From NCBI RefSeq assembly GCF_000372745.1, contig NZ_KB889713.1:1-44907 (forward strand): a stretch of 44,907 bases of DNA, written 5' to 3'. The stretch comes from Embleya scabrispora DSM 41855 (GTDB taxonomy: Bacteria; Actinomycetota; Actinomycetes; Streptomycetales; Streptomycetaceae). The notes under the pieces are model-generated. The model did no database searches. It worked only from the letters and a program-made list of their open reading frames with translations, and was not told the origin of the DNA. Position numbers and translations under genes: made by a program. Positions 1-44,907 of the stretch are shown piece after piece. Positions within the stretch are counted from its first letter, which is position 1. Each line of letters starts with the position of its first letter.

Positions 1-61
1 CGCCCCCGGCCGGCTCCGGAGGAAGGAACGTGACGCCCACCGTTCGCGGCCACGGCGAGGC

Positions 62-215
62 CGACCCGGCCGGGCCGGGTCGGGTCGGGTCGGGTCGGGT
101 CGGCCGGGTCGGTCGGGTCGGCCGGGTCGGTCGGGTCGGGTCGGGTCGGGTCGGCCGGGTCGGTCGGGTCGGGTCGGGTCGGCCGGGTCGGTCGGGTCGG
201 TCGGGTCGGGTCGGG
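62..215. repeat. GGGTC-based tandem repeat
   Basis: About 150 bases built from irregular repeats of GGGTC and GGTCG with occasional GGCC insertions. The G-rich strand has many GGG runs at short spacing, so a G-quadruplex on the plus strand is possible. The open frame through it (Gly-Arg-Val repeats) is an artefact of the repeat. It lies just beyond the 3' end of the HEAT-type gene, so it may influence termination there; that is inference. Confidence 0.9.
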
Positions 216-226
216 AACCCGGGGTC

Positions 227-1267
227 TCAAAATGGCGGGTCGTCGGCGAACCCCTTGGGGCCTCCCCACAAATCGGGGAACGTGGGGGGTTCGACGAGGT
301 CGAACATCTGGTTCAGGGTGTGCGCCAGTCCGGCGCCGAAGTAGGGATCGATCTGCTGCAGCCAGGGCACCTCGGCCATCACGCGGACGAGTTCGTCCGT
401 AACCAGCTCGTCCAGGACGGCGCGCAGGTCCTCGGGGGCGGGGTCGTCGACCAGGCACAGCCATCCCAGCGCGGCGGCGACCCTGACCTCGGGCGGGCGT
501 GTGGGGTCGGACCAGCACGCGCGGGTGAAGCCGGCGGCGTCCTCGTGGCGGTGTTCCCTCGCCAGTTGCGCGATCGCCAGGACCAGCCCGGCGCGGAGGC
601 GGGGAACCTCCTCGACGCGGAACCGCTCGTGGAACGCGGCGGAGATCTCCCACGCGCGGCCGGACGACGCCGCCAGGACGCACGCCGCCTCCTCCCGCAC
701 AGCCGGGTCCGGGTCGTCCAGAAGGGCGATCGGGACGTGCGCGTCCGCCGCGATCGCGTCCCGCGCTGCCCGCACCGACCAGTTCTGCGGATAACCGCCC
801 ACGTCGAAGCGCACGTCGTCGTCGGCATCGGCGACCCGCAACAAGGCGGCGCGCGACCCGTCGCCCCAGTGGTTGCGACACGCCACCGCGGCGACCAGGC
901 CCAGCGCATCGACACGCTCGTGCACGGCCGGGTCCGCGGCGATCCGCAGCAGGAACGGCACCGTCAACGGCGCCACCGAACCCGTCGTGCCCTGATGACA
1001 GACGGAGTTGCCCAACGACGAGCACGCCGCCCGCGCCGCGGCCGCGTCCGCGGAACGCATCCGCTCCAGGTAGCCGGGAACGTCCTCGCCCGAGCCGTAC
1101 GCGTGGGAAAACCGGCCCCAGGGCACCTGATCGAGAAGAAACCCGTCCCTGACGCGCCTCGACATCCCCGCCGTCACCACACGCACATCCAGCGCGGTCC
1201 CCTCGTACACCTCGACCCCGTGCACACGCACCCGCTCGAAGTCGAACACGAGATCCTCGGACGTCAC
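227..1267 (-). CDS. HEAT-repeat-like protein, cytoplasmic
   Basis: A 346-residue soluble protein with no signal peptide or membrane segment. The C-terminal two thirds are short amphipathic helices rich in Ala, Leu, Asp and Arg (for example VREEAACVLAASSGRAW and VRVAAALGWLCLVDDP), as in HEAT or PBS-lyase-type repeats of actinobacteria. Such proteins are usually scaffolds; no catalytic motif is visible and no function is assigned. The GTG start is chosen because AGGAGG lies 6 bases upstream. It is transcribed alone toward the GGGTC repeat. Family call good, role unknown. Confidence 0.75.
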   Translation of the reverse strand: MTSEDLVFDFERVRVHGVEVYEGTALDVRVVTAGMSRRVRDGFLLDQVPWGRFSHAYGSGEDVPGYLERMRSADAAAARAACSSLGNSVCHQGTTGSVAPLTVPFLLRIAADPAVHERVDALGLVAAVACRNHWGDGSRAALLRVADADDDVRFDVGGYPQNWSVRAARDAIAADAHVPIALLDDPDPAVREEAACVLAASSGRAWEISAAFHERFRVEEVPRLRAGLVLAIAQLAREHRHEDAAGFTRACWSDPTRPPEVRVAAALGWLCLVDDPAPEDLRAVLDELVTDELVRVMAEVPWLQQIDPYFGAGLAHTLNQMFDLVEPPTFPDLWGGPKGFADDPPF

Positions 1268-1812
1268 GGTCGCCTCCTGTGGCTGTCACCGGCCGAAAGA
1301 CCCCTGCCTACCACCGGACACCGACACCACTTGAACGAACAGCCGAACACGGGATCGTCGTCCGGCGCCCGTAGCCTCCCCGAGGGCGTGCGCCGATCAA
1401 CAGCGCGGCCGGGAATCGTCGCACGAACACAGCGGGGGTCGGCGTGGGGGCGGGCGTGTGGGGCGTGGTGGAGGAGTCGCAGCGCGCGGTGTGGTCGTTC
1501 GCGCCGTTCGAGCAGGTGGGCCCGTTGAGGTTCGGCATGACCCACGATCGGGCGATGGCCGCGGTCGACGGCGTTGTGGCGGGGTGATGGGAGGAGGGCC
1601 GGGGGTCGGCGTGAGTCGCGCCGCCGTATGCCACGCGACCGGTTCGGCGGGCACACGGGGATCGGCGTCGACGCGGACCTCGACCGCGCACTCCGGGGTG
1701 CCGTACCTACGCCGCAGGAAACACCCGACACCGTCCGAGGTGATCGACGGGAGTTCGTCCACGACGCCCGGGAATCGCCGCGGACGCGCAACCCGCCTTC
1801 GCCTCCCACCTG
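1268..1812. other. Region without a convincing gene
   Basis: About 550 bases between the HEAT-type gene and the inverted repeat. On the minus strand a short stretch near 1620-1762 (containing DELPSITSDGVGCFLRRRYG) has a protein-like composition but dissolves into Pro/Arg-rich sequence. A second minus frame near 1400-1540 contains WVMPNLNGPTCSNGANDHTA. These could be pieces of one decayed gene, but nothing is recognisable. Confidence 0.4.
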
Positions 1813-1856
1813 TTGTCTATTCAAACTAGCCATGATTGACTAGCTCGGATAGACAA
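1813..1856. promoter_or_regulatory. Inverted repeat upstream of the HicB-like gene
   Basis: TTGTCTAT and its exact complement ATAGACAA are separated by 28 bases, within an unusually A/T-rich stretch for this window. Inside lie two direct copies of ACTAGC. The element is 60-100 bases upstream of the HicB-like gene, so it is a reasonable operator or promoter region. HicB-type antitoxins often autoregulate, which would fit, but no binding is shown. Confidence 0.55.
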
Positions 1857-1917
1857 GAATGAGGGCCGCCCCTTCGCGCTCGCCGGCGCGCCCCGCGTTC
1901 CCGAGAGGATCGATCGC

Positions 1918-2373
1918 ATGTCCACGGACGCCCTGTTCGACCGGCCCGACGTCACCGACGCCGACCCCGACGGCCCGGCCCCCCTGCCCTCGTACACCGG
2001 ATACGCCACCCGCGTCGGCAACACGTGGGTCGTCGAGATCCGGGATCTCCCCGACGACCGAACCGCCACCGCCCAGGGCCGAACCTGGCGCGAGGCGAAA
2101 ACGGCGACCGGAAACGCCATCGGCGAACACCTGCCGGCCGGGCACGACGGGTTCGGCATCCAACTCGCCCCCGCCGACCCCGACGCCGACGCCGCGATCA
2201 CCGCCCTGATCGAGGCCCGCATCGCACTCGTGTACGCCGAACAGGCCGTACGCGACGCCGCACGCCACGCCGCACGCACCCTCATCGACCAGGGATGGAA
2301 CAACCGCGACACCGGCGCCGCCCTCGGCCTGTCCCACCAACGCGTCTCCCAGATCGCCCCCCGCGGCGCGTGA
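1918..2373 (+). CDS. HicB-like antitoxin with C-terminal helix-turn-helix
   Basis: A 151-residue protein. Residues about 24-75 (YATRVGNTWVVEIRDLPDD, then a helix ending AIGEHLP) match the small alpha/beta fold of HicB-type proteins. The C-terminus carries a helix-turn-helix (NRDTGAALGLSHQRVSQI) like that of many actinobacterial solitary HicB proteins. A GAGAGG ribosome site precedes the ATG. No HicA-type toxin (short, with a conserved His) is adjacent, so this is an orphan regulator or a remnant of a toxin-antitoxin pair. It is probably co-transcribed with the helicase fragment 50 bases downstream. Confidence 0.65.
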   Translation: MSTDALFDRPDVTDADPDGPAPLPSYTGYATRVGNTWVVEIRDLPDDRTATAQGRTWREAKTATGNAIGEHLPAGHDGFGIQLAPADPDADAAITALIEARIALVYAEQAVRDAARHAARTLIDQGWNNRDTGAALGLSHQRVSQIAPRGA

Positions 2374-2425
2374 CCCCCCACCCTCCGATACTCGAACGGC
2401 CCGATCGCCCCACGCGAAGACCCCG

Positions 2426-3307
2426 ATGCGCCATCCCACCCGCCCCTCGATCCGCCCCACTCGCACCGGCGTCGCCGCGCTGCGCCCGCACCAACGCGAC
2501 GCGCTCGCCGCGATCGTCCGCGAACTGGAGAACCCCGACCCCGAGGCGGTCGGCAGCGCGCCCCACGGAGGGCGCCGGGCCACCGCGGTAATGGCCTGCG
2601 GGACCGGGAAGACGTGGGTGGCGGCCGGGGCGGCCGCGACGCTGGCCGCGCGCGGGCGGGTGCTGGTCCTGGTGCCGACCCTCGACCTCCTCGAGCAGAC
2701 CGTAACCGCCTGGCAACGCGCCGGGCGCACCGGCGGCGTCCAGGTGGCGGTGTGCTCGCTCGGCGGCGACGCGGCGTTGGCCGCCGCAGGGGTGCGGGCG
2801 ACCACCAGCACCCCGCGACTCGCCCTGTGGACGGGGGCGGTCGAGGGGCCGGTGACGGTGTACGCCACCTACCAGTCGCTGGAGACGATCCTCGCCGCCC
2901 ACCGGGGCATGGTCGGGCTGCGCCTTCCCCCATGGCGGCTGGTGGTCGTGGACGAGGGGCACCGTTCCAGCGGACGGCTCGGCCGCCCCTGGACCGCCGT
3001 GCACGACGACCGGGTCCTGCCCGCGCTGGGGCGCCTGTATCTGACCGCGACCCCGCGGGTGTGGGAACCGGCCGACGTCAGCGCCTACGGCGAGGGCACC
3101 GGCCGCGGCGACACCGGCAGCCTGCCCCTCGACGCCGACGACGACGTCTGGGACGACCCCGACACCACCGCAACCGACGGCCTCGAGAACGACGGGGCCG
3201 ACCGGGACGACGAGGACGAGGACTTCGACAACCGGAACGACCCGGCGAGCGTCGACGAGTTGGCCCGCGCGGTGCGGTGCGCCGCCGACGCGTTCGCCGG
3301 AGGCTGA
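2426..3307 (+). CDS. SF2 DEAD/DEAH helicase, truncated after motif III
   Basis: A 293-residue protein equal to the first RecA-like domain of an SF2 helicase of the type that carries helicase-associated domains on actinobacterial plasmids and islands. Seen: Q-like LRPHQRDAL, Walker A CGTGKT, motif Ia LVLVPTLDLLEQT, motif II as DEGH, and motif III-like LTATPR. After about residue 215 the sequence becomes a long acidic linker and stops. The second RecA domain with motifs IV-VI is absent, so helicase activity is not expected unless another protein supplies it. No clean ribosome site is visible; the first ATG is used. Either a truncated gene or a stand-alone ATPase domain. Confidence 0.7.
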   Translation: MRHPTRPSIRPTRTGVAALRPHQRDALAAIVRELENPDPEAVGSAPHGGRRATAVMACGTGKTWVAAGAAATLAARGRVLVLVPTLDLLEQTVTAWQRAGRTGGVQVAVCSLGGDAALAAAGVRATTSTPRLALWTGAVEGPVTVYATYQSLETILAAHRGMVGLRLPPWRLVVVDEGHRSSGRLGRPWTAVHDDRVLPALGRLYLTATPRVWEPADVSAYGEGTGRGDTGSLPLDADDDVWDDPDTTATDGLENDGADRDDEDEDFDNRNDPASVDELARAVRCAADAFAGG

Positions 3308-3545
3308 CGCCGGAGAGAGGACGGAACGCTCTCTCGTCGTCGCGCGCCACCCCACCGTCACCCGGCATCGCGGACGGGCGACCCGCCGCGGACGCCTCGC
3401 TCCCCGTCGTGACCACCACACCGAATCATCCGTGGCCCGCGACCACCGCACGATCCTTTCGAGTTCACACACCTCGCCTGGATCACGTGGCGGCCGCTCC
3501 GGTTCCCGCAAGCTCGGACCAGGATCGGCGAGTGCGTCCGGAGTT

Positions 3546-4664
3546 CTAGCCCCGGAAAGTGTCGGCGACCGTGCGGTTCGGGTTGCGGGTGACCCATTCC
3601 AGCACTCTGGAACCGTCCAGACGTTCGAGGACGAACCTGTCGTCGCGGTACCAGATCGCCTCGGCGACCCGGCGCCCCGCGGGGTAGGTCCGCGTGATCT
3701 CCACTTCGCGGGAGGACTCGTGGGACACGGTTTTCGTCGTTTCGACCCTCAACTGCTGGCTCATGGTCGTGCTCAACGACGCGCCGAAACCCCTGAACCC
3801 GAAGCTGGCCTCGGCCGAGACGGATATGCCGGTGGTGTGCTCGACCGTCGTGGAGTTGGTCGTGGTCAGACCCACCCGGGTGGTCTCCCGATGCGTGTAC
3901 TCCGAGGCCCCGCCGTGATCGTAGAAGAACACCTTCGTCCAGAACCCGAACTTGCGCAGGATGTAGTAGGGATTCTCCCGAGCCTGACGCTCGCGGGAGT
4001 ACGCGGGGTCGCGGACCAGCGGGAACGGGTAGGCCATCGATCCGGCCAGGACAGGGGTCGTGCTCGCGGGCTTGGGGTCGGCGAAGCTGGTCATCCGGTT
4101 GACGTCACCGATGCTGTCGTTCCCCGGCTGCAGGTCGAGGACGGGCCTGTACTCGCGTTCGACCAGGAACGCCCACCTTTGGGAGAGGAAATCCGAGCCG
4201 CTTGCCCTGGTGAACTGCTCGACGCGCGCCGACGCCTGCCGGCTGAACCCGACGACGTTGAGGTTCAATTGGCTCTCGGCGTTGATGACCTCGTACTCGT
4301 CGAAGCTTCCGGCGACATGGCGTAACACCCACTCCTGGGTGGGCCGGTCCTGAGGCGCCTGAAGGTGGAACTGCTCGGCGGGGGCGGACGGACGTGTGCT
4401 GTTCGAGACGATGTTGACGACGAAACCGCTGGACATGTTCACCAGGAGGTAGCGCCCGAAGTCCAGGGGGAAGACGTGCCATGTGTAGCTCATCCGGTTG
4501 GCCTGAGACACTGGGAACTGCTCCAGCCTGGCCGACTCCGCGTTGCTGTGGGCAACGACGTTCAGGAGCAGGTGGCTCTGAACGTTCAAAAGGCGGTAGG
4601 CCCTGCCTGCCGGGATGGGTCTCAAGGGACGCCTCGTTTCCTGGAAGGTGACCGGGCGCGCCAC
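3546..4664 (-). CDS. Beta-trefoil (ricin-type) lectin fused to a putative pore-forming domain
   Basis: A 372-residue protein. Residues about 15-170 contain three similar units (YRLLNVQSHLLLNVV, YLLVNMSSGFVVNIV, YEVINAESQLNLNVV), each followed by a tryptophan strand such as WHVF, WVLRHV or RWAFLVE. This is the three-fold pattern of a ricin-type beta-trefoil. Residues about 230-340 are Ser/Thr-rich alternating strands (TTRVGLTTTNSTTVEHTTG, SLSTTMSQQLRVETTKTVS), the composition of aerolysin/ETX-MTX2 or BinA/Toxin_10 insertion regions. This suggests a sugar-binding, membrane-active toxin. No signal peptide is visible. The GTG start is the most upstream possible and lacks a clear ribosome site. 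Lectin part fairly sure, pore-forming part tentative. Confidence 0.6.
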   Translation of the reverse strand: MARPVTFQETRRPLRPIPAGRAYRLLNVQSHLLLNVVAHSNAESARLEQFPVSQANRMSYTWHVFPLDFGRYLLVNMSSGFVVNIVSNSTRPSAPAEQFHLQAPQDRPTQEWVLRHVAGSFDEYEVINAESQLNLNVVGFSRQASARVEQFTRASGSDFLSQRWAFLVEREYRPVLDLQPGNDSIGDVNRMTSFADPKPASTTPVLAGSMAYPFPLVRDPAYSRERQARENPYYILRKFGFWTKVFFYDHGGASEYTHRETTRVGLTTTNSTTVEHTTGISVSAEASFGFRGFGASLSTTMSQQLRVETTKTVSHESSREVEITRTYPAGRRVAEAIWYRDDRFVLERLDGSRVLEWVTRNPNRTVADTFRG

Positions 4665-4946
4665 GGGCCGGGCAGCCGATGACTACGGCACTCGCTCGGT
4701 CCCGTCCAGTACAGCCGACCCGAGCAGGGACCGGCCGGTCATCGCGGATCGATGGACGAAAATCACGCACGAATGGCGCAAACGGCCACCACGCCCGGGC
4801 CGATCGGGGCAGCCGTCGACACCGCGTCGAAACACCCACGAACCCGTGACAGCGGCGCCGTGCGATGCCGGCGAGCCGCCTCGGCAGATCGAGGCGACCT
4901 CGATCAACTCCCCGGGACGTGTGGGACGAAAGGGATCCGACCCACG

Positions 4947-6199
4947 ATGAGCGGCAACGAGGCCGAGGTCAACGACATGGTGTTTTCACGGCTCGTACTC
5001 CGCGGCCCACGTCATGGGGCGCTTCGTGCGCAGGTGGCACGAACTACCGGTGGAGATGGCCGGACAACGCGACGTCTGCGACCTGGCGGGCACGTACGAG
5101 GACGCGACCGGTGTCCCGCTCGCCGACCTCACCCTGGTCGGCACGGGACTGTGGGCATCCGCCTATCAGGGCAGATGGGTCGTCCCCCCGGAGTACTTCA
5201 CGACCACCGACATCACCCGCGAGCACCTGGAGCGCGTGCTCGCACTGATCGCGACGGACGTTTCCCCGTCTGCGGGCCGACGTACGGGCGGAGACGAGCC
5301 CGACGGAGTGGTCGTTCGAGATGTTCCGCCGCTCCCCGGTGGTCCGCCTCGCAGACGGCAGGCTCCTCGTCCTCGACCAAGAGCTGCTGATCGACAGGGT
5401 CTTCGGGTGGTGGCCGATGCTCGACATCAAGAAGCCACCGAACGGGCGCCCTGCGGACAAGGCGCGGTCGGACGCGGCGGAGGGCTGTCTGCGTCACCTG
5501 ACGGAGGTGGCCGTCACCGAGGTGCTGTCCTCGATCGCCGGCGCCGGCACGGCGCGCCGCATGTACGGGGACGCCGAACTGCGCGCGGCCTTTCCCGGCC
5601 AGGGCCAGAAGATCACGGACGCCGTCATCGACTACGGGGACGCCTGGGTCCTCGTCGAGGTGACCGCGGTGCGTCTGCGGCAGAACTCCGTGAACGCCGC
5701 ATCGGAGCAGGCCCAGATCGACGACATGGACAAACTCGTCAAAAAGGCCCGCCAGATCGACGCCACGATTCGCGCACTGAAGAAACGCGAGCATCAGCTC
5801 ACGGGATTAAGGCCTGCCCACCGGAAAACCTTCTATCCCGTGTTGGTGATGGCGGAGGGTTTTCCCGCGAATCCGGTGACGTTGACGGTGCTGCGGGAGC
5901 GCGTGAGGAAGGCCGGCCTTCTCACCGGCGCGGGAATCACGCCGCTGGAAATCCTCGACGCGGAAGAGGTCGAGATGATCGAGGCACTTCAGGGAACGGG
6001 CGGGCCGGGACTGCGCGAGATCCTCGAGGGGAAGAGAAACGCCGACCTCTACCGGGCCAGCGTCCGCGACTACATCATCCGCGAACGCGGACTGAACCCC
6101 CGGCGGCCCCGTCGGCTGGAACCGCTGTGGGAAAGCATCCTCGACGCAGCTGCCCGACGGCACCAGGCGATCGCATCCCAGGATGAGACGGACGCCTGA
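4947..6199 (+). pseudogene. Unknown ~415-residue protein broken by two +1 frameshifts
   Basis: Three open pieces in successive frames join into one plausible protein. Piece 1 starts MSGNEAEVNDMVF. Removing one T from the TTTT at 4983-4986 leads into HGSYSAAHVMGRFVRRWHEL. Removing one base near 5259 (GAC-G-TTTCCC) leads into FPRLRADVRAETSPTEWSF and on to the end. The last piece alone is 292 residues. It has a D...EVTA arrangement (DAVIDYGDAWVLVEVTAVRL) that recalls, but does not match, PD-(D/E)XK nucleases, then a charged helical segment rich in Lys and Arg. I do not recognise the family. It is divergent from the lectin-toxin-like gene with about 280 bases between. Confidence 0.55.
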
Positions 6200-6514
6200 G
6201 AAAACTCGTGGCACCACGGCAACCGTCGGAGCCCTTGCCGCCACCCCAAGTCCGACGGCCCCGTTCGGCCCGCGGGCCACAATGGTCGATCGTGGCGGAC
6301 TGTCCCAATGCCGCACCGTGCCTGCTGTGCGGGTGGCCCGAATCACGACTCCGCTCAAGCGTGTCGTCGAGCGACCGGCGCCAAGTGAGTGCGGTCGGGG
6401 CGCGTCGGAGGGAACGCGGTGGCCGGACTGCCCCGCCCGGCATTCAGTGCCCGTTCGGCCCATTTCCTTCGTATCTCCCGGTGGCGGGCTCGACTCAGGG
6501 TGCCACGGGCGTGT
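6200..6514. other. Region without a recognised gene
   Basis: About 315 bases between two convergent genes. Two CCCGTTCGGCCC-like palindromic tracts occur (near 6260 and 6448). No convincing coding frame, RNA or strong terminator hairpin was found. Confidence 0.4.
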
Positions 6515-7837
6515 TCATCGTCTTCGAAACCAGGCGAGTACGCCTCGGCGGGTGGGGCGCTGGGGCACTTCGGGCACTGTCGGCGCCGCAGGTGCCGATC
6601 GGGGAGGTGGTGAATCCGGGCGCGGTGGGGGTGTCGACGGTCGCGGTGGGGTCGGTGGAGCGGACGCCCCGCTCGGTGCCGGTTCGACGTGCGGCCCGCT
6701 CGTGGACGCGTGCGCGGCCGCACTGTCGTCGCCCGCGGGTGTCGAAGGCGGCTCCTGTCGAGGTGGGGTCCGGCGGGCGCGGGCGCCGGCGTCCGGGGCG
6801 GAGCGCGGGCGGGGCGGGGCGGCCCGTGGCGGTGGGAGGGGGTCGGGGCAGGAAGGTTCGGTGGGGAGGCCGAACTCGTCCACGCTCCAGTAGGCAACCT
6901 GCCAGTGGACGCTCGGCCACAGGCGAATCTGGGCGGCGCCGCGCTCGGGCCGCCACATGGCCCACGGCACGTCCGGGGCGCCCAGGCCTAGGACGTGGAT
7001 TCCGGGAATGAGGGGTTCGAGCAGTCGCGGGTCTCGGCTGCGCAGATAGACGGCCGCGTTCGCGCGCGTGCTGCCGGTCGCGCCGGTGGGTGTCCGGGCG
7101 GCGAGACGACACCAGGCCTTGCCGGCCTTGACGCCGGCGTCCTCGACGATGCCGAGCACAGCCTTGGGGTGGCGTCGGGCGGTGGAATCGTCCAGGCTCC
7201 GGTGCAGACGGGCCATGTCTGCGGGGTTCGCGGCGTCGTGGCAGACGTCGGTCCACGGCACGATCCGGGTTCCGAACGGGTCGGGGACGCGGACAGTGAA
7301 GCGGGCGACGGTGTCGCGGTCGTGGTCGTGCAGGGCCAGGAATCGCGCGATGCGCACCGCGGTGGTGACCACCGGCGGCAGAAGGGGCCCCACGGTGTGC
7401 ACGCGATGGGCGACCCGCTCGGCCGGTGGCGTCCGGACCGGCGCACCGACGGGAGGTTGCGATTCGTGGCCGGTGTCGGTGGTGGCGGGAACGACCAGGC
7501 GCAGCGTCAGAATCTCGTCCCAGACTTCGGCAAGCCCCGGCGCACCACGGGCGATCGACTCGATTACCTCGTCCGTGCGCAGGGCACAACCGGGCAGGTG
7601 TGCGGCGGGGCCCGCGCCCTTGTGGTGAGCAAGCCGAAAATGGGCGGCGACGGTGAACACCGTGCCCTTGGAGGAGGTACTCGGGTAGGACCTCGTCGCG
7701 TGGACCTCGTGGTCGCAGTAGGCGCAGCGCAGCGGCCGCACGAACTGTTCGACGGCGTCGTCGATTTCCCGCGCGGACACCACGCGCGCGGTAGCGTCAC
7801 GGGCCTGTCGCATCGAGGGGGCCCTCTTGTCGGCCAT
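6515..7837 (-). CDS. Hypothetical protein with N-terminal zinc-binding motif and Pro-rich tail
   Basis: A 440-residue protein starting MADKRAPSMRQ, chosen because GGGAGG lies 7 bases before this ATG; the reading frame stays open far upstream but that part has shadow-like composition. Residues about 35-80 hold a likely metal site: CAYC, then HFRLAHH and a later Cys. This recalls the zinc region of CoiA-like competence and nuclease proteins, but the link is weak. The middle (about 95-320) is a mixed alpha/beta domain with no recognised motif. The last 110 residues are mostly Pro, Ser, Ala and Arg and probably disordered. It is convergent with the frameshifted gene. Function unknown. Confidence 0.6.
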   Translation of the reverse strand: MADKRAPSMRQARDATARVVSAREIDDAVEQFVRPLRCAYCDHEVHATRSYPSTSSKGTVFTVAAHFRLAHHKGAGPAAHLPGCALRTDEVIESIARGAPGLAEVWDEILTLRLVVPATTDTGHESQPPVGAPVRTPPAERVAHRVHTVGPLLPPVVTTAVRIARFLALHDHDRDTVARFTVRVPDPFGTRIVPWTDVCHDAANPADMARLHRSLDDSTARRHPKAVLGIVEDAGVKAGKAWCRLAARTPTGATGSTRANAAVYLRSRDPRLLEPLIPGIHVLGLGAPDVPWAMWRPERGAAQIRLWPSVHWQVAYWSVDEFGLPTEPSCPDPLPPPRAAPPRPRSAPDAGARARRTPPRQEPPSTPAGDDSAAAHASTSGPHVEPAPSGASAPPTPPRPSTPPPRPDSPPPRSAPAAPTVPEVPQRPTRRGVLAWFRRR

Positions 7838-8414
7838 CGCACCGCCTCCCATCTCACGTAGTCGCAAACATACTGTCCGTCGTCGTTCGGTTTCCCCGGA
7901 GCGCCGTCGGGGCCGTCGGATGGCGGCTGGCAATCCGCGTCCTGCACGACGAGACTCACCGCGGAGCCAATCGCACGAAGCCTGTACCCGTGACGAGGAA
8001 GGCCTGGCCAACGGGCGGCCGTTCGTCGTGATCGGCCCGAGTGGGCTGAGGCTCGCGGCGGCAGGGCATGGGATGCCGCGCCTGTCGCGATCGTTGCTCC
8101 TCTGCCGGGCTCGGTGCTGTCGTTGCACGCCTCACCTCTGCCGGTCAGCCCGGATCGTCGACCACTTCGGTGCCACGGACTCCGCTCGGGGCATGCCGTT
8201 CGACAAGCCGTCCACGCACGTGTTCCGGAGAGTCGTCCAACGGGGGAACCGGCCGTCGCACCGGCGGCAATCGCTGGATCGGCGCTCGAACAAGCAACGA
8301 AGGGCGGCGCCTGTATCACGCTCGCCGGCGGCGAGAGTTCGCCCTCGCACTGCGGATGCCGGCAATACCCCGGAACGTAGGGCCCTGTCTGTTCTCCTCT
8401 GGAATCATCGAGGT
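7838..8414. other. Divergent intergenic region
   Basis: About 580 bases between the divergently transcribed zinc-motif gene and the GIY-YIG-like gene, so it should carry both promoters. No clear -35/-10 pair could be fixed. Open frames here have the Arg/Ser/Pro-rich composition of non-coding high-GC DNA. Confidence 0.4.
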
Positions 8415-8951
8415 ATGGCCTTGACCGCCCCGCTCTTCATCCCGCGTGTCCCGCCGTTCTTCCCTCCGCCCGCACCGCGTCGCCGCTTCGTGCACATCGA
8501 CCGAACCCGCGCGCGGAACCTGATGAGGGACGTCGGAAACGGACCGCTGCCCGAACATGTGCAACTCGTGCAGGCCCAGACACGGGAGCGACTGAGGGTA
8601 TTCCTGGCCGAAGCGGGGTTTCGTCATCACCGGCTCTATGTCCTCGAAGTCGCCAGCCGGCACCCCCGCGTCAAGATCGGCGTCAGTAAGGAGCCGTACG
8701 ATCGAATCGCCCGCCACATCTCCGAGTACAACCGGTGGCAGCACGCACTCATCCGAGTCCACGTGACCGATCCGCTTCCCGACCGACTCACAGCCCGGAG
8801 AGCGGAGGTCCAGGCCCACACCTGGATGGACAAGCACTTCACTGCGCCACACTCTCGCGAGGAATTCATGGACGGCGACTACGTTTTCGGCAAGATCTGC
8901 GCCGACACGGCCGTGTCGGTCCTCACCCAGGATTCAGACGTTCGCTGCTGA
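8415..8951 (+). CDS. GIY-YIG-like (T5orf172/MUG113-type) protein
   Basis: A 178-residue protein. The central part reads RLYVLEVASRHPRVKIGVSK followed by RIARHISEYN, then a later conserved-looking AEVQAHTWMDKHF and REEFMDGDYVF. This order (hydrophobic YVL strand, KIG, Arg on a helix, then a His and a Glu near the end) is that of the T5orf172/MUG113 branch of the GIY-YIG nuclease fold. Members occur on phages and islands and are thought to bind or cut DNA. The first 55 residues are Pro/Arg-rich. The ATG is chosen where the protein-like composition begins; GAGG is only one base before it, so initiation may be leaderless. Confidence 0.6.
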   Translation: MALTAPLFIPRVPPFFPPPAPRRRFVHIDRTRARNLMRDVGNGPLPEHVQLVQAQTRERLRVFLAEAGFRHHRLYVLEVASRHPRVKIGVSKEPYDRIARHISEYNRWQHALIRVHVTDPLPDRLTARRAEVQAHTWMDKHFTAPHSREEFMDGDYVFGKICADTAVSVLTQDSDVRC

Positions 8952-9331
8952 CGCCGCAGCGCCGTTCGGGCACACCGGCAAACCATGGGTCGCAGGTGCA
9001 CACCCTCGCCACGAATCGGTCCTGTTGCCGTCACCGTCGTCGTTCGGGTTACACGGAGGCCGTAGCGCCGACGTGTTGTCGCAACCCTGCGAAGCGACTG
9101 GTGGGCGGAGGTAGGCGGTCAACGGCCCGGTGCCGGCCGCGTGAAGGGTCCATCCCTTCGAGTACCGCAAGGCGCCACGACCGCATCGGCCCCGGCGCCC
9201 TCCCGCCCGCCGTTCGGACCTGTTCCCCGTGGGTCGATGCTCGGCCGCCGAGACCGCGTTCGTTGGGAGAGGAGCGCCCGGCGGCCGTGCAACGCGGGTG
9301 TGCCGCCCCGGGTGTGGCGGCACACTGCGGT
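8952..9331. other. Convergent intergenic region
   Basis: About 380 bases between the 3' ends of the GIY-YIG-like gene and the broken helical gene. No coding frame, RNA gene or strong hairpin was recognised. Confidence 0.4.
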
Positions 9332-11512
9332 TCACGCGTCCAGGTCTCCGCTGTCGAGGAGCGCGTTCCGCAACAGCGCGCGGTCGGTTTCCGACACGTG
9401 GGGGGTGTCTGCGGCGAGGAGTGCGCGGGCGTGGTCGCGGACGCGTTCGGTGTGCCAGTGGGTGGGGTGCACGCGCTGGAGGAGTGCGGTGAGCAGGGTG
9501 AACGCGGCGGGGCTGTCGGGGTGTTCGGCGGCGCGGGCGTGCGCGAACGCCCCGGCGCCGGCGACGCTTTCGGCGGGCAGGTCGGTGTCGAGGGCGGTGC
9601 GCCACAGGTCCAGGGCGACGTCGACGAGTTGGTCGTTCGCGTCGTCGGGCAGGGCCCGGGCGGTCTCCTCCAGTAGATCGGACACGGCCCTGGGACCGCC
9701 CGGCCCGGCGGCGAGAGTCGTGAGGAAGACGTCGAGGGGCGCAAGGACACCGGGGTCGTACAGGTGGGCGACGGCGACGTGTCGGGCGACGTGTTCCAGG
9801 GGTACGCGCACTGCCGCAGCGAGTTCGTCGCCGTCGACGCGCGCGAGCAGGGCCGGCACGGGCGGGCCCCATTGCAGGTGGGTGCGCACGGGGTGCGGGC
9901 CGCGGGGGTCGGGGAGGGTCAACAGGACGTCGGCGTGCTCGTCGACCCACTGCGGGGCGCGCTCGTGCAGGACGGCCAGGTACGCGCCGATCAGCGCGTG
10001 GAGGGCGGCGCGGGCCTGCGGCTGTTGCCGGGGTTCGCGCAGATGGGCGTGCAGAACGTCGGTGAGGCGCGTGGGCGGTGCGGGGTCCGCGTCGCCGTGG
10101 GGCAGGCGCAGTCCCCACTCAAGGAGCGCGCGCAGGGCGCGGGCGGCGGGGTGGTTGAGCGCGTGGAAGTACGCGTCGTCTCCCCAGGGCGCGTCCGTCA
10201 CGGAGTCGGGGTCGGGGTCGGCGTGCGGGTCGGTGGGGTCGAGCGGGTCGGCCTCGGCGGCGTCCAGGGTGGTGTGTGTGGTCTCGGTCAGGCGGGTGAG
10301 GATCGTGTCCGACCAGCCGGTGGTGTCGATGTCGTCGCGGTCGAGGGCGACCAGCGCGAGTTCCGCGAGCGGGTCGCGGCCGGTCGCGGGGGTCGGGAGC
10401 GCGGCGGCCGCGGTGAGGGCGGCGCTCAGGGTGTCGGGGCGGTGTGGTCGGCGAGGGCGAGCAGGTAGGCGCGGCGGGTCGTGTCGTCGGGCAACGCGTC
10501 GACGACGGCGGCCGGCTCCTGGGCCCAGGGTCCGGGCTCGGTCAGCACGAGCCGGTGGATCAGGCTTTCGCGTTCGTCCCACGGGGTGGCCGCGACGGCC
10601 CGCGCGCACTCGGGCGCGCCGCGGGTCGTGGCGAGGTCGGTCGGTTCGCGCAGCTCGGGGCCGAGGACGGCCGGGGTGAAGGGTGTGGGGTCGAACGGTA
10701 CGCGGGGATCGGGGGCGGGTCGTCCGACGCGTTCCTCCATGACGGTCAGTACCTTGCGCCAGGGGGCGAGGACGGGGTCGGGCAGGACGGCGGACCAGTC
10801 CCAGGCGAGCAGCCACGCGGACGGCGGACGCCCGGAGGCGTCCCACTGGCCTGCTCGGCGGTCGGCTGCCCGAACAGGGCGAGGGCGCGGATCTGCGGGG
10901 CGCGGTGCGGCAACGCAACGAACACCTGGCGGATGGCGGCGACCGACGCGTCGAACATCCGCACGGCCTCGGCGTGGGTGCAGGAGCCGCCGTGCACGAC
11001 GGCGGAGGCATCGCTGTAGAGCTTCGACCACACTCGCACGGCCGCACGTTCGGCGTCCCCCGGCGCCATCCGCGCCGTCTTCTCGACCAGCAGCAGCACC
11101 TTGCGGTCGCGATACCCCCGGGCACGGCGCGCTCGGCGCACAACCGCGCGAACGCCGCCTCAAGATCCCGTAGATCGTCACCCGGGAGCGCAGCCGTCGG
11201 CACGCTGGAATTCGCCGGCGTGTCCCGGGCAGCCAGGAATTTCGCGACGGCCGTCTCGAGTCCGGTCCGTGCCGCCTCCAGGCCCTCCGTCTTGGTCCGT
11301 CAGGATCTCCAGCGCCGCCCGGCAGCACGCCAGCGCCGCCACGTCGGGGCGTTCCAGGACACCGCCGTCGGTCAGCAGCCGCGCGGCGTCGCGCAACAAC
11401 GCCAACGTACTCGCGCCCTTGGGGCCCAGGACGTCAACCCTTCGGCGAACTCCTCGTCCAACAGCACCGGTTCGCTCCGCGCGTCACCCGATTCCGTTTC
11501 CACGGCGCCCAC
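9332..11512 (-). pseudogene. Large helical protein with HEPN-like N-terminus, broken by five frameshifts
   Basis: Six open pieces in alternating frames join into one protein of about 725 residues. Repairs: add a G at the CCC of 11438-11440; remove one base at 11283-11285; add one at the CCCCC of 11115-11119; add one near 10844-10852; add one at the GGGG of 10436-10439. The N-terminal part has helices ARLLTDGGVLERPDVAAL and CRAALEILTD, then LYSDASAVVHGGSCTHAEAV. This resembles HEPN-type domains with a xxVHG motif, as in some abortive-infection proteins. The C-terminal 370 residues are helical, with NHPAARALRALLEWGL. A GTG start follows GGGGCTAC. Intact coding pieces between the breaks imply recent loss or sequencing error. 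Function unknown. Confidence 0.6.
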
Positions 11513-11782
11513 CGTAGCCCCGTTTCCGGGCCCGTACGTCGTCGGCGGCCCGGGCCGGGCGGCGGGGCTACCCGGTCGGCAGGCGGGTGGCCCGCTCACA
11601 CGCCCGACACCTGCGGCGGCCCCGGGAGAGACGACACAGGCGCAAAGACCCGTGCTCTCGGATCGAGGATTCCCCCGCGGGGCGCCTCGGCCGTACCGTG
11701 AGTCCGTGTCCGTGTCCGTGTCCGCACGGACCGTGACGGCCCGTGAAGCGGGTCGCCGAGGAGCAACCGGGAGGAGACACGC

Positions 11783-12140
11783 ATGGGCGAGCACCGCGAT
11801 CCCAGTACCGACGACGGGAACCATCCCGGCTGGCCGATCCCGCCGGACAAGCCACCGAACCCCGGCACTCCCACTAAGAATCGGGACGCCTCGGTCGATT
11901 GCCTGCACCGGGGCCGTGCACCCACCCCGGCCGCCTGCGGTCGGTCGGGGTGCACGCCTGTCGGCCTGCGGCCCGGTACGCGGCCACCGCGGTCGCGTCC
12001 CGGGCCGAGACGGTGTACCCGACCCGGTGCGCCGCTTGCGGTGGGCCGGCCGAGGTGGCCCGGGGGCGAGGAGCCTCGGGGCTGCGGCGGTCACCGTGGC
12101 GTTCCACGAATCGTTCGCGTGGATGTGCCAGGGAAGCAGC
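11783..12140 (+). pseudogene. Possible small decayed gene with zinc-ribbon-like piece
   Basis: An ATG with a good GGGAGGAGA ribosome site begins MGEHRDPSTDDGNHPGW and a Pro-rich segment. Protein-like sequence then continues in another frame (ARYAATAVASRAETVYPTRC, with a CAACGG pair of cysteines) and again in a third (AVTVAFHESFAWMCQ). The strong ribosome site and these fragments suggest one small gene with two frameshifts. No family is recognised. Confidence 0.3.
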
Positions 12141-12143
12141 GGA

Positions 12144-12635
12144 TCAGGTCCGGGACTTATCAGTGCCGAGGGTGGTCGCGGCCTCGCGGAGGGCCTCGCG
12201 GACGATCCCGGTCGGGGTGAGGTGGTCGCCGGCCGCGGGCGGCTGCAGCCACGTCACCATGGTGTTCTGGTCGCCGGTGGGCAGCACGACCCACGCGCCG
12301 ACCCCGACCTGACGCGGGCCGCGGCGCAGTTCGACCTCGGGGACGGGTTCGTCGCGCTGAGGCGGCACCAGGAAGCCGATACGGCGCCACCGGTGGTCGA
12401 GGATCACCGGGCCGAGCGGCACGTCCCGCCCGCGCAGCAGCCGCAACGCCGCCTGGCCCAGGGGCACGTCGACCGCGATCACGTCGAACGTGACGCCGGT
12501 GGCGGCCAGGCGCGGACCCCACCCGAAGGCGTTGTGCAGACCGGCTTGCCCCGATGACGTGCTCGCCGCGGTCGTCTCGTCGCCCGTGGCGCGGGAGGGG
12601 TTGACGAGACCGCGGGTGGCGCTGGCGGTGGTCAT
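12144..12635 (-). CDS. Conserved actinobacterial hypothetical protein
   Basis: A 163-residue protein starting MTTASATRG, with GCGAGG about 7 bases before the ATG. The core reads FDVIAVDVPLGQAALRLL, then LDHRWRRIGFLVPP, then VVLPTGDQNTMVTWLQPP. Similar small proteins with an AVDxPLG motif and a WLxPP ending are found in actinobacterial plasmids and integrative elements, some as parts of primase/polymerase-like proteins; that link is from memory. No catalytic residues can be named. The palindrome at 12693 lies 58 bases upstream and is its likely promoter or operator. Confidence 0.55.
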   Translation of the reverse strand: MTTASATRGLVNPSRATGDETTAASTSSGQAGLHNAFGWGPRLAATGVTFDVIAVDVPLGQAALRLLRGRDVPLGPVILDHRWRRIGFLVPPQRDEPVPEVELRRGPRQVGVGAWVVLPTGDQNTMVTWLQPPAAGDHLTPTGIVREALREAATTLGTDKSRT

Positions 12636-12689
12636 GGCGGAAACCTCGCGATCCACGTCCGGGTGAGGAGATCTATATCAACCCCACGA

Positions 12690-12785
12690 TGCTCATAAGA
12701 TAATTATGAACCTTCGCACCCCGAAGCGCCAGCCCCCTCCAGGATGGATCCGACGGGAGTCCGCATGGCGACCGGGACCACTGCT
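12690..12785. repeat. Promoter-like block, copy 1 (copy 2 at 23134-23230)
   Basis: Not only the palindrome but about 90 bases beside it recur. Both copies have ATGAACCTT directly after the palindrome, then GAGCGCCAGCCC or GAAGCGCCAGCCC, then GACGG(G/A)AGTCCGC at nearly the same spacing. Both are oriented so that a minus-strand gene follows. This looks like a duplicated promoter/leader module. Confidence 0.6.
12693..12709. promoter_or_regulatory. AT-rich palindrome, copy A (TCATAA-N5-TTATGA)
   Basis: A 17-base palindrome, TCATAAGATAATTATGA, standing out in GC-rich DNA. A close copy is at 23137 and a weaker one at 18337. It lies upstream of the minus-strand gene starting at 12635. It may be a repressor site overlapping a -10 region. 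The pattern loosely resembles an ARG box, which is only a guess. Confidence 0.6.
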
Positions 12786-13110
12786 CGCGGGATCCCGTGC
12801 GATGGCACCTCGGCCGTTCGGCTCCGGCGTTTCCGCCGGCCTCCGAGTCCCGGTCCGTGTGTCGATCCGGGTGGTCGCACTCGGCGAGGGCATCCCCACG
12901 TGGACACCGTTCCGGCCGGCCGACGCAGGCACGGAACGCGGTCGGCGGTCGGCCCGTGTGCGGGCCGACCGCCGACTTCGGCCGCGGGCGGTCAACGGGC
13001 CGCGTGGATGCAGGCGGTGCGGGGCGATCCACTCCCGATGCGAGGCGGCGGGGCCGATGAGAAGGCGCTCTCGGCCTCGGGGCATCCGGACCGGAAGGCA
13101 CAATCGGTGT
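12786..13110. other. Region without a recognised gene
   Basis: About 325 bases downstream of the ABC operon and upstream of the duplicated promoter block. It presumably contains the operon terminator, but no strong hairpin with a T run was seen. Confidence 0.4.
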
Positions 13111-13947
13111 TCATGTCGAGGGTCCGGCGGGGTCGCCTCCCAGCGCCGGTGCATCTCGCCCCGCGTCCGGTCGGTACAGATCCGGCGCGGCCCGTAGCAA
13201 AGCCCGGGTGTATGGATGCCGGGCTGCGGTGAAGATCGTCTCGGCCGCGCCTTCTTCCACCACACGGCCCGCATACATCACCGCGACCCGGTCACAGAGC
13301 GTTCGGACGATGCCCAGGTCGTGCGAGATGAAGACGATCGTGAGCCCGAGTTCGGCGCGCAGGTCGGCCAGCAGGTTGACCACGGTGGCCTGGGCCGAGA
13401 CGTCCAGAGCCGATACCGCCTCGTCTGCGACCAGCACTTCGGGTTGCACCGCGAGGGCGCGTGCGATGGCGACTCGTTGGCGTTGTCCCCCCGACAGTTC
13501 GCGCGGCCGTGCCTCCAGGACGCGCGGGGGCAGGTTGACCATCTCCATGAGCGAGTTGAGGGCGGAGGTCATCCCGGCCTCCGGGACGAGACCGTGATAG
13601 TCGATGAGTTCGGCCAGCACGGAGCGGACCCGTCGACGGGGGTTGAGCGAGGCGACCGGGTCCTGGAAGACCATCTGGATACTGCGGCGCACGTCCTTGG
13701 AACGCCGGGTGTCGACGTCCCTTCCGTCGTAGCGGACCCGTCCGGCCGTCGGTTCCGTCAGCCCGATGAGTACGCCGGCCAGCGTCGACTTGCCGCAGCC
13801 GGATTCGCCGACCACGCCCAGGCACTGGGACCGCTCGACGGCGAGGCTGACACCGTCGACGGCCCGCAACGTCACCGGTGCCGCGGATCGCCGGGCCCGG
13901 ACCTTGAAGTGGACCTCGATGTCGTCCAGTTCGATGAGCGCACTCAT
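13111..13947 (-). CDS. Peptide ABC transporter ATPase (DppF/OppF type)
   Basis: A 278-residue ATPase that would power uptake of oligopeptides or a related solute with the other four products of the operon. Seen: Walker A GESGCGKST (about 49-57), Q-loop FQDP, signature LSGGQRQR, Walker B VLVADEAVSALD and the switch His in ISHDLG. The oligopeptide-family tail is present (RHPYTRALLRAAPDL) but short, and it lacks the Cys-rich OppD/F motif. The start overlaps the stop of the preceding gene as ATGA, showing translational coupling. Last gene of the operon. Confidence 0.92.
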   Translation of the reverse strand: MSALIELDDIEVHFKVRARRSAAPVTLRAVDGVSLAVERSQCLGVVGESGCGKSTLAGVLIGLTEPTAGRVRYDGRDVDTRRSKDVRRSIQMVFQDPVASLNPRRRVRSVLAELIDYHGLVPEAGMTSALNSLMEMVNLPPRVLEARPRELSGGQRQRVAIARALAVQPEVLVADEAVSALDVSAQATVVNLLADLRAELGLTIVFISHDLGIVRTLCDRVAVMYAGRVVEEGAAETIFTAARHPYTRALLRAAPDLYRPDAGRDAPALGGDPAGPST

Positions 13948-14930
13948 GACTGCCCTCCATCATTCAATTCGGCCTGCCGCAGACACGCGCTGGCTCGGTG
14001 CGGGCCGATGCTCAACAGGGGCGGGTCCACTTCCCTGCAGGCATCGACGACGAACGGGCAGCGTGGGGCGAAGCGACAACCCGAGGGGAGTCGACCGGCG
14101 GTCGGCGGGGATCCGCTGATGGCCTTCAGCCGTACCGGCGGCCCGTGCAACTGCGGCATCGACTCGATGAGCCCGCGGGTGTACGGGTGTCGGGGATTCT
14201 CGATCAGAGCGCGCGTCGGCCCCTGTTCGATGATGCGGCCGGCGTACATCACGGCCGTGCGGCCGGCGACGCGTGCGATGACCGACAGGTCGTGGCTGAC
14301 GAAGATCAGGGCCAGACCCCGCTCGGCCCGCAGCCGTTCGACGAGAGTCAGGATCTGGTCCTGGACGGTGGCGTCCAGCGCGGTCGTCGGTTCGTCGCAG
14401 AGGAGAAGCCGAGGCTCCACCGACAGCGCCATCGCGATCATCACCCGTTGGCGCAAGCCTCCCGAGAGTTGGTGGGGCCATGCCCGGACCCGTTGCTCCG
14501 GGTCGGGCACGCCGACTTCGCGCAGCAGGCTCAGGGCCTGGTCGGCCGCGGCGCGGCGCGACACGCCTTGGGCGCGGGGGCCGGCGGCGACCAGGTCGCC
14601 GATGCGCATTGTCGGGTTCAACGAGCTCATCGGTTCCTGGAAGATCATCGAGACGCCGTGGCCGCGCAGGTCGCGCGGGTCGACGGGCCGTGGTTCCTCG
14701 TCCTCTCGGCCGCGGAAGCGCATGGTCCCCCGGGTCCGGATCAGCGTGGGCGGCAGCAGCCCCAGTACGGAGCGCAGCGTGAGACTTTTGCCCGATCCGG
14801 ACTCGCCCACGATTCCCAGGCATTCACCGGCGTCGACGTGCAGGGACACGTCGTCCACCAGGGTGACGCCGTCGCGCCCGGCGGCGATCACCAGGTTCGC
14901 GATCTCGATGACGGGTTCGGTGCCGGTCAT
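13944..14930 (-). CDS. Peptide ABC transporter ATPase (DppD/OppD type)
   Basis: A 328-residue ATPase. Seen: Walker A GESGSGKSLT, Q-loop FQEPMSSLNP, signature LSGGLRQR (Q replaced by L), Walker B LLLCDEPTTALD and ISHDL-like VSHDLS. The C-terminal oligopeptide domain has GCRFAPRCPFVVDAC, the cysteine motif that binds an iron-sulphur cluster in some DppD proteins. It forms a heterodimer with the ATPase encoded just after it. Both ends overlap their neighbours by ATGA, so the operon is tightly coupled. Confidence 0.93.
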   Translation of the reverse strand: MTGTEPVIEIANLVIAAGRDGVTLVDDVSLHVDAGECLGIVGESGSGKSLTLRSVLGLLPPTLIRTRGTMRFRGREDEEPRPVDPRDLRGHGVSMIFQEPMSSLNPTMRIGDLVAAGPRAQGVSRRAAADQALSLLREVGVPDPEQRVRAWPHQLSGGLRQRVMIAMALSVEPRLLLCDEPTTALDATVQDQILTLVERLRAERGLALIFVSHDLSVIARVAGRTAVMYAGRIIEQGPTRALIENPRHPYTRGLIESMPQLHGPPVRLKAISGSPPTAGRLPSGCRFAPRCPFVVDACREVDPPLLSIGPHRASACLRQAELNDGGQS

Positions 14931-15805
14931 GATTTGATCCGATCGTCCAGGCCGTCCCCGATCAGCGCCAGGCCCATTCCGGCCAGTGCGATCGCGGCTC
15001 CAGGCGCGGCGATCAACCACCAGTTGGTTTGCATGACGGTGCGGGCGGACTGGATCATTGCGCCCCATTCGGGGGTTCCGACGGGTATGCCGACGCCCAG
15101 GAAGGACAGCGTGGAGATCGCCACGACGGCCAGTCCGATGTCGACGAAGAAGTAGACGATGCTCTGGCCGATCGCGTTCGGCACGATGTGCCCGACGATC
15201 ACCCGCCATCGGGGCAAGCCTCCCGACTGTGCGGCGCGGACGTAGTCCATGGAGCGGACCCGCCGTACCTCTGCGCGCATCAGGCGCGCGTAGACGACCC
15301 AGGAGATGAGGGTGAAACCGATGATGAGCGGCAACTCGCCGGGCCCGAGGAAGAGGAATCCGTTGCCGGGGCCGAGCAGCCCGACCAGTGCGATGAAGAA
15401 GATGAACAGCGGGAGCGAGACGACGACATCGGAGATGCGCATGATCGCGGTGTCCAGCCACTTGGCGCCGAGACCCGCGATGATCCCGATGAGGCTGCCG
15501 AGGATCGCCGGAATGAGTGAGGCGAGTATTGCCACGCGCAGGTCGACCCGAATCGCGTAGACCAGCCGGGTCCATTCGTCACGGCCGAGTTGATCGGTGC
15601 CCAGCAGATGCGCGGACGAGGGATCGGCGAGCCGGTTCAACAGATCCTGTTCGGCCGGGTCTCCCGTGGTGATGAGCGGTGCGAAGAGCGCGGCCAGGAT
15701 GAACAATCCGAAGATGACGGCCCCGGCGGCCATCTTGCCGTTGCCACGCCGGAGTGACCGGGGCGTGTGTTCCTTGTCGTCCTTGATCAGGGACAGGTCG
15801 CTCAT
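14927..15805 (-). CDS. Peptide ABC transporter permease (DppC/OppC type)
   Basis: A 292-residue inner-membrane protein with a short cytoplasmic N-terminus, a first membrane segment (AAGAVIFGLFILAALFAPL), a loop with LLGTDQLGRDEWTRLVYAIR typical of DppC, and about five further segments. The EAA loop that contacts the ATPases is recognisable near YVRAAQSGGLPRWRVIVGHI. The ATG lies in an ATGA overlap with the upstream permease gene; longer upstream frames have no membrane-protein character. Pairs with that permease to form the channel. Confidence 0.93.
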   Translation of the reverse strand: MSDLSLIKDDKEHTPRSLRRGNGKMAAGAVIFGLFILAALFAPLITTGDPAEQDLLNRLADPSSAHLLGTDQLGRDEWTRLVYAIRVDLRVAILASLIPAILGSLIGIIAGLGAKWLDTAIMRISDVVVSLPLFIFFIALVGLLGPGNGFLFLGPGELPLIIGFTLISWVVYARLMRAEVRRVRSMDYVRAAQSGGLPRWRVIVGHIVPNAIGQSIVYFFVDIGLAVVAISTLSFLGVGIPVGTPEWGAMIQSARTVMQTNWWLIAAPGAAIALAGMGLALIGDGLDDRIKS

Positions 15806-16740
15806 GCGCTCACCGTTCTCGGATCGAGCAGCGAGACGACGGTCTCGCCGAGGACGTTGGCGACCACGACTCCCGTGGCGAAGACCAGCGTGATGCCTTG
15901 GACCACGTAGACGTCGCGTTTGGCGGATGCGTCGACCAGCGCGCTGCCCAGGCCCGGGATGTCGAAGGTGGCCTCCAGGATGACGACGCCGAAGAAGAGG
16001 TAGCCGACGTTGAGCGCGAGCAGCGTGAGGACCGGGCCGAGGGCGTTGCGCAGCACGTGCCGGACGATCAGGGCGCTTCCCCCCACCCCGAGTGACCGGG
16101 CGACCGCGACGTACTCGGAGTCGAGCACGTCGACCAGGCTCGACCGCAGACTTCGCACGAGGACGGGAGCGAGGATGATCGCTCCGGTGACGGAGGGCAG
16201 CACCAGCGACCTGACCAGTTCCGCCGGGCCCGACCCCAGTCCCGAGACCGGGAACCACCCGGTGGGGATGGCTATCAGCCTGATGAGCAGGAACCCCACC
16301 CAGAACGCGGGCAGGAAAAGCGCGAGCAGAATGCCCAGCCGTATCGCGTGGTCGATGAATCGGTCCCGGAACCAGGCGGCGGTCGACGCCAGGACCAGTG
16401 CCGCCGACATCGCGAGCACCAAGGTGCCGAGCAGCAGCCACAGCGTGTCGCCGATGCCTTGGCCGATGATGTCGCCGACGCGCCGGCCGTCGATCGATGT
16501 GCCGAAGTCACCGTGCAGGACCCGATTCAAATAGTCCAGGTACTGCTGCGGCAGACTGCGATCGAGCCCCAGTTGATGGCGCAGCTCGCGCACCGCCTCG
16601 TCCGAGGCCCGTGGACCCAACCGGAGCCGGGCCGCGTCGCCCGGCGCGATCTGGGTCAGCACGAATACCACCAGCGTGACCGAGAGCAGAACGAGCACCA
16701 ACTGGAGCAGCCGGGCGAACAGGATTCTTGTCGCGGTCAC
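15802..16740 (-). CDS. Peptide ABC transporter permease (DppB/OppB type)
   Basis: A 312-residue permease beginning with the family's N-terminal membrane segment (LLQLVLVLLSVTLVVFVL) followed by QIAPGDAAR, the equivalent of the usual PGDP. The loop DYLNRVLHGDFGTSI and the EAA loop YVAVARSLGVGGSALIVRHV are typical. The GTG start is chosen for its AAGGAGG site 7 bases upstream. It lies 41 bases after the substrate-binding protein gene and overlaps the next permease by ATGA. Confidence 0.93.
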   Translation of the reverse strand: MTATRILFARLLQLVLVLLSVTLVVFVLTQIAPGDAARLRLGPRASDEAVRELRHQLGLDRSLPQQYLDYLNRVLHGDFGTSIDGRRVGDIIGQGIGDTLWLLLGTLVLAMSAALVLASTAAWFRDRFIDHAIRLGILLALFLPAFWVGFLLIRLIAIPTGWFPVSGLGSGPAELVRSLVLPSVTGAIILAPVLVRSLRSSLVDVLDSEYVAVARSLGVGGSALIVRHVLRNALGPVLTLLALNVGYLFFGVVILEATFDIPGLGSALVDASAKRDVYVVQGITLVFATGVVVANVLGETVVSLLDPRTVSA

Positions 16741-16781
16741 AAAGCCGCCTCCTTGCCGTTGACGGTGCCGGATACGTCCCG

Positions 16782-18320
16782 TCAACTCTTGACGCTCAAT
16801 TCGTCGGCGCAGTAGGCCAGGTAGGGCGTCGGAACGAATCCCTCCACTCGGCCGGCGACCGCGTAGAGCGCGTTGGGCACCGCCAGTGGGATCACGGCGC
16901 CACTGGCGTTGGCGGCCTTCTCGAAGGTCTGCACGGCGGTGGTCACGTCGTAGGGAGTGCTCGCCGCGTGAACCGCGGTCAAAGCCGCGTTCGCCGGCCC
17001 GGGGTCGGACTGGGAGAACACGACGCCGGTCGATTCGAGAAAGCCGAGAGGGTCGATCGGGCTGGGCGCGAGCGCACTGTAGGTGGTCATCGCGAGCTGG
17101 AAGTTGCCGTTGGTCAGCTTGTCGATCAGCGAGCTGGTCGGGAGCGGGACGACGGTGACCTTGATGCCCGCCTGGGCCAGCATCGGTGCCAGGGCCTGTG
17201 CCGCGAGTTCCTCCGCGTCGCCGCTGGGCACGATCAACTCGAGATTCTGACCGGCATAGCCCGACTTGGCAACCAGGCTTTTCGCGGCAGCCGCATCGGT
17301 CGTGGACCAGGTGCACGTGGAGCACGGGGAGATGCCGGGGACGTTCTGCGGCAGCAGTGACGTCGCCACGGTCGCCTGGCCGGCGTAGCCACCCGCCACG
17401 AGTTTGCGGTAGTCGACGGCCGATGCCATCGCCTTCCTGAGATCGACGTTGGCCAGGGGCCCCGACTTCGTGTTGATGGTCAGGACGCTGACCCCCGACG
17501 ACGGCACGCCGACGATCTTGCCCTTCGGGTACTGGCCGGCCACACCCAGCTCGACGCCGTTGACGATGTCCAGGGAACCGTCTTGGAACTGCAGGAGTCG
17601 CTGGCTACTGTCCGTGACGACCTTGTATTCGACCTTGTCCAGGTGGGGCAGGCCGGCCCGGTAGTAGTAGGGGTTGCGGGTGAGGGAGATGGACCGTCCC
17701 ACGGTCTGGTTGCCGATGCCGAACGGCCCGGCTCCCGTGGGCTTCTTCCAGAAGTCGGCTTCTGTTTGACCGCCGTAGTTGTCGGGGAAGATCGCGGCGT
17801 TGCTGGTCGACAGGATCGCGAGCAGGGTCTCGTCGGGCTGGGTCAGCGTGAAGACCACGCTCTGCGGCGAGGGCGTCTCCACGGACTTGATGGAGGAGAA
17901 GTAGCCGCCGTACAACTTGCCCTTGCTCCAGAGTCCTTCCGAGAATTTCACGTCGGCGGACGTGACCTGTCTGCCGTTGCTGAATTTCGCGCCCGGATCC
18001 AGGGTGAACGTCAGCGTCTTGGCTACCGGATCCGCCTTGTAGGACGAGGCCAGGGCCGGCAGCAGACCTTTGCCGTCCGGGGTGGAGCGCAGGAGCGACG
18101 CATACACCTGAGGAAAGACGCTGAAGCTGTGGGTCGACAGCGCCTCCTGCGGGTTCCACGTGTCGATCGCGCTGCCGAGGGACATCGTGGCTGAGCCGCC
18201 CTGCTTGGGGGGCTCCGACGAGGCGGGTTTGACCGAGGTCGATCCACCGGAGCACCCGCTGAGGAGGCCCGCGGCGACCGTCAACGATGCGACATACGCC
18301 ATGACCTTGGCTAGGGTCAT
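16782..18320 (-). CDS. Peptide-binding lipoprotein, SBP family 5
   Basis: A 512-residue extracellular solute-binding protein, first gene of the ABC operon. The signal peptide ends in LLSGC, a good lipobox, so it is anchored by lipidated Cys. The family 5 features are the N-terminal AIDTWNPQEAL, the conserved FSNGRQVTSADVKFSEGLW, and GAGPFGIGNQTVGRSISLTR. These proteins bind oligopeptides, nickel or other amines; substrate cannot be fixed. Neighbouring peptidase and amine-oxidising genes favour peptides. GAGGG precedes the ATG. A copy of the AT-rich palindrome overlaps its leader. Confidence 0.93.
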   Translation of the reverse strand: MTLAKVMAYVASLTVAAGLLSGCSGGSTSVKPASSEPPKQGGSATMSLGSAIDTWNPQEALSTHSFSVFPQVYASLLRSTPDGKGLLPALASSYKADPVAKTLTFTLDPGAKFSNGRQVTSADVKFSEGLWSKGKLYGGYFSSIKSVETPSPQSVVFTLTQPDETLLAILSTSNAAIFPDNYGGQTEADFWKKPTGAGPFGIGNQTVGRSISLTRNPYYYRAGLPHLDKVEYKVVTDSSQRLLQFQDGSLDIVNGVELGVAGQYPKGKIVGVPSSGVSVLTINTKSGPLANVDLRKAMASAVDYRKLVAGGYAGQATVATSLLPQNVPGISPCSTCTWSTTDAAAAKSLVAKSGYAGQNLELIVPSGDAEELAAQALAPMLAQAGIKVTVVPLPTSSLIDKLTNGNFQLAMTTYSALAPSPIDPLGFLESTGVVFSQSDPGPANAALTAVHAASTPYDVTTAVQTFEKAANASGAVIPLAVPNALYAVAGRVEGFVPTPYLAYCADELSVKS

Positions 18321-18336
18321 AAGTTCCCTCGCAGTT

Positions 18337-18353
18337 TCATAAATTTTCTAGCA
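18337..18353. promoter_or_regulatory. Degenerate AT-rich palindrome upstream of the ABC operon
   Basis: TCATAAATTTTCTAGCA matches the copy at 23137 (read on the opposite strand) at 13 of 17 positions. It lies 17-33 bases before the start codon of the substrate-binding protein, inside its mRNA leader or at the promoter, where a repressor would act. The right arm is imperfect, so this is less certain than the other two copies. Confidence 0.4.
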
Positions 18354-19015
18354 ACTGGGGTTTCTGGATTTTACGGCGGGCGCATAGCGGCTGTCTAGAG
18401 GTGCACAAAGCAGTCATCTCTAGTGTTTTCGTACCCTGCTGCATGTCCACCGCACTCGGCCGTCTCCGGCGAGACGGCCGGCGGCACGGCCGAGGGGGCG
18501 GCATGGGGGGAACGGAAATCCCGGAAGACCGGGAGAACACCGATGAACCGGATTTCGCGGCCGCTTGGTTCGTTGCGGGCCGAGCGGCGGCTACCGAAGA
18601 TCCGGACCGGGCCGCGCCGTCGGGCGAGCGACGATCGTCGGTCGCTGCGACGCGCCGCGCAACCTCTTATGGCCTCGTCTTACCACCTCGTCGCACGACC
18701 CCCGCCGCCGATCCCTGCATCGTTGCGATGGCCCGGGAGCCGGTTGCGGGGACGGGGCGCGCCCTCGGCCGCTCAGCCGAAGTCGCCGGGACGACCGTCG
18801 CCCTCGTCCCGGAACGGGTCGGCGAAGGGCAGTCGGGGACGGCCGTCTTCAGCTATCCGATATGTCTGCGGATCCTTCGCCCGAACGTGCCCGGACGCTG
18901 GCGCCGAGGGCCGGGAGAGGCATTGCCTGGTCACGGAGAAGGTGGTGGCCCCGTCCGAAGGGTCCGTGCGAACGCTGTGTCTCCCGGCTGGTGCTCCGCC
19001 TCGGCGCCGACGCCG
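18354..19015. other. Intergenic region upstream of the ABC operon
   Basis: About 660 bases between the 3' end of the S9 peptidase gene and the operon. It contains CTAGAG and CTCTAG arms 17 bases apart (18395-18423), a possible operator within 110 bases of the operon start. The long open frames here have no family resemblance and look non-coding. Confidence 0.45.
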
Positions 19016-21103
19016 TCAGGCTCCGTCGCCGGGTGCGCCCGTAGCGTCGGGCCGAGCGGGGTTGCTCTCCTTGACGTGACGCACCATCCAGTCGACCAGC
19101 GCCTCGTTCTGTGCTCGTCGCGCCGGCACCGGGCCCGAGATCGATCCTTCGTGGGAGGCGTCCGGCAGCATCAGCATCTCGGCGACGCACCCGGCGCGCC
19201 GCAGCACCGAGTAGAACTGCTTGCTCTGCTCGGGCGGGCAGCGATGGTCGCGTTCGCCCTGGATCAACAACGTCGGAGTGGTGCAGGTGTGGGCCGTGGT
19301 GATCGGTGAGAGTTTCCGGTAGCGGTCGAAGTCCGTCTCGGGTAGTGCGCCCAGTACATCGGGCAGAAAACCCAGCCCGACGTCGCTCGTTCCGTACATG
19401 CTGGAGAAATTGGTCACCGGATTCTCGATGACGGCGGCCTTGAACCGGTCGGTGTGGCTGACGATCCAGCTCGACATGTACCCGCCGTACGACAGGCCGG
19501 CGACCCCGAGGCGGGCGGGGTCGGCCCAGCCCTCGTCCACCGCGAAGTCCACCGCCGCCATCAGGTCGTCCAGGTCGTCGTGGCCCCAGGCGCCGTTGAT
19601 GGCGTCGGCGAATTCCACGCCGTAGCCGCGCGAGCCGCGGGGGTTGACCATGAGCACCCCGAAGCCCACGCCACACAGGATGTGGGCGTCGGTGACGAAG
19701 ACCTCCCCGTAGGCCGCCTTGGGGCCGCCGTGAATGAGCAGCACGGTCGGCAGCGCTCCGACGGCGTCGGCGGGTCGCAGGAGCTTGGCCTGCACCAGCG
19801 GCCCGTTCTTCGCACGGACTCGGAATTCGGTGGCCGTGCACGGGATGGTGCAGGCCCGATTGCGGGTCGCGGTGTCGCTGATCCGCGAGTCCTCGCCCGT
19901 GTCCATGTCGCGGACCCAGAGGTCGGGCGGGCTGGTGAGAGTGCCGGTGGCGTACAGCAGGCGCTGCCCGGCCACCGCCAGCGGATAGAAGCAGCCCGGG
20001 CCTGCCAGCACCGGCGTCGTACGAGGTTCGCCCTCGAGCGCGACGCGGTGCACCTCCAGGCGGTCCTCGACGTGCACCCGCAGGAGAGCGTCGCCCCCGT
20101 GCAGAAGCAGTCTCGGGTCGGGGTCCACGAACGGGATGGCCACGTCGCCCAGCACATCGCCGTTGAGATCCACGTTCAGGCCGGCGCCGCGATCGGTCAG
20201 GCGCCACGACTCGGCTGCCGCCGCGGAGTCGTCGGCCGGGTCCACGACGAACAATTGACCCGGCGAGTGCGATGTGGCGCCGGAGGAGGTCACCGCGATC
20301 CGGCCGTCGCCCGATGCCACGAGGGAGAAGAGGTCGAGATCCCGTATGTGCTCGGTGACCGTGCCGGACCCGTCGGCTGCGACGGAGCGAACGGCGGCGG
20401 TGTCGTGTTGCCATTCGTCCGGCCCGCATCCGGCGAGGAAGGCGATGCGTGCGGTTCCGGCCCGCCCCGATTCCGCTTCCGTCCCGCCGGGGCCCGGCCG
20501 CCCGGGCGACGCCAGCCACGTCGGTTGGCTGTTGACCCAGGCGTCATCGGTGAGCCGCGCGTGCGTCCGGGTGCCGAGGTCGTAGACGAAGATGTCGGCG
20601 GTGACGTCGTCGACGAGGTCCAGCCCGTCCACCCAACCGATCGCCCGGGTGATCCGATACGGCGCTTCCGGCACGCGCGTCCGCAGCGTCGCGGCGTAGG
20701 CGATTCGGCGGCCGTCGGGGCCCCAGACCGGTTTCCCCGAGACCGAACGGTTCGGTTCCGCCGGGTCAACGAGCACCTCGAACCCGAAGTCGGGCGCATC
20801 CGCGAGCCGGACGAGGACGATGTGCGTGACCGGGCCGTCGTCGGAAAGGAACGCCAGCCGGCTGCCGTCCGGCGAGAAGGAGGGGGTGTGGGCGCCGTCG
20901 CCGAACGCCACGGCGACAGCAGCCGCAGCAGGCTCGCCCACACGGCTCAGGCACAGGCTGTGGCGCTCGACATCCCCCTCGATGCGGGAGACGGACCAGG
21001 CGACGAGTGCGCCGTCCGGGCTCAGGTCGGCGCTGTGGAGCAGTTCCATCGCATCGACACGTTCGGTGACCGTTGGGTCGTACTCGATGTCAGGCGTGGG
21101 CAT
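19016..21103 (-). CDS. S9 family prolyl-oligopeptidase-type peptidase
   Basis: A 695-residue cytoplasmic serine peptidase of the acylaminoacyl/dipeptidyl peptidase S9 group, acting on short peptides. The first about 430 residues form a beta-propeller (repeats such as SPDGALVAWSVSR, SPDGSRLAFLSDD, GPDGRRIAYAAT). The C-terminal alpha/beta hydrolase domain has LLIHGGPKAAYGEVF, the nucleophile elbow GLSYGG (Ser538), the acid in GERDHRCP and the catalytic His in DASHEGS. AAGGAG lies 5 bases before the chosen ATG; an in-frame upstream start would read through the operator. It likely digests peptides imported by the downstream operon. Two regulator half-sites precede it. Confidence 0.93.
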   Translation of the reverse strand: MPTPDIEYDPTVTERVDAMELLHSADLSPDGALVAWSVSRIEGDVERHSLCLSRVGEPAAAAVAVAFGDGAHTPSFSPDGSRLAFLSDDGPVTHIVLVRLADAPDFGFEVLVDPAEPNRSVSGKPVWGPDGRRIAYAATLRTRVPEAPYRITRAIGWVDGLDLVDDVTADIFVYDLGTRTHARLTDDAWVNSQPTWLASPGRPGPGGTEAESGRAGTARIAFLAGCGPDEWQHDTAAVRSVAADGSGTVTEHIRDLDLFSLVASGDGRIAVTSSGATSHSPGQLFVVDPADDSAAAAESWRLTDRGAGLNVDLNGDVLGDVAIPFVDPDPRLLLHGGDALLRVHVEDRLEVHRVALEGEPRTTPVLAGPGCFYPLAVAGQRLLYATGTLTSPPDLWVRDMDTGEDSRISDTATRNRACTIPCTATEFRVRAKNGPLVQAKLLRPADAVGALPTVLLIHGGPKAAYGEVFVTDAHILCGVGFGVLMVNPRGSRGYGVEFADAINGAWGHDDLDDLMAAVDFAVDEGWADPARLGVAGLSYGGYMSSWIVSHTDRFKAAVIENPVTNFSSMYGTSDVGLGFLPDVLGALPETDFDRYRKLSPITTAHTCTTPTLLIQGERDHRCPPEQSKQFYSVLRRAGCVAEMLMLPDASHEGSISGPVPARRAQNEALVDWMVRHVKESNPARPDATGAPGDGA

Positions 21104-21118
21104 GGGAACTCCTTCGCT

Positions 21119-21152
21119 CGGATCCGTAAGTCGTTTGCCGGATACGTAAGTC
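21119..21152. promoter_or_regulatory. Two direct CGTAAGTC half-sites in front of the S9 peptidase
   Basis: GGATCCGTAAGTC and GGATACGTAAGTC lie 20 bases apart (two helical turns) directly upstream of the peptidase ribosome site. Each equals one arm of the palindrome at 23259 beside the TetR-family gene. This implies that the TetR protein controls the peptidase, with the sites arranged as direct rather than inverted copies. Confidence 0.65.
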
Positions 21153-21626
21153 ATGAGGTGGGCTGTTCGCGGCGCCCCGATGCTTCGGACCCCTTGCCCG
21201 TTGTGCTGGGGTTCGACCACGGCACGGGTTCCCGACGACCGGATCGAGCCGGTCGTGCGACCGGGAGATTCCTCCCATCGAACGCGCCCCGAGCGGGTGG
21301 GATCGGGTCGTCCGCATCCCCCCGGGGCGGACGACCCTCGATGCCCCCGCATCCTGCCCACCCGCTGCGGACCCTCAAGGCGCCGGGCATCACGTGTCGC
21401 GGGCGAAGAGGTCCGCGAGCGTCTCGCGGCGAACGACCTCGCGCGCCTTCCCGTCGGCACAGAAGACGACCGATGCCTTGAGCGCTCCGTTCCGGCGTGC
21501 ACACCCGCCCAGGTGGAGCTATGCGCTCGCGCTGATCCGCTTGATCGCCCGGGGGACCCGAGCCGACGGCAATCCGGCCCTCCTCGACCGTCGTCCCCTC
21601 GGGAGGCAACCCCAGGATGTCGGGGC
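21153..21626. other. Intergenic region with a possible coding remnant
   Basis: About 470 bases between the aldehyde dehydrogenase and the peptidase. A minus-strand piece ending near 21390 (ASVVFCADGKAREVVRRETL, then ADLFARDT and a stop) has coding character but follows an in-frame TAG and has no clear start. It may be the tail of a lost gene. Nothing else is recognised. Confidence 0.35.
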
Positions 21627-23048
21627 TCACGTCCACGAGAGCATCACGTGCTTGATCCGGGTGTACGCCTCCAGACCGTAGAGGGACAGGTCCTTGCCCT
21701 CACCGGTCTGCTTGAAGCCCCCGTGCGGCATCTCGGCCGCCGTCGTGACGTGGGTGTTGACCCAGGTGATGCCGAAGTCGAGCGCAGCGGTGACGCGCAT
21801 GGCGCGACCGACGTCACGCGTCCACACGCTGGACGCCAGCCCGTGGCGGACGTCGTTGGCCATCTCGATCGCCTCCTCCTCGTCGGTGAAGGTCTGCACG
21901 GTCAGCACCGGGCCGAAGATCTCCTCCTGGACGAGTTCGTCGCTCTGGCCGACTCCGGTGACGATCGTCGGCGGAAAGAAGAAGCCGGGACCCTCCTCCG
22001 CCTTTCCGCCGGTCACGATCCGGGCGGTCCCGCTGCGGCGCTCGACGAGTCCCGACACGCGTTGCAACTGGGATCGGCTAATCAGTGGGCTCCGGCCGTC
22101 CCTGGCATCGGCAGGGTCGATCAGGGCGAACGATCGGGCGTGTTCCACCAGTTCCCGTACCAGGTCGTCGTGGACGTCCGCATGCGCCAGGATGCGCGAC
22201 GGCGCGGTGCAGTCCTGGCCGGCGTTGTAGAAGGCGGCGTCGGCGATCAGCTTCGCGCAGCCGGCCACGTCCGCGTCGGCGAACACCAGGACCGGGCCGT
22301 TGCCGCCCAGTTCGAGGTGGGTCCGGCGCACGTCGTCGGCGGCGGCCCGAACCACTTCGGTGCCGGCCCTGGTCGATCCGGTGATGGCCACCATGTCCGC
22401 GTGCCGGTGACCGGCCACCAGCTTGCCGGTCTCCCGGTCCCCGCAGACCAGGTTCACGCAGCCGGGCGGCAGATGCCGTCCGCAGATCTCGGCAAGCAGC
22501 AGCGCACTGGAGGGAGTGGCCGCGTCCGGTTTGAAGACCACCGTGTTGCCGGCCGCGACGGCCGGCGCCAGCTTCCAGACCGCGGTCATCAGCGGGTAGT
22601 TCCACGGCGCGATCGAGGCGATCACGCCGACGGGCTCGCGGCGGATCATGGATGTGTGACCGGGCACGTACTCCGCCGCCGCGCGCCCCTCCAACATGCG
22701 AGCCGCGCCGGCGAAGAACCGGAGCTGGTCGATGATCGGCAACAATTCCTCGGACCGGAAGAGTTCGGTCGGCTTACCGGTGTCCCCGCATTCGGCGGCC
22801 ACGAATTCGTCCGCCCGCGCCTCCATCTCGGCCGCGATCGCCAGCAGCGCGGCCTGACGCTCCCCCGGCGCCGTGCGCCGCCACGACGCGAAGGCCGTGC
22901 GCGCCGCATCGAACGCGGCGTCCACCTCGGCGTCGCGCGAGAGCACGCTGGAGCCGTGGATCCCACCGGTGCGGGGGTCGACCAGAGACAGTCGGCCGGG
23001 GGCGGCGCTGCGGACCCCGTTGATGAAGTTGGCGACGTGCCCGGTCAT
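21627..23048 (-). CDS. Aldehyde dehydrogenase, gamma-aminobutyraldehyde dehydrogenase type
   Basis: A 473-residue NAD(P)-dependent aldehyde dehydrogenase. The closest remembered type is gamma-aminobutyraldehyde (1-pyrroline) dehydrogenase of putrescine breakdown, giving GABA. Seen: [20 protein letters not shown], cofactor-region [22 protein letters not shown], the general base Glu in HLELGGNGP, and catalytic Cys280 in [11 protein letters not shown]. The C-terminus is full length ([24 protein letters not shown]). GGAG precedes the ATG. The duplicated palindrome block and TetR operator lie upstream, between this gene and the divergent regulator. Confidence 0.9.
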
Positions 23049-23133
23049 GCGGGAACTCCGGTCGTCCGCCGGGCGATGGGCGCCCCGTGCCGTCGGAACG
23101 CCACAGCCGCAGAGTTATGTAGCAATCTCACGA

Positions 23134-23230
23134 GCATCATAGAATTATTATGAACCTTGGGCTTCCGGAGCGCCAGCCCTTCGCGAGCTATTCGACGGAA
23201 GTCCGCGCGGCGCCAGGAGCGAACGCCCGC
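23134..23230. repeat. Promoter-like block, copy 2
   Basis: Second copy of the block described at 12690. Shared landmarks are ATGAACCTT, GAGCGCCAGCCC and GACGGAAGTCCGC in the same order and spacing. Overall similarity by eye is around two thirds. Confidence 0.6.
23137..23153. promoter_or_regulatory. AT-rich palindrome, copy B
   Basis: TCATAGAATTATTATGA lies about 90-105 bases upstream of the aldehyde dehydrogenase start. It shares arms TCATA and TATGA, and about 90 bases of flanking sequence, with the copy at 12693. A TATGAT -10-like hexamer on the minus strand falls within it, so a repressor bound here would block the promoter. Confidence 0.6.
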
Positions 23231-23258
23231 GCGCCCCGGCGCGCAGGTCGTGACCCTG

Positions 23259-23279
23259 GATCGTAAGTAACTTACGATC
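23259..23279. promoter_or_regulatory. Perfect palindromic operator upstream of the TetR gene
   Basis: GATCGTAAGT and ACTTACGATC flank a single central A, a perfect 21-base inverted repeat. It ends 25 bases before the regulator start codon, the usual position for TetR autoregulation. The CGTAAGT arm recurs twice before the S9 peptidase. The site also faces the divergent aldehyde dehydrogenase, about 210 bases away. Confidence 0.8.
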
Positions 23280-23304
23280 TCCGAATGCAGGGTACGATTA
23301 CCGC

Positions 23305-24102
23305 ATGGTGGACACCCCTGAAGACGACGCGACGGAGCCGACGCGCACGCGCTCGACCAACCCCCCGGCCGCTCAACGCCGGCATCGACCCCGCGAGGAG
23401 ACCCGCGCCCTGCTGCTGGCCGCAGCGGCGAACCTCGCCATCGAGCGAACCCGTCCCACGGCATCGAGTCCGCACAACCCGCTGGCGGACATTCGCATGG
23501 CGGACGTTCTCGTCGAGGTGAATCGACGCAACCCCGACGGGAGGAAACTGACGACCGGGGCCTTCTACCAGATCTGGTCGGACCAGGCCGCTTTCCAACT
23601 GGAACTGATGCGCCATGTGATGGACAAGATCGCCACCCCGGGAGCACGGCAGATCGAAGCTCTCGCCTTCGGACTGGTCGCCGACGGAGAGGCGGCCGAG
23701 GAGATCTTCCGTCAGATCAGCGAGGCCGACTTCCGGTGGACGAGCGCGTCCCCGGAGCTGTACCTGGCTCTCGGCCTGGGAGCTCTGGCGCCAGTCGACA
23801 TGGTGCGTGATGCCCAAGCCGGAGCCAATGAGCGCTACGTCGACGAGACCGATCACCTGTTGAGCGTCCTACTGCGCTACGCCCGCCGCCGGCTCCGACC
23901 CGACCGCACCATGGAGGACCTCATCTGGGCCGTCGAGGCGTTGTCCGTGGGCTACCTCCTGCGCTCACGCACCCATCCCGCCATTCCCGAACGCACGGAT
24001 CGCAACGGCTGGAGCGCCCAGGCGAGCGCCTACCTCGGTGTCGTCCATGCGTTCACCGAACCGCTCCCCAACGACGCGGAAGCATCCGAGGAGACTTCGT
24101 GA
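23305..24102 (+). CDS. TetR-family transcriptional regulator
   Basis: A 265-residue regulator. After a disordered, Arg/Pro-rich N-terminus, residues about 30-95 form the DNA-binding domain: REETRALLLAAAANLAI, ADIRMADVLVEV and TTGAFYQIWSDQAAFQLELM, where TTGAFYQ...F matches the TetR recognition helix and the following helix. The rest is the helical ligand and dimer domain. The ribosome site is weak. It is divergent from the aldehyde dehydrogenase gene and sits beside the perfect palindrome, so autoregulation is likely. Its ligand may be a peptide, amine or aldehyde; this is inferred from neighbours only. Confidence 0.85.
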   Translation: MVDTPEDDATEPTRTRSTNPPAAQRRHRPREETRALLLAAAANLAIERTRPTASSPHNPLADIRMADVLVEVNRRNPDGRKLTTGAFYQIWSDQAAFQLELMRHVMDKIATPGARQIEALAFGLVADGEAAEEIFRQISEADFRWTSASPELYLALGLGALAPVDMVRDAQAGANERYVDETDHLLSVLLRYARRRLRPDRTMEDLIWAVEALSVGYLLRSRTHPAIPERTDRNGWSAQASAYLGVVHAFTEPLPNDAEASEETS

Positions 24103-25190
24103 ACTCGGTCGCACACAGCGGAGCAGGTGCAGCAGCCGACCCGAGGAAGTGAATCGAGCACACATCGGGGCGGGGCACGGCCTTCCCCGACGAGAGGGCA
24201 CGCCTCGCAGGGGGGCGAAACGATGGGCCGTCGACCGGCAACGCCTTTTCGCGCGCGTACGCATCGACCTCGAGGCCGAACGAAGCCCGGCCGAGTTCAC
24301 GCCCGACCACACCATCGTCGGCGAACCCACCGAACGGTGGCCAAAGCGGCGGAAGACGAGCCGGGCCGGATCCACTCCGGTCGGCGGAAGGCGTTGACCG
24401 GGTTCGGAGTTCGACGGGCCGCAGAACGAAGGCGTTCGAGGGGCCTGCCGCGGACGACCGTGTCGAACTCCTCGCGCCGGTCTGCGGGAAAAGACCTGCG
24501 GATACCGCCCAACGTCGCGGGCGGGGTCCCGACTTCCCCCGCACGACGTGCGTCCGATCCGGGCACCGGTTGGGCAAGCCGTGACTGCGTTCGACTTTCG
24601 CCGGCCCGCAGTACGCGTCCCGCGCCCGACCCCTCCGCGCGATGATCGAAGCCGCCCGACCATGGATTTCATCATCCACGATCGGGCGGCTTCGGTGTGT
24701 CGCGGGCGCGATGGGCGATGTTCCCCGCCGAGGGCGGCAGTTCGCGCAGCATCCGGGTGAGGGGCCGCGGTCGGAGCGGGCGAGATCGCCTTCCGCGTCC
24801 CGCAGAGCGGGCATCAGCATCATCCCGGCGTTACGTCGGACGTAGGGCATCTCCTTCGTCTCGTCCGTGCCGCCGAGTCCGCTCCCGAACGCAGGACTCG
24901 ACGCGTTCGAAAGGAAGCCGAACCGATCGCGGTCCTCGGGACGGATCGTCACGACGAGCCGTCGCCTCGCCGATCGAGCACCCGTGGCCGGTGCGGCTCG
25001 GGGAGTTCCGCCGCGCATGGTGGCACGGATCGGCACGACGCGAACGGCGCCGGCACGTTGTCCACGGCTCCCGGAACCCGGCACGGTTCGATCGCATTCG
25101 CCGCCGACACCCCACCGGTCGTGCTGGTTACCCAAACGAAACCTCGGCGTCGCTAGATTCCGAGCCGTCCGAAACCGTCCAACTCATCTG
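24103..25190. other. Long region without a recognised gene
   Basis: Nearly 1.1 kb with only Arg/Pro/Ser-rich open frames in all six directions and no family resemblance. It includes the hairpin at 24647 and must carry the promoter of the secreted peptidase near its right end. It may hold fully decayed genes. Confidence 0.5.
24647..24694. terminator. Long hairpin, 13-base-pair stem
   Basis: CGAAGCCGCCCGA and TCGGGCGGCTTCG pair perfectly around 22 bases, within which TGGAT and ATCCA pair again. There is no T run, as is common for actinobacterial terminators. It lies about 540 bases after the TetR gene, rather far for its terminator. Confidence 0.5.
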
Positions 25191-25206
25191 AATGGAGCGT
25201 GACTTC

Positions 25207-26868
25207 GTGAGTGTCGGAGATTGGTTGGTGAGAACGCGCCGCAGCGTCGTGCCGGCGGTCTGTGTGTCCGTCGCCTTGGGATTAACGGTGGTTCCCGCCG
25301 CGGCGGAGGATTCGGGGCTTGCCTCCTTCCTGGGGCAGCGGGTGTCCTGGGCGCCGTGCGTTCCCGGCCCGCCTCCGGACGACGTGCCGCAGGAGGAATG
25401 GAACAGGCGGTGGGCCAAGATGGACTGCGCCACACTCACCGTCCCGATGAACTACCGCCGTCCCGGAGACGGCCGGCTCGACATCGCGGTGAGCCGTCGC
25501 AAGGCCAACAATCCGGACAAGCGGAAGGGTGTCCTGCTGCTGAATCCGGGTGGGCCCGGCGGCGAGGGGCTGAGGTTGCCGACCGAACTGGCCGGCGAGG
25601 CGATCGCCGACCGTTTCGACCTGATCGGCTTCGATCCGCGTGGGGTGGGCCGGTCCACCCCGCTGCACTGCGACGCCGTGGAACAGGATCCACCGCACCC
25701 GACCCGCCCGACGGACGCGCAGTTCGCCGCGCTGGCGGCCGCCGCGCGCGAACGCGAACAGGCCTGTCGACGAGCGGGCGGCTTCATGCGGCCGTTCGTG
25801 AGCACCGCGAACACCGCGCGGGACATGGACGTGATCCGGGCCGCGCTGGGCGAGAAGAAGATCAACTACCTCGGCTTCTCCTACGGAACCTACCTCGGCG
25901 CCGTCTACGGCACGCTGTTCCCCGGAAGGCTCGACCGCAGCGTGCTCGACTCGTCGATGCACCCGGACTGGCTCTACTACGAGCAGTTCAAGCAACAGGC
26001 GGTCGCATCCCGACAGAACGTCGAAGCCTGGGCCGCCTGGGTCGCCGAACGCAACAACACCTACCACCTGGGCGACTCGCTCGCGCAGGTGATGGCCACC
26101 CTCGACGCGATCGGCGAGCAACTGGCCCTCAAGCCGGTGCCATCGCCCGGGCATCCCGAAGACCCGAAGATAGACCGCAACTACTTCGACGCCATGCTGG
26201 GCTACGAGACCGTTGCCCGCTCCGTCTGGGCGTTGGAGGCCGAACTGGTCGTCGAGATCAGGAAGGCGATCGGTGGAACATTGTCCGTCGACGCGGGCAA
26301 TGCCCTGGCGGCGCTCGCCAAACGGTCCAACCCGGCCACGGTCAACGGCACCTACCAGGCGGTGACCTGCGAGGCCGACTGGCCCACCGACCTGGACGAG
26401 TACTACGAGCAGATGCACATATTCCGCGACCGGTACCCCTACGGGAGGGGCGCGTCGGCGACCGAGCCGACCGAGTGCACCTTCCGCTCGTTCACACCCC
26501 CGGAGCGGATCACCGACCTGAAACGCAAGGGATACCCGACCGGAGTCGTGGTGCAGGCCGAGTTCGACCCGGCCACCCAATACGAGGGCGGGCCCGCGAT
26601 GGCGAACAGGCTGAACAACAACCTGATTTCCGTCACCGACGAGGGCACACACAGCCTGTACGGCCGCAACGACTGCGTCACCGGGAAGATCAACGACTAT
26701 CTCATCAACGGCGTACTGCCCGGCTCACGCGCGAGCTGTTCCGGCCCTCCGCGGCCAGACGTACCCACCGACGCGGCCACCGCCCGGTCCACACCCCCGC
26801 CGAACCGATCGCTGGAGGAACGCGCCCTCGAACTGATCAAGGCCAACAAGCTGAACCGCCGATTCTGA
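25207..26868 (+). CDS. Secreted tripeptidyl aminopeptidase (S33 alpha/beta hydrolase)
   Basis: A 553-residue exported peptidase of the Streptomyces tripeptidyl aminopeptidase (Tap/SlpD/SlpE) family, which removes tripeptides from protein N-termini outside the cell. The signal peptide is clear: RTRR, a hydrophobic core, then PAAAED. Seen: oxyanion region LLNPGGPGGEG, GFDPRGVGRSTPLHC, nucleophile GFSYGT (Ser225), acid in AEFDPATQYEGG and His in DEGTHSLYG. The GTG is preferred because GGAG lies 9 bases before it; an in-frame ATG lies 15 bases upstream. Its products would suit the nearby peptide transporter and S9 peptidase. Confidence 0.92.
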   Translation: MSVGDWLVRTRRSVVPAVCVSVALGLTVVPAAAEDSGLASFLGQRVSWAPCVPGPPPDDVPQEEWNRRWAKMDCATLTVPMNYRRPGDGRLDIAVSRRKANNPDKRKGVLLLNPGGPGGEGLRLPTELAGEAIADRFDLIGFDPRGVGRSTPLHCDAVEQDPPHPTRPTDAQFAALAAAAREREQACRRAGGFMRPFVSTANTARDMDVIRAALGEKKINYLGFSYGTYLGAVYGTLFPGRLDRSVLDSSMHPDWLYYEQFKQQAVASRQNVEAWAAWVAERNNTYHLGDSLAQVMATLDAIGEQLALKPVPSPGHPEDPKIDRNYFDAMLGYETVARSVWALEAELVVEIRKAIGGTLSVDAGNALAALAKRSNPATVNGTYQAVTCEADWPTDLDEYYEQMHIFRDRYPYGRGASATEPTECTFRSFTPPERITDLKRKGYPTGVVVQAEFDPATQYEGGPAMANRLNNNLISVTDEGTHSLYGRNDCVTGKINDYLINGVLPGSRASCSGPPRPDVPTDAATARSTPPPNRSLEERALELIKANKLNRRF

Positions 26869-27118
26869 ACCCCTGTCCGCCGACGAACAGACGCCACTGA
26901 CCAAGGGCAATCGGCAACGGAGGCTCCGCCCTCGGCCCGGCCACCACCCATGGGCCGAGGGCGAACTCTCTCCGGGACGTGCGTGGTGGGCACCCCGTGC
27001 GGCGAAAATCGACGGGCGGGACGCGCCCACGGCCACGGCGCCGGAAGCGGCTGAACCGACCGAGCACTGCACCTGTTCCATCCCGAACAGGTGCAGGTTC
27101 GGTTCGATGTACAGACCC

Positions 27119-27650
27119 TCAGCGGCTGACGCCTCGGAGTGCGGCGTGGCTGGCGGTGGTGCAGATGGCGAGGGCCTTGGTGCTGATGTTGGTGATGCTG
27201 TCGCCGGAGGCGTGGTAATTGGGGTCGAAGGGTTGGCCGACGGTGCCGCCGAACAGTGCGGCATCACGGGCGTTCTTGAGGGCGGCGGGTGCGCTGCGGA
27301 CGGTGTCGATCCCGGCGACGGGGATCCCGGCGTCGAGGAAGGGGACTTGGTCGGACATCCCGTCGACGGGTCCTTCGAGCCAGGGTTGGCCGATGGCGGT
27401 GAGGTGGTCGGTGAAATGGCGTTGCGGCCCGTTGCCGTAGACGCCGATGACGTAGTTGGGCGCGGCGACCATGTCCATGTTGAAGTAGCCGCGGATCAGC
27501 TGGAGTGCTTCGGTCTTGACGAACTGGCGGGAGCCGCGCATGCCGTCCTCCTCACCGCCCCACCAGCAGAACTGCACGGAATTGCCAGCGGGCTTGGCGG
27601 CGAAGGATTGGGCGAGGTGGAGGAGCAACGCGGAGCACATGATCACGGAC
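27119..27650 (-). pseudogene. M28 aminopeptidase, C-terminal part only
   Basis: The reading frame matches the second half of secreted zinc aminopeptidases of the Streptomyces griseus type. Present: SALLLHLAQ, the catalytic/zinc Glu pair in WWGGEEDG, the metal Asp in YFNMDMVA, substrate-side MSDQVPFLDAGIPVAG and the last zinc His in NYHASGD. The N-terminal half, with the signal peptide and the first His and Asp ligands, is absent, and upstream sequence in the same frame is unrelated. It cannot be active. Its strand is opposite to the intact S33 peptidase. Confidence 0.8.
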
Positions 27651-28049
27651 TTACAGTCCGTCACCACCGGATATGAGGCAGACCCGTTAGTTTTTACAGT
27701 CCCGACCGCAAGCCACGAGGCCGGTCCGACTCGCGCTGATGTGCTGGGGCTTGTCCTGGCCGCGTCCGGGCATGTTATGGCCACATGACGGGGACTTCGG
27801 CGCGTCCGGCTCGTGTTTCGGGACGTCGACGCGGGAGCCGTCCTTGACTGTGTCCAGTCCTCTGGCGATTTTGCGGATCTGGCTCAGGGCTTTGCCGAGA
27901 CACGCCCAGGAGTGACAGGGCGGTGTCCCCGCAGTCCATGGAGAAGTCGAAATCCTTCGGGCTGCGGCCGGCCGAGGTTGGGCCGTGAGTCGTCGGATGT
28001 CCCGGCAACGGGCCTCTTGCATCGGGGTGGCGGCCGGGGAGGTGCTCGG
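27651..28049. other. Region without a recognised gene
   Basis: About 400 bases between the M28 remnant and the HNH-like gene. It starts near the point where M28 homology is cut and includes A/T-richer sequence (TTAGTTTTTACAG near 27690). It could mark an old insertion or deletion, but no element ends are recognised. Confidence 0.4.
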
Positions 28050-28556
28050 GTGAGTCTTCTTGACGATGTGGCCGAGCGCGACGGCCGGCGGTGCTGGGTG
28101 TGCAACGAGCCGGTCGACCCCGACGAGTCGCTGAACGACCCGCGGGGGCCCAGTGTCGACACCCGGACTGCCGACCGGAAGGCCAAGGTCGCCGAGCGGC
28201 TCGCGCACCGCGGGTGCAACACCCGCAAGGGCGCGGTCAAGGTGGTCATCGCCTGGCCGGACCGCCTGTACGTGGTCGAACCCGCGCCGTTGATCACCGT
28301 TGCCGGGAGGCTGGAGCGCAAGGGCGGCCGCGAGATGGTGGGCCGTTGTCCGACCAGGAAAGACGCCCAGAAGGCGGCGGATTGGTTGGTGGACCGGTTC
28401 TCCCGACTGGTACGGGGGCTGCCGGTGACCGCCGACATCGAGGCGGGCGGCGGTCGGTTCCTCGTCGTCCCGGCACGCGTACCACTCGCCCGTCTACACG
28501 GCGATAACCCCGGCGGCCTACGCCGCGTGGGACGAGGTGGAGGCGGCGAGCGGTGA
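28050..28556 (+). CDS. HNH-like/zinc-ribbon actinobacterial protein, 3' end replaced
   Basis: The GTG start follows GGGGAGG by 7 bases. The N-terminus has CWVCNEPVDPDESLNDP, then DRKAKVAERLAHRGCNTRKG: a CxxC pair plus a later His and Cys, as in HNH-type or zinc-ribbon proteins. The next part (WPDRLYVVEPAP, RKGGREMVGRCPTRKDAQKA, ADWLVDRFSRL) matches a widespread short actinobacterial family of unknown function. That family appears to end at GGGRFLVV (about residue 140). The remaining residues up to the stop come from reading into the neighbouring oxidase gene out of frame, so the native C-terminus has been lost or changed. Confidence 0.6.
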   Translation: MSLLDDVAERDGRRCWVCNEPVDPDESLNDPRGPSVDTRTADRKAKVAERLAHRGCNTRKGAVKVVIAWPDRLYVVEPAPLITVAGRLERKGGREMVGRCPTRKDAQKAADWLVDRFSRLVRGLPVTADIEAGGGRFLVVPARVPLARLHGDNPGGLRRVGRGGGGER

Positions 28557-29514
28557 GCGGCTGGTCATCCGGACCGGAGGGCTCGACCTCGCTCGCGAAG
28601 GGACCGGGGGACACGAGATCCTGAGCGCCTACCACCGCTCGCTCGACGCGGCGGCGATCGCGTACGACGTCCTCGACGTCGCGCAACTACGGGCGGGCTG
28701 GCCGCAGTGGAACGTTCCGAACGACACCGTGGCCTTGCACCAGGCCGATGCCGGCCTGGTCGACATCCGCCGGGCGACCGCGGCGCACACCCGGTTGGCC
28801 CGGCAGCACGGGGTGGACGTCCTGTCCGACTGCACGGTCCTCGGCATCGATTCGACCGCCGGCGGCGTCCGCGTCAAGACCGGACGGGGCGAGTTCTCGG
28901 CGGGGTCGCTCGTGGTCTGCGCGGGTTCGTGGCTCGGCGGCCTGCTGGACAAACTCGGCGATCCCTTCCGGATCGAGCTCACCCAGGAGCAGGTGCAGTA
29001 CTTCCACTGCACGGACCCGGACGCCTTTACCCCCGACCGCTTCCCGGTGTGGATCTGGCACGGCGACAGCGACTTCTACGGTCTTCCGGTGTACGGCGAA
29101 CGCGCGGTCAAGGTCGCACGTGACATGACCGGCCGGTTCGTGACCTCCCAGACGCGCAGTTTCGACGCCGATCCGGCCGAGACGGAACTCGTTCGCTCGT
29201 TCCTGCGTTTGCGGCTCCCCGCCTGGGCGGGCCCGACCGCACTCGCCAAGACCTGCGTCTACGATCTGCCGCGCGACCGGGAACTTGTGATCGGCGACCT
29301 GCCCGGCCATCCTCGGGTGTTCGTGGCCGTCGGCGCGGGGCACGCGGGCAAGTTCGCCGCGCTCATCGGCCGCGTTCTCGCGGACCTGGTGCTCGACGGC
29401 AGGACGCCGTTCCCGATCGACGCGTTCCGCGCGGACCGGCCCTCACTGCGCGCCGACGCACCGGCTCTTTATCGCCTCGGAACCGGATCCGACCATTCCG
29501 TTGGTCCCCTTTGA
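28462..29514 (+). pseudogene. FAD-dependent amine oxidase (sarcosine/N-methyltryptophan oxidase type), N-terminus missing
   Basis: About 350 codons in frame matching monomeric sarcosine oxidase-like DAO proteins from the SRHAYHSPVYTAITPAAY segment onward. Present: EVEAASGERLVIRTGGLDL, ADAGLVDIRRATAAH, VVCAGSWLGGLL, a QYFHC motif and the C-terminal FAD segment GDLPGHPRVFVAVGAGHAGKF. The N-terminal Rossmann GxGxxG, about 45-50 residues, is absent and replaced by the HNH-like gene in another frame. Without it FAD cannot be held, so the gene is probably dead. The binding protein gene follows 150 bases later on the same strand, a common pairing. Confidence 0.8.
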
Positions 29515-29667
29515 GCGGAGGGGAACCGGAATGGACGAGAAATCGCCCATGGCACCGATCCGATTCCTCCGGCCCGCCGGACCACGCTCCGCCCGGAGCC
29601 CGAGGACGCACTCGACCGGTGAACGCGCCCTGACCTCTACCCAGTGACATCTCGTACGGAGGCAGCA

Positions 29668-30816
29668 ATGCATGCGCATCCTCAGCACGCCCGGGCCTCC
29701 GGGCCCTCGCGGCGGTCCGTACTCCGCGGGGCCGGGGCGGCCGGGCTCCTGCTCGGCGTCGGTGGGCTCACCGCGTGTGATCGTCGGGAATCGACGGCCG
29801 CCGCGCAGGCAGGGCCACCACGGCGCGGTGGGCGGCTGCGCATCGGAATGGTCGGCGCGGGCAAGTCGGAGTCGTTCAATCCCTCCGGGGCGGCGAGCGC
29901 GTTGATCAACGTGGCCCAGGTCACGGCGGTGTTCGACTCGCTCGTGGCGATCGGGCCCGACCTGAGCCTGCGACCCATGCTGGCGCTCTCCTGGTCTTCC
30001 GACGACACGGCGACCACCTGGACGTTCCGGCTGCGGCCCGGCGTTCGGTGGCACGACGGGAAGCCGTTCACGGCCGACGACGTCCTCTACTCGCTGAACT
30101 GGATGTCGGATCCGACCAACCTGCTGTCGGTCGCGGTCGCCAATGTCGACCTGCCGCAGTCGGCCGCTCCCGACCCCGAGACGGTCGTCGTGCGGCTGCT
30201 CCGGCCGGACCTGCTGTTCCCACAGGCGATCGCCGGGACGTGGATCGTGCAAAACCGTGCCACGGACTTCTCCCGTCCGGTGGGCACCGGGCCGTTCGTC
30301 TTCGACTCGCTCATGCCGGGTCAGGTCAGTGTCTGCCGCCGCAACCCGCACTACTGGGACACCGGCAAGCCGTACGTCGACAGCCTCGTCATCCAGTCCA
30401 TCAGCGACGACAACGCACGGGTCAACGCCCTGCTGGGCAGCCAGATCGACGTGGTGGCGCAGATACCGTACGCCCAGGCCAAGGCGTACGACGGAGCCGG
30501 GCTCCGGCTCCTGGACAGTCCGTCCATCGCGGCCCAGGGGTTCTACATGGCCGTCGACCACAAGCCGTTCGACGACGCGCGGGTCCGTCAGGCGATGCGG
30601 CTGCTCGTGGACCGGCAACAGCTGGTCGACGTGGCGCTCTACGGCTACGGCACGGTGGGCAACGACCTCTTCGGCCGAGGGCTGACGTACTACGCCGACG
30701 ACATCCCGCAGCGCAAGCGCAACGTCGCCCAGGCGAAGGCGCTGCTGGCCCAGGCCAGCCACGAGCACGGTCTCACCATCGACCTGGAGACCGCTCCGGC
30801 CGCGCCCGGTGAGTAG
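29668..30816 (+). pseudogene. Peptide/amine-binding lipoprotein (SBP family 5), C-terminus missing
   Basis: The ATG follows GGAGG by 6 bases. It begins with a twin-arginine lipoprotein signal (RRSVLRGAGAAGLLLGVGGL, then TAC). Family 5 motifs are present: FRLRPGVRWHDGKPFTADDV, VGTGPFVFDSL and RRNPHYWDTGKPYVDSL. It is 382 residues long while the family is usually 500-550. Homology stops at DLETAPAAPG, three codons before the TAG, exactly where the oppositely oriented oxidoreductase fragment begins. It belongs with the amine oxidase upstream as a former uptake-and-oxidation pair. Probably non-functional. Confidence 0.8.
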
Positions 30817-31500
30817 GTGCGGGCGACCGGTACGACCAGGATGCCTTCGCCGGCGAGCCGGGCGAACTCGTCCATCCGGTCATAGCGGATCTCGGTGGTG
30901 ATCCGGACGCCCAACTCGGCCGCGGCGGCGAAGTCCGAGACGGTGAGGACACGGTCGGGATCCCCGGTCAGCTCGATCAGGGTCGGTAGCGAGCCGCCGG
31001 CCGGGCTGGGCCGGTCGGCGCGGTCGATCCGCCCCCCGGTCGGCGTCGTGTCCAGGGCGCGGTCGACGCGGCCTTCGGCCCGTGCGCCGACGCGTTCGGC
31101 CATGCCCTCGCCGTAGGCGGTCACCCGGGCGCCGATCTCTTCCAGGGCGGCGGCCCGAGTCGGCCCGGCGGTGGCGATCACCCGAATACCCCGGTGCAGC
31201 GCGAGGCGCACCGCCGCCTCACCCACGGTGGTACCCGCGCCGTGGACGAGCAGCAGCTCACCCGGCCGGACGCCGAGGTCGTCGAGCGCGCGCCACGCCG
31301 TCTCGGCCGCCATCGGCAGCGCGGCGGCCTGCTCGGCGGTGACGCCTTCGGGAATGCGTGCCCAGGCCAGCATCAGCGCGTACTCGGCGGCGCCGGCCGT
31401 CGGGCCGTGGAAGGTGGCCGGGCCGAACACGCGGTCGCCGATCCGGACGCCGGTCACACCCTCACACAGGGCGCGCGCCTCGTCGAGAAGCGCCGAGGAA
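30812..31500 (-). pseudogene. Zinc-less alcohol dehydrogenase/quinone oxidoreductase, both ends missing
   Basis: The core matches NADPH:quinone reductase-like MDR proteins: GVTGVRIGDRVFGPA, PEGVTAEQAAALPMAAETAW, the nucleotide-binding LLVHGAGTTVGEAAVRLAL and IRVIATAGPTRAAALEEIGA, and the end EGILVVPVARTY. The first about 60 residues are replaced by unrelated sequence before ALCEGVTG. The last helix after VARTY is replaced by antisense of the binding-protein gene. Two junctions therefore bound this piece. No start with a ribosome site is present. Confidence 0.75.
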
Positions 31501-31529
31501 TTTTCGGCGGCGAGTACACCGATCCTGGG

Positions 31530-31599
31530 CCTGCGTGCACGCACCGGTCACCAGGACCGCGCTTCCCGCGACGACAACGGCCACGATGCGTCCGGTCAC
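31530..31599 (-). other. Possible lipoprotein signal-peptide fragment
   Basis: A GTG begins VTGRIVAVVVAGSAVLVTGA followed by Cys, resembling a lipoprotein signal with a weak lipobox. The sequence then runs into the oxidoreductase fragment in another frame. If real, it is another truncated gene at the same junction. Confidence 0.25.
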
Positions 31600-31773
31600 G
31601 GCACCGGCACCGATACGGCCGATGCGTCGCGCGCGTTCGTGATGTGACTCCCTCGCTGGATGAACTCGGAGTGTCCGCCGGGGAGACCATGCCGGGAACG
31701 AGCACAGGAAGCTCCTTCGGCCACGCCAATTGCGAGGCAACCGGTGGCTGCGCGCCGGGTTCGGCACGGCGGG

Positions 31774-32240
31774 TCAGGCTTGTAGCCCGCATCCCCACTC
31801 GCGCGCCCGAGCAAGTTCCCCGTCGGCCAGAGGGCCCGGTGTGCCCGTGACGGTGAAGTCCGTGCCACGTTCGGCCCGGATCTTGTGGCGCTTGAACGCC
31901 TTGACGATCGCCTTGCTCGCTGAACCGGCGAACAGACCACCGGTCGTGGTGGAAAAGGCGACGACCCTGCCGAGTCGACCCGGTCGATCCACTCGCGGAC
32001 GCCGGAGGACGGGGCGCTACCGCCCTTCTGCGCCGCCTGACCGCGCGAAGCGCTGCTGGGCAAGCCCATGTTGTGCGTCGGCGCACCGACAAGGACCAGA
32101 TCGGCGGACAGGGATGACGGCACGGAGTCGGCTGATACCGCCTCCACGGCGGCACCATCCGAGCGCAACCCTTCGATGATGGCCTCGGCCACCTGTGAGG
32201 TGTTACCGAAGCAGGACTCGGTCACGACGAGTACACGCAT
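31774..32240 (-). pseudogene. Flavodoxin-like protein with one frameshift
   Basis: The ATG follows GGAGG directly upstream and starts MRVLVVTESCFGNTSQVAEA, with the FMN phosphate loop TESCFGNT, then LVLVGAPTHNMG. Near 31967-31970 the frame breaks; adding one G to a GGG run joins DRVDSA to GVVAFSTTTGGLFAGSAS. The end, with KAFKRHKIRAERG and GPLADGELARAREWG, then reads normally to a stop. The restored protein would be about 155 residues, the usual short flavodoxin size, and would carry electrons with FMN. Either a recent pseudogene or a sequence error. Confidence 0.7.
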
Positions 32241-32345
32241 TTTTTCCTCCGACAGTGGTGAGGATCGAGGACCGGAGCCCTGCCGGGTCACGGTTCGCCA
32301 TCGGACTTCGCCGGCCCGCCGGCCCACCAGGCCCGGCATCAGGGG

Positions 32346-33224
32346 TCAGATCGCTGCCGCGTCCGTGGCGATGAAGTCCCGGACCGCTCGCATGACTTCG
32401 GTGCTCCGTTCGTCGTGCGGATTGTGTCCGGCACGCCCGATGATCTCAAGGCGGGCGTCGGGAATGCCCGCCGCCAACTCGCGTTGACACTCCGGCGGAA
32501 ACACGAAGTCGTCACGCCCCGCCAGAACCAGTGTCGGCACCGTGATCTCGCCGATGCGGTCCATGACCGTCCAGTCCTTGAGCAGGTGGCGACCGGCGAA
32601 GATCAACGCCTCCGGCCGAACCTTCGCGCGCCACCCGCCGCGCAGCATGGTGCCGACCGCCCCCAGGACGGGGTGATGGTTGTACGCGCCCCCAATCCGC
32701 ATGAAGATCCGGAAGTACTCCTCCGGTGCGAAGTCGCCGCTGAACCAGCGCCGAACCAGCTCCACCTTCTCGGTGTCGTAGCCGCGCTCGGCAAGCAGGC
32801 GCGGTGCGTTCTGCCGCGCCCAGCGGCTGTCGCCACCCGTGTCGAGCAGCACGAGGTGTGACAGCCGGTCGGGGTAGCGCAGTGCGTACTCGAGCGCCAC
32901 GTGCCCCCCGAAGGAATGGCCGAGCACGGCCCACCGCTCGAAGCCGAGCGCTTCTCGCAGGGCGTCGGCGTCCGCCGTCAGGTTCTCCCAGGTCATGGAC
33001 GAGACGGGAGCGCCGTACGAACGTCCGTTGCAGCGGTGGTCGTAGAAGACCAGGGTGAACTCCTCCGCGAGCCGCCGGAACGACGCCGGCGTCCAGTGAT
33101 CCGCCGACGGCCCGCCGTGCATGAGCAGCAGTGGATCGCCGTGTCCGACGACGTCGACGCACAGGGACACATCCCGAACCGGCATTATCCCCGGCTTGGC
33201 CCTTCGCGCCCAAGATGGTGTCAT
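32346..33224 (-). CDS. Alpha/beta hydrolase, proline-iminopeptidase-like
   Basis: A 292-residue soluble hydrolase. Seen: oxyanion segment LLLMHGGPSADHW, DHRCNGRS, nucleophile elbow GHSFGG (Ser104), the acid in LAGRDDFVFPP and His in GRAGHNPHDE. HGGP and the DxRGxG-like DHRCNGRS point to the proline iminopeptidase/epoxide hydrolase group; the substrate cannot be fixed. GGGAGG lies about 10 bases before the ATG. It starts 16 bases after the serine hydrolase gene ends, so the two form an operon. Confidence 0.85.
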   Translation of the reverse strand: MTPSWARRAKPGIMPVRDVSLCVDVVGHGDPLLLMHGGPSADHWTPASFRRLAEEFTLVFYDHRCNGRSYGAPVSSMTWENLTADADALREALGFERWAVLGHSFGGHVALEYALRYPDRLSHLVLLDTGGDSRWARQNAPRLLAERGYDTEKVELVRRWFSGDFAPEEYFRIFMRIGGAYNHHPVLGAVGTMLRGGWRAKVRPEALIFAGRHLLKDWTVMDRIGEITVPTLVLAGRDDFVFPPECQRELAAGIPDARLEIIGRAGHNPHDERSTEVMRAVRDFIATDAAAI

Positions 33225-33240
33225 CCGGCATCGTCCTCCC

Positions 33241-34668
33241 TCAGTGATGGCGCCGAGCCCGGAACGACAGCGGCGCGAAGTCGAGGTGGAACGCCGTCAC
33301 GCCGCCACCGGACTCCCGAGTGAAGACGACGCGGCTGGTTCCCCCGATTCCCAGCCGGGAGAGGTCGAGGCGGAAGACGTAGGGATCCTTGTCGTCGTCC
33401 GGGTACAGGGGAAAGCCCCAGGCCAGCGCAGGTATCGGGGTCAACGGTCGCAGGACGAGCCGGCCTCGGCGGACGAGGACCTCCGCCCCTGCGATGAACC
33501 ACTTCTGCACATCACGCAGCGAGCCGGGGAACGAGTACCACCCGCACAGATCGCCCCACACTTCCGGGTGGTGCGGGACATCGGTCCGGACCACGTCGTC
33601 CGGCGCACCGAGGATCTGCCTGAGCAGCTGCGACACCTCGGCCTCGAGCCAGGCCGTGGCGCTCCTCGCCCCGTTGGTGAATGCCACGACACCGACACCG
33701 TCGTGCGGAGCCACCGAGAGCTGGGAGTTGAAGCCGGGCAGCACCCCTTGGTGCGCGACGACGAGATGCCCGTCGATGTCGTGGCGGAAGAACGACAGCC
33801 CGACACCGGGCACGCGTGAATCGGGCTGGTAGTGAGGCGCGAACATGTCCGCCAGAGTGCCGGGTTCGAGCACCGAGCCGAGCTTGCCGGCGCCACCGTC
33901 GAGGAGCGCGGCGACATAGCGTGCCATGTCCCGGGTGGTGGAGTAGGCCGAACCGGCTCCGACCGTCACCAGATCACGGTCGCCGACCGGACGGAGCGCG
34001 CGGGTACGCAATGTGTACCCGGTCGCGAGACGCGGCTCGACGCGATCGGACCGGAGAAGGTCGGTGTCTGCCATGCCCAGCGGCTCGAAGAGGTGCTCGC
34101 GGAGGTAGCGGTCGAGAGGCTGCCCGCTGACGTCCTCGACGATCTGGCCCAGCGTGGCAAACCCGTGATTGCTGTACGTGTGCCGGGTACCCGGCTCTGC
34201 CACCAGACGCAGGCCGCCCCGGTAGAAGTCCGCCGGCGTCGGCAGGGGCTGCCCGTACGTCACGGTCTCGCCCAGGACCGGCGTGAAGACACGCAGGGGG
34301 TACACCATCTCCGGCAGACCGGCCGTGTGGGTCAGCAACTGCCGCACCGTCGCAGGCCGGTGCGTGGCCTTGGCCGGGATCAGTTCATAGGCGCGCAGGT
34401 AGGTGCCGGCGGGCGCGTCGAGGTCCACGAGCCCCTGCTCGCACAGTTGCGTCACGGCGATCGCGGTGAACGTCTTGGTAAGGGAGCCGATCCGGAAGAC
34501 CGTGTCTTCGGTGACGGGGGTCTTCGACACGACATCGGCGAACCCGTGCCCGTGGAACCATTCCAGGGACCCGTGACGCACCACCCCGACCGCCAGACCG
34601 ACGGCGGGATGGCGGTTGAGGAGCTTGCGGATCATGTCTTGAAGCACCGGCCCGTGGACTTCGGTCAC
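33241..34668 (-). CDS. Beta-lactamase-related serine hydrolase
   Basis: A 475-residue protein of the class C beta-lactamase/DD-peptidase/esterase fold. Seen: SxxK as SLTK (Ser62, Lys65), the second motif YSN (Tyr165), and conserved VRQLLTHTAGLPE. The third motif lies in the HQGVLPGFNSQL region. The C-terminal about 110 residues form a beta-rich extension, as in many related esterases or D-aminopeptidases. There is no signal peptide, so it probably acts inside the cell. The GTG start is chosen for AAAGGAG 5 bases upstream; the frame stays open far upstream without protein character. First gene of a two-gene operon with the alpha/beta hydrolase. Confidence 0.88.
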   Translation of the reverse strand: MTEVHGPVLQDMIRKLLNRHPAVGLAVGVVRHGSLEWFHGHGFADVVSKTPVTEDTVFRIGSLTKTFTAIAVTQLCEQGLVDLDAPAGTYLRAYELIPAKATHRPATVRQLLTHTAGLPEMVYPLRVFTPVLGETVTYGQPLPTPADFYRGGLRLVAEPGTRHTYSNHGFATLGQIVEDVSGQPLDRYLREHLFEPLGMADTDLLRSDRVEPRLATGYTLRTRALRPVGDRDLVTVGAGSAYSTTRDMARYVAALLDGGAGKLGSVLEPGTLADMFAPHYQPDSRVPGVGLSFFRHDIDGHLVVAHQGVLPGFNSQLSVAPHDGVGVVAFTNGARSATAWLEAEVSQLLRQILGAPDDVVRTDVPHHPEVWGDLCGWYSFPGSLRDVQKWFIAGAEVLVRRGRLVLRPLTPIPALAWGFPLYPDDDKDPYVFRLDLSRLGIGGTSRVVFTRESGGGVTAFHLDFAPLSFRARRHH

Positions 34669-35013
34669 GACGGCTCCTTTCGCTGCGCCCGACCGGACGG
34701 GCATCGTCTCCGCCGGGCCGGGTCCTTCCGTAACCAACGCTGCTCGGATCCCGGCGGGGGCGAAAGAGCCGAGCGACCTCCCTCGGGGGGCGAACGGCCC
34801 TGGCCGGCCCGGGTCACCGGACGGCTCGGATGAGAGGCCCGACCGCCATCCGGCCGAGCGCAACGCCCGGCCGTCCAAGGAATGTGCATTCGCGTCGTGT
34901 CGCCCAACCGACCGGGAAGCCGCGCGGAACCTGGCGGACACTCTTGCGCGGAAGCACACCGAAACCGGATGCCTCGTCCGCGCGCCTGGATCGACGACGG
35001 GAGAGGCGCCGCC
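34669..35013. other. Intergenic region
   Basis: About 345 bases separating the divergent serine hydrolase operon and the decayed small genes. It should carry the operon promoter. No definite element was recognised. Confidence 0.4.
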
Positions 35014-35165
35014 ATGGCGTACCGCTACTGGTGCGGTGAGCGCGGTTTCAAGACGCCCTGACGCCTTGGGTCCCAGAGGAACAGCAGCAGATCGAGCACT
35101 ACCCCAGGCACCCTGGAGACCCCCGACGGCCAGGTGGAGGCCAACGGGAAGAACCCGAACCGCAC
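35014..35165 (+). pseudogene. Decayed small zinc-ribbon protein
   Basis: An ATG after GGGAGAGG begins MAYRYWCGERGFKTP and then stops. The following DNA still encodes EEQQQIEHYPRHPG and, in another frame, GQVEANGKNPNR. These are recognisable pieces of a common short streptomycete protein that starts with a CGECG zinc pair and has an EHY..RHPG middle. The second Cys of the pair is Arg here, and at least two frame changes are needed. Its former role is unknown. Confidence 0.55.
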
Positions 35166-35379
35166 CGGGCGCGCTCAAGTACAGGGCCCGCCGCGAGAAC
35201 GCGGACACCGTCGCCGGGGAGCCGCGACGTTCCACTTCCTGCCGGCCCCGCGCCCCTGCGCCAGGACGCCGTACTGCGACGCCACGACATCGTCACGGCG
35301 GCCTGACGCCAAGACTCCCGGACCCCGTCTCGGGACCCCGGGCCGTGCACCATCGACCACCTGCCCCAAGGAGGCACGC

Positions 35380-35614
35380 ATGACCGTTCAGACGAAGCAC
35401 CTGGTTGCGCCCGCGCCGCCGGCCGACGAGCAACACGACCTCACCGGCTTCGACTTGGACATCACCCATCGTCCTGGCCGGCCCCGCCGCGGACCAGTTC
35501 ATCGGCGTGTCGGAGCCCATGTGCAACCCGGGCCCCGACGTCGGGCCAGCTCATCCGCCGACGAACCACGGCTGCAACTCCACGTGCGCGACGGCGTGCC
35601 TGGACTGCTCGTAA
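35380..35614 (+). pseudogene. FxLD-type lanthipeptide precursor with one frameshift
   Basis: AAGGAGG precedes an ATG that starts MTVQTKHLVAP, leading to GFDLDIT, the FxLD leader signature. One extra C in the CCC at 35465-35467 breaks the frame. Removing it continues IVLAGPAADQFIGVSEP and a Cys-rich end with NHGCNSTCATACLDCS and a stop. The restored 77-residue precursor has five Cys and several Ser/Thr in the core, ready for lanthionine rings. The end is like that of FxLD-family precursors (GCxSTCxxAC pattern). As written it would make a peptide without the Cys-rich core. The LanB gene starts 85 bases downstream. Confidence 0.7.
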
Positions 35615-35698
35615 GCAGTACGACCGCGTTCATCGCAGTGCCCTGCCGCGCCCGGCCCATGGGCGCGGCAGGGCACCGCGCGGCCACAGGAGCGCCAT

Positions 35699-36225
35699 AT
35701 GTATCGCCACGTTGATGCGGCACTGGTCCGGGCGGCTGCCTGGCACCCCGATTGCCGAACGCTCTGGCCGGATCTCGTCAGCGCGTCCGCGAATACGACG
35801 TCGTGGCGGGCGTGGCTGCAACAGACCGGCAAATCGACGATTTCGCGGTGCCCGTCACGGCAGCCAGTCCGGTCCTGTCGAGCCGAGTGGAGCAGATCTG
35901 CGCTGGCCGGTCGCTACCGACCCCCGCCGTACGGCGCACGATGCTCGCCGTTCTGCGCCATCTGCTGCGCGCCCGTACGCGCGCCACCCCGTTCGGTCTG
36001 TTCGCCGGGGTCGCAGCCACGCGAACAGGCACCACGGCAGCGCTGCGCGTGGGCATCGAGCACCGCCCAAGTGGAACCGCCGACGGGGGACCGCAGCACG
36101 TGCGCGTTCGCGTAACCGCGCCGATCCGCGAAGCTCTGGACCGCGCGCAGACCCCGATCCTGTGGAGCGACCTCGCCGCGACCGCCGTGCCGCCTTGTTT
36201 CGGTCTCGGTGGTCCCGCCAAATTT
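35699..36225 (+). pseudogene. LanB lanthipeptide dehydratase, N-terminal piece with frameshift
   Basis: The ATG begins MYRHVDAALVRAAAWHPD and LWPDL, then SWRAWLQQT. After about 43 codons the frame shifts near 35827; adding one C to ACCGG joins it to RQIDDFAVPVTAASPVLSSR, VRRTMLAVLRHLLRA and the LanB hallmark RATPFGLFAGVA. A later VRVRVTAPIREALDRAQTPI and LWSDLAAT still fit. Homology ends near 36190-36225, where the convergent arginine deiminase gene begins; about 170 of the usual 800-1000 residues remain. LanB glutamylates and dehydrates Ser/Thr of the precursor using glutamyl-tRNA; this piece could not. Confidence 0.75.
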
Positions 36226-37455
36226 TCAGAGGGCGGCTTCGCGTTCGATGGGGCAGCTCATGCAGCGTGGTCCGCCGCGGCCTCGGCCGAGTTCGCTGCC
36301 GCGGATGGTGACGACCTCGATGCCGTTCTTGCGCAAAAATGTGTTGCTGGTGACGTTGCGCTCGTAGGCGAAGACCACGCCGGGCTCGACCGCGAGCACG
36401 TTACACCCGTCGTCCCATTGCTCTCGCTCGGCGGAGCGGACGTCCTGGGTCGCGGTGAGCACGTTGATGCGGTCCAAGCCGAGCGCCCCGGCGATCGCGG
36501 TGTGCATGTCGTCGGCCGGGTGGTCGGTGACCTTGAGTTCCTCGTCGGAGTCGCCCGGTTCGATGGTGTACGAGGGGAGCATGCCCATGCCGGCGTACTT
36601 GGTGAACGTGTCGCCGCTGAGCATGGTCATGACGGTGTCAAGGTGCATGAACGCACGAGCCTTGGGCATCGCCAGGGCGACGACTCTGCGCGCCGAGCCC
36701 TTGGCGAACAACGAGCGGGCCAGGGACTCCACACCCATCGGCGTGGTGCGCTCGCTCATCCCCACCAGGACCGCGCCGTTGCCGATGACCAGGACGTCGC
36801 CGCCCTCCATCGTCGCGGGGTACTCGGACTGGCCGGGGGTCCACACGTTGAAGTCGTCCTTGGCAAATATCGGGTGGTGGTTGTAGATCGCCTCGAAGTG
36901 CACCGTCTCGCGGCGGCGGGCGGACATCCGCATCGCGTTGATGGCGACGCCGTCGTACACCCACGCCGACGTGTCGCGGGTGAACAGGTGGTTGGGCAGC
37001 GGGGTGACGACGAAGTCGTCCGGGCCCATCGTGTGCAACGCGACGCTCTGCGGCTCCCGGATGTACTCCAGCATCTCCCGTTTGGTGATCCCGCCGATCA
37101 GGTGCCGTACCAGCGTCTCCGAGTCGAAGCCCTCGAACAGGGCGCGTAGTTCGTCGACCGCGAGCAGCCCGTACGCACGCTCGTCGAACACTCGCTCCAT
37201 GATCAGCTCCCGGGCGGCCGGTTCGCCGTCGACGGTCTCCCTGAGCAGGTCCGCGAACAAGTGGACGATCACTCCGCGGTCGCGCAGCGCGTCGGCGAAA
37301 GCGTCGTGTTCCTCGCGTGCCCGCTTGACCCACAGGACGTCGTCGAAGAGGAGTTCGTCCTTGTTGGTCGGAGTCAGCCGCTTCAGCTCCAGGTCCGGTC
37401 GGTGCAGGATGACCTGCCTGAGCCGCCCGGTCTCCGACTGCACGTTGAACGCCAT
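36226..37455 (-). CDS. arcA: Arginine deiminase
   Basis: A 409-residue enzyme, the normal length, converting arginine to citrulline and ammonia, first step of the arginine deiminase route that yields ATP without oxygen. Seen: N-terminal [25 protein letters not shown], substrate-binding EGGDVLVIG, the catalytic His in [11 protein letters not shown] and the nucleophile Cys near the end in [17 protein letters not shown] lies 4 bases before the ATG. Ornithine carbamoyltransferase and carbamate kinase are not adjacent, but an APC-type antiporter at the window end may supply arginine. A GGGCCGTTCGGCC palindrome lies about 160 bases upstream. Confidence 0.95.
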
Positions 37456-37613
37456 CGAACCTCCTTGATCGCGCGGGAGTTTCCTACGGATTTCCGCAGT
37501 ACCCGTGCCGTGCGGACCGTCCCGCAGGCATCTGCTCTGATCTTCGCGCCGGAGCCGAATCGCCGAGCAGAGGCACCCGGCCCGCCTCGGTGACCATCCG
37601 GCCCTGCGGATGT

Positions 37614-37627
37614 GGGCCGTTCGGCCT
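37614..37627. promoter_or_regulatory. GGGCCG-TT-CGGCC palindrome between arcA and the stress protein gene
   Basis: GGGCCGTTCGGCCT lies in the divergent region, about 160 bases from the arginine deiminase start and 110 from the stress protein start. A better copy precedes the phosphoketolase gene. The GC-rich dyad with a two-base centre is reminiscent of DosR/DevR-type boxes. A NarL-type receiver of the right class is found, broken, nearby. Confidence 0.55.
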
Positions 37628-37734
37628 GTGCGACGAGGCTCGCCGGCAGCCCCGGCAGGGTCTCGGGGAACAACGGCGGCGAGCACGCACGATCCACGAC
37701 CCACCCCCGTCGGCTCATGACATGCCAGGCGAGG

Positions 37735-38609
37735 ATGAGCGACAGGATCTCCGTCGAACACACCGACGCCGGCCGGCTTGCCGTGGTCCGGGAGGCCGAC
37801 GAGGCGGTGCGCCGCGGGCTGCCCATGCGCCTGATCCACGCGCTCGACTGGCCGGTCGGCGCGGATCGCGACCCCGAAGCCAATCCGCACCGACAGACCC
37901 GGAGCGGACGCTTCCGCGACGCGGGACTGCGCGCCGTGGCCGAGGCGGCCGTCCTGGCCTCGGGCCGGCACGCCGAACCGGCGGCCGACACCGCCCTGTT
38001 CGACGGGGAGCCGACCGCTGTCATGCGCGCGCGGGCGTCCCACGCGGCGATGATCGTCCTGGCTCACGCACGTTGTCGTCGGCGACCGAACTGCTGACCG
38101 CCGGCGGCATCGCGGTACCGGTCACCGCGCACGCTCCCTGCCCCGTCGTGATCGTCCGCGAACCCGAACACGCCACCTCGATCCCGCCCACGGTCGGGCG
38201 TGGACGGCTCGCAGCGCTCGGAGGCCGCCGCGCTTTCGACGAGGCCGCACGGCGCGGCGCGGCGGTCGTCGCCGTGCACGTCCGACAACCGGGCTCGGGC
38301 CTGATGAGCGCCTGGCCAGGCCCGAGGAGATCGAGGAGGGCCGGATTCGGCTCGCCGAGACGCTCACCGGCTGGGCCGAGAGATGCCCTGATGTTCCCGT
38401 GCGTCGCGAGGTGGCGGTCGGACATCCCGTGCGGACATTGGTGAAAGCCGCGGAGCACGCGTTGTGTCCGGGGGTGGGGACGCGGAGGGGTCGGCGGCTT
38501 CCGCAGCATGCTCGTGGGCTCGGTGAGTCGGGGACTGAGCCACCACGCGCGCTGTCCGCTGGTCGTCGTACCCACCGCCGCGGAAACGGATGCCTCGACA
38601 CACGACTGA
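37735..38609 (+). pseudogene. Two-domain universal stress protein with several frameshifts
   Basis: The ATG after GGCGAGG begins [20 protein letters not shown]. Domain 1 shows [20 protein letters not shown] and AAMIVLAHA. Then, in another frame, [19 protein letters not shown] and PVVIVRE complete it. Domain 2 is scattered over frames: VDGSQRSEAAA, FDEAARRGAAVVAVHVRQP, EGRIRLAETLTGWAERCPDV, EVAVGHPVRTLVKAAEHALC and GFRSMLVGSVSRGLSHHARC with PLVVVP. At least five single-base changes are required. Such Usp proteins are often under dormancy/oxygen control in actinobacteria. It is divergent from arcA. Clearly a broken gene unless the sequence is poor here. Confidence 0.75.
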
Positions 38610-38663
38610 CGGCCGGCCACGGCGCCCCTGTAGGGGTATCGACCCCGTGCGGCCCCGTCCCGT

Positions 38664-38679
38664 AGGGCCGTTCGGCCCT
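38664..38679. promoter_or_regulatory. AGGGCCG-TT-CGGCCCT palindrome upstream of the phosphoketolase
   Basis: A 16-base dyad, perfect in both 7-base arms with a TT centre, 71 bases before the phosphoketolase ATG. It is the same motif as at 37614. Its position is right for an activator such as a NarL/DosR-family response regulator. Confidence 0.65.
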
Positions 38680-38749
38680 TCACCCGACATGTGGTCAAGG
38701 ACGAGCGTGGGCACGAGCGGAGCCTGGGCGACAGTCGAGAGGCAGACCG

Positions 38750-40061
38750 ATGACGATGGCGATTCCCGAGGCACCGGACCTGACGATGGTCGATGCCTGG
38801 TGGCGGGCGGCGAACTGTCTCGCGGTGGGGCAGATCTACCTACGGGAGAACCCGTTGCTCGCCGAGCCGCTGCGGCCCGGCCACATCAAGCCGCGGCTGC
38901 TCGGACACTGGGGCACCTCCCCCGGCCTGAACCTGATCTACGCACACCTGAACAGGGTGATCCGCGAACGCGGTACACACGCGCTGCACGTCACCGGCCC
39001 CGGACACGGCGGCCCCTCCGCCCTCGCCGCCTCCTGGCTGGACGGCACCTACAGCGAGCGCCACCCCAACGTCTCCCGGGACGCGGCCGGCATGGCCGCG
39101 CTGTTCCGGCAGTTCTCCTATCCGGGTGGCGTGCCCAGCCACATTGCGCCCGGCGTACCCGGCTCGATCCATGAGGGCGGCGAACTCGGCTACAGCCTCG
39201 CCCACGCCTTCGGCGCCGCCTTCGACAACCCCGGCCTGGTCGTGGCGTGCGTGATCGGCGACGGCGAGGCCGAGACCGGACCGCTCGCCGCGTCCTGGCA
39301 CGGCAACAAGTTCCTCAGCTCCCGCACCGACGGCGCCGTCCTGCCGATCCTGCACCTCAACGGCTGGAAGATCGCCGACCCCACCCTCCTCGCCCGCATG
39401 CCACGCGAAGAACCGGACGCGCTGCTCACCGGATACGGCTGGCGCCCCATCCACGTCGAGGGAGACGAACCCGCCCACGTACACGCCGCGTTCGCCACCG
39501 CGCTGGTGGAAGCCCTCGACGGGATCGCCCACCTGAAGGCGACCGTCCGAACCCGCCCCCGTTGGCCGATGATCGTGTGCGCACCCCCCAGGGCTGGACC
39601 GGCCCGCACACCGTGGACAACGCACCCGTCGAGGGCAGCCGGCGCTCGCACCAAGTCCCGTTGGCTGGGTCCGCGAGAACCCGGAGCACCTGGCCCTCCT
39701 CGATGCGTGGATGCGGTTCTACCGCCCCGACGAACTCTTCGACGCGGACGGGCGGCCCACCCCGATCGTGCTCGCCAACGTGCCCGGCGGCGACACCCGC
39801 CTGGGCGCGGTACCCGAAGCCAACGGCGGCACCCTGCTGCGGGAGTTGCCGCTGCCCGATCCGCACGACTTCGTCGTCAAGGTCACCGAGCCCGGCGCCT
39901 CCTCCTCCGAACCCACCCGAGCCCTGGGCGAATACACACCCGCGATCCGCGCTGAGCCGAACCGGGCCCGCGAAGGAGCACACGGCCGGCCCGGGATCGC
40001 GCCGCCGGGCACTTCGCGGGGCCTTGGAGCCCACCGACCTGAAGGAGAAGCACCACCATGA
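38750..40061 (+). pseudogene. Phosphoketolase, N-terminal half with two frameshifts and missing C-terminus
   Basis: The ATG begins [20 protein letters not shown]. The thiamine diphosphate domain is well kept: [51 protein letters not shown], the metal motif [19 protein letters not shown]. Near 39571 one base is missing before [17 protein letters not shown]; near 39676 one G is missing in a GGG run before [20 protein letters not shown]. The sequence then continues to TRALGEY and stops resembling phosphoketolase, so about half of the usual 790 residues are gone, right up to adhE. It would have split xylulose 5-phosphate into acetyl phosphate and glyceraldehyde 3-phosphate. Confidence 0.85.
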
Positions 40062-42703
40062 GCAGCCGAACCGGCACCGTCCTACCCGTCCCGGACCCGG
40101 GACCGGTCGACATCGACGCCGCAGTGGACTCCCTCGTCTCCGACGCCACCAAGGCACTGGCCGCCTACGAAGCGTTCACCCAGGAGCAGATCGACCACAT
40201 CGTCAAGAAGGCATCCGTTGCCGCTCTGGACCAGCACACTCGGCTGGCCCGCGAGGCGGTGGACGAGACCGGCCGGGGCGTCTTCGAGGACAAGGCGGCG
40301 AAGAACATGTTCGCCTGCGAGTACACCACCGACAGCATGCGCGACCTCAAGACGGTCGGCATCGTGGCCCGGGACGAGATCGCGGGCATGGTCGAGGTCG
40401 CCGAGCCCGTAGGAGTCGTGTGCGCGGTCACTCCGGTGACCAACCCCACGGCCACCGTGATCTTCAAGGCGTTGATCGCCCTCAAGACCCGCAATCCGAT
40501 CGTCTTCGCCTTCCACCCTTCGGCCCAGCGGTGCAGCGCCTCGGCGGCACGGGTGGTGCGCGACGCGGCCGTGGCCGCCGGGGCGCCCGAGCACTGTGTG
40601 CAGTGGATCGAGGACCCCTCGATCGAGGCGACCACCGCGCTGATGCGTCAACCCGGCGTCGCGTTGATCCTGGCGACCGGCGGGGAGGGCATGGTCAAGG
40701 CAGCCTATTCGGCGGGCAAGCCGGCCCTGGGCGTGGGTGCCGGCAACGTGCCCGCCTACATCGACCGCGACGCGGATCTACGTCGCGCGGTCAACGACGT
40801 CGTGTTGTCCAAGTCGTTCGACAACGGCATGATCTGCGCCTCCGAGCAGGCCGTCGTGCTGCACACCGACATCCACGACGCGGCCCTGTCCGAATTCGGC
40901 GCCCTGGGCGCCCACTTGGCGACCGACGAAGAGAAACGCAAGCTGGAGACCTACCTCTTCGGCGCGAGCACGACCCGGGTCAATCCCGCGGCAGTGGGGC
41001 AAAGCCCGGCCTGGATCGCCGCCCAAGCGGGATTCACCGTGCCCCCGAACACCACCGTGATCCTGGCCCACGCCGACCGGGTCGGCCCGCCGGAACCCCT
41101 GACCCGCGAGAAGTTGTGCCCGGTCCTGGCCCTCCTGCGCGCCGACTCGCGCGAACACGGCTTCGCGCTCGCCGCCGACATGGTCGCCTTCCACGGCATG
41201 GGACACAGCGCCGTCATCCACACGAGTGATCCCGCCGTGGCCGAGGACTACGGGCGGCGCATGAAGACGGCCCGCATCATCGTCAACGCGCCCTCGTCCC
41301 AGGGAGCCATCGGCGGTATCTACACGGGTCTGTTGCCCTCGCTGACGCTGGGTTGTGGATCCTGGGGCGGCACCTCGACATCCAACAACGTCTCCGCCGT
41401 CAACCTGTTGAACGTGAAACGGGTGAGCACCCGCCGCAACAACATGCAGTGGTTCAAGATCCCGCCCAAGATCTACTTCGAACCGCACGCGATCCGCTAT
41501 CTGGCCGAGATGCCGCATGTGCATCGGGTGACCATCGTCACCGACACGACCATGACACGCCTGGGCTACGTCGACCGGATCCGCCGGGTGCTGCACTCGC
41601 GTGAACTCCCGGTGACGATACAGATCATCGACGACGTGCTGCCCGAGCCGAGCATCGACTCGGTACGGCGCGGCGCGGACCTGATGCGGACCTTCCGCCC
41701 GGACACCATCGTCGCCCTGGGCGGCGGCTCCCCCATGGACGCCGCCAAGGTCATGTGGCTGCTGTACGAACAGCCGAACGTCGACTTCTCCGACATGCGG
41801 CAGAAGTTCCTCGACATCCGCAAGCGCGCCTTCCGCTTCCCCGTCCCGGGCAAGCAGGCTCGACTCGTATGCGTGCCGACCACGTCCGGTACCGGCGCCG
41901 AGGTCACCCCGTTCGCCGTGATCACCGACTCGGTGACCGGCAAGAAGTACCCACTGGCCGACTACGCCCTCACCCCGAGCGTGGCCATCGTGGACCCGCT
42001 GCTGGCCGCGGAACTCCCGCCCGCCCTGGCCGCCGACAGCGGCATGGACACCCTCACCCACGCGATCGAGGCGTACGTCTCCATCTACGCCAACGACTTC
42101 ACCGACGGCCTCGCCCTGCACGCCATCCGGCTCGTCTTCGACAACCTCGAACGCGCGGTCAACGACCGGCAGGCCAACCCCGAGGCGCGCGAGAAGATGC
42201 ACAACGCCGGCACCATCGCGGGCATGGCCTTCGGCAACGCCTTCCTCGGCATCGTCCACGCCATGTCCCACACCCTCGGCGCCACGTTCCACGTGGCCCA
42301 CGGCCGCACCAACGCCGTCCTACTGCCGCACGTCATCCGCTACAACGGCAGCGCGCCCGGCAAGCTCGCCGGCTGGCCCAAGTACGAGCACTATCGGGCG
42401 CCCGAACGCTTCGCGGACATCGCCCGAACTCTCGGCCTTCCCGCCGGGACCCCGGCCGAAGGAGTGCGGTCCTTGGCCACCGCGGTCGAGCAACTCAGGG
42501 AACGCGTCGGCATCGAGCCGTCGTTCCAGGCCCTGGGCATCGACGAGAAGGCGTTCCAGGCCGCACTGCCCCGCCAAGCGCTCAACGCCTACGAGGACCA
42601 ATGCGCCCCGGCGAACCCGCGCATGGCGATGCTCGACGACATGATCGCCATCATGCGCGACGCCTACTACGGCACGGTACCGGTGTCGGCCCCTGCGTCT
42701 TGA
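40058..42703 (+). CDS. adhE: Bifunctional acetaldehyde-CoA/alcohol dehydrogenase
   Basis: An intact 881-residue fermentation enzyme reducing acetyl-CoA to acetaldehyde and then ethanol, regenerating NAD+. N-terminal aldehyde domain (about 20-450): VCAVTPVTNPTATVIFKAL, KPALGVGAGNVPAYID and catalytic Cys260 in NGMICASEQ. The C-terminal iron alcohol dehydrogenase domain (about 465-875) has GGGSPMDAAKVMW, CVPTTSGTGAEVTPFAVI, and iron ligands in DSGMDTLTHAIEAY and HAMSHTLGATFHVAHG. AAGGAG lies 9 bases before the ATG. It directly follows the phosphoketolase remnant, probably sharing its promoter. A strong hairpin follows 44 bases after the stop. No frameshift in 2.6 kb. Confidence 0.96.
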   Translation: MSSRTGTVLPVPDPGPVDIDAAVDSLVSDATKALAAYEAFTQEQIDHIVKKASVAALDQHTRLAREAVDETGRGVFEDKAAKNMFACEYTTDSMRDLKTVGIVARDEIAGMVEVAEPVGVVCAVTPVTNPTATVIFKALIALKTRNPIVFAFHPSAQRCSASAARVVRDAAVAAGAPEHCVQWIEDPSIEATTALMRQPGVALILATGGEGMVKAAYSAGKPALGVGAGNVPAYIDRDADLRRAVNDVVLSKSFDNGMICASEQAVVLHTDIHDAALSEFGALGAHLATDEEKRKLETYLFGASTTRVNPAAVGQSPAWIAAQAGFTVPPNTTVILAHADRVGPPEPLTREKLCPVLALLRADSREHGFALAADMVAFHGMGHSAVIHTSDPAVAEDYGRRMKTARIIVNAPSSQGAIGGIYTGLLPSLTLGCGSWGGTSTSNNVSAVNLLNVKRVSTRRNNMQWFKIPPKIYFEPHAIRYLAEMPHVHRVTIVTDTTMTRLGYVDRIRRVLHSRELPVTIQIIDDVLPEPSIDSVRRGADLMRTFRPDTIVALGGGSPMDAAKVMWLLYEQPNVDFSDMRQKFLDIRKRAFRFPVPGKQARLVCVPTTSGTGAEVTPFAVITDSVTGKKYPLADYALTPSVAIVDPLLAAELPPALAADSGMDTLTHAIEAYVSIYANDFTDGLALHAIRLVFDNLERAVNDRQANPEAREKMHNAGTIAGMAFGNAFLGIVHAMSHTLGATFHVAHGRTNAVLLPHVIRYNGSAPGKLAGWPKYEHYRAPERFADIARTLGLPAGTPAEGVRSLATAVEQLRERVGIEPSFQALGIDEKAFQAALPRQALNAYEDQCAPANPRMAMLDDMIAIMRDAYYGTVPVSAPAS

Positions 42704-42746
42704 GTGTTCTCGGCGTCCGGGTTCATGAGCGCCCACCGCTGCTGTG

Positions 42747-42774
42747 ACCTGCCTCGACGGTAGTCGAGGCAGGT
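42747..42774 (+). terminator. Hairpin terminator after adhE
   Basis: ACCTGCCTCGAC and GTCGAGGCAGGT form a perfect 12-base-pair stem with a GGTA loop, 44 bases after the adhE stop. There is no T run, as usual in actinobacteria. Confidence 0.85.
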
Positions 42775-42858
42775 ACGGGGGTAGGCCCGTTCACCTACTC
42801 CCGTGCGTTGCCCAAGATCTCGGTCGGCGAATGGGATGTATGCCTGATTCCGCACACC

Positions 42859-42901
42859 GGCCGATCGCCCGAGCCTGATCTCCAGGATCGGGCGATCGGC
42901 C
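42859..42901. terminator. Second long hairpin downstream of adhE
   Basis: GGCCGATCGCCCGA pairs with TCGGGCGATCGGCC (14 base pairs) and the loop contains an inner CCTG/CAGG pair. It may be a backup or bidirectional terminator. Confidence 0.65.
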
Positions 42902-43149
42902 GTTCGGCCGGTTCGTCACGACGTCTTCGTCACGGCGGCGCGGTTTCGCACCGGCCGACCGTCGCCCCCGAGGGTCGACCGGCTGTCACCCCGTGGTTCG
43001 CCATTCGGCCGGCGGTGTTCACCGCCGCACGGGGCCGGGGCGCAGCCGGCGCCCGGTCACGCGGCCGGGACGGATACGGAACCACAGTTCGCCATTGCGG
43101 GCGGGCCAGGCGCCGCCGCCGGCTTGGGCGAGCTCGGCGATCTCGACGG
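42902..43149. other. Region without a recognised gene
   Basis: About 250 bases between the hairpins and the reverse transcriptase remnant. It contains CGGCCGTTCGGCCGG, related in form to the promoter palindromes but directly after a terminator. It may hold eroded intron sequence. Confidence 0.35.
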
Positions 43150-43380
43150 GGGGTCGGCGATTTCTCCCGTGCCGGCGAATCCGTATCTGCACTACGCGTT
43201 CGATGTGTGGCTGGCTCGGGAGTTCCCGCAGGTCACCTTCGAACGGTACTGCGACGATGCGGTGATCCACTGCGGCAGCGAAGCAGGCCCGTCATGTGCG
43301 GGACGCTCTCGCGCAGCGATTGGCGCAGGTCGGTCTTGAATTGCATCCGGACAAGACGCGCATCGTCGAGCCGAGAGTTT
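43150..43380 (+). pseudogene. Group II intron-type reverse transcriptase fragment
   Basis: GSAISPVPANPYLHYAFDVW, then AREFPQV and FERYCDDAVIHC match the palm of bacterial group II intron (LtrA-type) reverse transcriptases. YCDD stands for the usual YADD or YVDD. Two usually conserved Leu are Pro here. After GSEA the frame changes by one base and continues QARHVRDALAQRLAQVGLEL and HPDKTRIV, the next conserved block. Only about 75 codons remain; fingers, maturase and endonuclease parts, and the intron RNA, are not seen. It abuts the truncated response regulator and may have been what disrupted it. Confidence 0.75.
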
Positions 43381-43429
43381 CCCGCACGGTTCTGCGAGCG
43401 GCGGCGGGTGCGATTCCCGCCGCCGACTC

Positions 43430-43656
43430 TCCTCGATGTCGGCTTCGGCGCCGAGCAGGTCGGCCAGGCCGCGGCGGACGACCTCGTGGTCGTCGAGGAG
43501 GAACACTCTGATGGTGGCGAGCGATGACGTGCTCGGCGTCGGTGTCGCAAGCGTGCGTGTGGCGCCGGTGACGCGAGGCAGGCGGGCTCCGGCGACGGCT
43601 TCGGTTGTGATCGCGCTTTCCACGGTGTGCTCCTCGAGGGTGAGGGTCGCGCTCAC
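43430..43656 (-). pseudogene. NarL/DosR-type response regulator, only the start of the receiver
   Basis: A GTG-started piece of about 75 codons. After an N-terminal extension, IRVFLLDDHEVVRRGLADLL and GAEADIE form the first strand, the acidic DD pair and the first helix of a NarL-family receiver. The phosphorylated Asp, the rest of the receiver and the DNA-binding domain are gone; the frame enters the reverse transcriptase remnant in antisense. DevR/DosR-like regulators begin in just this way. Its position beside arcA, the stress protein, phosphoketolase and adhE suggests it was their regulator. No strong ribosome site is visible. Confidence 0.7.
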
Positions 43657-43729
43657 CCGGTCGGGTCGGCGCGACGATCAGTCTCGGGGCGTCAGGGAGC
43701 ACGGAACAGGGCCGGTGGTCCCGGGACCC

Positions 43730-44155
43730 TCAGGGGCGAGTGGCCCCCACCCACATCGACCCGGCGCAGGGTCCGGACATGTCGGCGGGATCGACCGGAG
43801 CGGGCCGGGGAGCGGGAGGGGGCGCGAAGCGGCAGGCGATCGTGCGGTCGAAGCGCACCAGTCGGATGACGCGGGCCGGTTGGCCGCGGACGCCGGTCAG
43901 CACGAGCGTGATGTGAGCGCGGGCGCATCGGTGCCGCAGCCACAGGAACAGGTTGATGCCGGAGGTGTCGCAGAAGGCGAGCGCGCCCAGGTCGAGCCGA
44001 AGTTCGGCGGGGCCGGTCCGGACCAGGGCGGTCTGGGTCGGTTCGATACTCGCCGTGCTGTCCAGGTCCAGTTCCCCGCGTAACTCGACGGTGAGGGACG
44101 TGCCGGGCGACGTCGCGCTGCGGCGTCCGGTCGGGGTCGTCGCGATGGTGATCAC
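43730..44155 (-). CDS. STAS-domain anti-sigma factor antagonist
   Basis: A 141-residue protein of the SpoIIAA/RsbV/BldG type, which binds an anti-sigma factor and so frees a sigma factor. Seen: TVELRGELDLDSTASIEPTQ, LRLDLGALAFCDTSGINLFL, where Ser in DTSG is the usual phosphorylation site, and ITLVLTGVRGQPARVIRLV. The C-terminal 20 residues are Pro-rich. The GTG is chosen because GAGG lies 6 bases before it; a longer upstream frame is Pro/Arg/Ser-rich and unlikely. No partner kinase is adjacent. It lies between the antiporter and the broken regulator. Confidence 0.82.
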   Translation of the reverse strand: MITIATTPTGRRSATSPGTSLTVELRGELDLDSTASIEPTQTALVRTGPAELRLDLGALAFCDTSGINLFLWLRHRCARAHITLVLTGVRGQPARVIRLVRFDRTIACRFAPPPAPRPAPVDPADMSGPCAGSMWVGATRP

Positions 44156-44325
44156 AAGGGGCCTCGCTTCCTGGGAGCGGGTTCCGCCGGGGCGGCTGCG
44201 CGACCAGTCCAACGGGAGCGGCGGCGGGTACCCCGGGTACCCAGAGGGCGAACGGCTCCCGGACGGAGCCGAAGGTCCCGTCCGGGCTTGTAGACGTGTG
44301 GGCGCGTTCACGTCCGCCGGGGTGG

Positions 44326-44907
44326 TCAAGCGGCATGCCCTTTGGGTTTCGGGGGGACCTGCGGGGAGGCGGGCTGCTCCAGAGGCACGATCGGGGCGGG
44401 GGTCGCCTGCTCGCCGTATTCGCCGCGGTCGCGCTTGAGGTAGATGTAGACCGGGATGCCGAGGAGCACGGTGAACAGCCCGTAGTAGACGGTCTGGTAG
44501 CCGCTGCCCTGGATCGACCAGTAGGAGAACGCCAGGGCGGTACCGGCAACCGCCACGTCGCGGACGAACCGGCCTCGACTGGCCTGGGGCGCGTGGGTGA
44601 GCAGCCAGTACAACTGCGCGGCGGCGGAGAACAGGTAGGGGATGGCCGCCGTCAGGACGCTGAGCAGCACGATGGTGGTGAAGACGTGGTCGAAGCTGCT
44701 GTAGGCGGCCACCGTGATCAGTGAGGCCAGGACGGTGGCGGCGAGGATGCCGAAGACGGGGGTGTCGCCGCGCTTGCGGGCGAACGCCTTGGGGAACAGG
44801 CCCTCGCGGGCGGCGGCGTAGGGCATCTCGGCGCAGATCATCGTCCAGCCGCCCAGCGCGCCGATCCCGGAGACGATCGCGGCGACCGCGACCGCGTTCC
44901 CGGCCCA
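44326..44907 (-). CDS. APC-superfamily amino acid antiporter, 3' part (runs off the window)
   Basis: The C-terminal about 190 residues of an integral membrane transporter; the start lies beyond the window. Visible segments include GWTMICAEMPYAAAREGLFP, the loop PKAFARKRGDTPVFGILAAT of basic amino acid/polyamine antiporters, VLLSVLTAAIPYLFSAAAQ, VAVAGTALAFSYWSIQ and VYYGLFTVLLGIPVYIYL, then a charged Pro-rich tail. ArcD/ArcE-like arginine:ornithine exchangers belong here, which would fit the arginine deiminase gene. Substrate is inferred from family and context. Confidence 0.8.
   Translation of the reverse strand, partial: WAGNAVAVAAIVSGIGALGGWTMICAEMPYAAAREGLFPKAFARKRGDTPVFGILAATVLASLITVAAYSSFDHVFTTIVLLSVLTAAIPYLFSAAAQLYWLLTHAPQASRGRFVRDVAVAGTALAFSYWSIQGSGYQTVYYGLFTVLLGIPVYIYLKRDRGEYGEQATPAPIVPLEQPASPQVPPKPKGHAA

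Follow-up and report, generated by a model that had tools for sequence, protein, structure and literature searches.

A pseudogene cluster of the FxLD lanthipeptide family in Embleya scabrispora DSM 41855

FxLD is named as a characterised lanthipeptide recognition motif in PMC12710340. In class I lanthipeptide loci, the conserved Asp of the TXDGC core motif is given as the target of PIMT-like methyltransferases in PMC13001092 and PMC7268733. According to these three papers, LanB should recognise the FxLD leader motif in working relatives of the locus described here. Ser and Thr would be dehydrated by LanB and the rings closed by LanC, and the PIMT-like methyltransferase would act last, on the core Asp. 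The FxLD lanthipeptide kind is common, ordinary and already known. The FxLD precursor family TIGR04363 matched at E ≤ 0.01 in at least 146 of 394 same-family genomes and scored over its cut-off in at least 134, counts that may be lower bounds as 18 candidates were scored per genome. The 146 include two of the three other genomes of the genus.

The stretch of DNA analysed here (the window) is the entire contig C152 of E. scabrispora DSM 41855, 44,907 bp in length, from a draft genome of 11.39 Mb in 190 contigs. The gene order at the relic, 5′ to 3′, is methyltransferase tail, precursor, hairpin and lanB piece. The window was aligned with nine loci that have open precursors, giving ten sequences, and the DNA alignment was continuous and co-linear from the leader region to position ∼36181. 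By blastn, locus L047 of the same-family genome G026 was 79% identical to the window across 870 aligned positions. A preliminary description had read the region as a relic of an FxLD lanthipeptide locus, which is borne out by the alignment with the nine open-precursor loci and by the Pfam match of the LanB piece. Comparison with intact FxLD loci as DNA showed continuous homology, with up to 156 of 180 aligned precursor bases identical to open precursors.

We conclude with high confidence that 35380–36181 and the tail upstream of it make up a decayed, once functional FxLD lanthipeptide operon. The locus is a cluster of pseudogenes from a known family, and the gene set looks dead. Decay is indicated by gene order and homology together with frame breaks, internal losses, truncation and the change of the core Asp to His; in addition, the assembly contains no FxLD methyltransferase over the cut-off elsewhere. 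The ancestral operon would have had the order methyltransferase-precursor-hairpin-lanB-(lanC), and its product would have been a peptide bearing thioether rings and a modified Asp. It was presumably active in an ancestor, probably with lanC included, and would yield no product now.

The FxLD precursor relic lies at 35380..35614 on the plus strand, as judged from the reading frames, a partial profile match and the DNA alignment. GGAGG at 35370..35374 (+), the probable ribosome-binding site of the precursor, is identical in all ten aligned sequences. The leader frame from the ATG at 35380 translates to MTVQTKHLVAPAPPADEQHDLTGFDLDIT (MTVQ...TGFDLDIT), in which the FDLD motif is aligned with the open leaders. 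Past position ∼35465 the family sequence runs on in the next frame, ending GCNSTCATACLDCS with a stop codon at 35612–35614; the precursor of L047 reads MTVQMEPPVAPAQPTAEQQDLTGFDLDITIVEGGPAADQLIRLTDDGCNSTCATACVSCP. The core frame contains the Cys pattern of the FxLD core, CNSTCATACLDC, aligned with the relatives. Leader and core are not in one open frame, being separated by a single-base frame break near 35465.

The break had been attributed to one extra C. A single-base break is indeed visible in the alignment, but the precursor also carries an extra 51-bp segment at 35507..35557 (+), which is missing from all nine aligned precursors. The suggestion that the precursor differs merely by a possible sequencing error is not supported, as this insertion is present too. 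All five Cys residues of the core noted earlier are real, but the fifth sits inside the 51-bp segment, and the family core retains four. By eye, the segment is partly like a second, diverged copy of the preceding stretch. A repeat search (minimum 12 bases, seed 7) found no duplicate pair that explains it.

Leader and core pieces of the precursor were searched separately against TIGR04363. The core piece matched with E = 0.0017 and 18.3 bits, short of the cut-off of 30 bits, and no match was obtained for the leader piece; similarity to FxLD precursors is present in the profile test but stays below the cut-off of the model. The precursors of two relatives scored 59.6 and 60.9 bits, the latter being that of L047. 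When the whole genome of DSM 41855 was searched at E ≤ 10, the relic ranked first among the 10 places listed, with E = 0.108 and 16.8 bits, barely above the second (16.2 bits), and no TIGR04363 match was obtained at E ≤ 0.01. Since the precursor profile alone is insufficient, the claim of ancestry rests on the DNA alignment and LanB.

Pattern matching in the retrieved loci yielded 85 precursors, whose tails comprise 83 different sequences. In 79 of these tails the residue two positions ahead of the first core Cys is Asp, and one of the four non-Asp tails appears to be a spurious frame. The window has His at this position. The Asp expected to be the methyltransferase target is His here, a putative functional residue that has been lost. 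The spacing from the F of the leader motif to the first core Cys is ∼41 codons in the window, versus 23–27 residues in 82 of the 83 distinct tails.

Directly upstream of the precursor, DNA alignment revealed the 3′ tail of an FxLD-system (PIMT-like) methyltransferase gene at 35179..35306 (+). This relic spans ∼40 codons of the 3′ end (∼130 bp), is frame-broken and has ∼97 bp missing inside. The methyltransferase gene tail of locus L076 scored 110 bits against the window, versus a maximum of 27.4 bits when the window stretch was triplet-shuffled 200 times, and it matched in two blastn pieces offset by 97 bp. A longer L076 piece including the spacer to the precursor scored 148 bits. The upstream protein of L076 scored 540.3 bits on TIGR04364 (cut-off 320) and is thus an FxLD-system methyltransferase. 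The 46-aa window piece of the relic matched no NCBIfam family. The tail region aligned in all six relatives submitted to the blastn comparison. In another relative, L079, the alignment stops short of the upstream methyltransferase region, indicating that the gene order is not universal. The earlier statement that no FxLD methyltransferase is adjacent was therefore wrong in detail. DNA alignment can expose an adjacent partner gene too decayed for the eye or for a fragment profile search.

A relic of a small Cys-rich gene is located at 35014..35170 (+), where MAYRYWCGERGFKTP is followed by a stop and a shifted frame. It was recognised from the frames and from a 75% DNA match of 34992–35180 to a same-genus genome, whose locus L041 reads through without a stop. 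The gene bears a YRYWCG motif. It is not known to belong to the lanthipeptide unit; that this neighbour is also broken was counted in favour of decay.

The N-terminal relic of LanB (lantibiotic dehydratase) is located at 35699..36181 (+), as supported by a PF04738 match, the DNA alignment and blastn. The piece 35752–36223 matched PF04738 with E = 4.9e-21 (75 bits, cut-off 28), and its best named matches are from Streptomyces. The start at 35699 is aligned with the lanB starts (ATG or GTG) of the relatives. One missing base plus truncation had been proposed for this gene. A single-base frame break near 35825 is visible in the alignment and blastn homology to lanB ends at ∼36181, mid-contig, but an internal loss of 141 bp at ∼36054/36055 had been overlooked. 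Because of this loss, the match between the window piece and several LanBs of other genomes is split in two, as in G026 (75% and 80%).

An arginine deiminase open frame at 36226..38067 on the minus strand (PF02274, E = 2.3e-118) is a neighbour outside the lanthipeptide unit. Its stop codon, 36226–36228, is ∼45 bp past the end of LanB homology, and the two genes are convergent. The Pfam match starts at residue 237 of 613, and a paralogue with 82% DNA identity is present on contig C124. Arginine deiminase, phosphoketolase pieces and an AdhE-like aldehyde-alcohol dehydrogenase are clustered at 36226–42703, an apparent low-oxygen metabolism group. The phosphoketolase gene at 38750–40060 looks broken as well: XFP_N positions 7–282 are in one frame, and a second piece in another frame covers positions 323–363 with 23.0 bits, just under the cut-off of 23.7. 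Elsewhere in the window, at 29644–31544, a solute-binding protein frame covers just positions 2–282 of 368 of SBP_bac_5, and an overlapping frame on the opposite strand has a zinc-dehydrogenase match below cut-off.

It is very improbable that the locus is intact and only looks broken because of errors in sequencing or assembly. The assembly is a draft of 190 contigs, two of the frame breaks are single-base, and such breaks alone could be errors. However, the losses of 141 and ∼97 bp and the gain of 51 bp are not single-base sequencing errors. LanB homology stops mid-contig, ∼45 bp short of the arginine deiminase stop, and this assembly also has the LanB and LanC of contig C180 as long open frames.

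For the decayed operon, relaxed selection was assessed by private changes, that is, sites at which the window differs while the eight other loci are identical; each intact locus was compared in the same way with the seven other intact ones. L078 was excluded from the counts because its contig begins just upstream of the precursor. The window had 13 private changes of 102 in the precursor versus 1/103 to 9/111 in intact loci, a raised count that is partly dependent on the base alignment around the 51-bp segment. In LanB the window had 19/211 versus 7/318 to 45/356 in the others, so that the relic is not separable from divergent intact members. Intergenic counts showed no difference (4/46 in the window, 1/47 to 8/54 in the others). 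The fraction of LanB changes at codon positions 1 and 2, calculated with the three nearest relatives only, was 0.53 in the window and 0.73, 0.33 and 0.49 in the others. The upstream part of L079 gave 70 private changes of 128, inflated by the absent methyltransferase homology.

A GC-rich hairpin at 35634..35680 (+), with arms at 35634–35653 and 35661–35680 that are 95% complementary, lies between the precursor and lanB. A strong GC-rich hairpin soon 3′ of the precursor stop was seen in many of the FxLD loci whose folds were viewed. When the window was folded to a consensus with ten relatives, the hairpin came out at the same position, individual pairs being broken or gapped in no more than three of the 11 sequences. 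Some sequence was changed on both sides in 6 of the 29 predicted pairs, and the covariation term was only −0.15 kcal/mol. At columns 36 and 64 the window has a U-A pair, nine relatives have G-C and one has a gap; this one double substitution may be older than the decay. The hairpin is possibly an attenuator between precursor and lanB in FxLD loci. It is very improbable that it was retained for an RNA function, such as that of a terminator towards the convergent arginine deiminase gene, amid the decay of the protein genes.

The preliminary description had allowed that the peptide could still be matured by enzymes elsewhere in the genome. The precursor alone would then remain in use, its five-Cys peptide being processed by a LanB and LanC from another locus. 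The conserved GGAGG site and hairpin are still good, and C180 holds another LanB, whose adjacent precursor has an FDLD leader motif. This LanB, with 554.1 bits, is the one other PF04738 match in the genome, and it adjoins a LanC-type frame and an SCO0268-type precursor (TIGR04451, 42.3 bits, cut-off 40). Continued use of the precursor is contradicted by the different frames of leader and core, the 51-bp segment that shifts the core away from the leader, the loss of the Asp and the membership of the C180 precursor in another family (TIGR04451), and it has even less chance of being correct than the error explanation. The genome search for partners did yield a LanB and a LanC-type frame, both on C180, but no place for an FxLD methyltransferase over the cut-off of 320, the best match being 235.8–235.9 bits on C123. 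The C123 match was rejected as an FxLD partner: it is below cut-off and covers model positions 1–251 of 394, and the frames beside it look like NADH dehydrogenase, not a lanthipeptide locus. A LanC-like search of the genome gave seven places, none of them on C152, in agreement with the earlier remark that no cyclase is adjacent. With LanB ending at ∼36181, a full LanB and LanC are absent at the locus. Because the other LanB neighbours a precursor of the SCO0268 type and nothing in the genome exceeds the FxLD methyltransferase cut-off, rescue by enzymes elsewhere in the genome would be unlikely. That part of the preliminary description is not supported, the more so as the core Asp has become His.

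Chance resemblance without lanthipeptide ancestry, which could appeal to a profile score of the core piece that is weak and barely above other places in the genome, is already refuted by the 870 positions aligned with L047 at 79% and by the PF04738 match of E = 4.9e-21, and its probability is negligible.

The decayed operon is a single example of the loss of a peptide pathway that is abundant in actinomycetes; remnants of three genes keep their order. The relic opens no new biology. At the same site in the three other same-genus genomes (32300–38100 of the window), matches were limited to arginine deiminase and short stretches, with no working version. A PADLOC search of two window frames returned nothing. 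Among the titles and abstract beginnings listed for decayed lanthipeptide genes in Streptomyces, none concerned such a relic, and we claim no priority.

Among the systems that can be compared with the window, the SCO0268-type locus on C180 (L026:5820–10726) contains a precursor with FDLD in its leader, a LanB and a LanC. Unlike the window, the C180 locus has open precursor, LanB and LanC-type frames and a TIGR04451 precursor, and none of the 24 listed methyltransferase matches is on C180. The OlvA system of S. olivaceus, with the methyltransferase OlvSA, has the same gene kinds according to the descriptions in PMC7268733 and PMC13001092. In the relatives of the window, the Asp of the TXDGC motif named in PMC13001092 is present. 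In contrast to the OlvA system, taken here by description from the same two sources, the window is a relic with the Asp codon changed.

L047 is the nearest relative found by DNA, sharing 425 of 502 aligned bases in LanB and 156 of 180 in the precursor. Unlike the window, it has a precursor of 60.9 bits on TIGR04363 and a LanB in an open 995-aa frame. L076, from Streptomyces odonnellii NRRL B-24891, shares the order methyltransferase-precursor-lanB with the window; GGAGG, hairpin and start codons are aligned, and 151 of 180 precursor bases are identical. The frame after lanB in L076 has weak LanC-type matches (best E = 9e-10, below cut-offs). Methyltransferase, precursor and lanB are all open frames in L076, whereas the three counterparts in the window are broken or truncated.
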